Notes under the pieces: generated by a model
What the model was told of the DNA's origin: nothing
Database searches by the model: none
The model's input: the letters and a program-made list of their open reading frames with translations, nothing else
Program-made: the position numbers and the translations under genes
Source: Nitratireductor mangrovi
GTDB taxonomy: Bacteria; Pseudomonadota; Alphaproteobacteria; Rhizobiales; Rhizobiaceae
Direction of reading: 5' to 3'
DNA length: 64,000 bases
Assembly: GCF_007922615.2 (NCBI RefSeq)
Contig: NZ_CP042301.2
Location: 1,612,001 to 1,676,000 of the forward strand
In this document: in pieces, positions 1-64,000 of the stretch
Position numbering within the stretch: position 1 is the stretch's first letter
How the letters are laid out: the number at the start of each line of letters is the position of its first letter

Positions 1-369
1 CCCGCCGAACACCAGCGTTGCAACCTTGGCGGGAGCGCCAAGCGCTGCAAAGGCCGCGAGCCGGGCCCCCATCGAATAGCCCATCACATGAGCACGGGCG
101 ATGTCGAGATGATCGAGAAGTGCCGCGGCGTCCGCCGCCATCTTGGCCGGCCGGTAATCTGCCGGGTCGTAGCTCTTGGTCGATTGGCCATGGCCGCGAT
201 TTTCGATCGCGACAACCCGGTGGCCGGCTTCCACAAGGGCCTTCACCCAGCCCGGCGAAACCCAGTTGACGCCGATTGAGGAGGCAAAGCCGTGAATGAG
301 GAGGACCGGTTCCCCCTCGCCTTCGTCAATAAACGCCAGGTCGAAGCCGTCGTGGTGGAATGTCTGCAT
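1..369 (-). CDS. alpha/beta hydrolase, 3' part missing (window edge)
   Basis: Reading the minus strand from an ATG at 369 gives 123 codons that stay open to the window edge, so the C-terminal half lies outside. The N-terminus opens with MQTFHHDGFDLAFIDEG and is followed by the oxyanion-hole strand LIHGFASS, the motif VVAIENRGHGQS and the nucleophile elbow GYSMGA (Ser about residue 103). These are classic alpha/beta-hydrolase landmarks. The substrate cannot be told. It lies 30 nt downstream of the DUF192 gene on the same strand and may share its transcript. The fold is secure; the reaction (esterase, lactonase, haloperoxidase-like) is not. Confidence 0.8.
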   Translation of the reverse strand, partial: MQTFHHDGFDLAFIDEGEGEPVLLIHGFASSIGVNWVSPGWVKALVEAGHRVVAIENRGHGQSTKSYDPADYRPAKMAADAAALLDHLDIARAHVMGYSMGARLAAFAALGAPAKVATLVFGG

Positions 370-399
370 GCGCGATCCGGGCGATCTCCTCGTGCCGGA

Positions 400-909
400 T
401 CAGCCGGGCCGCGCAACCCTGTCGATCACGGGATGGCGGACGCGGTCTCCGACGGCAATCCCTGTCTTTTGCGCAATGCCTTCGTTCAGTTCAAGAACAA
501 ATCTCACCGCGCCCCTGCTCGATATCAGGTCGGTGGAAAACGGCGTCCCCTGGCGGATACCGCGAACCGTGCCGTCCTCCGCGATGAAGACGAGGTCGAG
601 CGGAAGGCTGGTATTCTGCATCCAGAAGCCGACCGGGCGCGTTTCCTCGAACACGAACAGCATGCCCCGATCGGCCGGCATGGACTGGCGGAACATGAGG
701 CCGCGGCTGCGCTTTTCGGAGGTATCGGCTATCTCGACGGCAAAGGACCGTGGTCCGCCAGACGTCTCCACGACGAGCGCGCTGGCGTGCACGGGCAATG
801 TGAGCGCGCGCTGGCCGGTTTGGGCCGTGGCCGTTTCGGGAAGTGGCGCGAGCAGCGCCGAGATGGCCAACAGTACCAGCGCAAGCGCAGGTCGGAGAAT
901 CAGGTGCAT
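400..909 (-). CDS. DUF192 family secreted protein
   Basis: 169 residues. The first 30 residues form a Sec-type signal peptide ending in ATAQ, so the mature protein is exported. The rest matches DUF192: EKRSRGLMFRQSMP at about 66-79, the MLFVFEE strand, the conserved GFWMQNTSLPLDLVFI block at about 94-109 and the C-terminal VLELNEG. DUF192 proteins are small beta-rich proteins of unknown biochemical role. It begins 15 nt after the end of the cold-shock gene on the same strand, an arrangement I know from other rhizobia. Start chosen because it gives the full signal peptide. Confidence 0.85.
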   Translation of the reverse strand: MHLILRPALALVLLAISALLAPLPETATAQTGQRALTLPVHASALVVETSGGPRSFAVEIADTSEKRSRGLMFRQSMPADRGMLFVFEETRPVGFWMQNTSLPLDLVFIAEDGTVRGIRQGTPFSTDLISSRGAVRFVLELNEGIAQKTGIAVGDRVRHPVIDRVARPG

Positions 910-924
910 GGCCGGGACGTCCGG

Positions 925-1521
925 TCAGTTTGTGAGCGGCAACGTCCCAACATCGGGGTAGATTTCGGCAGCCATAAGGCCTTTGTCGGAACGACCGAAT
1001 CGCACCAGCACGACTTGCCCCGGCCGAAGCTCCGCAATGCCATATTGGCGCAACGTCTCCATGTGGACGAAGATGTCCTCTGTCCCTTCGCCACGGGTCA
1101 GGAAGCCGAAGCCCTTGGTGCGGTTGAACCATTTGACGATGGCGCGCTCGATACCACTCTCCGGCGGTACCGCGTTGCGGGTTCGCTGCTCGGTCTGATC
1201 CTGCGGGTGAGTTGCCGTGCTCATGTCCATCGACAGAACCTTGAAGCACTGGAAACCGCGCTCGCCGCGGCGGATCAGGCAGACGACACGCGCGCCTTCC
1301 ATCGCAGTGCTGAAGCCGTCACGGCGCAGGCAGGTTACATGGATCAGGACGTCGCCATAGCCGGCTTCGTCCGGCAGGATGAAGCCATACCCCTTGGCGA
1401 CATCGAACCACTTGATCGCCCCGGCGATCTCGATCAGGTCGGCAGATTGGCTGCTGTCGGTGGCGCTCAGCGCGCCAGCCCTGACGGCGTCCCGCCCCTC
1501 CGAAGAGGACTTGTCCCCCAT
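925..1521 (-). CDS. two-domain cold-shock (CSD) protein
   Basis: 198 residues with two cold-shock domains. CSD1 (about 32-97) carries the RNP1-like KGYGFI at 43-48; CSD2 (about 126-194) carries KGFGFL at 136-141 and RNP2-like FVHM at 151-154. CSDs are small OB-fold RNA/ssDNA-binding modules; tandem-CSD proteins of about 190-200 residues are typical of alphaproteobacteria and act in the cytoplasm as RNA chaperones or regulators. The open frame extends upstream to 1878, but the added residues show no domain and no good ribosome site, so I start at the ATG at 1521. It heads a run with the DUF192 gene and the hydrolase. Confidence 0.85.
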
Positions 1522-1863
1522 TCGAACGCACCTTCCGTCGCGAAACAAACTGATTCTGGAAGGCAGGATAACACCCTGCCGGAGACTGTCAGCAGGCCGC
1601 CGCCATTTTTTTAAGGTTATAGGCAGTTCTATCAAGCCCCGCGCAAGCTTCGCGCGTCTCGCGGCTCCGCTTACGTCCGTTCGAGGCCCCGGACCAGCGC
1701 ACGCGTACAGCTTTCGGCCGTCGAAGTCCCGAATCAATATTGCTTTGCGCGGGCAGATTGCTTGCTTGGTCCCTGCAGCCGCCGCGCATGCGAGGTTGCC
1801 AATGGGGGAAACGCGCGCCATATCGGCTGCACCGCTTTTCAAGATCAGCTGCGAGGAACTGCA
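1522..1863. other. divergent intergenic region between the cold-shock gene and gloA
   Basis: 342 bases without a supported gene. It must hold the start signals for two divergent genes. I see one fair minus-strand promoter candidate (listed separately) and a short hairpin GGCAGG/CCTGCC at 1562-1580. The frames that cross it are non-homologous extensions. No RNA gene is recognisable. Confidence 0.5.
1565..1592 (-). promoter_or_regulatory. candidate sigma70-type promoter of the cold-shock gene
   Basis: On the minus strand CTGACA (1592-1587) is followed after 16 bases by TATCCT (1570-1565). Initiation near 1558 would give a leader of roughly 37 nt. Visual match only. Confidence 0.3.
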
Positions 1864-2304
1864 ATGCGCTATCTGCACACCATGGTCCGGATCGCCGATG
1901 TCGACAAGTCGCTCGACTTCTACTGCAACAAGCTTGGCCTGGAAGAAGTGCGGCGAATGGAGAACGACAAGGGCCGTTTCACCCTTATTTTCCTCGCAGC
2001 GCCGAAGGACAAGTCGGCCTCGGCCGCGTCACGCGCGCCGGAACTGGAGCTGACCTACAACTGGGATCCCGAAGACTATCAGGGCGGTCGCAATTTCGGC
2101 CATCTCGCCTACAAGGTCGATGACATCTACGAGACCTGCCAACGGTTGATGGACCAGGGGGTGACCATCAACCGCCCTCCCCGCGACGGCCACATGGCCT
2201 TCATCAAATCGCCGGACGGCATCTCGATCGAGCTGCTCCAGGAAGGCGCGTCGCTCCCGGTCAAGGAGCCCTGGGCGTCCATGCCCAATGTCGGCACCTG
2301 GTGA
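1864..2304 (+). CDS. gloA: lactoylglutathione lyase (glyoxalase I)
   Basis: 146 residues, close to the usual 135-145. It isomerises the hemithioacetal of methylglyoxal and glutathione to S-lactoylglutathione in the cytoplasm. The expected metal ligands are all visible: His5, Glu62 (LELTYNW), His80 (FGHLAYKV) and Glu123 (SIELLQ). The ATG at 1864 is preceded by GAGGA; the longer frame starting at 1762 adds residues that do not belong to the family. Specificity for glutathione is inferred from the close resemblance to GloA. Confidence 0.92.
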
Positions 2305-2376
2305 GAGCGCTGGTTGGCAATAACCCGGTGTGAGCAGGGTTTTGTGCCGCCGGCCCAAGCGCCAAGCTTGCCAACA

Positions 2377-2397
2377 TCGGTCCGCGTGCTAGACCGA
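2377..2397. promoter_or_regulatory. inverted repeat upstream of pccB, includes a NemR-box half-site
   Basis: TCGGTC (2377-2382) and GACCGA (2392-2397) are inverted with a 9-base spacer. The right arm, read as TAGACCGA (2390-2397), is identical to one half of the E. coli NemR box. It lies 35-56 bases before the pccB start. Function is a guess. Confidence 0.3.
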
Positions 2398-2432
2398 ACC
2401 TTCGGAAGACGGCCACGAGGGGAGGATCGTTC

Positions 2433-3965
2433 GTGAAGGAAGTTCTGGCAGAGCTTGAACGCCGCCGCAGCGTCGCCCGCATGGGCGGCGGACAGGAGCG
2501 GATCGACGCGCAGCACAAGCGCGGCAAGCTGACGGCCCGCGAGCGCATCGACATCTTTCTGGACGAGGGTTCGTTCGAGGAGTTCGACATGTTCGTCGAA
2601 CACCGTTCGACCGATTTCGGCATGGAGAAGACCAAGGTCGCCGGCGACGGCGTCGTCACTGGCTGGGGCACGGTCAACGGCCGCACCGTTTTCGTGTTCG
2701 CCAAGGACTTCACGGTTTTCGGCGGTTCGCTTTCCGAAGCACACGCCGAGAAGGTGCAGAAGGTCCAGGACATGGCGCTCCGGAACCGGGCGCCGGTCAT
2801 CGGCATCTACGACGCCGGCGGCGCCCGCATCCAGGAAGGGGTCGCGGCGTTGGGCGGCTATGCGGAGATTTTCCAGCGCAATGTTCTTGCCTCCGGCGTG
2901 ATCCCGCAAATCTCCGTCATCATGGGTCCGTGCGCGGGCGGCGACGTCTATTCGCCGGCCATGACCGACTTCATCTTCATGGTGCGCGATACCTCCTACA
3001 TGTTCGTCACCGGCCCCGATGTGGTCAAGACGGTGACCAACGAGACCGTTACCGCCGAGGAACTCGGCGGCGCGACCGTGCACACAGTGAAATCGTCGAT
3101 CGCCGACGGCGCTTATGACAATGACGTCGAGGCATTGTTGCAGATGCGTCGGCTCATCGACCTTCTGCCGACGTCCAACACTGCGCCGATCCCCGAGATC
3201 GAGTTTCATCAGCCTGCAGAGGAACCGGACTTTTCGCTCGACCGCCTGGTGCCCGACAACGCCAACAAGCCTTACGACATCAAGGAACTGATCCTGAAGA
3301 TCTGCGACGAAGCGGATTTCTTCGAGATCCAGCAGTCGTTCGCCAAGAACATCGTCACCGGCTTCGGCCGCGTCGAGGGCCGCACTGTCGGCTTCGTCGC
3401 CAACCAGCCACTGGTCCTGGCCGGCGTGCTCGATTCCGATGCCAGCCGCAAGGCAGCCCGTTTCGTGCGCTTCTGCGACTGCTTCAGCATCCCGATCGTC
3501 ACCTTCGTCGATGTGCCCGGCTTCCTCCCGGGGACCGCGCAGGAGTATGGCGGGTTGATCAAGCATGGCGCCAAGCTGCTGTTCGCCTACGCCGAAGCGA
3601 CCGTGCCGAAGATCACCATCATCACGCGCAAGGCCTTCGGCGGCGCTTACGACGTCATGGCGTCAAAACATCTGCGTGGCGACATCAACTACGCATGGCC
3701 TTCGGCGCAGATCGCCGTGATGGGCGCCAAGGGCGCGGTCGAGATCATTTTCCGCAAGGATATCAAGGATCCCGAGAAGATCGCCGCGCACACCAAGATG
3801 TACGAGGACCGCTTCCTGTCGCCTTTCGTCGCCGCCGAGCGCGGCTATGTCGACGAGGTGATCATGCCGCACTCGACCCGCAAGCGCGTAGCGCGGGCCC
3901 TGCGCATGCTCCGCAACAAGAACCTCGACAACCCCTGGAAGAAGCACGACAATATTCCGCTTTGA
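2433..3965 (+). CDS. pccB: propionyl-CoA carboxylase, carboxyltransferase (beta) subunit
   Basis: 510 residues, the normal length for PccB. It transfers the carboxyl group from carboxybiotin on the alpha subunit to propionyl-CoA, giving methylmalonyl-CoA. Two crotonase-like halves are visible, with glycine-rich oxyanion-hole segments at [10 protein letters not shown] (about 128-136) and [10 protein letters not shown] (about 395-404). The start is a GTG at 2433 behind GGGGAGGA. No biotin carboxylase/alpha subunit (pccA) or mutase gene is present in the window, so the partner is elsewhere. A methylcrotonyl- or acetyl-CoA carboxylase activity is possible but less likely from the overall sequence. 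Confidence 0.9.
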
Positions 3966-4056
3966 CGACCGGGCACCTGTGGTTTCGCGCCGTCAGTGAA
4001 ATGCGTCGCAGAGTGCTTTCGTCTGCAGGCTATGCTGGCGGCATGGAGGTGTCGAC

Positions 4057-4560
4057 ATGCCGACGATTGTGAAGAACATCATCCAGCAGCCGCAGCCTTT
4101 CGATCTGGTCGGTGATCCCGTTCTGATCGCCGGTATCGGCAGCGGCTTCGAGGCCACGCTCAACTGGCGCGTCCATGACGGCCATGACGAACGCACCGGC
4201 TTCTTCAACGTCGGCGGCGGCACCGGCGAGCACGGCCAGTTCCATGTCGCGGCGGCCATCGGCAATGCGGCGTTCCAGCTCGATCGGCTGTTCGTCGAGG
4301 TCTACGAGGAAAGCGCTCGCGACGGTTCCGAGGTCAACAAGGCGATCGTCCCGGTCATCTTTGGTCCGCGCATCGTGACGGACTATGTCGGCTACCGCAT
4401 CCACGTGGTCGCGCCAGGCGACACGCTGTCGAAGATCGCCCGCGACAATTATGGCGATCCGAGCCAGTTTGCGCTCATTGCCCGTGCCAATCCGCAGCTG
4501 ATCAGCGATCCGAATCTGATCTTCGTCGGCCAGGAGCTGAAGGTTCCGATCGGGGCCTGA
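4057..4560 (+). CDS. Gmad2-like and LysM domain protein
   Basis: 167 residues. Residues about 5-105 look like the Gmad2 immunoglobulin-like domain (QPFDLVGDPVLIAG, then HDERTGFF and VYEES). Residues about 115-164 form a LysM motif (IHVVAPGDTLSKIARDNYG ending in FVGQELKVP), which binds peptidoglycan-type glycans. No signal peptide is apparent, which is unusual for a LysM protein; export by another route or a cytoplasmic role is possible. GGAGG precedes the ATG. Function unknown. Confidence 0.75.
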   Translation: MPTIVKNIIQQPQPFDLVGDPVLIAGIGSGFEATLNWRVHDGHDERTGFFNVGGGTGEHGQFHVAAAIGNAAFQLDRLFVEVYEESARDGSEVNKAIVPVIFGPRIVTDYVGYRIHVVAPGDTLSKIARDNYGDPSQFALIARANPQLISDPNLIFVGQELKVPIGA

Positions 4561-4632
4561 GCAACGCCCGAGCGATGAGTTTCTTATGTCCCGGCGTGTT
4601 GACCCGGGCCATATCCTATGTGACGCTCCAAT

Positions 4633-4648
4633 TGGACCGACCGGTCTA
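4633..4648. promoter_or_regulatory. NemR-box-like operator before the cupin gene
   Basis: TGGACCGACCGGTCTA differs from the E. coli NemR operator TAGACCGATCGGTCTA at two of 16 positions. Its right arm overlaps a possible -10 hexamer TATTCT (4647-4652), 24 bases before the cupin start at 4676, a position suited to repression. The likely binder is the NemR-like TetR protein encoded at 5176-5754. Confidence 0.55.
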
Positions 4649-4675
4649 TTCTAACTCGAACGGAGGAGAGCACTC

Positions 4676-5041
4676 GTGACAACAGCAATTGAGACGCGAC
4701 GCTTCGACAAACCGGACGACCTGCTCGACATGAAGGAATCCGGCGGCATAGCCATCGTGAAGATGGCGACGGGGGCAACCGGCATGCATGCGGTCTTCGA
4801 ACCCGGCTGGACGTGGCAAAAGGACGAGAAGCCGCTTCTGGGCAATCCGGACTCCTGCCCGATGCATCACACGGGTTATTGCATCGCAGGCACTCTCGTG
4901 GTCCGCATGCTCGACACCGGCGCAAGTACGAAAATCGCGCCCGGCGATTTTTTCGAGATCCCGCCGGGCCACGACGCCCACGTCGAAGGGGACAGCCGCG
5001 TTGAACTGATCCTCTTCGCCCCGCCGGAACACCTGCATTGA
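4676..5041 (+). CDS. cupin-domain protein
   Basis: 121 residues, a single cupin barrel. Visible elements are CPMHHTGYCIAGTLVVRM (about 61-78) and the second cupin motif PGDFFEIPPGHDAHVEGD (about 89-106), with histidines suited to bind one metal. The family covers dioxygenases, isomerases and binding proteins; the reaction is not evident. GTG start at 4676 behind GGAGGAG. A NemR-type operator sits just upstream and a NemR-like gene follows, so it is probably induced by a reactive electrophile or aldehyde. Confidence 0.75.
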   Translation: MTTAIETRRFDKPDDLLDMKESGGIAIVKMATGATGMHAVFEPGWTWQKDEKPLLGNPDSCPMHHTGYCIAGTLVVRMLDTGASTKIAPGDFFEIPPGHDAHVEGDSRVELILFAPPEHLH

Positions 5042-5091
5042 AGTTTGCCACATCCCGCGATCGCCGGATACCGGCGCGGCCAGCGTGAACA

Positions 5092-5116
5092 GCCGCCCCG
5101 CGACAAGCGGGGCGGC
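5092..5116 (+). terminator. GC-rich hairpin after the cupin gene
   Basis: Perfect 10-bp stem GCCGCCCCGC (5092-5101) and GCGGGGCGGC (5107-5116) with a 5-base loop, 50 nt past the cupin stop. The following bases (CTTGACCTT) give only a weak U-run, so this may be a pause or partial terminator that separates the cupin from the tetR transcript. Confidence 0.5.
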
Positions 5117-5175
5117 CTTGACCTTCGCAGCGGCTGAGTCGATTTTCGCTCAGAGGATCGGACCGGAACCCCTAG

Positions 5176-5754
5176 ATGAACGATTCCAAGCAGCGCATGC
5201 TCGACGCCGGACTGCGTCTGCTCCTCCGGCACGGATACAATGACCTCGGCATCCAGGCGGTGCTGAAGGAAACAGGTATGCCGAAAGGGTCATTCTACCA
5301 TCACTTCGTCAGCAAGGAGGATTTCGCTCTTCAGGTGATCGATCGCTATATGGAGGAGGTCCACCACGGGCTCGACGATACGCTCGGCGATTGCGCGACG
5401 GCCCCGCTCGACCGGGTGCGAAAGTTCTTTGAATCGACTCGGGACAAATACGAAACGGAAGGCTATCTCGGCTGCATGCTCGGCGGCCTGGGTCAGGAAC
5501 TGTCCGGAGTGAGCCCGGTCTTTCAGCAGCGGATCGAGGCATGTCTGTCCGCGATCGCCAGCCGAATCGCGAATTGTTTCGAGGAGGCACGCGATCGGGG
5601 TGATCTGCCCGCCGACGCCAACCTGCGACTGATGGCCGATCTGGTCGTCAATTGCTGGGAAGGCGCTGCCTTGCGCAGCCGGCTGCGTCGCGACCCCGCC
5701 CCTCTCGACAGCATGCTCGACTTCTATTTTGGGTCGGTCGCGGTCGCTTCATAG
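5176..5754 (+). CDS. TetR-family regulator, NemR-like
   Basis: 192 residues. The N-terminal helix-turn-helix (about 23-45, ending KGSFYHHFVSKEDF) is typical of TetR repressors. The ligand domain contains YLGCMLGGLGQELS (98-110) with Cys100, matching in position the redox/electrophile-sensing Cys106 region (GCL..LSAE) of NemR. NemR-class proteins release DNA when this cysteine is modified by quinones, aldehydes or hypochlorous acid. A NemR-box-like operator lies before the neighbouring cupin gene. The 3' end overlaps the convergent amidase gene by 31 bases. Confidence 0.8.
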   Translation: MNDSKQRMLDAGLRLLLRHGYNDLGIQAVLKETGMPKGSFYHHFVSKEDFALQVIDRYMEEVHHGLDDTLGDCATAPLDRVRKFFESTRDKYETEGYLGCMLGGLGQELSGVSPVFQQRIEACLSAIASRIANCFEEARDRGDLPADANLRLMADLVVNCWEGAALRSRLRRDPAPLDSMLDFYFGSVAVAS

Positions 5755-7181
5755 GCCGCTGCCAAGCATAGCACGCCGAGATCGGCGCCCAAGGGCCCGA
5801 GCAGCTGCATACCCATCGGCCGTCCGCCGGCGTCGAAGCCCACCGGTACGTTGACCGCCGGACAGCCGGCCATGGTCGCGTAGGAGCAGACTTCCATCCA
5901 GCGATGGTAGCTGTCCATGCGCCGGCCGGCGATAGCGTCGGGCCAGTGGCGCGCTAACGGGAACGGGAACACCTGCGCGGTGGGCAGAACCAGAGCGTCC
6001 CATTCCTCGAAGATATCGACGAGGTAGCGGTGCCAGGCCGTTCGCGTCTGCGAGGCCGCGAAAATCTGGTCGGCCGTCAGCGCAAGCGCGCCCTCGATCT
6101 CGTAGATCGCCTCGGGCTTCAGCAGCGCGCGCTTCTCGGGATCGTCGTAATGCGGTTTCAGTCCGCCTCCGGTGACGAAGTGGCGCAGCGTGACAAACGC
6201 GTTCCACAATGCCGGCAGGTCGAACTGCAAGGAGAGCGGCTCGACAATCGCACCCGCCTTGGCGAACCTTGCGAGGCCGGCATGGCAAAGTTCGAGGATG
6301 CCGTCCTCGAAGGCAAGATGGCCGTCGAGATCGCCAAGCCACGCAATGCGCTTGCCTTTTACCGCCGGCGCAAGGCCGCCCAGGAAGTCAACGTCGTCGC
6401 AGAGCGAGAGCGGCGCGCGCGGATCGCGCCCAGCCTGCACGGACAGAAGCAAGGCCATGTCGCGGACGCTACGGCCCATCGGCCCGTCAATGCCCATCTG
6501 CGCGTAGTAGCTCTCCGGCTTGGGGCCCGTCGGGACGCGACCCTGTGAGGGGCGAAAGCCGTAGATATTGTTGTAGGCCGGCGGGTTGCGCAGTGAGCCG
6601 CCATAGTCGCTGCCATCCGCCACCGGCAGCATGTGCAGCGCCAGCGCGACGGCGCCGCCGCCGCTCGACCCGCCCGCCGTCAGATGCGGATCGAAGGCGT
6701 TGAGCGTCGGACCGAAGACCGGATTGTAGGTATTGGAGCCGAGACCGAACTCGGGCACGTTGGTCTTGCCTATGACGATGGCGCCAGCCTTGCGCAGCCT
6801 TTCGACGAAAAAGTCGTCGACCTCCGGGACATGGCAGGCAAAGATCGGCGAGCCGAACGTGGTGCGCAGGCCTTTCGTCTGCGCCAAATCCTTTACCGCC
6901 ATCGGCACGCCGAAAAGCGGCCCGACATCCTCGCCCGCCGCGAGGCGATCATCCGCCGCCGCTGCTTCGGCCAGCAGGTCCTCGGCCGGGCGCAACGATA
7001 CGATCGCATTCACGTGCGGATTGACCGCGGCGATGCGATCGAGGAACGCAGCCACGACTTCGGCGACGGAAAAGCGCTTTTCGCGGATCGCGGCGGCGAG
7101 GTCGACCGCGCCAAGCCGGCAGATTTCGTCCGGTGGCGGGAAACGGCCCCCGCCCGCTTGTCCATGCTTGCTGTCAGCCAC
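5724..7181 (-). CDS. amidase, amidase-signature family
   Basis: 485 residues. The Ser-cisSer-Lys triad is visible: Lys97 in GVPMAVKDL, cis-Ser172 in TAGGSSGGG and nucleophile Ser196 in SDYGGSLRNP. The family hydrolyses linear amides and includes GatA, indoleacetamide hydrolase and nylon/aryl-amide amidases. There are no gatB/gatC neighbours, so this is a catabolic or detoxifying amidase rather than the tRNA enzyme. Its 3' end overlaps the convergent tetR gene by 31 bases. Specificity unknown. Confidence 0.87.
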   Translation of the reverse strand: MADSKHGQAGGGRFPPPDEICRLGAVDLAAAIREKRFSVAEVVAAFLDRIAAVNPHVNAIVSLRPAEDLLAEAAAADDRLAAGEDVGPLFGVPMAVKDLAQTKGLRTTFGSPIFACHVPEVDDFFVERLRKAGAIVIGKTNVPEFGLGSNTYNPVFGPTLNAFDPHLTAGGSSGGGAVALALHMLPVADGSDYGGSLRNPPAYNNIYGFRPSQGRVPTGPKPESYYAQMGIDGPMGRSVRDMALLLSVQAGRDPRAPLSLCDDVDFLGGLAPAVKGKRIAWLGDLDGHLAFEDGILELCHAGLARFAKAGAIVEPLSLQFDLPALWNAFVTLRHFVTGGGLKPHYDDPEKRALLKPEAIYEIEGALALTADQIFAASQTRTAWHRYLVDIFEEWDALVLPTAQVFPFPLARHWPDAIAGRRMDSYHRWMEVCSYATMAGCPAVNVPVGFDAGGRPMGMQLLGPLGADLGVLCLAAAYEATATDPK

Positions 7182-7294
7182 GCGACCTCCCCTCTCTCGC
7201 CGCGATCACGCTAGTGCCTTTTGGCGAGAGAATGAAGCACCTTCCCTGCCGTGCCGCGGCGACGATCAGTTGTGACGAAGCCGCTCGCGGATCG

Positions 7295-8350
7295 TCAGGG
7301 ACAGGGATTGCCCACCCGCTGATGCACCGCGTCGACCGCGTCCTGCATCTCCGTGGTCCATTCGACATCGGCCGAATCGAGTGCCATCTCGAGTTGGGGG
7401 ATCGACGTCGCACCGATGATGTTGGAGGTCACGAGAGGGCTCTGGGTGACGAAGGCGTTGGCGAAGAGTGCCGGCTCGATGCCGAAGCTGCGCGCCAGCG
7501 TATTGTACTCCAGGTAGACCTCGAGCGCGTTCGGCTTCTCATAGCGCTGCAGGCGGTCGAACAGTTGCTTGCGCGAGCCCTTGGGCAGCGCGCCGTGATC
7601 GTATTTTCCGGTCAGGTAGCCTTGTGCCAGCGGAGAATAGGCGAGGAAACCGACATCCTCGCGTCGGCAGACCTCGGCAAGATTCACCTCGAAGGTCCGG
7701 TTGGCGAGACTGTAGGCATTCTGAAGCGAGGCGACGCGCGGACCGACACCGCGCTCACTCTCGGCGAGAAAGCGCATAACGCCCCAGGAACTCTCGTTGG
7801 AGAGACCGACGTGGCGGATCTTGCCCGCTTTCACCAGTTCGTCGAAAACCGCGAGGGTTTCAGCGATCGGCGTTTCGTCATCGGGCCCACCTGCCTCCGA
7901 TGGCGGGCCGGCACGGGTCGGGTTAGAACCCCATGGGATCGGCCGTTCCGGCCAGTGGATCTGGTAGATATCCAGATAGTCGGTCTGAAGCTTCTTCAGC
8001 GACTTCTCGATGGCGTCAAAGATATCGGCTCGAACGAGCTTGGACGGACGGCCGCCGCGGAACCAGTCGTTGGCGGTGCGCCCGACAACCTTGGAGGCCA
8101 GGACGACATCGGCTCGGTTCTTCCGCGACTTCACCCAAGTGCCGATGATGCTCTCTGTCCGACCCTGGGTTTCCGCCTTGGGCGGGATCGGATAAAGCTC
8201 GGCGGTATCGATGAAATTGACCCCCCGCGCGAAAGCGAGATCCATCTGGGCATGCCCTTCGGCCTCGGTGTTCTGCTCGCCCCAGGTCATCGATCCAAGG
8301 CAGATTTTGGAAACAAGGAGGTCGGTGCGGCCGATACGGCGCTTTTCCAT
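7295..8350 (-). CDS. aldo/keto reductase, Tas-like
   Basis: 351 residues, the length of the Tas/YajO-type NADP(H)-dependent aldo/keto reductases. The catalytic tetrad is visible: Asp48 and Tyr53 (FIDTAELY), Lys87 (VVLASKVVG) and His132 (YQIHWPERP). The insert with PPKAETQGRTE is typical of the Tas group. It reduces aldehydes or ketones in the cytoplasm; the natural substrate is unknown. The open frame continues upstream to 8503 but the family start MEKRRIGRTDLLVS begins at 8350. Confidence 0.87.
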   Translation of the reverse strand: MEKRRIGRTDLLVSKICLGSMTWGEQNTEAEGHAQMDLAFARGVNFIDTAELYPIPPKAETQGRTESIIGTWVKSRKNRADVVLASKVVGRTANDWFRGGRPSKLVRADIFDAIEKSLKKLQTDYLDIYQIHWPERPIPWGSNPTRAGPPSEAGGPDDETPIAETLAVFDELVKAGKIRHVGLSNESSWGVMRFLAESERGVGPRVASLQNAYSLANRTFEVNLAEVCRREDVGFLAYSPLAQGYLTGKYDHGALPKGSRKQLFDRLQRYEKPNALEVYLEYNTLARSFGIEPALFANAFVTQSPLVTSNIIGATSIPQLEMALDSADVEWTTEMQDAVDAVHQRVGNPCP

Positions 8351-8444
8351 CAGGGCTCTCCGGGAATGGTCTGCGGACGGTGCGCAAGGCACCGCGCCCT
8401 CTATAACCCCGGCAGGCCGCTCGCGAAAACCCCTCGGCCTCCGT

Positions 8445-8735
8445 TCAGGTCCAGGCAATCTGTGGCGGCTCGCGGAAGGCGAAACGCTCGAGGTGGCTGG
8501 CAATCACGTTACGCATACGCTCGAGACTTGCAGCATCCTCAGCCGCGACCGTCATCGTCAGGATCGCATCGTCGGCTGCCAGTGTGCATGTGCCGAAGTC
8601 GAACGCGATCGAGCCATGCTTGGCCGTGAATTCGACCGGCCGCTTGTGGCCGAAATGTTTGCATAGCTGCTGCAGGTAACGGCTGGCCTTGTCCGTGCTG
8701 ACGCGCGCGGTCGATTGCAGGGTGTTCTCAGTCAT
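8445..8735 (-). CDS. DUF2218 family protein
   Basis: 96 residues. The sequence TARVSTDKASRYLQQLCKHFGHK followed by AKHGSIAFDFGTCTL is characteristic of DUF2218, small cytoplasmic proteins of unknown function that often sit near metal- or siderophore-related genes. The start is taken at MTENTLQ (8735); the upstream extension to 8780 does not fit. It lies 94 nt upstream of the aldo/keto reductase on the same strand. Confidence 0.8.
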   Translation of the reverse strand: MTENTLQSTARVSTDKASRYLQQLCKHFGHKRPVEFTAKHGSIAFDFGTCTLAADDAILTMTVAAEDAASLERMRNVIASHLERFAFREPPQIAWT

Positions 8736-8820
8736 CTCGAGCTCCAGTTTCAGCCGGAGACATCGGACGCCATGCGCCAATTGGCAAGTTAAATTTGAGT
8801 GATTTCATCGAGTTTTCGGA

Positions 8821-9312
8821 TCAGCGTTTCGCTGCGGCGTTGCGCTTGGCCCGGTCGATCATCATGTTCGCGAGTTGCATGCGGATCAGCGCGCGCTCGC
8901 GCAAGCGCGGCTCGACGCGGTCGGGATGGTTGGCGAGAGCGAACTCGCGCCGGATGCGGTCGAAATCCTTCGGCCAGCGCTTGTACGCCGCGCGCAGTTC
9001 GGCGGCGATCGATTCCGGATCGACCGGAGGCAGCGGCAATTCCGGATCTTCGGGTGTTTCGATGCCGGGGGCGGCCTCCCCCAACGTCCGGAATTCGTCC
9101 CTGGCGTAGAGGCTTGCGACCACATCGCCGGGAACGTTCGCCCACAGCGTCTCGACGGCCTCGCTGGACGGGACGAAAGCGAAGGGCATCGACGGACGTG
9201 CGCCGTCATCGTCCTCCTCGCGCGCCTTGGCGGCGATGAGGTCATCGAGCAGTGTCGCAAATTCGCTGGATGAGAAACCGCTCACGCCAGTCTGCTCCCA
9301 CTTTCGTCTCAC
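8821..9312 (-). CDS. hypothetical protein with a J-domain-like HPD segment
   Basis: 163 residues, no signal peptide. The N-terminal 100 residues are acidic and proline-rich in part with no recognised fold. Residues about 101-156 resemble a J-domain: helix ending RRREFALA-like, then NHPDR with HPD at 129-131, then a helix RERALIRMQLANMMIDRAKR. The HPD tripeptide is what J-proteins use to stimulate DnaK ATPase. A divergent DnaJ-like co-chaperone is possible; the match rests on the motif and its flanking helices only. Confidence 0.55.
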   Translation of the reverse strand: MRRKWEQTGVSGFSSSEFATLLDDLIAAKAREEDDDGARPSMPFAFVPSSEAVETLWANVPGDVVASLYARDEFRTLGEAAPGIETPEDPELPLPPVDPESIAAELRAAYKRWPKDFDRIRREFALANHPDRVEPRLRERALIRMQLANMMIDRAKRNAAAKR

Positions 9313-9498
9313 GCACCCTCACGAGAGGTTATGTGAAATCGATTAACAAGCTGGCTGAAATTCCGGTCGAAATTGAGGTACTGGCCGACCGCCTTGGTTT
9401 TCCCGCCAAAATTCTCTTGTTCAACGTGTGAAGCGCGAGAAAGTTCACAGCGCCGCCGCAAAGGCGCGGTAAGGATTCGGGCGGCAGGAGGAACCACC

Positions 9499-10533
9499 AT
9501 GCGCACAGCAATCGCCGTCGCCGTCATCGCGGCCCTTACGGCTCTCGCTCAAGCCCAGGACGCGCCGTATAAGGACGATCGCTCAAGCGCTGGAAACCTG
9601 ATTCAGTCCTACTACAACGCCGTCAATCGCCGCGAATACGCGCGGGCGTGGAGTTACTTCGGCGCTGACAAGCCGGCTCCAGACCTCGACAGCTTTGCCG
9701 ACGGCTACAGCACGACAGAGAGCGTGGATCTTGTCGTCGGCAATATCAGTTCCGAAGGCGCCGCCGGCAGCACCTTCTACCAGATTGCCGTTGCGATCCG
9801 CTCGACCGAGGCCGGCGGCGCCCAACAGGTCTTTTCCGGCTGCTACACGGCGCGGCTCGCCAATCCGCAAATCCAGGGCGACCCCTTCCAGCCCATGCAT
9901 ATCGTGGAAGGATCGCTCGAGACAGCGTCGGAGCCGCTGGAGGATGCCGTTCCTCCACAATGCGGCGACATGCCGCCCGATCCTGCGGGCGATCCGGTCA
10001 TGAGGCGCGCACGCGAGTTGTTCGAGAAGGCCTATGGCGATTCCTGCCGTGGCATGCCCGGCGGCAACAGCCGTCCTGAACCGGAAAGCCACACGATCGA
10101 GTTCCGCTACGACTACGACGACGCCGACGCGCCGACGCGTCAGGCTCGCCTGGTGCAGTTCTACTGCGACGCGGGTGCCTACAACGAGATCTTCGTCTAC
10201 TACATCTCGGACGAGATCGATGGCGTGCGCGAACTGCATTTCGCCAGTCCGGATCTCGATATCCGCTATGAGAACGACGATTTCGAAGGCGCGGTCGAGG
10301 AAATCCGTATCATTGGCTTCAACGAGCAGAACCGGCTGGTGAATTCGTCATACGATCCTCAGACCTACACGATCACGTCACACAGCAAGTGGCGCGGGCT
10401 CGGTGATGCGTCGTCGGTCGGAACATGGCTGTTCCGTCACGGCCAGTTCGTTCTGGTCAAATACGAGGTCGACGCGTCCTATGACGGGGAGATCAATCCG
10501 GAGGTGATCCTCGACTATTATTCGGCGCCGTAG
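9499..10533 (+). CDS. secreted hypothetical protein
   Basis: 344 residues with a clear signal peptide (MRTAIAVAVIAALTALAQAQ, cleavage near 20). The mature part begins with a NTF2-like stretch (NLIQSYYNAVNRREYARAWSYFG), followed by a domain with Cys pairs. The C-terminal WLFRHGQFVLVKYEVDASYDGE is reminiscent of DUF1176 endings, but I am not sure of that family. GGAGGAA precedes the ATG at 9499; the frame open from 9373 lacks support. A periplasmic role is likely, function unknown. Confidence 0.7.
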   Translation: MRTAIAVAVIAALTALAQAQDAPYKDDRSSAGNLIQSYYNAVNRREYARAWSYFGADKPAPDLDSFADGYSTTESVDLVVGNISSEGAAGSTFYQIAVAIRSTEAGGAQQVFSGCYTARLANPQIQGDPFQPMHIVEGSLETASEPLEDAVPPQCGDMPPDPAGDPVMRRARELFEKAYGDSCRGMPGGNSRPEPESHTIEFRYDYDDADAPTRQARLVQFYCDAGAYNEIFVYYISDEIDGVRELHFASPDLDIRYENDDFEGAVEEIRIIGFNEQNRLVNSSYDPQTYTITSHSKWRGLGDASSVGTWLFRHGQFVLVKYEVDASYDGEINPEVILDYYSAP

Positions 10534-10545
10534 CCCGGCCGCCGT

Positions 10546-10965
10546 CTATTCACCGAAGCCCGCTCCCGCCTTTCTCGGCGCCAGACGTATCAGGCGCGAG
10601 TCGGCGACGGCTGCCTGGCGGTGGACCACGGCACTCTGGTAGTCGGGATCCTTTACCATTTCGACAAACGCCGCGCCCGAGGGATATTCCGCGATGAAGC
10701 AGAGATCCCAACGCTCGTCCTGAGGTCCGATCAGCATCAGCTTGAATTCGCCCGACCAGGCGATATGGCCTCCGACGCGGCGGAAGACCGGCCCGCTTTC
10801 GCGGCCGTAGGCAGCGTAGGCCTCGGCGCCGGTCGCCTCACGCCCGTCAGGGTAAGCCGCCTTGTCGCGCAAACGCACCAGATTCAACATGTGTATCGGG
10901 CCTTCCTCGTCCAGCCCACGAAACTGGCCGAACATCTCCCGTGTCGGATCGATAAAACCGGTCAT
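10546..10965 (-). CDS. DUF1330 family protein
   Basis: 139 residues. The core GPIHMLNLVRLRDKAAYPDG and later YPSGAAFVEMVKDPDYQSAVVHRQAAVADSRLI fit DUF1330, a ferredoxin-like dimeric alpha/beta-barrel fold related to stress-response and monooxygenase-like proteins. Function unknown. The ATG at 10965 directly follows GGAGGAAGGAA; the open frame to 10998 is an extension. It faces the plus-strand secreted protein and shares orientation with the hydrolase at 10985. Confidence 0.75.
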   Translation of the reverse strand: MTGFIDPTREMFGQFRGLDEEGPIHMLNLVRLRDKAAYPDGREATGAEAYAAYGRESGPVFRRVGGHIAWSGEFKLMLIGPQDERWDLCFIAEYPSGAAFVEMVKDPDYQSAVVHRQAAVADSRLIRLAPRKAGAGFGE

Positions 10966-10984
10966 TTCCTTCCTCCGATCATGC

Positions 10985-11854
10985 CTAGCGCTGGCCAAGC
11001 ATCCAGTTGAGCGTTTCGCGCCAGTCGGTCATGCGGATCGGCGTGCCATGCGTGCCGGTTTCGAAACGGACGAAGCGGGCCGGATAGTTGGCATCCGCGG
11101 CAAGGATGCTTCGAAAAAACGCCTCCTGCCTTTCGACCGGAAAGACGGTGTCGCGGCTTCCCTGGCCGATGAAGACTGGCACCCGGGCCCGGAACGCGGC
11201 GCTGTTGATGAAGCCGTCATCCCAGTGCGAGCCGAGCAGGATGAGGCCACCAAGACGGGCGGCGACGCCAGCGTTATCGGCCAGCCTGTAGCAGATCGCG
11301 CCACCCATCGACCCGCAGGCGATAAAGAACCGGGCCTGCGGCGACTTGCGGCCATAATAATCGATGAGGGCGGCGACGGCCGCCTCGCCGCTCTCGCCGA
11401 AATCCGGAAAGTCCGGCGACAGATAGAGCCCGTCATTGCGGACCATCAGGTTCTTGATGCGGTTGAAATTGCCGCCAAAGGTGAAGTCGTCGACGCCCTG
11501 CTTGCGGCTGCCGCCCTGGCCGTGCAGATAGATCGTCACGATGCTTGCATCGTCGATCTTGCCGACGGCGTAGTGGCGAATGCCATCTAGTGCATATTGC
11601 TGCTGGCTCGCGCGCACGCGCAACGACACATAATCGTCCTTCACCCGCCGTTCCGGGATGGCGTCGCGGCCGTTGATGTCGCGCATTTCGCGGTAGTCGA
11701 CGACGCGGTACCTGCCGCCATCGCTCGAGGACAGGAGGGCCGGATAGGCAAAGAGGCTGTCCTTGTACGGAGCGAGTTCGACGGCCTGCGAGGGAAACGC
11801 AAGCCCGACTAGGCCCGCGGCAAGGAAAACGGCAAGGACGACAGGCCTGATCAT
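10985..11854 (-). CDS. exported alpha/beta hydrolase
   Basis: 289 residues. Signal peptide MIRPVVLAVFLAAGLVGLAFPSQA, so periplasmic. Hydrolase landmarks are IYLHGQGGSR (oxyanion region), ACGSMGGAI (nucleophile elbow) and the later GQGSRDTVFP and GTHG, giving the acid and histidine positions. Resembles the exported phospholipase/carboxylesterase or polyhydroxybutyrate depolymerase-like group, but the substrate is unknown. The start at 11854 is chosen for the signal peptide; it lies 48 nt downstream of the molybdopterin-binding fusion gene. Confidence 0.75.
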   Translation of the reverse strand: MIRPVVLAVFLAAGLVGLAFPSQAVELAPYKDSLFAYPALLSSSDGGRYRVVDYREMRDINGRDAIPERRVKDDYVSLRVRASQQQYALDGIRHYAVGKIDDASIVTIYLHGQGGSRKQGVDDFTFGGNFNRIKNLMVRNDGLYLSPDFPDFGESGEAAVAALIDYYGRKSPQARFFIACGSMGGAICYRLADNAGVAARLGGLILLGSHWDDGFINSAAFRARVPVFIGQGSRDTVFPVERQEAFFRSILAADANYPARFVRFETGTHGTPIRMTDWRETLNWMLGQR

Positions 11855-11902
11855 GGGCCGCGACCATGCCGTCGCGACGCCCGGATGGCAAGGCGTCAAC
11901 CC

Positions 11903-13513
11903 CTAATCCTGAAGCACGCCGCCTGCCCGGCGCATTGCCTCGGGCGTGTCGACATCGACGGTCGCCGCCCGGCCGATCTCGAAATCGATAACCTCGGCCA
12001 GGCCGCTTTCGACCAGGTGGCGAGCGCCGGTGTCGCCTTCCAGGCTTTCGACCGCCCCGAACAAGGCTCGCGGCAGGATCACCGGATTGCCGCGCTTGCC
12101 GTTGTGTGTTGCCCGCACCACGGCGCGGCCGCCCTTCTGCTCGAACGCCGCGATCATTTCGTCGATGTCGGCCGTCGTCAGTTCGGGCATGTCGGCAAGC
12201 ACGATTAGCGCGCCGGCGGCATCGGCCGGTAGCGCCTTGAGGCCGGCCTTGATCGACGTCGAAAGCCCGTCGGCGAAGTCCGGGTTGTCGATGCGCGTCA
12301 GCGAAACGCCGGCGAGCGCGTCGCCGACAGTGCCAGCCTGGTGCCCGAGCACCGCGACCGTTCCCCTGACGCGACTCGCGACGACGCGCTCGGCGCTGCG
12401 CCGGACCAGCGGCCGGCCATCGAACGCAGCCAGCAGCTTGTTGGCGCCGCCCATGCGGCTCGACCGGCCCGCCGCCATCAGGATCGCATGCGGCCTGAGG
12501 TCGACCGGCCGCGTCGCCTTCTCGCGTGGTTCGGGCCGGCTGGCGATCTCCATCAGCAGGCCGCCGACGCCCATCCCGGCAATATCGCGTTCGCTGACGT
12601 CGAGCCCCGCGATCGTACGATCGAGGACCCAGTCGAAGCCGTTCTCCTTCGGACTGCGCGCGCAGCCCGGCGCACCGAGCACGACCACATCGCCAATACG
12701 CCCCTTGACCAGCAAATTGCCCGGGTCAACCGGCATGCCGAAGCGTTCGACCGCACCTCCGGCAAGCCTGATCGCGGCCGGAATGACATCGTCGGCATCG
12801 CTGACGGCGGACGCGCCGAAGGCCAGCACCATATCGCTGCCCGTGACCGCGTCGCCCAGGGCGGCGGCCAAGGCTCTTTCCTCATGCGGCACGCGCCGGT
12901 CGAAGACGATCGTGCTGCCGGAACGATCAAGGCGTGCCCTGGTGGTCGCCGCCGTCTTGTCGAGCACGCTTGTCTTGATGCCGGGAAGACGGGTCTGGAC
13001 CAGCGCGACACGCTTGGGGGAAAACCTCTGGACCGCGAAGACCTCGCGTCCGGTGCAAAGTGCAACAACCTCGTCAACCGGGCGCGCCGGCACAGCGAAG
13101 GGAATGATCTTGACCGTCGCAACCATCTGGCCGGCGCGGACCGGCGCGAACTCGGCCAGCGTGGCGATGGTGATTGCTGGATCGACCGCGTTGATGGCGT
13201 CGATCAGCGCGCGATCGACGGTGAACACCCCTGCCCCGTCGGCATGCAGATTGACCCTACCGGTAGCGGCCTTGCGGGTAGCAATGTTGCGGGTCTCGAG
13301 CGCCGTGGCGATACGGGTGGCGGCACTGTCCTCGCCGAGATCGTCCGCCGCGAGCACGGCAACGATCACCGTCTCGACGCCGGCAGCGCGGAGTTGATCG
13401 ATCTCGGCACGATCGAGCCGTGTGCCCTTCCGCAACCTCTTGCCGCCAGCGCTGGTGGCATGGGCCAGGATCGCGCCTTCCGCCTCACCGACCGGGACGG
13501 CGCCGAACTTCAT
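11903..13513 (-). CDS. molybdopterin-binding / MobA-like nucleotidyltransferase fusion
   Basis: 536 residues in two parts. Residues about 1-330 resemble the molybdopterin-binding domain (MoeA/MogA fold), with VLAFGASAVSDADDVIPAAI as in MoCF proteins. Residues about 345-536 form a MocA/MobA-type nucleotidyltransferase: LMAAGRSSRMGGANKLL (nucleotide-binding loop), later VLADMPELT and RGNPVILP. Such fusions attach CMP or GMP to molybdopterin to make the dinucleotide cofactor used by xanthine- or CO-dehydrogenase-type enzymes. It overlaps xdhC-C by 4 bases, so the two are translationally coupled. Cytidylyl rather than guanylyl transfer is inferred from context. Confidence 0.85.
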   Translation of the reverse strand: MKFGAVPVGEAEGAILAHATSAGGKRLRKGTRLDRAEIDQLRAAGVETVIVAVLAADDLGEDSAATRIATALETRNIATRKAATGRVNLHADGAGVFTVDRALIDAINAVDPAITIATLAEFAPVRAGQMVATVKIIPFAVPARPVDEVVALCTGREVFAVQRFSPKRVALVQTRLPGIKTSVLDKTAATTRARLDRSGSTIVFDRRVPHEERALAAALGDAVTGSDMVLAFGASAVSDADDVIPAAIRLAGGAVERFGMPVDPGNLLVKGRIGDVVVLGAPGCARSPKENGFDWVLDRTIAGLDVSERDIAGMGVGGLLMEIASRPEPREKATRPVDLRPHAILMAAGRSSRMGGANKLLAAFDGRPLVRRSAERVVASRVRGTVAVLGHQAGTVGDALAGVSLTRIDNPDFADGLSTSIKAGLKALPADAAGALIVLADMPELTTADIDEMIAAFEQKGGRAVVRATHNGKRGNPVILPRALFGAVESLEGDTGARHLVESGLAEVIDFEIGRAATVDVDTPEAMRRAGGVLQD

Positions 13514-14220
13514 GCCGCCCGACTTTCCCGCGTGGCGGCGAGCCCACGTGAACGCAGTGCTCCAATGATCTCTGCGAGCACGGCCACCGCTATTTCGGCG
13601 GGGCTGGCTGCCCCGATATCAAGGCCGATGGGCGCGCTGATGCTCGCCAGCGCGGCGTGAGAAGCGCCGGCTTCGGCGAGTCGCTCGAGCCGCTTGCCGT
13701 GGGTCTTGCGGCTGCCGAGCGCACCGACATAGAAACAGCCAGCCTCCAGTGCCGCCTTCAGCGGAAGGTCGTCGATCTTCGGGTCATGGGTCAGCGCCGC
13801 AAGCGCGGTGTAAGGGTCGAGCGGTCGCTGGCTCAGGACATCCTCCGGCCACTCGGCGTGCAGTGTCGTGTCCGGAAACCGTTCCGGCGTGGCAAAGGCG
13901 GTGCGCGGGTCGATGATCTCCACGTCGAAGCCGGCGATCCTCGCCATCGGCGCCAAGGCCTGGCTGATATGGACGGCGCCAATCGCCACGATGCGCGGCG
14001 GGGGTAGATGCACGTTGATGAAGAAGGCCCGGCCTTCCACTTCGACGGTACCCGACTTGCCTGACCGGAACGCTTTGTCGACCTCGGTGCCGAGTGCTCC
14101 CGCGAGGTCATCGCCTTCGCGAACCAATCGGCCGCTTCCGTCGCCAAGATCGGTCACCAGCATGACCGCGCGCCGCGCGCGCCGTTCGGCATTGAGGGTT
14201 TCCAGCGCTTTCAGGTCCAT
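13510..14220 (-). CDS. XdhC family protein, C-terminal (Rossmann) half
   Basis: 236 residues. Residues about 75-236 form the XdhC NAD-fold domain: RIVAIGAVHISQALAPMA, then LTHDPKIDDLPLKAAL, YVGALGSRKTHGKRLERL, and the terminal PIGLDIGAASPAEIAVAVLAEI. XdhC proteins bind and deliver finished molybdenum cofactor to molybdenum hydroxylases and promote its sulfuration. In single-gene XdhC the N-terminal domain precedes this one; here it is a separate gene 12 nt upstream. The two probably assemble. Confidence 0.88.
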   Translation of the reverse strand: MDLKALETLNAERRARRAVMLVTDLGDGSGRLVREGDDLAGALGTEVDKAFRSGKSGTVEVEGRAFFINVHLPPPRIVAIGAVHISQALAPMARIAGFDVEIIDPRTAFATPERFPDTTLHAEWPEDVLSQRPLDPYTALAALTHDPKIDDLPLKAALEAGCFYVGALGSRKTHGKRLERLAEAGASHAALASISAPIGLDIGAASPAEIAVAVLAEIIGALRSRGLAATRESRAA

Positions 14221-14232
14221 GCCAGGCTCCGC

Positions 14233-14571
14233 TCAGCCGAGAGGCTCGACATAAACCCGGATGCGACCGCCGCAGGAAAGACCAACCTGCCAGGCGGTCT
14301 CGTCGGCCACCCCGAATTCAAGCATTCGTGGCCGGCCGGTCTCGATCACGTCGGCGGCTTCGGCCACGACCGCGCCCTCGACGCAGCCGCCGGAAACGGA
14401 ACCCTCGAAATTGCCGTCGGTGTCGATGACCAGGTGGCTGCCGACCGGACGCGGCGCCGAACCCCAGGTCTCCACCACCGTGGCGATGGCCAGAGACTTG
14501 CCGTCCTTCTTCCAGTTTTCGGCGATCAGCAACGGGTCGCGATCGTCGTCGAGCGCGGAAAGGTTTTCCAT
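14233..14571 (-). CDS. XdhC family protein, N-terminal half (separate gene)
   Basis: 112 residues. VVETWGSAPRPVGSHLVID and GSVSGGCVEGAVVAEA are the signature of the XdhC/CoxI N-terminal domain, with the conserved cysteine in SGGCVEG. It corresponds to only the first third of a full XdhC; the Rossmann half follows 12 nt downstream. AGAGGAGA stands 7 nt before the ATG at 14571, favouring this start over upstream codons at 14589-14661. Supports molybdenum cofactor insertion. Confidence 0.85.
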   Translation of the reverse strand: MENLSALDDDRDPLLIAENWKKDGKSLAIATVVETWGSAPRPVGSHLVIDTDGNFEGSVSGGCVEGAVVAEAADVIETGRPRMLEFGVADETAWQVGLSCGGRIRVYVEPLG

Positions 14572-14599
14572 TCCCGGTTCTCCTCTCATCGACATATGG

Positions 14600-15850
14600 T
14601 CACGCTGCGGCGCGATTGCCAAGGTCGAGATAGCGGCGCGGGTCGGCGGCCCGCGAGCCATGCGCGGCGAGCGAGGCGCAAAGATCTTCGAGCGCGTTCA
14701 GTGTGTGAACGGCGCGAAACTCATCGACATTGGGCAGCATCGCGCGCACCCCCCGCGCCCGCGCCTCGAAACCGTCGAAGCGAAGCAGCGGGTTCAGCCA
14801 GATCAGCCGGCGGCAGGACTTGTGGAGCCGCTCCATCTCGCGTTCGAGGAGTTCGATGTCGTCGCGCTCCAGCCCGTCGGTTATGAGAAGCACGATCGCC
14901 CCCTGCCCCAGAACGCGACGCGACCACAACCGGTTGAACTCGTAGAGCGTGTGACCGATGCGGGTGCCACCAGACCAATCCTGAACGGCAACAGCGCAAT
15001 CCGCCAGCGCCTCGTCGGGGTCGCGATGACGCATCTGACGGGTGAGATTGGTCAGCCGGGTGCCGAAGACGAAGCTGTGCACCTGGCGGCGCTTCTCGGT
15101 CAGGGCATGCAGGAAATGCAGGAATATGCGGGTGTACTGGCTCATCGAGCCGGAAATGTCGGTCAGTGCGACCAGCGGCGGGTGGACCTCTCGAACCGAG
15201 CGGAATTTCGGCAGGATCAGCTCGCCGCCGGTGCGCAGGCCGGAGCGGAGCATGGCGCGCGGGTCGCTTCGCGAACCGCGCGGATCGGCGCGCCAGCGGC
15301 GCGTACGCACACGGTCGAAGGGCAACCGCAAATCGGCGATCGCCCTTTTCGCCTCGGCCAGTTCCTTCGCGGTCATCTGCGAAAAGTCCTTGCCGCGAAG
15401 GATTTCGCGGGCCGACGCGGTTAGGCGGGCGTCAACCTCTACCTCGGGAACTTCCTGCGGCGGACGGTTCTTCTCATGCCCCTCGAACATGGCGTCGGCG
15501 ACACGCGACTCCGCGGTGCGCGGCTTCTCCTTCTCGCGCCTGTCGACAGCTTGAGGCGAAAACATCGCCAGCATCTTCTCGACCAGTTCGCGCGACTTCC
15601 AGAACAGCCGGAATGCCTCGTCGAACACGGCATGATCCTCATGGCGCGTCACCAGCACAGCATGCAGCGTCCAGTAAAAGTCGTCGCGCGTGCCGATGCC
15701 GGCGGCAAGCACGGCTTCGATGGCATCCTTGACCGCAGCCGGACCGACCCGCATGCCCGCCTTGCGCAAGGCGCGGGCGAAATAGACGATGTTGTCGGCG
15801 ATGCGGCCATCGGGCGCGGCCCGCCTGGGCTTGGACACGATTTCGTCCAT
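14600..15850 (-). CDS. coxE: VWA domain protein, CoxE family
   Basis: 416 residues. Residues about 225-400 form a von Willebrand A domain with the MIDAS motif DISGSMS at 231-237, GGTRIG (Thr of MIDAS) near 310 and LITDGLERDD near 345. CoxE partners with the MoxR ATPase CoxD; in carbon monoxide oxidisers the pair matures the Cu/Mo active site of CO dehydrogenase. It lies 4 nt after coxD and 28 nt before the XdhC pair. No CO dehydrogenase subunit genes are visible, so the client may be another molybdenum hydroxylase. Confidence 0.85.
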   Translation of the reverse strand: MDEIVSKPRRAAPDGRIADNIVYFARALRKAGMRVGPAAVKDAIEAVLAAGIGTRDDFYWTLHAVLVTRHEDHAVFDEAFRLFWKSRELVEKMLAMFSPQAVDRREKEKPRTAESRVADAMFEGHEKNRPPQEVPEVEVDARLTASAREILRGKDFSQMTAKELAEAKRAIADLRLPFDRVRTRRWRADPRGSRSDPRAMLRSGLRTGGELILPKFRSVREVHPPLVALTDISGSMSQYTRIFLHFLHALTEKRRQVHSFVFGTRLTNLTRQMRHRDPDEALADCAVAVQDWSGGTRIGHTLYEFNRLWSRRVLGQGAIVLLITDGLERDDIELLEREMERLHKSCRRLIWLNPLLRFDGFEARARGVRAMLPNVDEFRAVHTLNALEDLCASLAAHGSRAADPRRYLDLGNRAAA

Positions 15851-15854
15851 CGCC

Positions 15855-16784
15855 CTAGCCGGCGTCCGAGAGTTCTGCCCTGACCTCGTCGAGCAGGCGG
15901 CGGCCCTCGCCCTGCTCGATACGGGCGATGTCGTCCTGATATTTCAGCAGTACGCCGATCGTGTCGGACACGGTCTCCGGATCGAGCGCTATCTTGTCGA
16001 GTTCGGTCAGCGCGCTCGCCCAGTCGATCGTCTCGGCCACCCCCGGCGCCTTGAAGAGATCGACCTGGCGCAGGCGCTGGATGAAGCCGACCACCTCCTG
16101 CGACAGGCGCTTGTTGGCCTCGGGTACCTTGCGGGTCACGATCTCGAGTTCCCGCACGGCATCGGGATAGTCGACCCAGTGATAAAGGCAGCGTCGCTTG
16201 AGTGCATCGTGGATTTCGCGGGTACGGTTGCTGGTGATGATGACGATCGGCGCCTCTTCAGCGCGGATCGTACCCAGTTCAGGCACGGTAACCTGGAAGT
16301 CGGACAGGATTTCGAGCAGAAACGCCTCGAAGGCCTCGTCTGTCCTGTCGAGTTCGTCGATCAGAAGCACCGGCGCCTTGCCGTCCTTGCCGGACAGGGC
16401 ATCAAGGATCGGCCTGCGGATCAGATATTTTTCGGAAAAGACATTCTTTTCCATGACGTTGCGGTCAACGTGCCCCGTCGCCTCCTCCATCCGGATCTCG
16501 ATCATCTGCGCGGCGTAGTTCCACTCGTAGACCGCCGACGCGACGTCGAGCCCCTCATAGCATTGGAGACGGATCAGACGCCGCCCAAGGGCGCTTGCCA
16601 GGACCTTGGCGATCTCGGTCTTGCCGACACCGGCCTCGCCCTCAAGGAATAGCGGCCGCTCCATACGCAGGCTCAGGAAGAGCACTGTCGCCAGCGCACG
16701 ATCGGCGACGTAGTCGGCGCCCTGAAGAAGGGCCAGCGTGTCGTCGATCGACTGCGGCAGTGCCTGCGATTTCGGTTGGGACAT
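15855..16784 (-). CDS. coxD: MoxR-type AAA+ ATPase, CoxD family
   Basis: 309 residues. Walker A GEAGVGKT at 49-56, Walker B VLLIDELDR near 140, sensor-type ITSNRTRE near 180 and arginine-finger region KRRCLYHWVDYP. These are standard for MoxR/CoxD chaperone ATPases that use ATP hydrolysis, with a VWA partner, to remodel or metallate client enzymes. Cytoplasmic. First gene of the maturation set after the flavin reductase; coxE starts 4 nt downstream. Confidence 0.88.
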   Translation of the reverse strand: MSQPKSQALPQSIDDTLALLQGADYVADRALATVLFLSLRMERPLFLEGEAGVGKTEIAKVLASALGRRLIRLQCYEGLDVASAVYEWNYAAQMIEIRMEEATGHVDRNVMEKNVFSEKYLIRRPILDALSGKDGKAPVLLIDELDRTDEAFEAFLLEILSDFQVTVPELGTIRAEEAPIVIITSNRTREIHDALKRRCLYHWVDYPDAVRELEIVTRKVPEANKRLSQEVVGFIQRLRQVDLFKAPGVAETIDWASALTELDKIALDPETVSDTIGVLLKYQDDIARIEQGEGRRLLDEVRAELSDAG

Positions 16785-16817
16785 GCCTTCTCCGGGGAGC
16801 TTTGCCGCACCCGCGGT

Positions 16818-17312
16818 TCAGAGCGCGCGGTATGAGCGATTGTGGTAGAGCAACGGTCTCAGGCTAGCGCCGATATCGAGCCCTGTCACCTTGCCGAAGA
16901 GCACGCGGTGGGTGGCGAAATCATGCGCTTCGACCACTTCGCAATCGAAGACGGCCAGCGCGCCCTTGAGCACCGGCGCACCGGTCGAGATGCGCGCCCA
17001 TTCAGCCGCGGCGAAGCGTTCTTCCTGGGATTTGCCGGTCAGGCCGGAAAAGTCCGAAGCCAGCGGTTCCTGCTGGATGGAGAGCGTGTTGAGCGCGAAA
17101 ACGCCGTTCTTCGCAAAACAGTCATTGTTGGCATTCTCGCGGTTGAGACATACGAGAATGGTCGGCGGATTGTCCGAAACCGAGCAAGCGGCGATAACCG
17201 TCGCGCCGCGGCGCCCGAATACACCATCAGTGGTCACCACATGAACGGCGCCGGCAAACTGCGCCATTGCGTCACGATAGTGGCGAGGCTCGATTTCGCT
17301 CTTTTTCAACAC
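16818..17312 (-). CDS. flavin reductase-like protein (RutF/HpaC family)
   Basis: 164 residues. It matches the flavin-reductase-like domain: FAGAVHVVTTDG at the N-terminus, ATVIAACSVSDNPPTILVCLN, the NGVFALNTLS strand and the RVLFGKVTGL ending. Members reduce FMN or FAD with NAD(P)H and pass it to a two-component monooxygenase. No matching monooxygenase is adjacent. It is 33 nt upstream of coxD and may head that operon. The exact partner is unknown. Confidence 0.8.
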   Translation of the reverse strand: MLKKSEIEPRHYRDAMAQFAGAVHVVTTDGVFGRRGATVIAACSVSDNPPTILVCLNRENANNDCFAKNGVFALNTLSIQQEPLASDFSGLTGKSQEERFAAAEWARISTGAPVLKGALAVFDCEVVEAHDFATHRVLFGKVTGLDIGASLRPLLYHNRSYRAL

Positions 17313-17452
17313 CGCGTGCCGCCAACCCTTTCTGCCTGCAATATAGGCCCGCGCGCTTACGCCACAACCCGGCGCGGTGCAAGCGATGTTGCGTGCGGGG
17401 CCGGCCTTCTTTACGAAACCGGTGAAGGCCGGAAGAACGAAACGTCCGCGCG

Positions 17453-18523
17453 ATGCTCATCCTGAAACGCTTGGCGATTGTGCTCGCCGCAATTTCTTGC
17501 CCGGCCGTGGCGTCCGGCACCGAGATCGGCGTAGCCGCGCCGCTTTCCGGCCCGTTTGCCCTGCTCGGCGGGCAGATGCGGGATGGCGCAAACGCTGCTC
17601 TAAGTGCTGCGGGGGCCAACGAACCCATGGCCAGCGATACGGAATGTTCAGGCGATGGCGGTCGCAGGGCCGCGGAGGCTTTTGTGACCGCAGATGTGAG
17701 GCTGGTTGTCGGTTTCCTTTGCATCGAGGCCATCGAGGCGGCCCTGCCGATCCTCACCGAAGCAGGCATTCCGGTGATCACCACCGGCGTGCGCATCAAC
17801 GCGCTGACCGACCGCCGACAGCAGAGTGGCTGGTCGGTCTTCCGCCTCGCCCCGCGCGCTGACGAGGAAGCCGCGGCGGTCGGGCGTATCATGACCCGGC
17901 AATGGGCCGGCGTGCTTTTCGCCATCATCGACGACGGCACCATCTATGGACGGGAACTCGCCGAAAGCTTTCGCCTGGCAGCTGAACTTGGCGCTCTCAA
18001 GCCGGTCTTCACCGACACGTTCCGGCCGCAACTGACCAACCAGATCGCCTTGGCGGGGCGCTTGCGCAAGGCCGGCGCGACCCACGTCTTTGCAGGCGGC
18101 GACCGCAGCGACCTCGCCATTCTCGGGCGTGACGCGGCGGAACTCGGCTACGATCTCGTCATTGCCGGCGGCGAAGCGCTGCGCGCGGCGGAGGAGGACG
18201 TCGACCTCGTCGAGGGAACGTTGATGGTCGGTCTTCCAGTGTGGGCGGACGTCGCCGATCCGGCAGCGTTGGCTGCCCTTGATCAACGGGATGTCGCGCC
18301 GGACGGCTATGTCTTGCCGACCTACGCGGCGGCACAGGTCGCGCTTGCGGTCATCGAGGCGGCTGTCGCCACGGAAATCACGGTTGAGCAGGCCCTTGCG
18401 ACCGGTCGCTTCGATACGGCGCTGGGCGAGGTCCGCTTCAATGACGTTGGCGACTGGGCGGGTACCCGCTACCGCCTTTTTCGCTATGACGGCAAGAGTT
18501 TCCGGAGAGTTGATCAGGAATGA
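17453..18523 (+). CDS. periplasmic binding protein, branched-chain amino acid type (orphan)
   Basis: 356 residues. N-terminal signal peptide (first 22 residues), then the Leu/Ile/Val-binding fold: EIGVAAPLSGPFALLGGQMRDGANAAL, GFLCIEAIEAALPILTEAGIPVI, and the second lobe IDDGTIYGRELAESF. No permease or ATPase gene is adjacent, so it either serves a transporter elsewhere or acts as a sensor. The last codons overlap the next gene by 4 bases (ATGA), showing coupling with the P1 peptidase. Confidence 0.82.
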   Translation: MLILKRLAIVLAAISCPAVASGTEIGVAAPLSGPFALLGGQMRDGANAALSAAGANEPMASDTECSGDGGRRAAEAFVTADVRLVVGFLCIEAIEAALPILTEAGIPVITTGVRINALTDRRQQSGWSVFRLAPRADEEAAAVGRIMTRQWAGVLFAIIDDGTIYGRELAESFRLAAELGALKPVFTDTFRPQLTNQIALAGRLRKAGATHVFAGGDRSDLAILGRDAAELGYDLVIAGGEALRAAEEDVDLVEGTLMVGLPVWADVADPAALAALDQRDVAPDGYVLPTYAAAQVALAVIEAAVATEITVEQALATGRFDTALGEVRFNDVGDWAGTRYRLFRYDGKSFRRVDQE

Positions 18524-19521
18524 CGTTCAAGGCCGGGCCCAGAAACCTCCTGACCGACATTGCCGGCCTGAGCGTGGGTCATGCCCATGATCAGCGCTTG
18601 CGATCCGGAACGACGGCAATCCTCTGCGAACGGCCCTACGTGGCCGCCGTGCATGTCATGGGCGGTGCGCCGGGCACGCGCGAGACCGATCTTCTCGAAC
18701 CACACAACAGCGTCGAGACCGTCAACGCGATCGTGCTTTCGGGCGGTTCGGCCTACGGGCTCGACGCCGCTTCCGGCGTGCAGGCCCTGCTGCGTGAACG
18801 CGGCGTGGGTCTTCAGGTTCACGACCAGCGCATTCCGATCGTACCGGCAGCCATCCTGTTCGACCTCGTCAATGGCGGTGACAAGGATTGGGGCCGCTAT
18901 CCGCCCTATCGCGACCTTGGCTATCAGGCGGCCGCCGATGCGGCCCAGGACTTCGAACTGGGAACCGCCGGCGCAGGGTACGGCGCGCTGACGGCGGGTT
19001 GGAAGGGTGGCATCGGTTCGGCGTCGACTGTCCTCGACAGCGGCGTCACGGTGGCCGCCATCGTTGCCGTCAACGCGGTCGGCTCCGCTACCGTCGGCAC
19101 GGGCAGGCATTTCTGGGCCGCGCCGTTCGAGGTTGGCGACGAGTTCGGCGGGTTGGGACTGCCCGAGCCGATGCCGGCCGATGCGGCGGCGGTCCGGCTG
19201 AAGTTCCGGGACAGGCAGCAGGCTGGCGCCAACACCACGATCGGCCTCGTCGCCACCGACGCGGCGCTCACCAAGGCAGCGGCAAAACGCATGGCGATGG
19301 CGGCGCATGACGGGTTGGCCAGGGCCATCTGGCCTGCCCACACGCCTGCCGATGGCGACCTCGTGTTTGCGCTGGCGACCGGCGAGCACCCGGCGCCGGA
19401 GGGCAACGCTGCGATCGATCTCCACGCCATCGCCGCGGCCACGATGGCGCGCGCCATCGCTCGGGGCGTCCATGCCGCGCAGGCATTGCCGGGCGACATG
19501 ATGCCGGCGTGGTCGGCCTGA
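18520..19521 (+). CDS. P1 family peptidase (DmpA/NylC-like N-terminal nucleophile hydrolase)
   Basis: 333 residues. DIAGLSVGHAHD at the start, LSGGSAYGLDAASGV in the middle and AGANTTIGLVATDAAL near 228-243 are hallmarks of the P1 family. The Asn-Thr pair in GANTTIG is the likely self-cleavage site that frees the N-terminal Thr nucleophile (by analogy with 6-aminohexanoate-oligomer endohydrolase NylC). Members cleave peptides or amides, including beta-amino acid and D-amino acid amides. Overlaps the upstream binding-protein gene by 4 bases. Confidence 0.85.
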   Translation: MTFKAGPRNLLTDIAGLSVGHAHDQRLRSGTTAILCERPYVAAVHVMGGAPGTRETDLLEPHNSVETVNAIVLSGGSAYGLDAASGVQALLRERGVGLQVHDQRIPIVPAAILFDLVNGGDKDWGRYPPYRDLGYQAAADAAQDFELGTAGAGYGALTAGWKGGIGSASTVLDSGVTVAAIVAVNAVGSATVGTGRHFWAAPFEVGDEFGGLGLPEPMPADAAAVRLKFRDRQQAGANTTIGLVATDAALTKAAAKRMAMAAHDGLARAIWPAHTPADGDLVFALATGEHPAPEGNAAIDLHAIAAATMARAIARGVHAAQALPGDMMPAWSA

Positions 19522-19592
19522 GCCCGACAATGCGCGCATGGCGGCCGCAATACACCGTGCTAGTGTGAGGCCTGCCTGAAGGGAGTCGCCCC

Positions 19593-20321
19593 ATGTCCTT
19601 GCGCCTTGCCGCTTCCTGCCTCCTGACGACTGCGGTGACGGTGTCAGTGCCGGCCTCGGCCGGTGACATCGCCGAACTCGAGATACTCGGGTTTTCGCAG
19701 GACGCGTCCATCTTCGCGTTCGAGGAATACGGCGTGCAGGACGGTTCCGGCTTTCCCTACGCCAACCGCTTCTATGTCGACGTAGAGGGCGACAGCTTTG
19801 TCCCCGGCACGCCGTTCCGCATCCTGTTGCAGGACGAAAACGCGACGCTGGAGGATGCGCGTAGCCAGGCGCGAACCGCCGGCCAGGCCGTCATCGCCGA
19901 CACGGAACTGGCGCAAAACCGTGGTACGCTCGCGGCGCTGAACCCGGTCACAGAGCTGTCCGCCGACCCTGGCCGCATCGCTATCAATCCGCGGCCCGTC
20001 ATTCCCCCGGTCGATGCCGCGATCGAGTTTCGGCTCGAGGAAATTCCGATGCCGGCCCCCGACAGATGCAAGGATCTGGGGCCCGTTTTCGGTTACCGCC
20101 TGAACCGGATCGACCTTGAGGCGGGCGAGTTCGTCCTGCGCCTCCACCAGGACGAATCGATCCCGCAAAGCCGCGGCTGTCCGCAGGGTTACCGACTTGG
20201 CGCGGTCCAGACCGTTCACCCGCAATCCGGCCCATACTCGTTCGCGGTGCTGATCGCCGTGCGTTCCTTCGGCTTCGAGGGGCCGGACTACCGCTGGATC
20301 GCTGTGACTGGCCGGCTGTGA
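19593..20321 (+). CDS. DUF2259 family secreted protein
   Basis: 242 residues with signal peptide MSLRLAASCLLTTAVTVSVPASA. The mature N-terminus GDIAELEILGFSQDASIFAFEEYGVQDGSGFPYANRFYVD is diagnostic of DUF2259, predicted periplasmic proteins of unknown function. Two cysteines (CKD and GCPQ regions) may pair. Overlaps the next gene by 4 bases, so the two are probably co-translated. Confidence 0.8.
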   Translation: MSLRLAASCLLTTAVTVSVPASAGDIAELEILGFSQDASIFAFEEYGVQDGSGFPYANRFYVDVEGDSFVPGTPFRILLQDENATLEDARSQARTAGQAVIADTELAQNRGTLAALNPVTELSADPGRIAINPRPVIPPVDAAIEFRLEEIPMPAPDRCKDLGPVFGYRLNRIDLEAGEFVLRLHQDESIPQSRGCPQGYRLGAVQTVHPQSGPYSFAVLIAVRSFGFEGPDYRWIAVTGRL

Positions 20322-20842
20322 GGGAACAAACGGGTAGCGACAGGTTGCTTTCCGAAGAGGTCCTTCCGGCGTCGCCGCTCGCATCGCTTGCCAGGCTCGC
20401 GGTCATGTCCGGTCTCTGGGGCCTGGCCATGAGTGCCAGCGCTGTTGCAACCCTGATGCTTGATGGCTGGCAGGACGACCTCCATATCAGGGCGATCGCG
20501 ATCCTGTTCGGTCTGTCCGCGATCGTCGCCTACCCGGCTGCAACAATAATTGCCCAATTCCTGACACGGCGCGGGCGTTTTGAGACCCGTTTGGCCGCGC
20601 AACTTCTTGCACTGGCCTCGGTCACCCTCGGTGTGACGTCACTTGCCTATGCATTCTACTATCGCTCCTATTTCGCCATGTGGCACGACACGACCTTGTC
20701 GATCACCTGGACCTACCAGCTCGTCTTCACGGTTCTGGGTGCGCTCTACCAGTTCGCCGTCTTCGGCATGCGGCTTTACCTGCCGGTCGGCATTCCGGCG
20801 CTTCTCCTGTTCGCCCTGTGGCAATCTTCGAAACCGCGTTGA
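20318..20842 (+). CDS. small integral membrane protein
   Basis: 174 residues. GTG start at 20318 inside the previous gene's stop region. Four hydrophobic segments are visible at about 33-52, 63-83, 95-115 and 125-165, so an inner-membrane protein. No family recognised. It sits 58 nt before purB on the same strand. Confidence 0.65.
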   Translation: MREQTGSDRLLSEEVLPASPLASLARLAVMSGLWGLAMSASAVATLMLDGWQDDLHIRAIAILFGLSAIVAYPAATIIAQFLTRRGRFETRLAAQLLALASVTLGVTSLAYAFYYRSYFAMWHDTTLSITWTYQLVFTVLGALYQFAVFGMRLYLPVGIPALLLFALWQSSKPR

Positions 20843-20900
20843 GGTCCGTGGGCGGCTCTGGTACGACCCCGTCGGCATTCCCGAGAGTCAGGATTCCCGC

Positions 20901-22208
20901 ATGATCCCGCGCTATTCGCGGCCCGAGATGGTCGCCATCTGGTCGCCCGAGACCAAGTTCCGCATCTGGTTCGAGATCGAGGCGCATGCATGCGACGCGC
21001 TCGCCGAACTCGGCGTCATTCCGAAGGAAGCCGCACGGGCGATCTGGGAGAGAGGCGGAGCTGCGGAATTCGACGTCGCGCGCATCGACGAAATCGAGCG
21101 CGAGACCAAGCATGACGTCATCGCCTTCCTGACGCATCTGGCCGAGATTGTCGGGCCCGAGGCGCGTTTCGTGCACCAGGGCATGACCTCGTCCGATGTG
21201 CTCGACACCTGCCTCAACGTACAACTGGTGCGCGCCGCCGATATCCTTCTGGCCGACGTCGACGGTTTGCTGGCCGCACTGAAGAAGCGCGCTTTCGAGC
21301 ACAAGGACACGGTCACCATCGGCCGTTCGCATGGCATTCATGCCGAGCCGACCACCTTCGGGGTCAAGCTTGCACTCGCCTACGCCGAATTTGCCCGCTG
21401 CCGCGAGCGGCTGGGGGCAGCCCGCCGCGAAGTGGCGACCTGCGCGATCTCGGGCGCGGTTGGCACCTTCGCCAATATCGACCCGCGCGTGGAAGAGCAC
21501 GTGGCGGCAAAGCTGGGCCTGGAGCCGGAGCCGGTCTCCACGCAGGTGATCCCGCGCGACCGGCATGCGATGTTTTTTGCCACGCTGGGCGTCATTGCTT
21601 CCTCGGTGGAAAGGCTGGCGGTCGAGATCCGCCACCTGCAACGGACCGAAGTGCTGGAGGCGGAAGAGTATTTCTCGCCGGGCCAGAAAGGTTCCTCCGC
21701 CATGCCGCACAAGCGCAACCCCGTGCTGACCGAAAACCTTACCGGTCTTGCCCGCATGGTGCGCGCCTTTGCGATGCCGGCGATGGAGAATGTCGCGCTC
21801 TGGCACGAACGCGATATATCGCATTCCTCGGTCGAACGCATGATCGGACCGGACGCGACCGTCACGCTCGATTTCGCCCTCGCCCGGCTTACGGGCGTTG
21901 TCGAAAAACTGGTCGTCTATCCGGACAACATGCTGAAAAACATGAACAAGTTCCGCGGCCTGGTCCATTCGCAGCGCGTGCTGCTGGCGCTGACACAGGC
22001 CGGCGTCAGCCGCGAGGACGCCTATCGCCTCGTCCAGCGCAATGCGATGAAGGTGTGGGAACAGGGCAAGGATTTCCTGGAAGAGCTGCTGGCCGACGAC
22101 GACGTGCGCGCCGCGCTGTCCGAAGAGGAACTCCGCGAGAAGTTCGACCTCGGCTACCACACCAAGCACGTCGACACGATCTTCCGCAGGGTCTTCGGCG
22201 CGGCCTGA
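20901..22208 (+). CDS. purB: adenylosuccinate lyase
   Basis: 435 residues, exactly the usual size. It acts twice in purine synthesis, releasing fumarate from SAICAR to give AICAR and from adenylosuccinate to give AMP. The superfamily signature SSAMPHKRNP is present near 265-274, along with VHQGMTSSDVLDT (about 85-97) and the RSHGIHAEPT region bearing the catalytic histidine. The ATG at 20901 gives the family N-terminus MIPRYSRPEM; longer frames are spurious. Part of a purine-synthesis neighbourhood with purC, purS, purQ and purL. Confidence 0.95.
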   Translation: MIPRYSRPEMVAIWSPETKFRIWFEIEAHACDALAELGVIPKEAARAIWERGGAAEFDVARIDEIERETKHDVIAFLTHLAEIVGPEARFVHQGMTSSDVLDTCLNVQLVRAADILLADVDGLLAALKKRAFEHKDTVTIGRSHGIHAEPTTFGVKLALAYAEFARCRERLGAARREVATCAISGAVGTFANIDPRVEEHVAAKLGLEPEPVSTQVIPRDRHAMFFATLGVIASSVERLAVEIRHLQRTEVLEAEEYFSPGQKGSSAMPHKRNPVLTENLTGLARMVRAFAMPAMENVALWHERDISHSSVERMIGPDATVTLDFALARLTGVVEKLVVYPDNMLKNMNKFRGLVHSQRVLLALTQAGVSREDAYRLVQRNAMKVWEQGKDFLEELLADDDVRAALSEEELREKFDLGYHTKHVDTIFRRVFGAA

Positions 22209-22275
22209 GACGGCTGCTGCAAGCTTTGCAAGGACGGCGGCTCCCGGACTTGTCCGGCAACACGCCCGCCGCTAC

Positions 22276-22833
22276 ATGGGCCGCATGAAGGCCAAAGAAA
22301 CCGACATACTGATTGTCCCGGGCTACACCAATTCCGGCCCGGCCCACTGGCAAAGCCGATGGCAGTCGAAGCTGTCGACGGCGCGGCGCGTCGAGCAGGA
22401 ACAATGGTCGAAGCCCGAGCGCGAGGCGTGGACGGGCCGTGTCGCAGAGGTGGCCAACGAGGCCGACAAACCGATCGTGCTGGTGGCCCACTCGCTCGGC
22501 ATCCCGACCGCGATCCATGCGCTGGCAGCCATCGAGCGTCCCATTGCCGGGGCGTTTTTCGTCGCTCCACCCGACGTCGCCAACCCGGCGATCCGGCCAA
22601 AGCATCTCATGACCTTCGGCCCCTATCCGCGCGATCCGCTGCCGTTTCCGTCGGTCGTGGTCGCCAGCCGCAATGATTCCTTTTGCGAGTTCCCCATTGC
22701 CGAGGACATCGCCGCGGCATGGGGCTCGCTTTTCGTCGATGCCGGCAATGCCGGTCACATCAATTCGGAATCCGGCTACGGGCCGTGGCCGGAGGGATCG
22801 CTGCTGTTCGCGAAGTTCCTGTCGCGGCTTTGA
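22276..22833 (+). CDS. RBBP9/YdeN-type serine hydrolase
   Basis: 185 residues. DILIVPGYTNSGPAHWQSRWQ at the start, VAHSLGIPTAIHAL (nucleophile Ser about 76), SRNDSFC (acid region) and GHINSESGYGPWPEG (catalytic His) define the small alpha/beta-hydrolase family RBBP9/YdeN. Cytoplasmic; substrate unknown. The start could be MKAKET at 22285 instead of MGRMKAKET at 22276. Follows purB by 67 nt. Confidence 0.82.
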   Translation: MGRMKAKETDILIVPGYTNSGPAHWQSRWQSKLSTARRVEQEQWSKPEREAWTGRVAEVANEADKPIVLVAHSLGIPTAIHALAAIERPIAGAFFVAPPDVANPAIRPKHLMTFGPYPRDPLPFPSVVVASRNDSFCEFPIAEDIAAAWGSLFVDAGNAGHINSESGYGPWPEGSLLFAKFLSRL

Positions 22834-22840
22834 GCCGGCC

Positions 22841-23611
22841 TCAGCCGATCTCGCCACGCGCCACGCCCAACAATTGCTGGGCTCCGAGCGTGATGTAGCG
22901 CTGCTCGTTACCGAGAGCGAACAGGCGGTAGCCCATCGCGTGGAAGCTCCCGCACAGCGCCGGATCGATGACATAGATGGCGGCGTGCTTGCCGGCCGCC
23001 CTGGTCCGATCGGCAATGTCGGCGATCGCCTGCATCATGTCGTCGAGCCCGGGGTTCATCTGAGCTCCGCCGGTCCAGGCGATGGAAAAGTCGGAGGGGC
23101 CGACGAAGATGCCGTCAATGCCCGGCACGCCCAGGATCTCGTCGAGCAGGGCATAGGCCTCGCGGGTCTCGATCATGGCGAAGGAGATGGTGGCGGCGTT
23201 CTGGCTGCCCAGCCATTCGGCGGCGTCGGCGATGCCGGCTCGCGGCATGGCGAATGTCGGCCCCCATGAGCGTTCGCCCACCGGCGGATATTTCATCGCG
23301 GCCGCAAACCGCCGGGCATCCGCGACGGAGTTCACCATCGGCGCAATTACCGCTTCGGCGCCGAAATCAAGCGCGCGGCTCGCCATGTCGAAACGTCCGA
23401 CCGGAACCCGCACCACAGCGTGTCGTGACACGGCAGCAATCGGCGCTATGCCGCGCACGACGCTGTCTTCGTGATGGCCGCCATGCTGCATGTCGAGCGT
23501 TACGGCGTCAAAACCCTGGCGCGCAAGGATTTCCACCGTGATCGTGTCGGGAACCGAGGACCAGGCGGTAAACAGCGTTTCGCCAGCGGCGAGGCGTGAA
23601 GCAAGCGTCAT
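22841..23611 (-). CDS. HpcH/HpaI-type class II aldolase
   Basis: 256 residues, the usual length. The sequence has AVTLDMQHGGHHED near 34-46, the metal-ligand helix FAMIETREAY near 145 and IDGIFVGPSDFSIAWTG near 165-182, as in 4-hydroxy-2-oxo-acid aldolases such as HpaI, GarL and RhmA. Reaction: reversible aldol cleavage of a 2-keto-acid to pyruvate plus an aldehyde. The ATG at 23611 (MTLASRLAAGE) is the family start; the frame continues to 23665 without support. Substrate unknown. Confidence 0.85.
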   Translation of the reverse strand: MTLASRLAAGETLFTAWSSVPDTITVEILARQGFDAVTLDMQHGGHHEDSVVRGIAPIAAVSRHAVVRVPVGRFDMASRALDFGAEAVIAPMVNSVADARRFAAAMKYPPVGERSWGPTFAMPRAGIADAAEWLGSQNAATISFAMIETREAYALLDEILGVPGIDGIFVGPSDFSIAWTGGAQMNPGLDDMMQAIADIADRTRAAGKHAAIYVIDPALCGSFHAMGYRLFALGNEQRYITLGAQQLLGVARGEIG

Positions 23612-23711
23612 GAAAGCGTTCCGTTGGATCGGGCGCATGAAAACAGGCGCGGCCCTGCCCGGCAAAGAAAACCCGCCCGTGGCGGGCGGCTAAGCTGTGT
23701 TGCGGTGGCGC

Positions 23712-24032
23712 TCAGCTTTGTTTCACCTGTTCGACGGCAACCGCCAGCAACTCGTCCATGGTGCGGCGGATCTGGTGGTCGGACTGCTCCACGCCGGCGG
23801 CGTCGAAATCGCCTCTGACCTTGCGGAACACGTCATGATCGCCAGCCTCCTCGAAGTCCGAATTGACCACCTCAACGGCATAGGCGTCCGCATCGGCGCC
23901 GGTCTTGCCAAGCTTTTCCGCCGCCCACAGGCCGAGCAGCTTGTTGCGGCGGGCCATGGCGCGGAACTTCAGTTCCTCGTCATGGGCAAACTTCTTCTCG
24001 AACGCGTCCTTGCGGTCATCCATGCTGGTCAT
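23712..24032 (-). CDS. ATPase inhibitor subunit zeta (DUF1476)
   Basis: 106 residues, matching the 104-107 of alphaproteobacterial zeta subunits. DDRKDAFEKKFAHDEELKFRAMARRNKLLGLWAAEKLG is the hallmark N-terminus. In Paracoccus this small helical protein inserts its N-terminus into F1 and blocks reverse rotation, so it prevents wasteful ATP hydrolysis. GGAGAAG precedes the ATG at 24032. As is usual for this family it is far from the atp genes. It is divergent from purC. Confidence 0.88.
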   Translation of the reverse strand: MTSMDDRKDAFEKKFAHDEELKFRAMARRNKLLGLWAAEKLGKTGADADAYAVEVVNSDFEEAGDHDVFRKVRGDFDAAGVEQSDHQIRRTMDELLAVAVEQVKQS

Positions 24033-24292
24033 AACGTCTTCTCCGGAGCGGGATCGATTCCTGATCCTCAATATGGCGGCTGGCCCTTGAAATCAAAAGG
24101 CTCGGTTGCGGTCAATCGCCACCTTTTGTGCTGCAATGCGGCATTTGGCCAGGGAAAGCCGTTGATCGCGGTCATTTGCCAATTGAGTAGCGAGGGTACA
24201 TGCGCTAGAGCAGCCGGACAGGAAACAGATTTGCGGCCGCAGGCCGCCGCGATCGGTCCCAGACATCGCATCCAAGGACCCGAGCACATCCC

Positions 24293-25060
24293 ATGAACCG
24301 TCGCCGCCGTATCTATGAAGGCAAGGCCAAGATTCTCTACGAGGGCCCCGAGCCGGGCACGCTCGTCCAGTTCTTCAAGGATGATGCCACCGCCTTCAAC
24401 AAGAAGAAGCACGACATCGTCGACGGCAAGGGTGTGCTCAACAACCGCATCTCGGAATATATCTTCACCCATCTCAACCGGATCGGCATTCCGACGCATT
24501 TCATCCGCCGGCTGAACATGCGCGAACAGTTGATCAAGGAAGTCGAGATCATTCCGCTTGAGGTCGTGGTGCGCAACGTCGCCGCCGGCTCGCTGGCCAA
24601 GCGACTCGGCATCGAGGAAGGCACGGTTCTGCCACGCTCGATCATCGAGTTCTATTACAAGGCTGACGCGCTCGACGATCCGATGGTTTCGGAGGAGCAC
24701 ATCACCGCCTTCGGCTGGGCCAATCCGCAGGAGATCGACGACATCATGGCGCTCGCCATCCGCGTCAACGATTTCCTCTCCGGCCTGTTTCTCGGCGTCG
24801 GCATCCAGCTTGTCGACTTCAAGATCGAATGCGGCCGGCTGTGGGAAGGTGAGATGATGCGCATCATCGTCGCCGATGAAATCTCGCCCGATTCGTGCCG
24901 GTTGTGGGACATCGGCACCCAGGAAAAGCTCGACAAGGACCGCTTCCGTCGTGACATGGGCGGCCTCGTCGAGGCCTACCAGGAGGTCGCGCGCCGCCTC
25001 GGCATCATGAACGAGAACGAGGCCATCCGCGCGACCGGCCCTACCCTCGTCAAGCACTGA
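24293..25060 (+). CDS. purC: phosphoribosylaminoimidazole-succinocarboxamide synthase
   Basis: 255 residues (usual 235-255). Joins aspartate to CAIR with ATP to give SAICAR in de novo purine synthesis. Visible are the ATP-binding N-terminus [23 protein letters not shown], the family signature [21 protein letters not shown], and [14 protein letters not shown]. Followed after 15 nt by purS and then purQ. The 260-nt upstream gap divides it from the divergent zeta gene and should hold its promoter. Confidence 0.95.
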
Positions 25061-25075
25061 GCGGGGAGCAAGGTT

Positions 25076-25318
25076 TTGATCAAGGCCCGTGTCACCGTCA
25101 CGCTCAAGAACGGCGTCCTTGACCCTCAGGGCAAGGCCATCGAAGGCGCGCTCGGCACGCTCGGCTTCTCGGGCGTCGGCGAAGTGCGCCAAGGCAAGGT
25201 TTTCGACCTCGAGATCGACAGTACCGACAAGGCCGCGGCCGAGACCGATCTGCGTGCGATGTGCGAAAAACTGCTCGCCAACACCGTGATCGAGAATTAC
25301 GCCATCAGCATTGGCTGA
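25076..25318 (+). CDS. purS: phosphoribosylformylglycinamidine synthase subunit PurS
   Basis: 80 residues, standard for PurS. It bridges PurQ and the small-type PurL in the FGAM synthase complex and helps ammonia channelling. Sequence KARVTVTLKNGVLDPQGKAIEGALGTLGF is diagnostic. The start is a TTG at 25076, behind GGGAGCAAGG; no ATG is available near the expected N-terminus, so weak initiation may keep it in proportion to its neighbours. Confidence 0.93.
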   Translation: MIKARVTVTLKNGVLDPQGKAIEGALGTLGFSGVGEVRQGKVFDLEIDSTDKAAAETDLRAMCEKLLANTVIENYAISIG

Positions 25319-25351
25319 CGTGTCAAAGCCGGGAAGGGCCGCCAAGCGCGA

Positions 25352-26020
25352 ATGAAATCCGCCGTTATCCTCCTCCCAGGCCTCAACCGCGATCGCGACA
25401 TGATCGCGGCGCTGACCGGGATCGGCGGCAAGCCGCCCCTCACCGTCTGGCAGACCGACACGGACATCCCGGACGTCGACCTGATCGTCATTCCGGGTGG
25501 TTTTTCCTACGGCGACTATCTCCGTTGCGGCGCCATCGCCGCCCGCATGCCCGCAATCCGCGCCGTTGCCGAGAAGGCGGCCCAGGGCGTGCTGGTCATG
25601 GGCGTGTGCAACGGCTTCCAGATCCTGCTCGAGGCGGGGCTGCTGCCGGGGGCGCTGATGCGCAACGCCTCGCTGAAATTCGTCTGTCGTGAGGTTCAGC
25701 TGGAGGTGGCCAACGCCGACACCGCCTTCACCAAGCGCTACCGGCAGGGTCAGGTCATTCGCTGCCCCGTCGCTCATCACGACGGCAACTATTTCACCGA
25801 CGCCGAGACACTGGCCAGGATCGAGGGCGAAGGCCAGGTCGTCTTCCGCTACGCCAACGACACCAATCCCAACGGATCGCTGAACGACATTGCCGGTATC
25901 GTCAACAGCAAAGGCAACGTGCTGGGGCTGATGCCGCATCCGGAGAACCTGATCGAAAAGGCGCATGGCGGCGAGGACGGCCGCGCCCTGTTCGAGGCGG
26001 TTCTCCAACGCGCCGCTTAA
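25352..26020 (+). CDS. purQ: phosphoribosylformylglycinamidine synthase subunit PurQ (glutaminase)
   Basis: 222 residues. A triad glutamine amidotransferase that frees ammonia from glutamine for PurL. Nucleophile Cys86 lies in [15 protein letters not shown] and the His/Glu pair in GLMPHPEN near 192-198; the N-terminus is [12 protein letters not shown]. Third gene of purC-purS-purQ, 33 nt after purS. Confidence 0.95.
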
Positions 26021-26093
26021 GAGAAGCGGAGCGCCTTGAAGCCGCCACGGCGGCTGTCCAGGGTTCCTCAAGGGCGAGAAATGGGGTGAGGAC

Positions 26094-26732
26094 ATGAACT
26101 ATCTGCGATGCCCGAGCGGCCTTGTCGGGCGCATGGCCGCACTGACGGTCGCCGTTGCGACGCTTCTTCTTCTGGCGCTGGCTCCACAATCGGCGAACGC
26201 GCAATCGGCGAAAGGCGGACCCGTCAAGGTCTACATGGTGCGCGGCTTCATGGGTGTCTTTTCGACCGGGCTCGACCAGCTGGCCGCGACCCTGCAGAAG
26301 AAAGGCATCGCCACGGAGGTCTATGGCCATCTCAGTGGCGGGGCGATCCGCGCCAAGATCCGCAAGCAACACGCCGGCAAGCCGAAGCTGCCGCTCGTAC
26401 TGGTCGGACATTCCTTCGGCGGCAACGCCGCTCTCCAGGTGGCGGCGCTGCTCGAACAGGACAACATCCCCGTCGATCTCGTGGTCACGATCGATCCTAC
26501 GAAAGGCGGCCCGCTGGCCGGCAATGTGCGGCGTTATGTCAACTACTACATATCGGCAAACGTGCTCGGGACGAAGCTCGCAGGCGGCGGCGTCAAGTCA
26601 AGCCGGGTGCGCAATATCGACATTCGCGACCGCAGCGAGATCATCGGCAGCGGTACCGGACATTGGACAATGACACGTGATGACGTCATCCAGTCCGAGA
26701 TTCTGAGCGAGATCCTGCGCGCGGCCCGATAG
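26094..26732 (+). CDS. exported lipase-like alpha/beta hydrolase
   Basis: 212 residues. Signal peptide ends about residue 36 (LALAPQSANAQ). Nucleophile elbow LVGHSFGGNAAL near 104-112; the preceding strand VKVYMVRGFMGVF replaces the common HG motif, and GTGHWTM near the C-terminus supplies a candidate catalytic His. Probably periplasmic, substrate unknown. GGGGTGAGGAC precedes the ATG. It follows purQ by 73 nt and may be read from the same transcript. Confidence 0.7.
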   Translation: MNYLRCPSGLVGRMAALTVAVATLLLLALAPQSANAQSAKGGPVKVYMVRGFMGVFSTGLDQLAATLQKKGIATEVYGHLSGGAIRAKIRKQHAGKPKLPLVLVGHSFGGNAALQVAALLEQDNIPVDLVVTIDPTKGGPLAGNVRRYVNYYISANVLGTKLAGGGVKSSRVRNIDIRDRSEIIGSGTGHWTMTRDDVIQSEILSEILRAAR

Positions 26733-26745
26733 CAGGCCGCGACCT

Positions 26746-28059
26746 TCAGCCGACCTCGGCGGTCGCGCGCGCAATCTCGCGCCTGTAGTCGTGAAAATCC
26801 ACTTCCACGGCATGCCGCCGGCTGCGAACGAACTGCTGCCGATCGCGACGCATTTCCTGCGCGATCCGCCTGTCGATGTCGCGGGGCCGTCTCCAGGTGC
26901 CCGCGATTTTGCGGGCAACAAGGCCAGCCTGAAGGTCGGCCAGTGCCCAGATACACCCAATCGGCTGGATCAGGCCGACGAAATAGAGGTTGTCGACCGC
27001 CTCCGGCATGATCTTCAGGTAGAGCGGCACGTCCACTTCGTCGGCCCAGACACAGTCGGCTGGGTCAAGGAACGGAAAGTCGATCTTGTAGCCGGTCGCA
27101 TAGATGATGGTGTCAAAGCGTCCTTCGCTGCCATCGACGAAGCGAATGATGTCGCCTTCAGCCTCCTTGATGCCCGGCCGCGCGATCACGCGGCCATGAC
27201 GGAACTGTTCCAGAATGTCGGAATTGAGCGTCGGATGCATCGCAAGCGGCGACGAGTCGGGTTCGGCGAGCCCGTATTTGCGGTAGGGGCCGATCATCAG
27301 ACGCAGGCCGAGACTGACCAATGCACGGCGCAGAAAGCCTGGAAAGTTCTGGATCTTGGCATATTGCATGTCCACCGGTCGGCCGAACATCAGCTTCGGG
27401 ATGATATGCTGCGGGGAGCGCACGCTCAGGCTCACATGCTCGGCAACCCGCGACAGCGCTGCTGCTATGTCGCAGCCGGAATTGCCGGCACCCACCACCA
27501 GAACGCGCTTGCCGGCAAACGGGGCCGTGCGTCGGTAGCGCCCTGAATGTATCCTCTCGCCGTCGAAGGATCCTTTGAGCTCTGGCAGTTCCGCCTCGCG
27601 ATGATGGCCGGAGCACACGATCAGATGGTCGGCGGTCTCGTGAAAAGGACCGTCCGAGCCCCTGCCCTCGATATGCCAAATTCCCTGGTCGTCGCGCCGC
27701 GCCGATTCGATGCGCGAATTCAGCCGAATATGATCGGCGAGACCAAATTCCTCGGCATAGGCGCGCATGTAGTCGAGCACCTGCCGGTGCGACGGAAAAT
27801 CCGGATAGGTTTCGGGAATAGGAAAATCGCGGAACTGCGACAGCGCCTTCGACGAGATCGTATGCGCCGATTCATAGACGCTCGGGCGATCAGGATCCGT
27901 GCTGTAGGCCCAGATGCCTCCGGTTTCGGGCAGTGCCTCGTGACAGACAATGTCGGTCACCCCCGCCTGGACAAGGTTCTTCACCGTCGTCAGGCCACAG
28001 GGGCCTGCACCGATGATGCAAACTTGGCGATGTACCGTCATGGTCCGGCGAGGATTCAT
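26746..28059 (-). CDS. flavin-containing monooxygenase-like NAD(P)/FAD protein
   Basis: About 437 residues. FAD-binding GxGxxG is in VCIIGAGPCGLTTV near residues 14-22 and the NADPH-binding motif is VLVVGAGNSGCDIA. The later ATGYKIDFPFL matches FMO and Baeyer-Villiger families. It likely oxygenates a soft N/S centre or a ketone. The FMO fingerprint FxGxxxHxxxY is altered (CSGHHREAELPEL), so the exact class is uncertain. Starts are possible at 28059 (MNPRRTMTV) or 28041 (MTVHRQV); neither has a strong ribosome site. Confidence 0.8.
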   Translation of the reverse strand: MNPRRTMTVHRQVCIIGAGPCGLTTVKNLVQAGVTDIVCHEALPETGGIWAYSTDPDRPSVYESAHTISSKALSQFRDFPIPETYPDFPSHRQVLDYMRAYAEEFGLADHIRLNSRIESARRDDQGIWHIEGRGSDGPFHETADHLIVCSGHHREAELPELKGSFDGERIHSGRYRRTAPFAGKRVLVVGAGNSGCDIAAALSRVAEHVSLSVRSPQHIIPKLMFGRPVDMQYAKIQNFPGFLRRALVSLGLRLMIGPYRKYGLAEPDSSPLAMHPTLNSDILEQFRHGRVIARPGIKEAEGDIIRFVDGSEGRFDTIIYATGYKIDFPFLDPADCVWADEVDVPLYLKIMPEAVDNLYFVGLIQPIGCIWALADLQAGLVARKIAGTWRRPRDIDRRIAQEMRRDRQQFVRSRRHAVEVDFHDYRREIARATAEVG

Positions 28060-28219
28060 GCTCGCTTTAAGGCGCTGCACGCTAGCGAAGTCAATAATCG
28101 GGGTCAACTTTTCACCGTTCGAACGCTCATGCCATGGCGACACCCGAACGCTCGGTGGTTGTTAGGACCGAATCGGCGTACCAAGGCACCCGCGATATCG
28201 GCTGATTGAGGATATTGGC

Positions 28220-28633
28220 ATGCTGCGGCGCAGGCGGTCGTGGCGGCGCGCGCTCTTGATAGTGCCGGCGCTGCTCGGTTTGGTTTCCTGTCAAGCCACG
28301 ACAGGACCTGGCAGCGTTTCGACGTCGGGCAAGTCGGCGGCGTTGCGGACAATGGAACATCTGGCGCGTACAGCGCACAGTTGCTGGTTCGCGAGCGGTG
28401 ACGCGGCGTTCAAGCCCTATCGCCTGGCGGATGAACTCAACTCGTTCTCCGGCCGCCCGCGGTTCCTGCTGGTTCCTGCCCGCAACCCGGAGGCGCGCCC
28501 GCTTCTCGTCGTTCAGGCCGAAGGCGACCCGGCAAAGGTCGATGCGTTCGGCCCTGTCATGGAACAACCCCTCGGCAACAGGGTCGCAAACGACCTGCGG
28601 CGTTGGACCGACGGGTCGGCCGGTTGCGCCTGA
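28220..28633 (+). CDS. putative lipoprotein of unknown function
   Basis: 137 residues. Basic N-terminus then a hydrophobic stretch ending in the lipobox LVSC (Cys about residue 24), which predicts lipid attachment. The rest has no family I recognise; FLLVPARNPEARPLLVVQAEG is a beta-rich stretch. The 3' end overlaps the following membrane protein gene in another frame. Confidence 0.6.
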   Translation: MLRRRRSWRRALLIVPALLGLVSCQATTGPGSVSTSGKSAALRTMEHLARTAHSCWFASGDAAFKPYRLADELNSFSGRPRFLLVPARNPEARPLLVVQAEGDPAKVDAFGPVMEQPLGNRVANDLRRWTDGSAGCA

Positions 28634-29295
28634 CAGCCGCCAGGCTCGGCGCGGCGGCGCGTTTTGCAGGCCTGATTGCCGGGCTTTCCGGGTTGCTGCT
28701 GCAATTTGTGATCTCCATACCGGCTTCGCTCGATGCGGGCCGTAGCCTGGCCGGAGCCGTCGCGCATTTCTTCAGCTTTTTCACCATCCTGACCAACATC
28801 GCGGTTGTCGCAGTCTATCTGGTCGCGGGCTCGAAACAGTTGGGCAGGCCATCACTCTTCGCCTCGCCGCAAACCAGGGCCGGCGTCGCGGTGGCGATAA
28901 CGGTGGTGTTTGTTGTGTACGTCGCGGTGCTGGCGCCGCTTTGGCAGCCGCGCGGATGGTTTCTGCTATGCGACATCATCCTGCACTATGCAGCGCCGGC
29001 GCTTTACCTTGCCTGGTGGGGGCTGGTCGGCGCAGATGGCAGCACACGGAAATCCGACCTCGCGCTCTGGTTGGGCTATCCGCTGGCCTACCTCGCCTAT
29101 GTGATGGCACGCTATCCGCTCGCAGGCGAAATGCCCTACCCGTTCCTCGATCCGGCGAGAGGAATGGTGGCGGTCGCGACATCCGTCGCCGTGATGCTCG
29201 CGCTTTTCATCACGACCTCCGTCATCATCCTGCTCGCCGACCGCTGGCTGGTGCCGATCCGCAGCGCCCGTCGCGATGAGATCGCCCGGAGCTAG
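28603..29295 (+). CDS. Pr6Pr family membrane protein
   Basis: 230 residues, about six hydrophobic segments. The middle contains HFFSFFTILTNIAVVAVYLVAGS and later PRGWFLLCDIILHYAAPALYLAWWGLVG, typical of the Pr6Pr (FAR-17a/AIG1-like) membrane family of unknown function. The ATG at 28603 overlaps the lipoprotein gene by 31 bases; an in-frame TTG at 28624 would shorten the overlap to 10 and is an equally good start. Confidence 0.7.
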   Translation: MDRRVGRLRLTAARLGAAARFAGLIAGLSGLLLQFVISIPASLDAGRSLAGAVAHFFSFFTILTNIAVVAVYLVAGSKQLGRPSLFASPQTRAGVAVAITVVFVVYVAVLAPLWQPRGWFLLCDIILHYAAPALYLAWWGLVGADGSTRKSDLALWLGYPLAYLAYVMARYPLAGEMPYPFLDPARGMVAVATSVAVMLALFITTSVIILLADRWLVPIRSARRDEIARS

Positions 29296-29552
29296 TCCCA
29301 GAACGGCCGCCCCGCCTCGCGCCGCGCCTCCGAGCGCGTGACGCCAATGTCCTTCAACTGTTCGTCGGTCAGTTCCGCCAGACAGCCGCGGCTGCGCTGC
29401 CGGGCGGCTAGCTTCTCCGCCAATTGCCACGCCGACACGGTGCTGACCACCAGACGACGCACATAGTCGTTCCGGAGCTTGCGAAGGGCTGTCGACCAAT
29501 GCAATTCATCACCCGGTGCAAACCAAAATGTATCGATTGTACCCTTTTTCAT
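29292..29552 (-). CDS. DUF1127 small protein
   Basis: 86 residues. The C-terminal half LAARQRSRGCLAELTDEQLKDIGVTRSEARREAGRPFW is the DUF1127 (YjiS-like) domain, ending with the conserved tryptophan-aspartate. Small DUF1127 proteins of alphaproteobacteria have been linked to RNA binding and phosphate/carbon stress. Start at 29552 gives the expected length; the open frame upstream to 30005 runs antisense to the MocR gene. Divergent from that regulator and sharing an 86-nt intergenic region, so probably its target. Confidence 0.8.
   Translation of the reverse strand: MKKGTIDTFWFAPGDELHWSTALRKLRNDYVRRLVVSTVSAWQLAEKLAARQRSRGCLAELTDEQLKDIGVTRSEARREAGRPFWD
29534..29541 (-). promoter_or_regulatory. 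candidate MocR half-site, copy 1
   Basis: TACAATCG on the minus strand, inside codons 4-7 of the DUF1127 gene. An inverted copy stands at 29618-29625. The shared core extends to GG-N-TACAATCG on both sides. Candidate operator only. Confidence 0.35.
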
Positions 29553-29601
29553 TTCCGATCTGCCTTGCTCACTGAAAACTTCAGTCAGCTGCCTACATGG
29601 A

Positions 29602-29631
29602 TTGACAGGATGACGGTTACAATCGTAAAAA
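29602..29631 (+). promoter_or_regulatory. candidate promoter of the MocR gene, possibly leaderless
   Basis: TTGACA at 29602-29607 and TAAAAA at 29626-29631 with an 18-base spacer. Initiation would fall on or next to the ATG at 29639, and there is no Shine-Dalgarno in the preceding 15 bases, so the mRNA may be leaderless. Confidence 0.4.
29618..29625 (+). promoter_or_regulatory. candidate MocR half-site, copy 2
   Basis: TACAATCG on the plus strand inside the spacer of the promoter above, inverted relative to the copy at 29534-29541. A protein here would block transcription of its own gene. Confidence 0.35.
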
Positions 29632-29638
29632 TGATACG

Positions 29639-31054
29639 ATGACAAATTGGCTCCCAACGCTCGACGACGGCGCCGGTCCGCTTTATGTTCGGCTGGCGGA
29701 TCGAATCGAAAACGACATCGATACCGGCGTCCTCCCGACCGGCGCGAAACTGCCCCCTCAACGCAACCTGGCCTTCGATATTGGCGTGACCGTTGGAACC
29801 GTGGGCCGCGCCTACGCACTAGCACGCGAGCGCGGGCTGGTTTCCGGCGAAGTCGGCCGGGGCACGTATGTGCTCGACCGCGAGGACGTCGCGCCCGGCA
29901 AGCCGCCAACCCTGCCCCCGCTTCTTGCCGGTACGCGCGGATTGTCGCCGCCTCCGGGCAAGCTGCGCCTTGATTCCACCGCCGCCCTCGAAGTCGGCCA
30001 GTCACAAGCCATCGAGGATCTCACCCGCCAGATCGTCCGCCAGCACCCGGAAGCGATCGTCAATTATGTGCACGCGCCGTCGGAAAGCTGGCAGGAAGCC
30101 GGCAGCCGCTGGCTCACCGCCGGCGACTGGCGCCCCAGCTCGCAATCGATCGTGCCGACGCTTGGCGGGCATGCCGCGATCCTGGCGGTCATCGCGGCCG
30201 TCACGGCGCCCGGCGACCGCGTGGCCTTCGAACGACTGACCTACTCGTCAATTGCGCGCAGCACCAGCCTGATCGGCCGCAGGGTGGTGGCGATGGCGTC
30301 GGATGGCGGCGGTGTCGACCCGGAGGATTTCGAGCGCCTGTGCGCCCAGCAACATCCAAAGATCGCCTTCCTGATCCCGTCGCTCCAGAATCCGACCCTC
30401 GCCATCATGTCGGAGGAACGACGCCGCGCCATCGTCGACGTTGCGCGCAAGCACAATGTGTGGCTCATCGAGGACGCGATCTATGGCGCCATGCTTGAGA
30501 GCCAGCCGGTCACCCTCGCCGCGCTCGCGCCGGAGCGGACCTTCCATGTTGGGAGCCTGTCGAAAACCGTTGCCGCCGGGCTCCGTTCCGGCTGGGTTTC
30601 CTGCCCGCCCCACTACGCTGCCCGTATCCTCACCACGTCGAAGATGCTCACGGGGGGCAAGCCTTTCCTTCTCGCCGAACTCGCCGCCCGTCTGGTGCTT
30701 TCCGGCGAGGCCGATGCCATTCGCGACAAGGTGCGCAACGAACTGCAAACGCGCGAAGCCATGGCGCGCAAGGCCTTTGATGGCTGCGAGTTCACCTCGC
30801 ATCCGCGCGCGCCGTTCCTGTGGATGAAACTTCCAGAACCCTGGTTGTCGGGCACCTTCAAGAACGCGGCACTCAACGAGAATGTGCTGATCGACGACGA
30901 GGACGAATACAAGCCCGTGCGCACCGGCGACGTACACCACAGGGTGCGCATTGCATTTTCGGTTCCGAAGTCGCGGGGTGAACTGGACGCGGGTTTCACG
31001 ACGCTGCGCAACCTGCTCGAGGGTGGCTCGGCAGGTTATGACAGCTACGGCTGA
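29639..31054 (+). CDS. MocR-type regulator (GntR HTH fused to PLP aminotransferase fold)
   Basis: 471 residues. Residues about 10-80 form a GntR winged helix (YVRLADRIENDIDTGVLPTGAKLPPQRNLA, then GRGTYVL). Residues about 120-465 form a fold-type I aminotransferase with PLP-lysine motif SLSKTVAAGLRSGW near 303. MocR proteins use PLP as an effector and usually control a divergent gene, here DUF1127. No Shine-Dalgarno; see the promoter entry. Could regulate vitamin B6 or amino-acid related genes, but that is not shown. Confidence 0.88.
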   Translation: MTNWLPTLDDGAGPLYVRLADRIENDIDTGVLPTGAKLPPQRNLAFDIGVTVGTVGRAYALARERGLVSGEVGRGTYVLDREDVAPGKPPTLPPLLAGTRGLSPPPGKLRLDSTAALEVGQSQAIEDLTRQIVRQHPEAIVNYVHAPSESWQEAGSRWLTAGDWRPSSQSIVPTLGGHAAILAVIAAVTAPGDRVAFERLTYSSIARSTSLIGRRVVAMASDGGGVDPEDFERLCAQQHPKIAFLIPSLQNPTLAIMSEERRRAIVDVARKHNVWLIEDAIYGAMLESQPVTLAALAPERTFHVGSLSKTVAAGLRSGWVSCPPHYAARILTTSKMLTGGKPFLLAELAARLVLSGEADAIRDKVRNELQTREAMARKAFDGCEFTSHPRAPFLWMKLPEPWLSGTFKNAALNENVLIDDEDEYKPVRTGDVHHRVRIAFSVPKSRGELDAGFTTLRNLLEGGSAGYDSYG

Positions 31055-31075
31055 TCGGCGGATTTGTCGTCGAAA

Positions 31076-31102
31076 ACCTGAAACGGCACCCTGATTTCAG
31101 GT
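31076..31102. promoter_or_regulatory. perfect inverted repeat before purL
   Basis: ACCTGAAA (31076-31083) and TTTCAGGT (31095-31102), 8-bp perfect arms with an 11-base spacer, 66 bases before the purL start. It has no U-run, so it looks more like an operator or a leader hairpin than a terminator. Confidence 0.4.
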
Positions 31103-31167
31103 GTATCGCGTGCCGAGCATGCGCTATGTGAGGCTGACGCCAGCGACCCCGCAGCATACGGTCCTCC

Positions 31168-33390
<2,223 letters not shown>

Positions 33391-33401
33391 GGATCTTCCC
33401 C

Positions 33402-33635
33402 ATGGCCATGGACGCGCACGATATCCAAAGCATGATCAAGGAGGCGATCCCGGACGCGAAGGTGACCATTCGCGATCTCGCAGGAGACGGCGACCATTAT
33501 GCCGCCGAAGTCGTCGCGGAAAGCTTTCGCGGCAAGAGCCGTGTCCAGCAACACCAGATGGTCTACGAGGCCCTGAAGGGCAAGATGGGCGGCGTCCTGC
33601 ACGCGCTTGCCCTTCAGACAAGCGCCCCCGACTGA
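33402..33635 (+). CDS. BolA-family protein
   Basis: 77 residues. DIQSMIKEAIPDAKVTIRDLAGDGDHYAAEVVAESFRGKSRVQQHQMVY is a short BolA (IbaG/BolA2-like), with the conserved His in HQMVY. Such proteins form Fe-S-bridged heterodimers with monothiol glutaredoxins and act in iron-sulfur cluster and iron homeostasis. Its partner gene grxD lies 129 nt downstream, and purL ends 11 nt upstream. Confidence 0.9.
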   Translation: MAMDAHDIQSMIKEAIPDAKVTIRDLAGDGDHYAAEVVAESFRGKSRVQQHQMVYEALKGKMGGVLHALALQTSAPD

Positions 33636-33764
33636 CCGGGCTCTGCCGCACCTCTTGGTCGCACTGCTGACAGGCGACGATTGCGAAGCGCGGGCATGTA
33701 CAATAGATAAAGGCTAGCGATTTGTTTCGCCGGGCCTTGCACCCGGCCGAGAAAGGATCTCCCC

Positions 33765-34100
33765 ATGGCAGGCATCAACGATTTCATCTCCAGCGAAGTT
33801 CAGGGCAACGACGTCGTGCTGTTCATGAAGGGCACGCCGGGCTTTCCGCAGTGCGGTTTTTCCGGTCAGGTCGTGCAGATCCTCGATTACCTCGGCGTCG
33901 ACTACAAGGGCATCAACGTGCTGACTTCCGACGAGCTTCGTCAGGGCATCAAGGAATATTCCAACTGGCCAACGATCCCGCAGCTCTACGTTAAGGGCGA
34001 ATTCGTCGGCGGCTGCGATATCATCCGCGAGATGTTCCAGGCTGGCGAGTTACAGCCGTTCCTGGGCGAAAAGGGCGTCGCCGCCAAAGGCGCCGCCTGA
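33765..34100 (+). CDS. grxD: monothiol glutaredoxin, Grx4 type
   Basis: 111 residues. CGFS active site at 30-33 ([10 protein letters not shown]), GSH-binding [19 protein letters not shown] near 67-85. CGFS glutaredoxins carry and transfer 2Fe-2S clusters with BolA proteins. The gene has its own ribosome site (GAAAGGATC) and is followed by a strong terminator. Confidence 0.95.
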
Positions 34101-34150
34101 CTCTCCGATCATTGTTGCCGCCCCGGCGCAGATCGGGGCGACGGTAGGTG

Positions 34151-34176
34151 AAATGCGCCGGGCCTCCGGCGCATTT
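34151..34176 (+). terminator. Rho-independent terminator of grxD
   Basis: Perfect 11-bp stem AAATGCGCCGG (34151-34161) and CCGGCGCATTT (34166-34176), loop GCCT, then TCGTTT. Lies 51 nt past the grxD stop. It also argues that the following MFS gene starts at 34208 and not at the upstream ATG at 34148. Confidence 0.8.
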
Positions 34177-34207
34177 TCGTTTCCGCATTCGCTCAGGACC
34201 AATCGTC

Positions 34208-35449
34208 ATGGACCAGCAGACCGCCCGCACGCAGGCGCCTCGTCTCGCGATTCCGCGCTGGGAGTTCATCGCCATTGCGGCCGCACTCATGGCGCTCAAC
34301 GCACTGGCGATTGACGTCATGCTGCCGGGATTGCAGCAGATCGGCGCCAGCCTCGGTGTGGAGGACGAGAACGCGCGCCAATATGTCATCACTGCCTACA
34401 TCACCGGCTTCGGGCTTGCCCAGCTGGTCTTCGGCCCGGTTTCCGACCGCTTCGGCCGGCGCCTGCCCCTTCTGATCGGCCTCGGTGTCTATGTCGTGGC
34501 CGCCTTTGCCTGCGTGTTCGCGCCAGGTTTCGGCATGCTGCTCCTGTTCCGGTTCATCCAGGGCCTCGGCGCTGCCTCGACGCGGGTCATATCCGTCTCG
34601 ATCGTCCGCGACACGTTCGGCGGCCGCGCAATGGCCGAGGTGATGTCGCTGGTCTTCATGGTATTCATGATCGTGCCGGTCGTGGCGCCCGGTGTCGGGC
34701 AGGTAGTGCTGCTGTTTTTCGAATGGCCGGCGGTGTTTCTGTTCATCGGCATCGTGTCGCTGGTCTTCACCGTCTGGACCTGGCTGCGCCTGCCGGAAAC
34801 GCTGAAGCCCGAACATCGACGAGCCTTCACGCCAGCCTCTATTGTCGAGGGCTTCAAGATCGTGCTCTCCAACCGGCTTTCGGTCTGCTACACGATCGCG
34901 ATCACCGGCATTATCGGCGCGCTGTTCGGCTTCATCAATTCCGCACAGCAGGTCTATGTCGGCATCTACCAGGTCGGCACGATGTTTCCGGTCTATTTCG
35001 CTGCTGTCGCCGGCCTGATGGCGCTGTCGTCGTTCCTGAACTCGCGACTCGTCGGCCGTTTCGGGATGCGGCGTCTCGCCCATTCGGCGCTGGTCGGCTT
35101 TGCGGTCATGACCGGGGCCGCATTTCTGCTCTCGCTGGCCGGGCCGGTGCCGTTCTGGTTGTTCCTGACGCTCTTCGCCCTGGCGATGATGCAGTTCAGC
35201 TGGATCGTTTCCAACTTCAATGCCCTGGCCCTCGAAGAGCTGGGGCACGTGGCCGGGACGGCGTCCTCAGCGCAAGGCTTCATCCAGACGCTCGGTGGGG
35301 GTGTTCTCGGCGCCATCATCGGCCAGGCCTTCGACGGCACGGTGACGCCGCTTTCTGGGGGGTATTTCGCAGCCGCCCTTCTGGGGCTGGCGGCTGTGCT
35401 TGTCGCCGAACGCGGCAGGCTGTTCCAGACGGTGAACCAGCCGGTCTAA
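34208..35449 (+). CDS. MFS multidrug exporter, Bcr/CflA family
   Basis: 413 residues, about 12 membrane helices. The MFS motif A between helices 2 and 3 is seen as [16 protein letters not shown], and the N-terminus ([24 protein letters not shown]) is typical of Bcr/CflA drug exporters. It pumps small hydrophobic drugs out by proton antiport; substrates unknown. Its 3' end overlaps convergent ttcA by 4 bases. Confidence 0.88.
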
Positions 35450-36318
35450 TCGCCCAGCCCGGAAGCGGATCGCGCAAGACCGGCAAAATCGAACAGTGAG
35501 CGGTCGAGCAGATGGCTCGGCCGCACATTCGCCAGCGCCCGGATCATGGTGTCCTTGCGGCCCGGCATGCGCCGCTCGATACCGTCGAGCATCTCCTTCA
35601 TGGTGCCGCGCTGCAGCCCTTCCTGGCTGCCGCAGAGGTCGCAGGGAATAATCGGGAACGCCATCGCCTCGGCGAAGCGGGCAAGGTCGGCCTCGGCGCA
35701 GTAGGCCAGCGGGCGCAGCACGAACAGGTCGCCCTCGTCATTGACCAGCTTCGGCGGCATCGATGCGAGCCGCCCGCCATGGAAGAAGTTCATGAAGAAG
35801 GTTTCGAGGATATCCTCGCGATGATGGCCCAGCACCAGTGCCGAACATCCTTCCTCGCGCGCGATGCGATAGAGATGTCCTCGCCGCAGCCGCGAGCATA
35901 ACGAGCAATAGGTATTGCCCTCGGGGATCTTGTCCGTGACGACCGAATAGGTGTCCTGGTATTCGATGCGATGCGCCACGCCGATCGAGGCCAGATAATC
36001 GGGCAACACGTGCTTGGGGAAATTCGGCTGCCCCTGGTCAAGGTTGCAGGCCAGCAACTCGACGGGCAGGAGGCCGCGCCATTTGAGATCGAGCAGGATC
36101 GCAAGCAGACCGTAGGAGTCCTTGCCGCCGGACAGCGCCACCAGCCACCGCTCGCCGCTCCGCGCCATGGCGAAGTCGTCGATCGCCTGGCGAGCGTTCC
36201 GGACCAGCCGCTTGCGCAGCTTGTTGAATTCGACGGTGGCCGGCGCGCCGGCGAACAACTCGTGCGCGCCGGTGGCCTCGCCAGCGGTCATCTCGATCGA
36301 GGGAGCCTGCAACGTCAT
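35446..36318 (-). CDS. ttcA: tRNA 2-thiocytidine(32) synthetase
   Basis: 290 residues. PP-loop SGGKDS at 63-68 activates C32 of certain tRNAs with ATP. The 4Fe-4S ligands Cys138 and Cys141 ([12 protein letters not shown]) are present, with a further Cys pair CDLCGSQEG near 226. [14 protein letters not shown] is the usual TtcA block. Cytoplasmic RNA modification enzyme. Convergent with the MFS gene. Confidence 0.92.
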
Positions 36319-36430
36319 CGCCTGCTGATATCGGCGCGAGCATGGCGATGCAAGCGCCCGGCCACCGCGGCTGGATCAGCGCGCCGTCCCGGATATGCCC
36401 GAGCTGCGGTTGATAGAGTCCCCCAACTCA

Positions 36431-36459
36431 ACAAAAAAGGCGACTCTCCGGCCGCCTTT
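36431..36459 (-). terminator. Rho-independent terminator of rpsD
   Basis: On the minus strand AAAGGCG (36459-36453) pairs with CGCCTTT (36442-36436) over a 10-base loop, followed by TTTTGTT. It lies about 25 nt past the rpsD stop. Confidence 0.75.
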
Positions 36460-36483
36460 CCTGAAAGCTGACGTAGCGGAACC

Positions 36484-37101
36484 CTAGCGCGAGTAATACT
36501 CGACGACCAGGTTCGGCTCCATATGCACCGCATAGGGCACATCGGCCAGTTGCGGCACGCGAGCGAAGGTCGCGGTCATCTTGGAGTGATCGGCATCGAT
36601 ATAGTCGGGCACGTCACGCTCGGCGAGTTGTACGGCCTCGAGCACGATCGTCAGTTCGCGCGACCGCTCACGCACGGTGACCACGTCGCCGGGACGGCAG
36701 CGATAGGAGGAGATGTTCACGCGACGGCCATTCACCTGGATGTGGCCGTGGTTGATGAACTGGCGCGCGGCGAAGATCGTCGGCACGAACTTGGCACGAT
36801 AGACGACGGCGTCGAGGCGCGACTCCAGCAGCCCGATCAGGTTCTCCGAGGTATCCCCCTTGCGGCGGTTGGCTTCCTCGTAGGTGCGTCGGAACTGCTT
36901 TTCGGAAATATCGCCGTAATGACCCTTCAGCTTCTGCTTGGCGCGCAGCTGCAGGCCGAAATCGGACAGCTTGCCCTTGCGGCGCTGGCCATGCTGGCCC
37001 GGGCCGTACTCACGGCGGTTGACCGGCGACTTGGGGCGGCCCCAGATGTTTTCGCCGAGACGGCGGTCGAGCTTGTATTTGGACGATTCGCGCTTGCTCA
37101 T
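36484..37101 (-). CDS. rpsD: 30S ribosomal protein S4
   Basis: 205 residues, the standard length. Binds 16S rRNA early in 30S assembly. N-terminus [39 protein letters not shown]4 RNA-binding domain near 94-155 ([31 protein letters not shown]). It is a stand-alone gene here, as is usual in alphaproteobacteria, with its own terminator. Start at 37101, not the upstream ATG at 37116, because GAAAGGAA precedes it and the family begins MSKRES. Confidence 0.96.
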
Positions 37102-37240
37102 CGCATTTCCTTTCAAAACGTTGCACCCGGCGCCTCACGCACCGGGCGAAGGAAACGCGCCCTCCTCTGGCCTCCGTTTTCGAGGCCTGACAGGATCGCC
37201 TGCGCACGATGGAGCAGGAATCCGCGGGACACGTCATTGA

Positions 37241-37269
37241 AAAGCACCGGCCCTTGCGAGCCGGTGCTT
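37241..37269 (-). terminator. terminator hairpin after the SH3-domain gene
   Basis: Perfect 10-bp stem AAGCACCGGC (37242-37251) and GCCGGTGCTT (37260-37269) with an 8-base loop. On the minus strand it ends CTTTTC, a short U-run, 32 nt past the stop of the gene ending at 37301. Confidence 0.65.
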
Positions 37270-37300
37270 GCGCGGTCGTTAGGCGATCGCGTGAAAAATG

Positions 37301-38206
37301 TCAACGGCCTCCGCGTTGCGCCAGGCGGTGGTTGGCGATGTCGGCCTTCATTTCTTCCGGGGTCGGCGCCCGATCATCCGACTTGGCGGTTTGCGGTTCC
37401 GCCCGAACCTGCTGGCGAACGAAGCGCTTGAAGATGTAACCGTTGCGGCCGTCATGTTCGACATGACACCAGATGCGGCATTCGATGATGCCGATCTCCG
37501 CCCCGCCCGGTATGACGGCAACGACCCCCGCACCGTTGTCCGGCCCGCGGCGCATGTTCACGGCGGTGGTCACGCGCGCCCTGCTGCTTGCAGCTGGCGG
37601 TGCCGCCGCTTCGGGCTTCTTCTCGGCCGGGGCCGCGGCTGCCGGCTTGGGCTCGGCGATTTTCGGCGCGGGAGCAGCTTCCTGCTCAACCTCGAGCGGC
37701 TGCTCGGCATCGACCGCCGCGGTGGCGTAGCCCAGTTCTCGTCCGGCCTCTTTCGGTCCCTCTTCATTCCTGGCATCGGCAAGAGCGGCAATAGCGGCGA
37801 CGGCGGCATGCTTGTCAGCCCCCGTTCTCACGGCCCACCGCGGATTGTCGCTTCCCAGCGGAGAATCATCGGTACCGATAGGCGCACTCGTTGCAGCGGC
37901 CAGGCGCTCGGGCGCAACGACCGGTTCCGCAATGGGTTCCCGCAGCGCCACCTCAGCGTTGCCATCGGGCTTCTCAACCGGCGCTTCGTCCACGACTTGC
38001 GCCGACGCGGCCGCGACCTGAGCGGGGGTGTCTGTCGCCTCGGGGGTGGCGGAGCCGGACTGGCTCGAAACGAAAAGAACGCCAATAGCGACGCCGGCGC
38101 CGACGACCATCGACGCAATCAACGCCGGCAGCGCAACACCATCAGCGCCCGCGCGTGGCGCAGATGATTGGAAAACAGCGATTGGCTCATCGAAAGCCGA
38201 GCGCAT
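37301..38206 (-). CDS. membrane-anchored SH3-domain protein
   Basis: About 301 residues from ATG 38206. One membrane segment near 25-50 (GVALPALIASMVVGAGVAIGVLFV) follows a short cytoplasmic tail. Then comes about 130 residues rich in Ala, Pro and Glu, probably a flexible periplasmic linker. A bacterial SH3 domain near 212-272 (TTAVNMRRGPDNGAGVVAVIPGGAEIGII, then WCHVEHDGRNGYIFKRFV) follows, a fold that often binds cell wall. Start uncertain: GTG at 38251 or ATG at 38293 are in frame. Confidence 0.75.
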   Translation of the reverse strand: MRSAFDEPIAVFQSSAPRAGADGVALPALIASMVVGAGVAIGVLFVSSQSGSATPEATDTPAQVAAASAQVVDEAPVEKPDGNAEVALREPIAEPVVAPERLAAATSAPIGTDDSPLGSDNPRWAVRTGADKHAAVAAIAALADARNEEGPKEAGRELGYATAAVDAEQPLEVEQEAAPAPKIAEPKPAAAAPAEKKPEAAAPPAASSRARVTTAVNMRRGPDNGAGVVAVIPGGAEIGIIECRIWCHVEHDGRNGYIFKRFVRQQVRAEPQTAKSDDRAPTPEEMKADIANHRLAQRGGR

Positions 38207-38450
38207 CCTTCGCCCGGCGAATGGTTTGGATTCGTCCAAGTAACGCGTCACTCTCCGGCCTCCACGCGAGATCACCGCCGACTTTTGCGGCAATCATCAA
38301 GCGCCCCCGCCAGTATGGCTTCGTGTTTACGTCATGCCAAACGGCATGCCGGATTGGACGATGTTGCAGCGTCCCCTCCGTTGGCAAGGAACCTTAGCGC
38401 CGAATGTGGCATTCGTTTGATGCCGGCGAAATTTCCGGTGTGCAGTTGGA

Positions 38451-38636
38451 TCAACCGTCCTTCTTGGGCGGCAGGCCTTCGCGCTTTGTCTCTGCGAGTT
38501 CCTTCAGTTCGGCCTTCGACATCGAGTCATACATCTCGCGCGAGGCACCCACGAGTTCATCGCGGTCGATCTCGCCACGCTTGGCAGCAAGTGCCGCGCC
38601 GGCGGCTTTTTGTTGTGCCTTGGATTGGGCGGGCAT
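38451..38636 (-). CDS. DUF3008 small protein
   Basis: 61 residues. MPAQSKAQQKAAGAALAAKRGE followed by MYDSMSKAELKELAETKREGLPPKK is the DUF3008 pattern, a small charged helical protein of unknown role, often stress-associated. GGAGATGA precedes the ATG. It lies inside a long spurious open frame reaching 39056. Confidence 0.8.
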   Translation of the reverse strand: MPAQSKAQQKAAGAALAAKRGEIDRDELVGASREMYDSMSKAELKELAETKREGLPPKKDG

Positions 38637-38769
38637 GGCTTCATCTCCGGTTGCACCGATGTGGAAACGCAGTCCCGGCGCGCCGGTTCCGTGAACCGCT
38701 TCACAGCGCCTTGTCCACCGCAACGCTAATATTCCGAACCTGTCCACCCCACGCAAAAGGGAGGATGAG

Positions 38770-39474
38770 ATGAATGGAATCATCCGAGCTTTCATCGGCG
38801 CGCTTGGCGGATTAGCGGCGTGGATGTCAAAGCTGCTGGCGCTCGATGCGGCCAAGTTGAGCCAGTTGGTCGAGCAGGAGCAATGGGTCGAGGCGACCGA
38901 ACTGAAGGTCACCATCTTCATCGTCTTGCCGATCCTGGTGTTTCTCGGCGCCGTGGTTGCCTGGCTGACCGACGAGAACCTGCGCATGAAGCTTTTCGCC
39001 ATCGGCGTATCCGCGCCGGCGATCATTGCGCCCTGGACCACGAAAGCGGTGCTCAACGACGTCGCCTCGCTCGATCATGCGGGTTTCGTCACCACGGCCC
39101 ATGCCCAGACCGTCAATGCGCCTGGCCGTGGCGGGATTTTCGACGGACTCAAGATATTGCTCGGCATCCAGGATCTGCCCGACCCCAAGGCCGAGCGCTA
39201 TTGGGTGATCGTGTCGTCGCATGCCGATCTCGACGCCGCCTTCCGGACCGTGGCCGACGTCAATCGGCAAAAGCCCGAACTGGCGGCATTCGTCGGAAAC
39301 CGCATGCCTGGCAATCCGCTCTACCCGGTGATTGTCGGGGGCGAGGATGGCTACCTGACGCTTGACGACGCCAATAAGCTGAAGGAATTCACCGACAAGC
39401 TCGGCCTCGCCAAGGGCGGCAGCTACCTGTCGGCCTATGCCGACCGTTTTCCCGCGGATGGCGTGCCACGATGA
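38770..39474 (+). CDS. membrane-associated protein of unknown function
   Basis: 234 residues. Hydrophobic segments at about 47-67 and 73-90; the rest is soluble. The C-terminal half (YWVIVSSHADLDAAFRTVADVNRQKPELAAFVGNRMPGNPLYPVIVGG) looks like a compact alpha/beta repeat (sporulation-related/SPOR-like in feel) but I cannot assign a family. GGGAGGATGAG precedes the ATG. Confidence 0.6.
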   Translation: MNGIIRAFIGALGGLAAWMSKLLALDAAKLSQLVEQEQWVEATELKVTIFIVLPILVFLGAVVAWLTDENLRMKLFAIGVSAPAIIAPWTTKAVLNDVASLDHAGFVTTAHAQTVNAPGRGGIFDGLKILLGIQDLPDPKAERYWVIVSSHADLDAAFRTVADVNRQKPELAAFVGNRMPGNPLYPVIVGGEDGYLTLDDANKLKEFTDKLGLAKGGSYLSAYADRFPADGVPR

Positions 39475-39487
39475 AGTGGCTTGCAGT

Positions 39488-40282
39488 CTAGTCGCGAAGG
39501 GCCAGGCCAAAGCCCTGGACGACGCGGCGGATCGCGGCGTCGGCCTTTCCGGAAGTGAAGATGGCCGGATCAGGGCCGTTGGCGAGACGGTCTTCAGGTT
39601 CCCCGCGCCCCAGCAGCGACAGGGCCCGACGTGCGATCGCTTCCGCAGGGTCGATCCAGTCGACGGGCCACGGCGCGGTCTTGCGCATGCGGTTGACCAG
39701 AAACGGATAATGCGTGCAGGCAAGAACGACGATATCCGTGCGCCGCCCGTCGCGCTCGACGAAGCACGGCTCGATCTCGGCTCGCACCATATCCTCGTCA
39801 ACGAAGCCGTCGCGAATATATGCTTCGGCCAATGCGGCAAGCCCGACGCTGCCGACCAGCCGGACATGGCATTTTGCGGCCCATTCGCGGATAAGGTCAC
39901 GCGTATATTGCCTTTTCACCGTCCCCGGCGTCGCCAGGACGGACACGAGGCCGGATCGCGTCCTCTCGGCCGCCGGCTTGATGGCCGGCACAGTACCGAC
40001 GAACAGCCGGCCCGGATAGGCTTCGCGCAGCGCGTCGATAACCAGCGTCGAGGCTGTATTACATGCAATGACAGAGACCTCGGGATCGTGCGCCTGCAGC
40101 AGCTGTCCGAACAGCGTGATGATATGCCGGTGCAAGGCCGGCTCGTCCCAGGCGCCATAGGGAAAGGCGGCATCGTCGGCAACGTAGACGAAGCGGCGGT
40201 CCGGCATGAGCACCCGCGCCTCGCGCAAGACGGTGAGCCCGCCGATACCGGAATCGAATACCAGCACCGGCCGCTCAGCCAT
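39488..40282 (-). CDS. murI: glutamate racemase
   Basis: 264 residues. Interconverts L- and D-glutamate for peptidoglycan. The two catalytic cysteines are Cys74 (VIACNTAST) and Cys189 ([10 protein letters not shown]); [14 protein letters not shown] at 9-22 is the N-terminal signature. The start overlaps trmJ by 8 bases, so the two genes are coupled. Confidence 0.94.
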
Positions 40283-41126
40283 GGCCGGTCTCGTCTTCGG
40301 GGTTCACGTCGCGGCCTGTCGCGCGGTCGGCGCGTGCCTTGCGCTCCGGATAGCCCGATCCACGCGGCTCCGCCGGCGAGAAATAGTCGAGCGACGACAG
40401 GACACCGCGCAGAAGCTTGATCTCGGTATCCGAGAATCCCGGCCTGGTCAGCACGGAGCGCAGGTTCGCGGCCATTTTTGGCTTTTTTTCCGGCGGTCTG
40501 AAGTAGCCGCGAGCTTCGAGTGCGTTTTCCAGGTGACCGAGAAAGCTCTCAAGGGTCTCCTTGCGTGCCGGCGTCATCTCCGGTCCGGCAAAAGCGGTCG
40601 CCGTTTCATCCTCAAGCCCCGATTTCATCCACTCATAGGACATCAGGAGCACAGCTTGGGCGATGTTGAGGGACGAGAATGCGGGGTTGACCGGGAAGGT
40701 GACGATCTCGTCGGCGAGCGAAACTTCCTCGTTGGAGAGCCCGAATTTCTCGCGCCCGAACAGAATACCCGTTCGCTGGCCATCACCGCCGCGCAACCGA
40801 AGCGCTCTGCCCGCCTCCACCGGGCTTCGTACTGGTTTGAAGCCATCTCGGGCGCGCGCCGTGGTCGCGAAGACGAAATTGAGATCAGCGACCGCGTCCG
40901 CGGTCGTGTCGTGGAGCGTGGTTGCGTCGATCACATGGTCGGCGCGGCTGGCGGCGGCACGCGCCTTCTCGTTCGGCCAGCCGTCGCGCGGGTTGACCAG
41001 GCGTAGTTCGGACAGTCCGAAATTCGCCATCGCGCGCGCCACCATGCCGATATTCTCGCCGAGCTGCGGCTCGACCAGAATGATCGCCGGCCCCTCGGTT
41101 GCAAGCCGCCCGTCTTGCTCTGCCAT
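40275..41126 (-). CDS. trmJ: tRNA (cytidine/uridine-2'-O-)-methyltransferase, TrmJ-like
   Basis: 283 residues. SpoU-family knotted methyltransferase: [32 protein letters not shown] (motif 1), [20 protein letters not shown] (motif 2) and [22 protein letters not shown] (motif 3). The C-terminal extension of about 90 residues fits TrmJ, which methylates position 32 of tRNAs. The ATG at 41126 ([12 protein letters not shown]) is chosen over 41219. Together with ttcA this puts two position-32 tRNA modification genes within 5 kb. Confidence 0.87.
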
Positions 41127-41206
41127 TCCGTCCTTCCGGCAAATTGCGCGCAGGCAGCGTCCCTGCCACATTCGGGCAGGAAAGAGAAGCACGGTCAGAG
41201 GAAGCG

Positions 41207-41542
41207 ATGACCGCGGCAATAGCAGACCGGATGCGCGCCCTCATGGCGGACGATCCCAACACGGGTGAAATCCGCATGTTCGGCGGCATCTGCTTCACGC
41301 TCAACGGCAACATGTTGTGCGGCACCATGAAGGATGGTGATGCAATGTTCCGCGTCGGCCCCGAGCAGGAAGCTGAAGCACTGGCGCGGCCGGAAGCAAG
41401 GCGGATGGACTTCACTGGCCGGCCGATGAAGGGTTTCGTGATCGTCGCGGCAGAAAAGCTGGCGAGCGATGCCGCAATCCTCGAGTGGATCGCGACCGCG
41501 ACCCGGTTTGTCGGCGCTTTGCCGCCCAAACAAAAGAAATAG
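41207..41542 (+). CDS. TfoX/Sxy N-terminal domain protein
   Basis: 111 residues. IRMFGGICFTLNGNMLCGTMKDGDAMFRVG and MDFTGRPMKGFVIV are the TfoX N-domain pattern. The full-length competence regulator has a second domain, absent here, so competence control cannot be assumed. AGAGGAAGC precedes the ATG at 41207. Ends 3 nt before the convergent hydrolase gene. Confidence 0.82.
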   Translation: MTAAIADRMRALMADDPNTGEIRMFGGICFTLNGNMLCGTMKDGDAMFRVGPEQEAEALARPEARRMDFTGRPMKGFVIVAAEKLASDAAILEWIATATRFVGALPPKQKK

Positions 41543-41544
41543 GT

Positions 41545-42444
41545 TCAGCCGGTTGCGACAAACTCGCGTATTGCCTGCGCAACAAGTGCCGGCTTTTCGT
41601 GCAGGATCCAGTGACCGGCACCGGGCACGCGGCGAACGACCAGACTGGGAGCGTAACGCGGCAGTCCCTCGACGCAGGCAGGCCGCAGCGCCTCGTCGTC
41701 CTCGCCCCACAACACCAGATGCGGCATGCGCACCGCTACGGCCTCGTCGGGCAGCGTCAGCACGAAACTTTCCTCTGACGGCGCGCCTGGTTCGGGCACA
41801 ATGATGGGCGAGGCGCGGTACCAGTTGAGCATCGCGGTCATCGCGCCCGGCTGCGACCACGCGGCGACATACTCGCTCCTCGTTTCAGGCGTCATCCAGT
41901 CCGTCTTCGAAAAACCTTCGATCATGCGCAGCGTTCGCCGATAGCCGTCCGCAGCCATCCGCGCCTCGGCACCTTCGGCGCGCAGGGTGTTGATGTACTG
42001 GCTGGCCGCGCGCTGGCCCTCGTCCTCAAAGATCGCGCGCTGGAAGACGGCCGGGTGAACGCCGTTGGCGATGATCAGATGACTGACCCGTTCCGGGCGC
42101 GCGAACGCATAGGCATAGGCAACCGAAGCGCCCCAGTCATGGCCGGCAAGGACGAAAGGCTGATCCGGGCTCAGCTGCTCTGCGAGCTTATCAAGGTCGG
42201 CCACCATGTGACGGGCTCGGTAGCTGTCGACGCCTTCCGGTTTGGAGGAGAGGTTGAAGCCGCGCTGGTCCGGGGCGACCAGACGGAAGTCTTTACAAAG
42301 CGCCTCCATCACGGCACGCCAGGCGGCCCAATATTCGGGGAAGCCATGCAGGCAAATCACCAGTGGCTTCCCAGGAGCCCCGAGCGCGGCGCAATTCAAA
42401 GTGACCTCGCCGGTATCAACCGCAAAGAATTCGGGGGCGCTCAC
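41545..42444 (-). CDS. epoxide hydrolase-like alpha/beta hydrolase
   Basis: 299 residues. HGFPEYWAAWRAVM (oxyanion), VAPDQRGFNLSSKP, nucleophile Asp in LAGHDWGASVAYA (about 104) and catalytic His in GAGHWILHEKP near 277, with Asp nucleophile and cap-domain tyrosines typical of epoxide hydrolases or dehalogenases. GTG start at 42444 behind GGAGGAAGGT; the ATG at 42513 adds unrelated residues. Substrate unknown. Confidence 0.83.
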   Translation of the reverse strand: MSAPEFFAVDTGEVTLNCAALGAPGKPLVICLHGFPEYWAAWRAVMEALCKDFRLVAPDQRGFNLSSKPEGVDSYRARHMVADLDKLAEQLSPDQPFVLAGHDWGASVAYAYAFARPERVSHLIIANGVHPAVFQRAIFEDEGQRAASQYINTLRAEGAEARMAADGYRRTLRMIEGFSKTDWMTPETRSEYVAAWSQPGAMTAMLNWYRASPIIVPEPGAPSEESFVLTLPDEAVAVRMPHLVLWGEDDEALRPACVEGLPRYAPSLVVRRVPGAGHWILHEKPALVAQAIREFVATG

Positions 42445-42553
42445 ACCTTCCTCCGTTCTGCCGCGGCAAGGATCGAACACCCTCAACGACAACGCAAGCG
42501 AGGCGGCGTGCATAAAGCGGCGGCCTGCGCCTCAGTGGCGATTTTCGTCCCGT

Positions 42554-42582
42554 TTGCGCGCCCCTGACGGCTTTGATATAGG
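42554..42582 (+). promoter_or_regulatory. candidate promoter of icd
   Basis: TTGCGC (42554-42559), 17-base spacer, TATAGG (42577-42582). It would leave a leader of about 58 nt before the ATG. Visual match only. Confidence 0.4.
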
Positions 42583-42647
42583 GGCCGCAACCCATTCCCA
42601 GGCACCCCGGCCGTACGGTCGCGATTTCTAGAAAACGAGGACTTTCC

Positions 42648-43859
42648 ATGGCGAAGATCAAGGTGGACAATCCCGTCGTCGAACTCGACGGCGACGAGAT
42701 GACCCGCATCATCTGGCAGTTCATCAAGGACAAGCTGATCCACCCCTATCTCGACATCGACCTCCAATATTTCGATCTCGGCATCGAGCACCGCGACGCC
42801 ACCGACGACCAGGTGACCGTCGACGCCGCCAACGCGATCCGCGAACACGGCGTCGGCGTGAAATGCGCTACCATCACGCCGGACGAAGCGCGCGTGGAGG
42901 AGTTCAACCTAAAGCGCATGTACCGCTCCCCCAACGGCACCATCCGCAACATTCTCGGCGGCGTCATCTTCCGCGAGCCGATCATCATGAAGAACGTGCC
43001 GCGGCTGGTTCCCGGCTGGACCAAGCCGGTCATCGTCGGCCGTCACGCCTATGGCGACCAATACCGCGCGACCGATTTCAGGTTCCCCGGCAAGGGCAAG
43101 CTGACCATCAAGTTCGTCGGCGAGGACGGCCAGACGATCGAGCACGAGGTCTTCGACGCGCCGTCTTCGGGCGTTGCGATGGCGATGTACAATCTCGACG
43201 ATTCCATCCGCGACTTCGCCCGCGCCTCCCTGAATTACGGGTTGCAGCGCGGCTATCCGGTCTATCTGTCGACCAAGAACACGATCATGAAGGTCTATGA
43301 CGGGCGCTTCAAGGACATCTTCCAGGAGATCTACGAGGCCGAGTTCGAGGCCAAGTTCAAGGAAAAGAAGATCTGGTACGAGCACCGGCTGATCGACGAC
43401 ATGGTCGCCGCCAACCTCAAATGGTCGGGCGGTTATGTCTGGGCCTGCAAGAACTATGACGGCGACGTTCAGTCCGACACCGTGGCGCAGGGCTTCGGCT
43501 CGCTCGGCCTGATGACGTCCGTGCTGATGACGCCGGACGGCAAGACCGTCGAGGCCGAAGCCGCGCACGGCACGGTCACGCGCCACTATCGCCAGCATCA
43601 GAAGGGCGAGGAGACCTCGACCAATTCGATCGCCTCGATTTTCGCCTGGACCCGTGGGCTTGCCCACCGCGCCAAGCTCGACGACAACGAAGCGCTGGCG
43701 AAGTTTGCGGGGACTCTGGAAAAAGTCTGCGTCCAGACGGTGGAATCAGGATTCATGACCAAGGATCTGGCGCTGCTGATCGGCCCGGACCAGCCTTGGC
43801 TTTCCACCACCGGGTTCCTCGACAAGATCGACGAGAACCTGCAGAAGGCGATGGCCTGA
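42648..43859 (+). CDS. icd: NADP-dependent isocitrate dehydrogenase (eukaryote-like type)
   Basis: 403 residues, the homodimeric class II length. Oxidises isocitrate to 2-oxoglutarate in the TCA cycle. Seen: [16 protein letters not shown] at the start, [23 protein letters not shown] (isocitrate-binding), [24 protein letters not shown] and [17 protein letters not shown] (NADP region). ACGAGGACTTTCC precedes the ATG. Confidence 0.95.
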
Positions 43860-43865
43860 CGCCAG

Positions 43866-44720
43866 TCATACCTGCTTCAGCAGGCGAACGAGTATCTTCG
43901 CGACCTCGTCGACGAAATCGCTGTCGCGCCAATAGCCGTTGTGCGACAGCGGGTTCCATGACGTCAGCCAGCCGCCGGCATTGATCTGCCGGTCGGCCAG
44001 CGCTCCGGCATCCTTCAGCTTCTTGTAGCCGGCCCCTAGATTGGCCAGCGGATAGCCCAGCACGTCGTCCTTGTCGTAGACGTTAAGCCACCACCTCCTG
44101 GGGCGCAGATGATCGGGCAGCCCGCTGCCCGGATCGGCGATCGGAAAGATCTGGTCGTAGCTGTAGGCAAAGGTGAAGAGCGGAATGTTGCAGCCGAAGG
44201 TGACGAAGGAAGCGATCGTATTGCAGCTGGAGACACGCGCCACGCTCAGGCGGGCGTCGCTCTGTCGGTCCCAGATGTGGTTGGACATGACGTGCCCGCC
44301 CATGGAATGGGCGAGCACGACCAGCGGTGCGGCTTCGAAGGTGTCGTCTTCGAGCGCCTGCAAGGTCTCGGCGCAGCGTTCGTGGATACGGCGATAGACG
44401 TCATGATTGGGATCGCCGCGCGCCGTGTGATAGGCGGCGGCGTCGCCCAGGTTTTTGATTGCGAATTCGCGCAACCTGTCGAAATTGAGCTGGCGCTTCA
44501 CCCGCGAGAAGTAGGCGTTCTGGTTTTCCTCGGTGATGTCGGCATAAAACACCTCGCGCCAGGCCACATCGCTGGCGAAAGCGCCCGGCAGTCGTTCCTC
44601 CACACGGCTCCGCACCAGCCGTTCGAGATCGGCCGAAAACGAAAGCGTGGCGCTGTCGGAAGGACGCCTGTCGAAGGAGCCTATGCCGTGAACGGCGACG
44701 ACAGCGATCTTCCTGGCCAT
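43866..44720 (-). CDS. alpha/beta-hydrolase-like protein of unknown function
   Basis: 284 residues. Starts AVVAVHGIGSFDRRPSD, a hydrolase strand and HG loop, and contains LVVLAHSMGGHVMSNHIWD with Ser in AHSMGG (nucleophile elbow). It is predicted cytoplasmic with no signal peptide. It is the last gene of the minus-strand run from 54266, 38 nt past frmA; it is not an FrmB-type S-formylglutathione hydrolase by sequence. The long frame to 45611 is a shadow of frmA. Confidence 0.7.
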   Translation of the reverse strand: MARKIAVVAVHGIGSFDRRPSDSATLSFSADLERLVRSRVEERLPGAFASDVAWREVFYADITEENQNAYFSRVKRQLNFDRLREFAIKNLGDAAAYHTARGDPNHDVYRRIHERCAETLQALEDDTFEAAPLVVLAHSMGGHVMSNHIWDRQSDARLSVARVSSCNTIASFVTFGCNIPLFTFAYSYDQIFPIADPGSGLPDHLRPRRWWLNVYDKDDVLGYPLANLGAGYKKLKDAGALADRQINAGGWLTSWNPLSHNGYWRDSDFVDEVAKILVRLLKQV

Positions 44721-44758
44721 GCCGGCCTCCTGCGCTGCGCCCCGTAGGACGCTCTCGT

Positions 44759-45883
<1,125 letters not shown>

Positions 45884-45938
45884 GCCTTGTCCTCCTGGCT
45901 CAATTTCTGTCTCGTCCGGCAACAGATCGGGTAACCGA

Positions 45939-46250
45939 TCAGCCCCGCCGCTCGAAAGTCTTTGTGTTCAGGCCCGTCCCGCGTGCGACACGCTGCCATT
46001 CCTCGACCCGCGCGTCCATAGGGCCGAGGCTGCAGCAAATCTCGAAGGCGTCAACCAGCGCTTCCGGCCCCTCAGCAACTACTATCGCGCTGTCGGCATC
46101 CGCCGTCTCGATCCAGCCGCGCAGGCTCAGCCGCTGGGCCCGTGCCAGAGCAAAGGCGACGAACGGTTCGCCCAGCCTTCCTTGAAAGCTGAGTTCGACC
46201 GCGCATTCGCGCGCGCCGCCGGTGCCGAGGTCGCCGGTCAGATAATCCAT
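45939..46250 (-). CDS. acylphosphatase-like protein lacking catalytic residues
   Basis: 103 residues. The stretch [53 protein letters not shown] follows the acylphosphatase fold (beta-alpha-beta), ending with [10 protein letters not shown] as in GPPxARVexV. But the GxVQGVGFR loop that carries the catalytic Arg is shortened to GRLGEPF and the catalytic Asn after GWV is Thr. So it is probably a non-catalytic binding relative. It sits between the transporter and frmA genes. Confidence 0.6.
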
Positions 46251-46309
46251 TGCCTTGATCCCCGTCGCGCGGCCGGGGCTTTTGGCACACGGCCGCGCCC
46301 AGGTTACCC

Positions 46310-47383
46310 TTACTGAGGAAGCGAGCCGCTCAAGCCTTCGACAAGCCAGTTCATGCCGAAGATCGCCTCGTCCGGCAGATTGGTGCCTGCCTCGGCGCGC
46401 ACATTGCCGTCCTGGTCTTTGAGCGGACCGGCGAAGACATGCGTCTTGCCGCTGGCGATGTCGGTTTCGGCCTGCTTGATCTCGGCCATCTGCGCCTCGG
46501 TCAGGTCGTCGCTCCAGGCCGTCACCTTGACGGCGCCCGAGGCAAGCCCTCCGCGGAAGTCGGAGCCCTTGAAGTTGCCGTCGAGCTTGGCGCGGAAACT
46601 CTCGATGAAATAGTCGGTCCAGTCATTGGTCACCGAGGCAAGCACGCTGTTCGGCCCGTAAGAGCTCATGTCGGACGAGGTGTTCACGACATGGACGCCT
46701 TCGGCCTCGGCGATGTTGACCACCGACGGTGTGTCCTGATGCAGCGAGAACAGGACATCGGCGCCCTGCGAGATCAGGGCCCGCGCGGCCTCCTGCGCCT
46801 TCGGCGGATCGAACCAGGAGTTGAGCCAGATGATCTTGATATCGGCGTCGGGATTGACCTTGCGCACAGCAAGAGTGATGGCGTTGACCTCGGCCACGAC
46901 CTCGGGAATGGCGAATGCGGCGACCATGCCGATGACGTTCGATTTGGTCACCATGCCGGCGGCGAGCCCGCCGAGATAGAACCCTTCGTAGTTGCGCGCG
47001 GTAAAAGTCCCGAAATTGTCGGTCTGCTTGAAGCCGCTCGCATGGATGAAGGCCACGTCCGGCTGCTGGCGGGCGAGCCGCAGCCCGTCATTCATGTAGC
47101 CGAAGGAGCCGAGCATGACGAACTTGGCACCGTCGGTGACCATCTGGTTCATGATGCGCGCGGCGTCGGGGCCCTCCGGAACCGCTTCCACGACAACCGT
47201 CTCGACCTTGTCGCCGAATTCCTTCTCGATCGCCTCGCGACCGAGATCGAGTTGCTTGGCCCAACCGACATCGGCTGTCGGCGAGGGATAGATGAAGCCG
47301 GCCTTCAGCGGCTCGGCCTGTGCGGCGGCGGCCGACAGCGCGATCGCGGCGCCGGCGAGCCAGGAAATCAATCGGGTCTTCAT
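46310..47383 (-). CDS. BMP-family ABC transporter substrate-binding protein
   Basis: 357 residues. Signal peptide ends AAAAQA near 23. The mature protein has the BMP/PnrA-like pattern: AGFIYPSPTADVGWAKQLDLGREAIEKEFG and GGLAAGMVTKSNVIGMV. Members mostly bind purine nucleosides or related compounds in the periplasm; thiamine-like and other ligands are also known. First of three linked parts (binding protein, two permeases, double ATPase) that together form a Nup/Yuf-type importer. Confidence 0.87.
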   Translation of the reverse strand: MKTRLISWLAGAAIALSAAAAQAEPLKAGFIYPSPTADVGWAKQLDLGREAIEKEFGDKVETVVVEAVPEGPDAARIMNQMVTDGAKFVMLGSFGYMNDGLRLARQQPDVAFIHASGFKQTDNFGTFTARNYEGFYLGGLAAGMVTKSNVIGMVAAFAIPEVVAEVNAITLAVRKVNPDADIKIIWLNSWFDPPKAQEAARALISQGADVLFSLHQDTPSVVNIAEAEGVHVVNTSSDMSSYGPNSVLASVTNDWTDYFIESFRAKLDGNFKGSDFRGGLASGAVKVTAWSDDLTEAQMAEIKQAETDIASGKTHVFAGPLKDQDGNVRAEAGTNLPDEAIFGMNWLVEGLSGSLPQ

Positions 47384-47423
47384 GCTCGTTCTCCTCTGTT
47401 GGTCTGGCTTGTTGTTGTCTTGG

Positions 47424-48344
47424 CTATTGCGCCTCGCGGTAGACCTGCCCCAGCGAGACGGGTGCGTTGAGCCTGATGCGGCGCCCGTCCATGGAAAGCA
47501 GCGCGATGGCGACGATGGTTGCGATGTAGGGGATACTGGTCAGAAGCTGCGACGGCACGCCGATGCCGGTGCTCTGCACCAGCAGTTCGGCAATACTGGC
47601 GACGCCGAACAGGTAGGCGCCGATGGCGACGCGGCCGACCCGCCAGGTGCCGAACACGACCAGCGCCACCACGATCCAGCCACGCCCGGCGATCATGCCG
47701 TCGGACCATAGCGTGGTCGAGGCGACCGAGATGAAGGCGCCGGCAACACCGGCCATGAACCCGCCGGTGAGCACGGCCAGAAAGCGCACCTTGACCACGT
47801 CGTAGCCGATGGCGTGGGCGGATTGCGGCGACTCGCCGACCGCGCGAATAACGAGACCGAGCTTGGAATATCTGAACAGCCACCACAGGCCGACCGCCAT
47901 CAGCGGCGCCAGATAGACAAGGACGACATGGTTGAAGAGGCCGGGGCCGATGACCGGAATATCCGAAAGGAACGGGATCGGCAGCTTCGGCATCGGCGGC
48001 ACCGTCTTGCTTTCGTATGACTTGCCGATCAGCGCGGCGAGGCCGACGCCGAGGATGCCGACGGCCAGGCCCGAGGCGACCTGATTGCCGAGCGCGACCA
48101 GCACGACGGCGCCGAACAGCGCCGACAAAAGCATCGCCACCAGCCCGCCGGCGGCCATCGCCGACCAGTAGCTGCCGGTCTCCATGACGACGATGAAGCC
48201 GGTCACAGCGCCGAGCGCCATCATGCCCTCGATGCTGAGATTGAGCACGCCGGACTTCTCGGCGACAAGCTCGCCCATCGCAGCGATGAGCAGCGGCGTC
48301 GCCGCGAGCAGCGTTCCGGCCAGAACGAAGGTGATCGTCTGCAT
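47424..48344 (-). CDS. ABC transporter permease, NupQ/YufQ-like
   Basis: 306 residues, many hydrophobic segments (about 8). The N-terminal LAGTLLAATPLLIAAMGELVAEKSGVLNLSIEGMMALGA is the BPD_transp_2 signature for the nucleoside-type permease. Pairs with the upstream permease (stop and start overlap by 1 base). 40 nt upstream of the binding-protein gene. Confidence 0.88.
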   Translation of the reverse strand: MQTITFVLAGTLLAATPLLIAAMGELVAEKSGVLNLSIEGMMALGAVTGFIVVMETGSYWSAMAAGGLVAMLLSALFGAVVLVALGNQVASGLAVGILGVGLAALIGKSYESKTVPPMPKLPIPFLSDIPVIGPGLFNHVVLVYLAPLMAVGLWWLFRYSKLGLVIRAVGESPQSAHAIGYDVVKVRFLAVLTGGFMAGVAGAFISVASTTLWSDGMIAGRGWIVVALVVFGTWRVGRVAIGAYLFGVASIAELLVQSTGIGVPSQLLTSIPYIATIVAIALLSMDGRRIRLNAPVSLGQVYREAQ

Positions 48345-49438
48345 CAGGTGGCGACCTCGCTGGCTGGAAGGGCGGATTTCAGGCGCACGCGGTAGTCGAC
48401 GAAAAGCCGCGCCGCGATGTAGGTGACGAGAAGGATGCCCTGCAGCACCGTGTTGAGCGCATAGGGCACGCCGGCCGAGGTCTGGGCGATATCGCCGCCG
48501 ACCAGGATGACCGCCATGAAGAAGGCAGCGAACAGGATGCCGACAGGGTTCAGCCCGCCAAGAAAGGCGACGATGATGGCGGCAAAGCCGTAGCCGGGCG
48601 AGATCACGCGCTGCAGTTGGCCAAGGGGGCCCGCGACCTCGAACACGCCGGCAAGGCCAGCCGCCGCGCCGCCGATCAGCAGGCTGAGCCAGACCGCCTG
48701 GCTTTCGCTGAAGCCGGCATAGCGCGCCGCGCTAGGCGCGGTGCCGCCGACCTCGAGCTTGTAGCCGATCATGCTGCGGCGCACGAGTACCCAGGCAAGC
48801 GCCGTGGCAACGCCGGCGATGAACAGCGAGACATTGACGCGGGTGCCGGGGATCAGCACCGGCAGCATGGCGACGTCGGGAAACAGCGCCGATTGCGGGA
48901 AGTTGAAGCCGAACGGATCGCGCAATGGTCCCGCCACGAGATAATAGAGCAGTTGCAGCGCGACGCTGTTCAGCATCAGCGTGACCAGGATCTCGTTGGC
49001 GTTGAACCGCACTCGCAGGAGCGCGGCCAGCGCCGCCCATGCCATGCCGAACATGGCGCCGATCACGATCATCGCCGGCAGCATCAGGAGCGACTGGCTG
49101 TCGTTGAAATAGATCGGCAGGAGGCTGCCGCCGATGGCGCCGAGAATGAGCTGGCCCTCGGCGCCGATGTTCCAGATCTTGGCGCGGAAGCCGATTGCCA
49201 GGCCTTGCGCGATCAGGAGCAGCGGCGACATCTTGAGCAAGACCTCGCCGACATTGAAGGTTGTCGAGAGCGGCGCGACGTAGAGGTAATAGAGCGCCCG
49301 CAATGGCGAGACCCCGAGCATGCTCATCAGGACGAGGCCGCCGAGAATGGTGACGACGACGGCGGCAGCCGGGGCAATTAGTGGCGTGGCTGCGGAGCGA
49401 TGGACACGCGTTTCGACGGTCCAGGGCAAGCGTGTCAT
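48344..49438 (-). CDS. ABC transporter permease, NupP/YufP-like
   Basis: 364 residues, about 9-10 hydrophobic segments. LLIAQGLAIGFRAKIWNIGAEGQLILGAIGGS is the counterpart of the other permease's signature. Overlaps the ATPase gene by 4 bases and the second permease by 1 base, so the transporter is one coupled unit in the inner membrane. Confidence 0.88.
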   Translation of the reverse strand: MTRLPWTVETRVHRSAATPLIAPAAAVVVTILGGLVLMSMLGVSPLRALYYLYVAPLSTTFNVGEVLLKMSPLLLIAQGLAIGFRAKIWNIGAEGQLILGAIGGSLLPIYFNDSQSLLMLPAMIVIGAMFGMAWAALAALLRVRFNANEILVTLMLNSVALQLLYYLVAGPLRDPFGFNFPQSALFPDVAMLPVLIPGTRVNVSLFIAGVATALAWVLVRRSMIGYKLEVGGTAPSAARYAGFSESQAVWLSLLIGGAAAGLAGVFEVAGPLGQLQRVISPGYGFAAIIVAFLGGLNPVGILFAAFFMAVILVGGDIAQTSAGVPYALNTVLQGILLVTYIAARLFVDYRVRLKSALPASEVAT

Positions 49439-51015
49439 GCCGGTTCCACCTCCCTGGCCTGGTTTTCGTTGAGGAAGCCACCGGTCATGTAGCGGCCGAT
49501 GAGCGAAGTGGTGGCTTCACCGCGGGAAAGCGACGGCGACAGCCGGCCGCGGAACAGCACCAGGACCCGGTCGGCGATCTCCAGAAGCTCCTCGAGTTCG
49601 TCGCTGATGACCAGGATCGCCGCGCCCTGATCGCGCAGGTCGATCAGTTGCTGGCGGATCGAGGCGGCAGCGCCGACATCCACGCCCCAGGTCGGCTGCG
49701 AGGCGATCATGACCTTCGGTCCGAGCGCGATCTCGCGGGCGATGATGAATTTCTGCAGATTGCCGCCGGAAAGGCTGTGCGCCTCGGCGTCGGCGCCGGA
49801 ACAGCGCACGTCGAGCGCGCCGATGCATTTTTCCGCATAGGCGCGTGCCTGCCCGAAGGCGATCATCCCGCGCCGGACCATGCCGCGCCCGTGCGCGGTC
49901 AAGAGCACGTTGCGGGTCAGGCTCATTTCGGGCACAGCGCCGCGGCCGTGCCGCTCCTCCGGCACGAATGCGAGCCCGAGGCGACGACGCACGCCGGCGC
50001 CGGCATCACCGCAACTCTCGCCGCCGATCCTGATCCGGTCGCGATCATGGCGGGAAAGGATCGTCTCGCCCGACAGCACCGCGGCCAGCTCACGCTGGCC
50101 GTTGCCGGAGACGCCGGCAATGCCGACGATCTCGCCTGGATAGAGCGGCAGGTCGACGCCTTCGAGGCGGGTGCCGAAAGGGTCTTCAGGCTGATAGTCG
50201 AGATTGTGGATTTCCATCGCCGGATGCGCGCCGGGATGCGGCGCCGTGCGATGCGAACGCGGCAGATCATGTCCGATCATCAGCCGGGCCAGGGTCTCGT
50301 TGGTTTCAGCCGCCGGATCGACGGTCGCGACCACCTTGCCGGCGCGCATGACGGTGGCGCGGTGGCACAGAGACCGTATCTCCTCCAGCTTGTGGCTGAT
50401 GAAAAGCACCGCGCAGCCGCCGTCGGCGAGCTTGCGCAGCGTGTCGAACAGCGGCGGGATGCCGCTCGGTGGCAGCACCGAAGTCGGCTCGTCCATGATG
50501 ATGAGCCCGGGCTCCTGCAGCAGGCAGCGGATGATCTCGGCGCGCTGGCGCTGGCCGACCGAAAGCGAATGCACCAGCGCATGCGGATCGACCGGCAGGC
50601 CGAAGCGATCACCGATCTCGGCGATGCGGGGCGCGAGCCGCGACGCAGTCTCCGGCGTGGCGAGCGAGATGTTTTCGGCCACCGTCAGCGACTCGAGCAG
50701 GGAGAAATGCTGGAACACCATGCCAATGCCGAGGCTGCGCGCATGCGCGGGATTGCCGATCCTGACCGGCTCGCCGCGCCAGCGGATTTCACCGGCATCG
50801 GGCGCGAGCACGCCGTAGATCATCTTCATCAGCGTGCTCTTGCCGGCGCCGTTCTCGCCCAGAATGGCGTGGATTTCGCCCGGGCGCACGGCCAGCGACA
50901 CGTCGGAATTGGCGACGACCGTCGGGAAAGATTTGGTCACCCCGACCAGTTCAAGCAGCGGCCCGTTTGCCGCCGGCCGCCCGGCGCCACCGTCGGCGCC
51001 CACATCCGCCTTCAT
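49435..51015 (-). CDS. double ABC ATPase of a nucleoside-type importer (NupO/YufO-like)
   Basis: 526 residues with two ABC domains. Domain 1 (about 12-250) has an intact Walker A (GENGAGKS, near 56-63) and signature LSVGQRQRAEI. Domain 2 (about 260-510) has a degenerate Walker A (GVSGNGQREL), as in sugar and nucleoside-type double ATPases, and signature LSGGNLQKFI. Energises the two permeases. 63 nt downstream of the reductase gene in the same run. Confidence 0.88.
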   Translation of the reverse strand: MKADVGADGGAGRPAANGPLLELVGVTKSFPTVVANSDVSLAVRPGEIHAILGENGAGKSTLMKMIYGVLAPDAGEIRWRGEPVRIGNPAHARSLGIGMVFQHFSLLESLTVAENISLATPETASRLAPRIAEIGDRFGLPVDPHALVHSLSVGQRQRAEIIRCLLQEPGLIIMDEPTSVLPPSGIPPLFDTLRKLADGGCAVLFISHKLEEIRSLCHRATVMRAGKVVATVDPAAETNETLARLMIGHDLPRSHRTAPHPGAHPAMEIHNLDYQPEDPFGTRLEGVDLPLYPGEIVGIAGVSGNGQRELAAVLSGETILSRHDRDRIRIGGESCGDAGAGVRRRLGLAFVPEERHGRGAVPEMSLTRNVLLTAHGRGMVRRGMIAFGQARAYAEKCIGALDVRCSGADAEAHSLSGGNLQKFIIAREIALGPKVMIASQPTWGVDVGAAASIRQQLIDLRDQGAAILVISDELEELLEIADRVLVLFRGRLSPSLSRGEATTSLIGRYMTGGFLNENQAREVEPA

Positions 51016-51078
51016 AACTCGTCTCCCATTTGCACCCGGCGGGCCGTTTTGCTTCTCACCGGAATCATCGTCACAGTC

Positions 51079-52053
51079 CTAAAGGTCCAGCACCAGAAGT
51101 TTCGATCTGGCTCGCGACACGCAGGGTGTCATCAGCCGACCGCTCTCGTGCTCCTCGTCGGAAAGATAAAGGTCGTTGTGCTCGGGCTCGCCCTCGATCA
51201 CCTGGGTGAGGCAGGTGCCGCAGACGCCTTGTTCGCAACTCGTCTTGATCTCGACGCCGGCCTCACGCAACACGTCGATGATCGCCTTGTCGGGCGGCAC
51301 CAGAAGCTCGATGCCGCGCTTTGCGAGACGGACGACAAACTCGCCGGCATCCGGCGTGAGTTTCGGCGGAGTCGCGGAAAAATGCTCGAGCGCGACCGAG
51401 GCGGCCGGCCATCCGGCTTCCTCCGCCGACGAACGCACGACATCCATGAACGGATTGGGACCGCACAGATAGATGACGTCGTCGGCACCGGGACTGCTCA
51501 GAATCTCGGCCAGCACATCGTTGAGCAGCGGCGGCACGAGGCCGAAATGATAAAAGACGCGGTCGGCCCAACCGCTGCTGGTGATCAGCTGCTGAAAGGC
51601 CAGTTCCTGGTTGGAGCGGGCAAAATAGTGCAGCGCAAAGTCGGCGTCGCGCGCGGCGAGCGCCTGCGCCATGCTCAAGAGCGGGGTGACACCAATGCCG
51701 CCGGCGAGCAGCATGCTCCTGCCGCCATTGTCACGCAGCGAAAAATTGTTCTTCGGCCGGCTGATACGAAGCTTCGAGCCCTCGGTAAGCTGGCTGTGCA
51801 TGGCGTTGGAACCGCCGCGGCCGTTCTGCTCACGCTTGACGCCAAGCACGTAGCGGGAGCGGTCGGCCGGGTCGTTAACCAACGAATACTGCCTCTGCAG
51901 GCCGTTCATCGGATAGACATCTATATGCGCGCCGGCCTCGAATGGCGGCAGTGTGGCGCCGTTGGCGGCTTCCAGCACAAAGCTGCGGATTTCGGAGGTC
52001 TCGGCACGCACCTGGCGCACGATGACTTCCATTTCGCCGGCCGCGCTCGACAT
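51079..52053 (-). CDS. PDR/VanB-type oxidoreductase (FMN, NAD(P)H, 2Fe-2S)
   Basis: 324 residues. FMN motif RQYS at 54-57, NAD(P)H motif GGIGVTP at 118-124, CGPNPFM at 197-203, and a C-terminal plant-type 2Fe-2S ferredoxin with Cys273, Cys278, Cys281 and Cys311 (C-x4-C-x2-C-x29-C). It passes electrons from NAD(P)H to a Rieske oxygenase. The ATG at 52053 overlaps the GST-like stop (TGATG). By layout it corresponds to NdmD without its extra Rieske domain, which is encoded at 53586. Confidence 0.9.
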   Translation of the reverse strand: MSSAAGEMEVIVRQVRAETSEIRSFVLEAANGATLPPFEAGAHIDVYPMNGLQRQYSLVNDPADRSRYVLGVKREQNGRGGSNAMHSQLTEGSKLRISRPKNNFSLRDNGGRSMLLAGGIGVTPLLSMAQALAARDADFALHYFARSNQELAFQQLITSSGWADRVFYHFGLVPPLLNDVLAEILSSPGADDVIYLCGPNPFMDVVRSSAEEAGWPAASVALEHFSATPPKLTPDAGEFVVRLAKRGIELLVPPDKAIIDVLREAGVEIKTSCEQGVCGTCLTQVIEGEPEHNDLYLSDEEHESGRLMTPCVSRARSKLLVLDL

Positions 52054-52682
52054 CACACGAACTCCGCCACGCCCGACATCGCTTCGAAACGCGGCAGCCG
52101 CCGAAACTCGCGCATCCAGTTGCGCAGCGCCGGATAGTCCTCGTGGCCGATGCCGCCGTCGCCGGCAAGCGCGGTATAGGGAAAGCAGGCGATATCGGCG
52201 ACGGTCGGGTGGTCACCGACGATCCATTTCTTGTCGGCGATCTCGCGTCCGGTCAGATGGTCGTCGAGGATGCGAAACGCGGCATGCGCGTTGCGCCGCG
52301 CCGCCTCGACGTCGAGCCGGTAGCCCATGACGTCGTGCAGGCGTGCCGCCGAGGCGGCCATCAGCTCGCCGCCGGCGAACATCAGCCACATCATGACCGG
52401 GCCGAAAAGCGCGGGCTCACGCGGCAGCCATTGGCCGTCCTTGTCGTATTTGTTGGCGATGTGGCAGAGGATCGCCTGGGCGTCGCGTAGCCTGACGCCG
52501 TCATCGTCCAGCACCGGCAGCTGGCCGAGCGGATTGATCTCCAGGAAATCGGGGCTCTTGTGCGCGCGGCCGGGATAGAAGTCTATCTGCTCGCGCTCGT
52601 ATTCGATCTCGAGGAAATCGAGCAGGAGCCGCACCTTGTAGCAACTGCCGGACAGTCCGTAGTCGTAGAGCTTGATGGTCAT
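52053..52682 (-). CDS. glutathione S-transferase-family protein, NdmE-like by context
   Basis: 209 residues. Thioredoxin-like N-domain KLYDYGLSGSCYKVRLLLDFLE (Ser11/Ser13 region near the GSH thiol), cis-Pro loop GQLPVLDDDG near 53-62, then an all-helical C-domain with PTVADIACFPYTAL. In the methylxanthine N7-demethylase a GST-like protein (NdmE) is a structural partner of NdmC and NdmD; the position here, between the oxygenase and reductase genes, is the same. Whether it binds glutathione or only assembles the complex is unknown. Confidence 0.85.
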   Translation of the reverse strand: MTIKLYDYGLSGSCYKVRLLLDFLEIEYEREQIDFYPGRAHKSPDFLEINPLGQLPVLDDDGVRLRDAQAILCHIANKYDKDGQWLPREPALFGPVMMWLMFAGGELMAASAARLHDVMGYRLDVEAARRNAHAAFRILDDHLTGREIADKKWIVGDHPTVADIACFPYTALAGDGGIGHEDYPALRNWMREFRRLPRFEAMSGVAEFV

Positions 52683-52683
52683 C

Positions 52684-53559
52684 TCAGGCCGCCTGCTTTT
52701 CGTAGATGCCGAACTGCAGGTTCATGGCCTTCAGCCAGCGCCGGAAGGCGATCGAGCTGGCATCGGCGCGGGTCGGCAGTTCGATCGTCGGATCGAGCGG
52801 CAAGAGCGCGGGGCGTTGGTTTTCCAGAATGATGCGGTCCTGAAGGAAGATCGACTGCTGGAAGTCGATGATGCTCTCCAGCGCGCTGTCCGGGTCGACG
52901 ATCGCCATCGGCATGTAGGCCAGGCATTCCGTTTCGCCGACCGGCTGCACGAAGACGCAGATCGCGTCATTGCGGGTCGGGTCACCGAAGACGTTCTTGT
53001 AGAGCATGACGCTGAAGGGCGACATGACACGGTAGACGTAGTCGGTGATCTGGCCGCCGGTCGACGCCTTCGATGCGGCCGGTTGGAAGAACTTGCAGTC
53101 CAGCGCCCAGATCTCGTCGACGTCCTTGCGATGCTCGGTCTTGTAAGCCAGCACCTCGGTGCGTTCCGGCGCCCCCAGTACGTTGGTGTGGACGAAGGAA
53201 AAATGCGCCATGTCGAGGAAGTTCTCGATGATGCGGTACGGGCTCGTGCGCACGCCGACGCTGCCGCAACCGGTGATGCGTCTGTCGGGCTCATCGAACT
53301 CCGAGATTTCGGGCAGCGGGCGGCTCGGCTCGCCAAGCGTGGTGAAGATGCAGGTGTAGCGTTGCTGTGATGGCAGCCGACGGCCGGTCGAGCCGTCGGC
53401 GCCGATCTCGTGAATGTCGTATGCCGTCTCGCCGGTGCGCGTGACGCGGATGTCCTGTCCGAAGACCACCGTGTCGAAGCTCGCACCGGCGACGACCTGG
53501 CCGTGCCAGCCGCAGGCGACCCACTCGTTGAGGACCACAGGATCCGTCGTTACCGTCAT
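52684..53559 (-). CDS. Rieske-less ring-hydroxylating oxygenase catalytic subunit (NdmC-like)
   Basis: 291 residues, only the C-terminal mononuclear-iron part of an aromatic ring-hydroxylating oxygenase alpha subunit. Iron motif at 112-124 (ENFLDMAHFSFVH) gives Asp116, His119 and His124; the likely third carboxylate ligand is Asp241 in IFLQDRIILENQ. A normal alpha subunit of 340-450 residues begins with a Rieske domain; here that is missing and a separate Rieske gene lies 26 nt upstream. GGGAGAGAAG precedes the ATG. NdmC of Pseudomonas methylxanthine degradation has the same reduced layout. VanA-type O- or N-demethylation are the plausible reactions. Confidence 0.85.
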   Translation of the reverse strand: MTVTTDPVVLNEWVACGWHGQVVAGASFDTVVFGQDIRVTRTGETAYDIHEIGADGSTGRRLPSQQRYTCIFTTLGEPSRPLPEISEFDEPDRRITGCGSVGVRTSPYRIIENFLDMAHFSFVHTNVLGAPERTEVLAYKTEHRKDVDEIWALDCKFFQPAASKASTGGQITDYVYRVMSPFSVMLYKNVFGDPTRNDAICVFVQPVGETECLAYMPMAIVDPDSALESIIDFQQSIFLQDRIILENQRPALLPLDPTIELPTRADASSIAFRRWLKAMNLQFGIYEKQAA

Positions 53560-53585
53560 CTTCTCTCTCCCTTGCAGCCCTGTCG

Positions 53586-54266
53586 TCACCGCGCCTCCAG
53601 CGCGCCGCGCAAACGTTCCATCTTCCTGGCGAGGGCGGCCCGGGCATCCGGCGTTTCGGCCGCCTTGCCCCTGGCCACCACATGCAATCCGCATTTTTCG
53701 GCGCTCACCGGCTGGATCGCGACGAGCAGCGTCAGGTTGGGCCCGGCCTCGATGGTGGCCGCGCCATGCCCGTTCATGCTGATGCTGGCGTCCGCCATGC
53801 CGCAGTCGGCCTCCGGCAAGCGCTCTGTGACGGCGGCAGCATCCCGGTTCACGTAGATACTGCGCACCGGCGCCCAACCATCCGCCGGCCCGAGTTCGGG
53901 CGGTTCGGACCGTGTATCCTTGAAAAGGTTGGTCCACAGGATGCCGTAGCGCTCGGCCGACGGGTAGACGTTGGCGCAGATCGTCTTGGGAGGCGTCAGT
54001 TCCGGATGCGCCGGGATCAAGGCGCACTGGCCGCCGGCCTCGTAGCCCCAGCCATGGTAGATACAGCGCAGCATGTTGCCGCGCACGAAGCCAAAGCTGA
54101 GCCGCATGCCGCGGTGCGGGCAGCGATCTTCCCAGACGTTGGCGGCGCCGTTTTCGCCGCGCCAGATCGCCAGTGGCTGATCCTCGACGATGGCGGGATT
54201 GGAGGAGCCGGGCTGTACCTGATGATCGAGCCCCACGGCGATCCAGCGGTCGCGAAATTCTGCCAC
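53586..54266 (-). CDS. stand-alone Rieske 2Fe-2S protein
   Basis: 226 residues. Rieske ligands Cys49-Pro-His51 and Cys68-x2-His71 (C-x-H-x16-C-x2-H), with the surrounding WEDRCPHRGMRLSFGFVRGNML of ring-hydroxylating oxygenases rather than bc1 complexes. Residues about 120-226 have no obvious iron site. This is probably the electron-delivering domain that the next gene's catalytic subunit lacks. First gene of the minus-strand run; divergent LysR gene begins 164 nt away. Confidence 0.87.
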   Translation of the reverse strand: MAEFRDRWIAVGLDHQVQPGSSNPAIVEDQPLAIWRGENGAANVWEDRCPHRGMRLSFGFVRGNMLRCIYHGWGYEAGGQCALIPAHPELTPPKTICANVYPSAERYGILWTNLFKDTRSEPPELGPADGWAPVRSIYVNRDAAAVTERLPEADCGMADASISMNGHGAATIEAGPNLTLLVAIQPVSAEKCGLHVVARGKAAETPDARAALARKMERLRGALEAR

Positions 54267-54363
54267 AGCCTCTGTTCCCTTCGTATTCGACCAGTCGACA
54301 CCGGTCGCATTTCGTTGGTTTCAGGAAGCCTATGGGTGATTGACCGGGGCGCACAGATGGATA

Positions 54364-54385
54364 TTTTGAAACGCTCGTACGAAAA
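54364..54385. promoter_or_regulatory. candidate LysR site between the Rieske and LysR genes
   Basis: An AT-rich stretch with partly symmetrical ends (TTTTG at 54364-54368, CGAAAA at 54380-54385) in the 164-base divergent gap. LysR sites are often imperfect T-N11-A dyads; this is the best I can see and is weak. Confidence 0.25.
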
Positions 54386-54430
54386 CCTTGAACACACGCC
54401 AGGCCCGCCGAATGGGACAGGGACCAAGCC

Positions 54431-55405
54431 ATGCAGATCGATGACGTCCTGGTTTTCCTCCAGATTTCCTCGACAGGGTCGCTGTCGGCGGCGGCCCGAG
54501 CCGCGGCCAAGCCCAAGGCAACGATCAGCCATCAGCTGCGCCGCCTCGAGGACGAGCTCGGCACGCCGCTCTTCATCCGCTCCACCAACCGGCTGGTGCT
54601 GAACGACGCGGGCAGAAGCTTTCTCGATCACGCCAAGAACATCCGTCGCGCCTGCGAGCGCGGCGTCGACGCAGCCCGCAGGAGCCGCAACATCACCGTC
54701 GGCACCCTGCGCGTGGCCTCCTCGGGCGAATTCTCATCCAACCTCGTCGGGCCGCTGGTGCTGCATTTCGCCCGCCACCATCCGCAACTTCGACTTGAGG
54801 TGATGGTATTGCGCGGCGACGCTCTGATTTCTTCGCGCGACAGCCTCGACTGCATCCTCTATCTCGGCGAGCCGCCGATGCCGCAGGTGGCGGAATTGAC
54901 GGCGCGCCTGCTCGGCCGCTTCGCCTTCGGGCTCTACGCCAGCCCCGGCTATCTGGCCCGGAACGGCCATCCCCAAGCGCCAAGTGAGTTGCGCGGCCAC
55001 GACCTGATCGGCTTCCACAATGGCGAGACCACCACCTTGTGGGAACTGGCCGACGGCGAGCACGAGTTCAGCCTGCAGCCGAGCACCAGGTTCCTGACCA
55101 ATGACTACTGGGTCTTGAAGCTCGCGGCGATCCACAATCACGGTATCGCGTTCATGCCGACCTTCTTCGCGGCACTCGAGGTCGAGCACGGGCTGCTGGA
55201 ACCGGTTCTGCCGAAATGGCGCTCGACCGAGATCCCGATGTACGCGCTCTTCGCCAGCCACCGGCTTGCCAACCCGAACCTGCGCACGCTGATCGATTCG
55301 GTGTCGCAGAATTTCAGCACCATTTTCGACTACGACTATTATGCCTGCCACAATCCGGCGCTCGACCGCGGCGCGGTGGCTGAGCGTCGGCTCCCGCGGC
55401 TTTGA
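54431..55405 (+). CDS. LysR-family transcriptional regulator
   Basis: 324 residues. Winged helix at about 1-60 (QIDDVLVFLQISSTGSLSAAARAAAKPKATISHQLRRLEDELGTPLF) and a LysR effector domain from about 90. Divergent from the Rieske gene, so it most likely controls the oxygenase/transporter run in response to the imported substrate. The following photolyase operon is on the same strand but separated by 81 nt. Confidence 0.88.
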   Translation: MQIDDVLVFLQISSTGSLSAAARAAAKPKATISHQLRRLEDELGTPLFIRSTNRLVLNDAGRSFLDHAKNIRRACERGVDAARRSRNITVGTLRVASSGEFSSNLVGPLVLHFARHHPQLRLEVMVLRGDALISSRDSLDCILYLGEPPMPQVAELTARLLGRFAFGLYASPGYLARNGHPQAPSELRGHDLIGFHNGETTTLWELADGEHEFSLQPSTRFLTNDYWVLKLAAIHNHGIAFMPTFFAALEVEHGLLEPVLPKWRSTEIPMYALFASHRLANPNLRTLIDSVSQNFSTIFDYDYYACHNPALDRGAVAERRLPRL

Positions 55406-55486
55406 GTATCTTCGGTGCCTGTGCAGTCCACGACCGCGTGCTGAACAGCTGCAAAGGCGCGCGCACCGCCTAAGGAAAGTCATTCA

Positions 55487-56950
55487 ATGTCCGCAGTAAA
55501 GGCCACGCCCAGCGACAAGCCGGTGATCGTTTTGTTCCGGCATGATCTCAGGCTGGCCGACAACCGGGCGCTGAGCGCCGCGACTACCAGCGGTCGACCC
55601 GTTCTGCCGGTCTTCATCCTCGACGAGGAGAGCCGTGGCACCCGGCCCCTCGGTGGGGCGCGGCGCTGGTGGCTGCACAAATCGCTGGAAAGGCTCGCGG
55701 AAAAGCTTGCCGAACTCGGCGGGCCCTTGACTCTACGTAAGGGGAAGATGGTCGAGGTTGTGAAGGCCCTGGTCGACGAGAGCGGCGCAGACACCCTTCT
55801 CTGGAACAGGCGCTACGATCCGGCAAGCATGGCGGCCGACAAGGCGCTCAAGCAATGGGCGCGCGAGAGCAACCTGGCGGCGGAAAGCTTCGACGGCCAC
55901 CTCCTGCATGAGCCGTCGCTGGTCACCACCGGCAATGGCGGGCCCTACAAGGTCTACACGCCGTTCTGGCGCGCGCTGGCGTCATCGGACGAGCCGCGGC
56001 CTCCTCTGGGCGCGCCTCGGGCGCTCAACGGTTTCAGAGGTCCAATCGAAAGCATGAAACTGGCGGCGTTCGAACTGCTGCCGTCGCAACCTGACTGGTC
56101 CGGCGGACTGCGCGCGGCGTGGATGCCGGGCGAGGAAGGTGCCCAAGCGAGGCTGCGTTCCTTCTTCGCCGATACCCTTGCCGGCTATGGCGAAAACCGC
56201 GATCTTCCCGGTACCGTCACCACATCACGGCTTTCACCGCACCTCGCCCATGGCGAGATCACGCCCTACCAGATCTGGGACGCCCTTAAGCAAGAGGCAT
56301 CCTCCGCACCGGGGGGCGACATCGAAAAATTCCGCAAGGAGATCGGCTGGCGCGAGTTCTGCCATCACCTGCTGTTTCACAATCCCGATCTCGCCACGAA
56401 GAACTACAACAGCGCTTTCGACGCCTTTCCATGGCGACCGGACAAAGCGCGGCTTGCCGCGTGGCAGCGCGGCCGGACCGGCTATCCGATCGTCGACGCA
56501 GGTATGCGCGAACTCTGGCAGACGGGCTGGATGCACAACCGCGTGCGCATGGTCGTGGCATCGTTCCTCACCAAACATCTGCTGCAGGACTGGCGCCAGG
56601 GAGAAGTCTGGTTCTGGGACACGCTGGTGGACGCCGACCCGGCCAGCAACCCGGCCAACTGGCAGTGGGTCGCCGGTTCCGGCGCCGACGCCGCGCCCTA
56701 TTTCCGCATTTTCAATCCCGTCCTGCAGGGAGAAAAATTCGATCCCGACGGCGCCTATGTGCGCCGTTTCGTGCCGGAACTTGCGAAATTGCCCGATCGC
56801 TTCATCCACAAACCGTGGCAAGCGCCGGAAAGGGCACTTTCCAAGGCCGGGGTGAAACTCGGCGAGACTTATCCCGTACCTGCTGTCGATCACGGCAGGG
56901 CAAGAGAGCGTGCGCTCGCGGCCCATAAGGAGATGAAAGGAGATGCATGA
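55487..56950 (+). CDS. phrB: deoxyribodipyrimidine photo-lyase
   Basis: 487 residues. Uses blue light and FADH to reverse cyclobutane pyrimidine dimers. N-terminal photolyase domain VIVLFRHDLRLADNRAL, then FAD domain with TTSRLSPHLAHGEI, WREFCHHLLFHNPDL and the signature TGYPIVDAGMRELWQTGWMHNRVRM near 331-355. The last codons overlap the next gene by 4 bases. First gene of a four-gene light/oxidative-stress run. Confidence 0.93.
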   Translation: MSAVKATPSDKPVIVLFRHDLRLADNRALSAATTSGRPVLPVFILDEESRGTRPLGGARRWWLHKSLERLAEKLAELGGPLTLRKGKMVEVVKALVDESGADTLLWNRRYDPASMAADKALKQWARESNLAAESFDGHLLHEPSLVTTGNGGPYKVYTPFWRALASSDEPRPPLGAPRALNGFRGPIESMKLAAFELLPSQPDWSGGLRAAWMPGEEGAQARLRSFFADTLAGYGENRDLPGTVTTSRLSPHLAHGEITPYQIWDALKQEASSAPGGDIEKFRKEIGWREFCHHLLFHNPDLATKNYNSAFDAFPWRPDKARLAAWQRGRTGYPIVDAGMRELWQTGWMHNRVRMVVASFLTKHLLQDWRQGEVWFWDTLVDADPASNPANWQWVAGSGADAAPYFRIFNPVLQGEKFDPDGAYVRRFVPELAKLPDRFIHKPWQAPERALSKAGVKLGETYPVPAVDHGRARERALAAHKEMKGDA

Positions 56951-58290
56951 GGGTCGTCGGGTTTGGCTGCGGGGCGTCGTCAGGCCGCCGCAGGATCGCT
57001 ATCGTCGGATCTGGTATCAGCGGCGCGGCTGCCGCATGGGCGCTGGCTCCGGACAATGACATCACGCTCTTCGAAGCCGCGGATCGGCCAGGCGGCCATA
57101 CGGCAACGGTGACCGTTGACCACGGCGGCGTGCCCATCTCCGTCGACACCGGCTTCATCGTCTACAACGATCTCAACTATCCGGAACTGACGGCGCTTTT
57201 CGCGCATCTCGGCGTTGTGACACAGGAGAGCCCGATGAGCTTCTCCCTGTCCCTCGATGGCGGCCGGCTGGAATGGAGCGGCCAGACCTACCGGACAATC
57301 TTTGCCCAGAAACGCAATTTCTTCTCGCCGTCATTCCTGTGGATGCTGCGCGAGATCCTGCGCTTCAACCGGCAATGCGTGGCCGATCGCGAGGCAGGTT
57401 TGCTGGCTGGCGTCACCATCGGCGAATACCTGGCTCGCCGCGGCTTTTCGGCCGGCTTCCGCGACAACTACCTGATCCCGATGGCGGCGGCGATCTGGTC
57501 GACGCCACGGGCGCGCATGCTCGACTACCCGGCAGCGACTTTTGTGTCGTTCTTCGAGAATCATCGCCTGATCCACCACGAGCGCCCGGTCTGGCGGACC
57601 GTGACAGGCGGCGCGAAAAACTACCTCGAACGACTGCTCGAGCCGGTCAAGGACCGCCTAAGGCTCGCTACCCCCGTGACAGCAATTTCGTGCGACCAGG
57701 GTGGCGTGACGATCTTTACTGGCGAAGACGAGCCTGAGCGCTTCGACGAGGTTGTGCTCGCCTGCCACAGCGATCAGGCGCTCGATCTGCTCCAGAACCC
57801 CTCCCCCGCCGAGGCCGCCATCCTGTCGGCGATCGCCTACCGTCCGAACCGAGCGGTGCTGCACCGCGACCGCCGGCTGATGCCGAAGAGGCGCACCGCC
57901 TGGGCGGCATGGAACTATCTGCGTACCGATGCCATGAACACCGAAACGGAGGTCTGCGTCACCTACTGGATGAACGCCCTGCAGGGCATCGACCGCGACA
58001 AGCCGCTCTTCCTGTCACTTAACCCGATTGTGGAGCCGGCACCGGAAAAAACCTTCGGCGAATGGACCTTCGAGCATCCCCAGTTCGACGCGAAAGCGCT
58101 TTCGGCGCAGTCGCGTCTGGAAGATATCCAGGGACGTGACCATTGCTGGTTCGCCGGCGCCTGGACCGGTCACGGGTTTCACGAAGACGGCCTGCGCTCG
58201 GGGCTCGACGTGGCGGAACGGCTCGGCGCATCCATCCCCTGGCGTGACCGGCGCGGGACGCGAAACGACCTGCCTATCGCGGCGGAGTAA
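56947..58290 (+). CDS. NAD/FAD-binding protein, COG2907 family
   Basis: 447 residues. Dinucleotide-binding VGSGISGAAAAWALA near 19-33, GFIVYNDLNYPELTALF and HHERPVWRTVTGGAKNYLERL are typical of COG2907, amine-oxidase-like flavoproteins. Members occur with photolyase and cyclopropane fatty acid synthase-like genes in singlet-oxygen regulons. Likely acts on membrane lipid acyl chains; reaction not shown. The ATG overlaps phrB by 4 bases. Confidence 0.85.
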   Translation: MRVVGFGCGASSGRRRIAIVGSGISGAAAAWALAPDNDITLFEAADRPGGHTATVTVDHGGVPISVDTGFIVYNDLNYPELTALFAHLGVVTQESPMSFSLSLDGGRLEWSGQTYRTIFAQKRNFFSPSFLWMLREILRFNRQCVADREAGLLAGVTIGEYLARRGFSAGFRDNYLIPMAAAIWSTPRARMLDYPAATFVSFFENHRLIHHERPVWRTVTGGAKNYLERLLEPVKDRLRLATPVTAISCDQGGVTIFTGEDEPERFDEVVLACHSDQALDLLQNPSPAEAAILSAIAYRPNRAVLHRDRRLMPKRRTAWAAWNYLRTDAMNTETEVCVTYWMNALQGIDRDKPLFLSLNPIVEPAPEKTFGEWTFEHPQFDAKALSAQSRLEDIQGRDHCWFAGAWTGHGFHEDGLRSGLDVAERLGASIPWRDRRGTRNDLPIAAE

Positions 58291-58294
58291 TCCC

Positions 58295-59095
58295 GTGACA
58301 CACGCGCACCGCATCACCACGCTTGCCGAGAACGGCCCGCCTCCCGCGGCCGCGGCAACGCTTTACCGTGGCGAGGTCATGCACCAGCGGCTGAAGCCCT
58401 TTGGCCACCGCTTCTGCTACTCCATGTTCCAGATTGCGTTCGACGTTGACCGGCTCGGCGAAATCGCCGCTCTGTCGCCACTGCTGTCGGTGAACCGGCC
58501 CAATGTTTTCACTTTCGACGAAAAGGATCACGCACCGGAGGGTGGAACGATTCGCGAGCATGCCGACAGGCTGCTGGCGGGTGAAGGCCTTGAGCAGGCT
58601 GCGGAGCGAATCCTGCTGCTCACCTGCCCACGCATATTCGGCTACGTCTTCAATCCGCTATCGGTCTATTTCGCCTATGGGCACAACGGCCGGCTCCTGG
58701 CCCTGATCTACGAGGTTCGAAACACCTTCGGGGAGCGGCATTCTTACGTGGCACCGGTGCGGCCGGGTGAACTGAGCGCGGCCGGGCTGCGCCAGAGCAG
58801 AAAAAAAGCGTTTCACGTCTCGCCCTTCATCTCGATGGATGCGCGCTACGGCTTCAGCGTCCTGCCGCCCGGGGACACGGTGCGACTGAGAATCAACGAG
58901 ACCGAAGCCGGCGCGCCCGTACTCGCGGCGACCTTTGCCGGACGTGCGCAACCCGTGACGACGCGTGCACTCGCGTCGTGCCTCTTGCGATTCCCGTTGC
59001 TGACGTGGAAAATCATCGCCGGCATCCACTTCGAAGCATTGAAGCTCTGGATGAAGGGGGCGCCATTCTACAGGAGCCCGCCTCCTCCCGGCTGA
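58295..59095 (+). CDS. DUF1365 family protein
   Basis: 266 residues. TLYRGEVMHQRLKPFGHRFCYSMFQIAFD, the strongly conserved PRIFGYVFNPLSVYFAYG and YEVRNTFGERHSY are DUF1365 hallmarks. Function unknown, but it is a regular member of the photolyase/COG2907/CFA-synthase group. The start is a GTG at 58295 with GGCGGAG before it, 4 nt after the COG2907 stop; the upstream open frame from 58028 is a shadow. Confidence 0.85.
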   Translation: MTHAHRITTLAENGPPPAAAATLYRGEVMHQRLKPFGHRFCYSMFQIAFDVDRLGEIAALSPLLSVNRPNVFTFDEKDHAPEGGTIREHADRLLAGEGLEQAAERILLLTCPRIFGYVFNPLSVYFAYGHNGRLLALIYEVRNTFGERHSYVAPVRPGELSAAGLRQSRKKAFHVSPFISMDARYGFSVLPPGDTVRLRINETEAGAPVLAATFAGRAQPVTTRALASCLLRFPLLTWKIIAGIHFEALKLWMKGAPFYRSPPPPG

Positions 59096-59187
59096 CACGC
59101 GGCGCCGCGGCGCCGGCCAAAGCCCGGGCAAGGCGGGCGCGTGAGACGAAGGGGCGGTTCACGCGTCGCGCTGAACGGGAGTGCATG

Positions 59188-60429
59188 ATGGCGAAGGAAG
59201 ATTCGCGGCAAGCGGTCACGCTGGAAAAGGCCAATTTCGCCGCCGAGACGCGTGGGCTTCCGGCCAAGGCTCGCATGGTGTTGTCGGCGGCGATGCGGCT
59301 GCCGAAAGGCGCGCTGACCATTGCCCTGCCCGACGGCCGGCGCCTGCGGGTCGGCGGCCACGCTCCGGGCCCGGACGCGGAAGTGATCCTGAAGAACTGG
59401 CGGCTGCCCGGCAGGGCCCTGGCTTTGGGCACGATCGGCGTTGCCGAATCCTACATCGACGGCGACTGGGACAGCCCCGATGTCACCACCTTCCTGGAGC
59501 TTTTCGTCGTCAACCAGGAGACCGGGGAGGAAGTCGCCGGTGGCGCCAACTGGCTGCTGATGGCGATCCAGCGCGTTCGCCACTGGCTCAACGAAAACAC
59601 GCGCCGCGGCTCCAAACGCAACATCGCCGCCCATTACGACCTCGGAAACAGCTTCTATCGGGCGTGGCTTGATCCAAGCATGACCTATTCCTCGGCGCTC
59701 TACTCCACCGGCGCCAACGATCTGGAATCGGCGCAGGCGGCCAAATATCGGGCGCTGGCGCGTGATGCCGGCATCACCGAGACAAGCCATGTACTGGAGA
59801 TCGGCTGCGGCTGGGGCGGCTTCGCCGAATTTGCCGCGCGCGAGATCGGATGCCGGGTGACCGGACTGACGATCAGCCGCGAACAGCACGATTTCGCCCG
59901 GGCACGCATCCAAAATGCGGGGCTTGGCGACAAGGTCGAGATCAAGCTCCAGGACTATCGCGACGAGACCGGCCGCTACGACAACATCGCCTCGATCGAG
60001 ATGTTCGAGGCGGTTGGCGAGAAGTACTGGCCGGTATTTTTCTCGAAGGTAAAGACGTGCCTTAAGCCCGGCGGCACGGCCGCGCTGCAGATCATCACCA
60101 TTAACGAAAACGCCTACGAACTCTATCGAAACCGGCCTGACTTCATCCAGCGTTATATCTTCCCCGGCGGCATGCTGCCGACTCCGGAAATCCTCAAGAA
60201 ACTCGGCGCCGACGAGGGCCTTTCCTATCTGCGCGAGAGAGTTTTCCCGCAAGACTACGCGCGCACGCTGGCCGAGTGGCGCAAGCGGTTCTGGGCCTCA
60301 TGGGAAAAAATCTTGCCGATGGGTTTCGACGACCGCTTTCGCAAGCTGTGGGAATTCTATCTCCACTACTGCGAGGCGGGCTTCCGCGCCGAGTTCATCG
60401 ACGTGCGTCAGGTGGTCTACAGGGCCTGA
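59188..60429 (+). CDS. cyclopropane-fatty-acyl-phospholipid synthase family methyltransferase
   Basis: 413 residues. SAM-binding motif VLEIGCGWGGFAEFAA near 194-208, with NIAAHYDLGNSFYRAWLDPSMTYSSALY typical of CFA synthases. It methylates unsaturated acyl chains in membrane phospholipids, giving cyclopropane or, in some alphaproteobacteria, methylated precursors of furan fatty acids. Last of the photolyase operon. ATGs at 59185 and 59188 are both possible; GGGAG favours the second. Confidence 0.87.
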   Translation: MAKEDSRQAVTLEKANFAAETRGLPAKARMVLSAAMRLPKGALTIALPDGRRLRVGGHAPGPDAEVILKNWRLPGRALALGTIGVAESYIDGDWDSPDVTTFLELFVVNQETGEEVAGGANWLLMAIQRVRHWLNENTRRGSKRNIAAHYDLGNSFYRAWLDPSMTYSSALYSTGANDLESAQAAKYRALARDAGITETSHVLEIGCGWGGFAEFAAREIGCRVTGLTISREQHDFARARIQNAGLGDKVEIKLQDYRDETGRYDNIASIEMFEAVGEKYWPVFFSKVKTCLKPGGTAALQIITINENAYELYRNRPDFIQRYIFPGGMLPTPEILKKLGADEGLSYLRERVFPQDYARTLAEWRKRFWASWEKILPMGFDDRFRKLWEFYLHYCEAGFRAEFIDVRQVVYRA

Positions 60430-60445
60430 CTATCGTGACGGGCAT

Positions 60446-60703
60446 CTATTGCGACAAGAGCAGGCCCTTCGGGTAACCGGGATCGCCCTTGCAGCGCATG
60501 ACCCATTTCTCGCAGCCCTTGTCGGTCCACTTGTCGCACATCATCAGGCAGGTCTTGTCGATCTTGCGCTTCGAGGTCTGCGCCGGCGCGGCCGGCGCCA
60601 TTTGATGCTTGCCGCCGGTCGACTTGGAGACATCAGCATGGGCGACCGCTAGCGACGCCGACAAGACGACGGCCGAAAGGATCGCCGTAACGCATGCTTT
60701 CAT
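60446..60703 (-). CDS. small secreted Cys-rich protein
   Basis: 85 residues. Signal peptide MKACVTAILSAVVLSASLAVAHA; mature part of about 62 residues with four Cys in TCLMMCDKWTDKGCEKWVMRC, spaced to form two disulfides. No family recognised. It follows, on the same strand, two paralogous secreted proteins. Confidence 0.7.
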   Translation of the reverse strand: MKACVTAILSAVVLSASLAVAHADVSKSTGGKHQMAPAAPAQTSKRKIDKTCLMMCDKWTDKGCEKWVMRCKGDPGYPKGLLLSQ

Positions 60704-60714
60704 CGCTCCACGCC

Positions 60715-61074
60715 TTATTTCTTCGCGACGCCGAAACGACCCGGACTGTCGGCCACGGACGCCTGTGGCCGTCTGTTGCCGATGATCTCGCAGGAATGGT
60801 CGACCGTATTGCCGGCTTGATCGTAGCGGCAGCACAGGATGCGCCCCGTCGAGGAGCAGTAGACGGCGTGATAGGTTGGCCGGTTGTTGAGGATATCGTC
60901 CTCCATCTTGTCGATGCATCCGCCGGCCGCCGGTGACTGGATCTGCTCCATGGTGCAGCCATTGCTGACGATCTTCTTCGGTTTAGCCATGGCGGAAACT
61001 GCCGGTAGCGTCAGAACCGCGCCGAGCGCGAGGATGGACAAGGGGTAGGAAAGTCTGCTTGAAAACCTGTTCAT
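60715..61074 (-). CDS. secreted Cys-containing protein, paralogue A
   Basis: 119 residues. Signal peptide ends AVSAMA near 30. Mature part KPKKIVSNGCTMEQIQS, then DDILNNRPTYHAVYCSSTGRILCCRYDQAGNTVDHSCEIIG. Six cysteines. It shares most of this with the gene at 61188-61538, so the two arose by tandem duplication. No family recognised; function unknown. Confidence 0.72.
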   Translation of the reverse strand: MNRFSSRLSYPLSILALGAVLTLPAVSAMAKPKKIVSNGCTMEQIQSPAAGGCIDKMEDDILNNRPTYHAVYCSSTGRILCCRYDQAGNTVDHSCEIIGNRRPQASVADSPGRFGVAKK

Positions 61075-61187
61075 GTCGGAACTCCTGCGGGGCGCCAGCC
61101 CCAAACGATGCCGGTTGACAGCCCTACACGGCACATATTGCCGATGCGCCGCGTGCAAGGCCGCGACACGTGCCCGGCCGGCGGTTA

Positions 61188-61538
61188 TCAGTTGCGCGCA
61201 ACGCCAAACTTGCCCTTGGCGTTGTTCAGTTTCTGGGCTCCCGACCTTCCAATGACCGTGCGGGAATGGTCGACGACGCGACCTGCATCGTCGTACTCGC
61301 AGCACAGGATCGCCCCGGTCGACGAGCAGTAGACCGCATGAGTGGTCGGGCGGTTGTTCATGATGTCGCTTTCCATCTTGGCGATGCAACTGCTGGCGGC
61401 CTGAGATTGGATCTGCCCGATCGTGCAGCCGTTGATCTTCTTCGGTTTTGCCCAGGCCGACCCCGCGGGCAGCGCCAGCAAAGCGCCGAGTGCGAGAGCG
61501 GAGATGGCGAGCGAAGACCTGCTTGTCTGCATACGCAT
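61188..61538 (-). CDS. secreted Cys-containing protein, paralogue B
   Basis: 116 residues. Signal peptide ends GSAWA near 29. Mature part KPKKINGCTIGQIQSQAASSCIAKMESDIMNNRPTTHAVYCSSTGAILCCEYD parallels paralogue A; the last Cys of A (VDHSC) is absent (VDHSR). GGGAGGTCC precedes the ATG at 61538. Function unknown. Confidence 0.72.
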   Translation of the reverse strand: MRMQTSRSSLAISALALGALLALPAGSAWAKPKKINGCTIGQIQSQAASSCIAKMESDIMNNRPTTHAVYCSSTGAILCCEYDDAGRVVDHSRTVIGRSGAQKLNNAKGKFGVARN

Positions 61539-61693
61539 GGCGGACCTCCCGCGTTGGCAAACCCATGCCGGGCGACGGTCGGCGCTCGCCCAAGGCCACG
61601 ACCGCCGAACGACATGGCCCGGATTCTGATCCCGTCGCAATCGCCACGCATCCCCCGCGCGGGTGATGCCGCCGCGCGAAAAAGCCGCCAGAT

Positions 61694-62860
61694 TCAGGAA
61701 GTCGGGGACTGGCGGACTGGAGGCGAGAGTTCGCGGAACAGACCCTGCAACTCTCGCTGGTCACCTGTCCCGGTCTTGTCGAAGATCGCGGCAAGCTGCG
61801 ATTTCACGGTCCCGTCGGAAACGCCGCTTGCCTGCGCGATCTCCGCGCGGCTTCGTCCCATGGCGACATGGCCGGCGACGCGCCGTTCCGCCGCCGTCAG
61901 CCCGAACAGCGCCGCGAGTGCGTCAAGCGCCGGGATCGGACCGCAGCCCGCTTCGGCAATGAAGATCGCCGCCGCGGCCTGGTTAGTTATGCGCGCTCGG
62001 ATGTCCCGGCGGGCCAGCGGCATGACATGGGCGACGGCCGGCGCCCGCGCCCTGAGCAAGGGAACGTTGATGCCCGCGGCACCGAGCGCGAACTCGTTGT
62101 GCTCGCCAAGCGCGACCGCCCGGCTAACCGCGGCGTCAGCCTCGGCGTAGCTGAAGGAGAGCTGGCCGTGGGTGGACGAAACCGTCCCCCTGTCGGCGAG
62201 CATCTGCTCGGCCGCCGGGTTGGCAAACAGGATACGCATGGCCCTGTCGACGATCAGCACCGGATGCGACAGCGCGTCAACCACGGCCCGGAACAGCCCT
62301 GCGGTTCGCCGCTCTTCCTCGAACATGTCGCCGATGGTGACGGCGCGGCGGACATGCGGCGACAGGAGCGACACGGCGTCGAGCTCCGCGCGCGTGATCT
62401 GGTGGCGGTCGCGGTCGGTGATGATGACGAACGTCCCGGTCCGCGTCGGCTGGCGCATGAGGACGAGCCAGAAAAAATCGTCGAGATTGTTGGGAACAAC
62501 CCATTCCCGCGTGATTCGGCTGTCAAGCCATGTCTCTCGCGCACCCGCCCCCTGCAAGGCGTAGATCATGTCGACGGTGAAGGGGACGTCGATCTCCATC
62601 ATCGGCAGGGCCGAGTAGAACGGCACTTCCGCGGCGTAGTCGTGCATCAGAGGCGTGAGCAACGCCTCCTCGCCCCACGCGACGGAAAAGCGCGGCGTCG
62701 CGGCAACGGTATCGAGCACTGCCATCATCGCCAGGCGGGCATCCGCCATCCGGCATATTGTTTCGAGAGTACGAGGCCACAAGTCGGGGTCGGCGACGCA
62801 ATCGTAGACCGCGCCGACAATCTCAGGCATTACGGACGCCGACAACAGTCCCGCTGCCAT
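61694..62860 (-). CDS. LuxR-type regulator with PAS-like sensor region
   Basis: 388 residues. The C-terminal LuxR helix-turn-helix is LTAAERRVAGHVAMGRSRAEIAQASGVSDGTVKSQLAAIFDKTG near 320-363. Residues about 190-300 look PAS-like (FRAVVDALSHPVLIVDRAMRILFANPAAEQML). The N-terminal 180 residues are a further unknown sensor. Divergent in position from nothing in the window; its targets are not evident, though the peptide-type transporter gene lies next to it. Confidence 0.82.
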   Translation of the reverse strand: MAAGLLSASVMPEIVGAVYDCVADPDLWPRTLETICRMADARLAMMAVLDTVAATPRFSVAWGEEALLTPLMHDYAAEVPFYSALPMMEIDVPFTVDMIYALQGAGARETWLDSRITREWVVPNNLDDFFWLVLMRQPTRTGTFVIITDRDRHQITRAELDAVSLLSPHVRRAVTIGDMFEEERRTAGLFRAVVDALSHPVLIVDRAMRILFANPAAEQMLADRGTVSSTHGQLSFSYAEADAAVSRAVALGEHNEFALGAAGINVPLLRARAPAVAHVMPLARRDIRARITNQAAAAIFIAEAGCGPIPALDALAALFGLTAAERRVAGHVAMGRSRAEIAQASGVSDGTVKSQLAAIFDKTGTGDQRELQGLFRELSPPVRQSPTS

Positions 62861-62951
62861 CGGTGGCTCACCTCACAGCGCAACCCCGCCACAAGATAGC
62901 ACGTCGTCTCCGCATGGAAAGCGGCACCGGTTCCACCGCACCGCTACACAA

Positions 62952-62978
62952 CGGGCGGCCGGGTGACCCGACCGCCCG
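62952..62978 (-). terminator. hairpin after the peptide-type binding protein gene
   Basis: Inverted arms CGGGCGGCCGGGT (62952-62964) and ACCCGACCGCCCG (62966-62978) pair over 13 positions with one mismatch. On the minus strand it lies 12-38 nt past the stop of the gene ending at 62990. U-run after it is weak (TTGTGT). Confidence 0.5.
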
Positions 62979-62989
62979 CCCGCGCCGTA

Positions 62990-64000
62990 CTAGCCCTGGC
63001 AGTCCCACCAGAACCGCGAGAAATCGGTGTCCCAGCTCTGCATCGGCACCCAGGCGTAGCCCTGCAGACACTTGTTGGCGGCAAAGCGCTTCTTCTGGGT
63101 CAACAGATAGACGTCGGACTGCTTGTCGTGCAGCTTCTGCTGGATCTCCTTGTAGATCGCATTGCGGGCCGTGACATCGGTCTCGCCGCGCGACTTGTCG
63201 ATCAAGGCATCGATCTCGGGATCCATGACCCACTCCATCGATGACCAGGTGCCCTTGGCCTTGGAGTGGTACTGCACATAGAAGACCGAATCCGGCGACG
63301 GATAGGTTGGCCCGTAGAAGACCTGGGTCGTGTCCGGGGTTGTCTCCACCGCGGCCGCCAACTCGGTGATACGGTTCCACGGTTCAGGCTGCAACTCGAC
63401 TTCGAAGCCGATGGTCTCGAGCGTCGACTTGAACAGAAGCCCGATCTCTTCCTCGAACGCCGTCTTGGCGACATAGGCGTGAGTGAGCTTGATCGGCTTG
63501 TCCCCGGCATATTTGGACTTCTCGACCTCGGCCTTGGCCTTTTCGAGGTTGAACTCCGGCGCCGGCAGACTGTCGAGGTGGGCGTCGGCGAAGACCGGCG
63601 CCAGCGGCCCCTTCAGCTCGCCGCCCGGATAGATGACCTCGCGGATGGTCTCGTAGTCCATGGCGTAGGCAATCGCGCGGCGAATATGAACGTCGTCGGT
63701 CGGCGGCACCTGGTTGTTGATCTTGATGTAGAAGCCGGTCGCCGTGTCGGCCGCGATGATCTTGTAGTTGTCGAGCGCCGAGATCGCGTCATAGGTCTCG
63801 TTCGACTGGTATTGCGAAGACATGCCGAGCTCGCCCTTGGTCGCCAGCGCCTTCACGGTCGCCTCGTCGCGGGTGATGACAAAGCGCAACTCGTCGATCG
63901 GTCTCTGCTTCGGCCAGCCCATGTGGTAGTCGCCGTAACGCTCCATCACCAGCTGCGAACCGCGCGTCCAGCTGGCAAGCTTGTACGGGCCGGCGCCGGC
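62990..64000 (-). CDS. ABC transporter substrate-binding protein, peptide type (SBP_bac_5), 5' part missing
   Basis: 337 codons are visible and the frame continues past the window edge, so the N-terminus and signal peptide are missing. GAGPYKLASWTRGSQL, then HIRRAIAYAMDYETIREVIYPGGELKGPLAP and YYGPTYPSPDSVFYVQYHSK-type segments match the family that binds peptides, nickel or other solutes in the periplasm. Ligand unknown. Permease genes, if linked, lie outside. Confidence 0.88.
   Translation of the reverse strand, partial: AGAGPYKLASWTRGSQLVMERYGDYHMGWPKQRPIDELRFVITRDEATVKALATKGELGMSSQYQSNETYDAISALDNYKIIAADTATGFYIKINNQVPPTDDVHIRRAIAYAMDYETIREVIYPGGELKGPLAPVFADAHLDSLPAPEFNLEKAKAEVEKSKYAGDKPIKLTHAYVAKTAFEEEIGLLFKSTLETIGFEVELQPEPWNRITELAAAVETTPDTTQVFYGPTYPSPDSVFYVQYHSKAKGTWSSMEWVMDPEIDALIDKSRGETDVTARNAIYKEIQQKLHDKQSDVYLLTQKKRFAANKCLQGYAWVPMQSWDTDFSRFWWDCQG

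Follow-up and report, generated by a model that had tools for sequence, protein, structure and literature searches.

Organization of the gene cluster

The analysed stretch of DNA (64,000 nucleotides of the genome of Nitratireductor mangrovi, in the following called the window) contains a tight operon of four genes on the minus strand at positions 51079-54266, in the order Rieske protein, catalytic subunit, GST-like protein and reductase:

53586..54266, minus strand: stand-alone Rieske subunit, 226 aa (GTG start; Pfam Rieske, 2.4e-19)
52684..53559, minus strand: NdmC-like catalytic subunit, 291 aa (ATG start, within a longer mechanical ORF; Pfam VanA_C, 3.5e-22)
52053..52682, minus strand: NdmE-like GST-fold protein, 209 aa (Pfam GST_N/GST_C)
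51079..52056, minus strand: PDR/VanB-type reductase, 325 aa, with flavin, NAD and plant-type 2Fe-2S domains (Pfam and homology)

The Rieske and catalytic genes are separated by 26 bp and the catalytic and GST genes by 1 bp; the GST and reductase genes overlap by 4 bp. These four adjacent genes had been proposed in a first-pass annotation, and all were found at the expected place and on the expected strand. Its domain assignments were likewise recovered, with GST_N/GST_C matches in the GST-like protein and, in the predicted FMN/2Fe-2S reductase, Fer2 and NAD-binding domains above the Pfam cut-off and a flavin domain slightly below it. FMN was assigned because of the homology of this protein to phthalate dioxygenase reductase (2pia, E 1.4e-65). 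The host of this split oxygenase is a soil-type bacterium.

The 226-aa protein has the postulated Rieske ligands C49/H51/C68/H71, which are unchanged in all 76 aligned rows, and the 291-aa protein has the iron-site residues D116/H119/H124, unchanged in all 71; the protein of the window itself is counted in each total. The third iron ligand, which the annotation had not named, is D241. It is also invariant (71/71) and aligns with Asp280 of SxtT, an iron ligand (PMC7293229). Cluster ligands are confined to the 226-aa protein and iron ligands to the 291-aa protein, so that no protein of the window combines Rieske ligands and a 2-His-1-Asp site on one chain in the manner of an alpha subunit.

Structure of the Rieske and catalytic subunits

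In the fold comparison, 222 of the 226 residues of the modelled Rieske protein align with an alpha subunit. The structure model shows the supposedly free Rieske protein to be a complete alpha subunit of reduced size, in which the catalytic domain has lost the iron site. Sequence profiles did not detect this dead catalytic domain (hhalign probability 1.3%, E 0.039), and the claim therefore rests on the fold match of the model. The first-pass statement that the Rieske domain lies neither on the oxygenase nor on the reductase holds with respect to the separate gene, but the product is no free domain: it retains the catalytic half of an alpha subunit as well, although a dead one.

The catalytic subunit presents the opposite case. 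It matches VanA_C without a Rieske match and, as claimed, carries no cluster motif; yet it is not simply an iron-site protein, since a gutted Rieske domain (residues ~1-75) persists beside an intact iron domain (H119, H124 and D241, with D116 as bridge). According to the models, the two proteins are complementary degenerate alpha subunits, each of which keeps the opposite metal site. The inter-subunit bridge of SxtT (Tyr76/Asp161) is conserved and split between them as Tyr70 of the Rieske subunit and Asp116 of the catalytic subunit.

The arrangement is not due to chance, because the Rieske motif is kept in 118 of 120 listed Rieske proteins (P0170 and P0202 start after its first half) and D-x2-H-x4-H in 119 of 120 listed catalytic proteins (the exception, P0108, is a fragment), and only one of the latter 120, P0109, has both motifs. 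P0109 (496 aa, Rieske and VanA_C) was considered as a natural fusion supporting the pairing and was set aside, being a single metagenome sequence with an aberrant C-terminal end.

Comparison with NdmCDE and other oxygenases

VanA_C is the best Pfam family of the catalytic subunit, and NdmC is its full-length homologue. Authentic NdmC (M1EY73) is collinear with it (39% over 282 aa, E 1.7e-68), and the subunit belongs to a clade sister to NdmC (support 100/99). The nearest solved structures are the hydroxylases SxtT and GxtA, with NdmA and NdmB ranking behind. Q234 and F238 align with the positions exchanged in the NdmA 'QL' mutant; they make up a mixed NdmB/NdmA pair, and a substrate assignment from pocket residues was therefore dropped.

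Residues 32-224 (of 226) of the Rieske protein align with residues 33-239 of the fused NdmD-type protein of S. meliloti, and the reductase matches this fusion protein at residues 291-588 (46%). It groups with the reductase parts of NdmD-type fusions, and its C-terminus matches the solved ferredoxin domain of NdmD. The GST-like protein shows 46% and 59% identity to GSTs beside two fusions. The full-length comparisons of these three proteins were made with proteins of fused clusters.

As judged from these homologies, the window cluster is an unfused NdmCDE-type system, in agreement with the earlier proposal of a third arrangement of the same machine. Passages of PMC4408171 and PMC10380055 describe NdmCDE of P. 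putida CBB5 as a methylxanthine N7-demethylase with a catalytic subunit lacking a Rieske cluster and with a GST-like partner. Both features occur in the window, as do a reductase of the NdmD-type fusion lineage and a Rieske protein with homology to the N-terminal region of NdmD-type proteins. In contrast to NdmCDE, the Rieske protein and the reductase are encoded by separate genes, the genes are ordered Rieske-catalytic-GST-reductase, and a BMP importer is found in place of the purine permease. The NdmCDE complex comprises three C, three D and three E subunits, according to a passage of PMC10380055, and a passage of PMC13237722 describes its structure as unsolved; the models of the window proteins are single-chain models.

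A second, fused NdmCDE-like cluster is present in the same genome. Such fused clusters (also in rhizobia; L084, L109) share the four modules and the importer with the window, but in these clusters the Rieske part is joined to the reductase and two tandem catalytic genes are typical (21/23). SxtT/GxtA (saxitoxin hydroxylases) and NdmA/NdmB share the fold, and SxtT also the iron triad and bridge residues, but all of them carry both metal sites on one chain. Two-component VanAB/PDR systems have the same reductase type and a VanA_C domain, whereas the oxygenase of the window is divided over two proteins and accompanied by a GST partner.

Distribution among genomes

The 297 sampled genomes contained 54 stand-alone Rieske genes and 23 fused ones. 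The unfused machine is thus the commoner form and no oddity. In 17 of the 54 cases, the stand-alone Rieske gene lies between two catalytic genes. In the majority of relatives' loci, the GST gene adjoins the Rieske gene or follows the catalytic gene. The complete four-gene set holds for the window, but not for most relatives, as a reductase gene adjoins only 5 of 54 stand-alone clusters; the cluster of R. etli p42c (L085) is one example that lacks it. The reductase found near the unfused cluster of Elstera (L064) falls among reductases that are not encoded in such clusters.

The annotation had also named an intact Rieske-containing alpha subunit as a conceivable partner of the catalytic protein. 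No evidence for this was obtained: in all 73 genomes with a strong catalytic-subunit match, the catalytic gene occurs together with a Rieske-only gene or with an NdmD-type fusion.

Neighbouring genes

Downstream of the operon lie the genes of an importer and a formaldehyde dehydrogenase; a regulator gene diverges on the other side:

54431..55405, plus strand: divergent LysR-type regulator (ORF cluster 20, in 8/80 relatives' loci)
49435..51015, minus strand: ABC transporter ATPase of a BMP-type importer (same ORF cluster in 56/80 relatives' loci)
48344..49438, minus strand: ABC permease (BPD_transp_2)
47424..48344, minus strand: ABC permease (BPD_transp_2)
46310..47383, minus strand: BMP/PnrA-like solute-binding protein (same ORF cluster in 50/80 relatives' loci)
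44759..45922, minus strand: S-(hydroxymethyl)glutathione dehydrogenase, formaldehyde oxidation (TIGR02818, 607.6 bits, cut-off 543.95; likely start ATG at 45883)

Exactly two formaldehyde dehydrogenase genes above the family cut-off occur in the genome, one in the unfused and one in the fused NdmCDE-type cluster, which favours an oxidative N-demethylation. Against this reading, such a gene lies beside only 2 of 54 stand-alone clusters (2/5 with an adjacent reductase gene, 0/49 without). Of the 80 relatives' loci, L003 alone carries it, and the eight window-type loci from named records (L001-L006, L008, L086) likewise include a single case. S-formylglutathione hydrolase is single-copy above cut-off and lies near neither NdmCDE-type cluster, and ten flanking ORFs of relatives, scanned against NCBIfam, added no other one-carbon connection for the window type.

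The window cluster itself contains no purine deaminase, and the suggested purine link is drawn from the importer class and from the loci of relatives. Importer or deaminase/amidohydrolase clusters occur in 75 of 80 of these loci (six amidohydrolase clusters, two without an assigned substrate). Lumichrome-type catabolism, as outlined in a part of PMC12746152, was considered because a TPP enzyme of two subunits occurs in some rhizobial clusters together with a GMC oxidoreductase and a protein resembling xanthine dehydrogenase; it was rejected, the corresponding ORF clusters being absent from positions 36001-64000 of the window.

Proposed reaction and alternative explanations

Homology, architecture, conserved ligands, gene order, co-occurrence and the formaldehyde-gene linkage together indicate, with a probability of roughly three in four, that the cluster encodes an unfused NdmCDE-type Rieske oxygenase whose reaction is the removal of an N-methyl group; the substrate would most likely be an imported purine-like heterocycle. 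NdmCDE itself acts on the N7-methyl group of 7-methylxanthine. The complex, the electron order, the N-demethylation and the purine substrate are what we infer. The substrate would enter through the adjacent BMP-type ABC importer. Within the reductase, electrons would pass from NADH via the flavin to the plant-type 2Fe-2S cluster and from there to the Rieske cluster in the 226-aa protein, which would pair with the catalytic protein through the normal alpha-alpha interface. Across this interface, Tyr70 would hand the electron to Asp116 and thereby to the iron, held by His119, His124 and Asp241. The iron would activate O2, and the hydroxylated methyl group would leave as formaldehyde, to be oxidised by the neighbouring glutathione-dependent dehydrogenase. 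By analogy with the role proposed for NdmE, the GST-like protein may hold the assembly together; NdmC is reported to be insoluble in the absence of its partners.

It is unlikely that the enzyme instead removes an N- or O-methyl group from a compound other than a purine, with importer and GST as generic companions. The missing deaminase, VanA_C as the best Pfam family and the matches of relatives' importer proteins to NCBIfam 'putative B6' transporter components (below cut-off) would suit such a function; the importer and deaminase/amidohydrolase clusters of relatives argue against it, as does the 8-oxoguanine deaminase that Paracoccus alcaliphilus encodes two genes downstream of its importer.

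The same split machine might also hydroxylate an unmethylated purine in a Moco-independent, HpxD-like manner, feeding neighbouring deaminases and xanthine dehydrogenase. In favour of this, HpxD-annotated proteins occur among the distant matches, deaminases for guanine, 8-oxoguanine and adenosine do cluster with relatives, the nearest solved structures are hydroxylases, and none of the 49 stand-alone clusters without a reductase has a formaldehyde gene within 12 kb. The HpxD matches are at 29-31% over ~75% of the query and have a Rieske domain that the catalytic subunit lacks; the N-demethylase NdmC is far closer. Considering also the formaldehyde dehydrogenases in both clusters of this genome, we regard the hydroxylation as improbable.

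An ordinary Rieske ferredoxin feeding a complete alpha subunit elsewhere, next to an unrelated 291-aa protein, is hardly credible. The genome does encode other Rieske proteins (8 matches), but a ferredoxin would be a single small domain of ~110 aa, unlike the two domains and alpha-subunit fold of the 226-aa protein. Moreover, this Rieske type or its fused form lies ≤20 kb from the catalytic gene in 77 of 77 cases, and the gene was not found in 80 catalytic-negative genomes, where the lone match was a 456-aa frame. Finally, a single alpha subunit gene broken into two reading frames, as the adjacency on one strand might suggest, is already refuted by the alignments (ligands kept over 76 and 71 rows and in nearly all of the 120 listed proteins each), and since each protein spans a whole alpha-subunit fold, these are two genes and not two halves.

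Proposed origin of the unfused and fused forms

A wider scheme can be proposed, towards which we lean with some reserve. NdmCDE and its unfused relatives would form a distinct class of Rieske oxygenases, derived from the duplication of an alpha subunit gene, after which one copy lost the iron site and the other the Rieske cluster. The Rieske-only copy would serve, via the classical interface, as shared electron hub for one or more iron-only partners of differing specificity; NdmD would be a later fusion of hub and reductase, and most unfused members would use a donor yet to be found. If this is true, the published view, in which a Rieske domain was detached from the oxygenase and transferred to the reductase, describes a derived case.

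The unfused-first direction is argued from architecture and not from a tree. Ordering the two forms by a rooted tree with an alpha-subunit outgroup was abandoned because the outgroup branches were far too long. In the first rooted tree, in which the NdmC-type rows L082_c1 and L087_c1 carried the mislabel 'out', the unfused L085 and L088 (R. etli/R. phaseoli) were placed among fused rows; a later catalytic tree placed the R. etli row on the unfused side. The AU test did not reject a single origin of the fused form (p 0.394).

The unfused form offers separate, smaller proteins for testing how the Rieske cluster reaches the catalytic iron, and the dead-alpha model predicts the route from Tyr70 to Asp116 across the normal alpha-alpha interface. 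The form also suggests how electron delivery might be decoupled from the choice of substrate in Rieske oxygenases, with one Rieske subunit serving several catalytic subunits; this is relevant to the discovery of new N-demethylases. It further explains why public entries (e.g. L086) call the iron-only subunit a '(2Fe-2S)-binding protein'.

Organization of the gene cluster

The four-gene cluster described in the first-pass annotation was confirmed in its genes, order and strand. It lies in the following surroundings:

51079–54266, minus strand: four genes, first that of the Rieske protein, then those of the catalytic subunit, the GST-like protein and the reductase; intergenic distances of 26 bp and 1 bp, then a 4-bp overlap
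Downstream of the reductase, minus strand: ABC ATPase, two permeases and a BMP/PnrA-like binding protein
45939–46250, minus strand: 103-aa ORF between the BMP/PnrA-like gene and the dehydrogenase gene
After this ORF, minus strand: S-(hydroxymethyl)glutathione dehydrogenase gene
Divergent from the four genes: LysR regulator

By Pfam, the first protein has a Rieske domain, the catalytic subunit has VanA_C but lacks a Rieske match, the third protein has GST domains and the fourth Fer2 and NAD-binding domains; none of them exceeded any cut-off among the NCBIfam models listed (reductase: 25 of 27 models). Pfam gave nothing at 1e-5 for the 103-aa ORF; Paracoccus alcaliphilus has a gene of similar size at this position, annotated as acylphosphatase.

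Relation to NdmCDE

The catalytic subunit matches authentic NdmC of Pseudomonas putida (M1EY73, P0260 among the listed homologues) with 39% identity over 282 residues (E 1.7e-68). Residues 33–239 of the NdmD-type fusion of Sinorhizobium meliloti match residues 32–224 of the Rieske protein (E 9e-28), and its residues 291–588 match the reductase (46%, E 4e-89). In the Klebsiella fusion, residues 30–206 correspond to 30–195 of the Rieske protein and 262–585 to 2–325 of the reductase. The GST-like protein shares 46% identity with the GST encoded after the Klebsiella fusion and 59% with that after the S. meliloti one. These matches support the earlier proposal of a third arrangement of the NdmCDE machine.

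In the catalytic-subunit tree (34 rows; arrangement checked for some listed proteins only), one branch (100/99) parts NdmC and the known fused-cluster rows from the known unfused-cluster rows. The window-type reductases (10 rows, 100*) stand beside the fused reductase halves with a joint support of 86, not starred, unlike the reductase near the L064 cluster of a relative. The fused Rieske parts form one 24-row group (support 94) including two rows scored as unfused; going by the long-branch note to the tree, these two are L083 and L087. In both loci the NdmD-type gene is annotated as several pieces that overlap in part (L083 10030–12630, Cupriavidus plasmid; L087 10850–12605, P. putida plasmid pPp1290), and its reading frame is probably broken.

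PMC4408171 describes NdmCDE as the earliest example of an oxygenase whose Rieske domain has been detached and joined to the reductase. It gives 18 further organisms; apart from the three closest, these are predominantly Sinorhizobium and Mesorhizobium. Searches of the open literature, including passages of the NdmCDE papers PMC4408171, PMC10380055, PMC13237722 and PMC8055839, brought up neither the unfused form nor the reading of the Rieske subunit as an alpha subunit with a dead catalytic domain; the primary paper of 2013 may mention the unfused form. The evolutionary and mechanistic reading is stronger than in the first-pass annotation.

Distribution of fused and unfused forms

A second, fused NdmCDE-like cluster is present in the same genome:

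L109 10521–17378 (C1:2744520–2751377): two tandem catalytic genes, 596-aa Rieske-reductase fusion, GST, formaldehyde dehydrogenase and cytosine-deaminase-like protein

Among 297 genomes sampled from the family, 79 had a catalytic-subunit match. Six in which even the best match was weak (E 2.1e-13 to 9.7e-4) were left out. A Rieske-type match was present in each of the remaining 73 genomes, which together contain 117 strong catalytic genes. The Rieske genes comprised 54 stand-alone ones (53 genomes) and 23 fused ones (23 genomes), with both forms in three genomes including N. mangrovi. All 77 Rieske genes had a catalytic gene within 20 kb; 17 of the 54 stand-alone genes were flanked on either side by catalytic genes 6–10 kb away, and 21 of the 23 fused genes had two within about 2 kb. 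Of 218 catalytic-negative genomes, 80 served as control and gave a single Rieske match, in a 456-aa frame.

Gene order was scored by 3' ends in 109 loci that partly overlap, so that a few genes were counted twice. Of the stand-alone cases, 24 had the order Rieske-catalytic-GST, and 54 had Rieske-GST and a catalytic gene at another place. Four loci were fused, seven unclear (two being frame-broken fusions), and in 20 no Rieske gene was seen, 14 of these being short stretches from the 297-genome sampling. The family extends to Acetobacteraceae, Methylobacteriaceae and Rhodococcus and is also found on plasmids of Rhizobium, Sinorhizobium, Klebsiella and Pseudomonas; the fused form is the one carried by the records examined from Klebsiella, P. 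fulva and S. meliloti. An iron-only catalytic subunit (L086 10001–10876) is publicly annotated as (2Fe-2S)-binding protein; its relatives lack the cluster motif.

Only five stand-alone clusters out of 54 include a PDR-type reductase gene, and all five are window-type (G000, G214, G221, G179, G067). In two more stand-alone cases (G084, G224) such a reductase with 36–37% identity is encoded about 22 kb from the Rieske gene, and 22 of the 73 genomes had none of this sort at E 1e-30. Among 80 relatives' loci, separate from the genome sample, eight contain the reductase. The electron donor of most stand-alone systems would have to be encoded elsewhere.

Divided electron bridge

According to PMC7293229, the iron of SxtT is held by His164, His169 and Asp280, and Asp161 and Tyr76 bridge cluster and iron at the subunit interface. 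By counting in the alignment, the iron ligands and Asp161 correspond to His119, His124, Asp241 and Asp116 of the catalytic subunit, and Tyr76 to Tyr70 of the Rieske subunit. Bridge and iron residues are invariant in 71/71 (catalytic) and 76/76 (Rieske) aligned rows. The SxtT bridge is conserved here, with its ends on different proteins (Tyr70, Rieske; Asp116, catalytic). The review PMC10380055 gives NdmCDE as three of each subunit (~360 kDa); this stoichiometry would fit an alpha3-alpha'3 assembly made up of NdmC and the inactive alpha-subunit portion of NdmD. Two residues of the Rieske subunit (53586–54266), H195 and R220, both in its dead catalytic domain, are likewise invariant (76/76 rows).

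Formaldehyde dehydrogenase and substrate

Exactly two genes of the N. mangrovi genome exceed the TIGR02818 cut-off, one at the end of the window cluster and one after the GST of the fused cluster (C1:2749015). The two copies (window 44759–45885 and L109 15011–16137) show 100% identity across 1127 bp. This stretch is exactly the coding sequence, and the flanks differ, pointing to recent copying or to gene conversion between the two clusters. Of the sampled clusters, 9/23 fused, 2/5 window-type and 0/49 other stand-alone ones have such a gene no more than 12 kb away. Against an expectation of about 0.5% per cluster (rounded genome size), the fused clusters are far above chance (binomial 3e-15) and the window-type linkage is notable (3e-4), related genomes not being independent. 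A formaldehyde dehydrogenase gene also occurs in the Cupriavidus plasmid locus L083 and in one of the 80 relatives' loci, L003, one of eight window-type loci of named records (L001–L006, L008, L086). Because of this linkage, and because the CBB5 ndm cluster carries frmA and frmB (figure legend of PMC4408171), oxidative demethylation is supported for fused and window-type clusters; the linkage does not extend to the other stand-alone clusters.

Importer-cluster ORFs occur in 57 of the 80 loci and ORFs belonging to six deaminase/amidohydrolase clusters (no substrate assigned to two of these) in 56; one kind or the other is present in 75. The ORF clusters were named from one representative each. 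Guanine deaminase, 8-oxoguanine deaminase and adenosine deaminase representatives exceeded their NCBIfam cut-offs; adenine-deaminase-like and xanthine-dehydrogenase-like ones fell below. P. alcaliphilus shows the gene order of the window, followed by acylphosphatase and 8-oxoguanine deaminase. Of the earlier reading, the machine is supported by its NdmC, NdmD and GST homology; for the putative substrate, a methylated purine stays the best guess.

Rhizobial and Bradyrhizobium loci (L028, L032, L037–L040, L043, L050, L059 and similar) contain further genes in combinations that differ between loci: for a TPP enzyme of two subunits, a GMC oxidoreductase, a ~1000-aa xanthine-dehydrogenase-like protein and an aldehyde dehydrogenase. 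These enlarged clusters may perhaps encode an extended route of heterocycle breakdown that includes a LumK/LumL-like decarboxylase. Three other loci (L016, L017, L021; ORF clusters 24, 54, 56, 72) share genes near the catalytic gene; one encodes a GcvT/sarcosine-oxidase-like protein, its representative below all listed cut-offs, and the others had no NCBIfam match at 1e-40.
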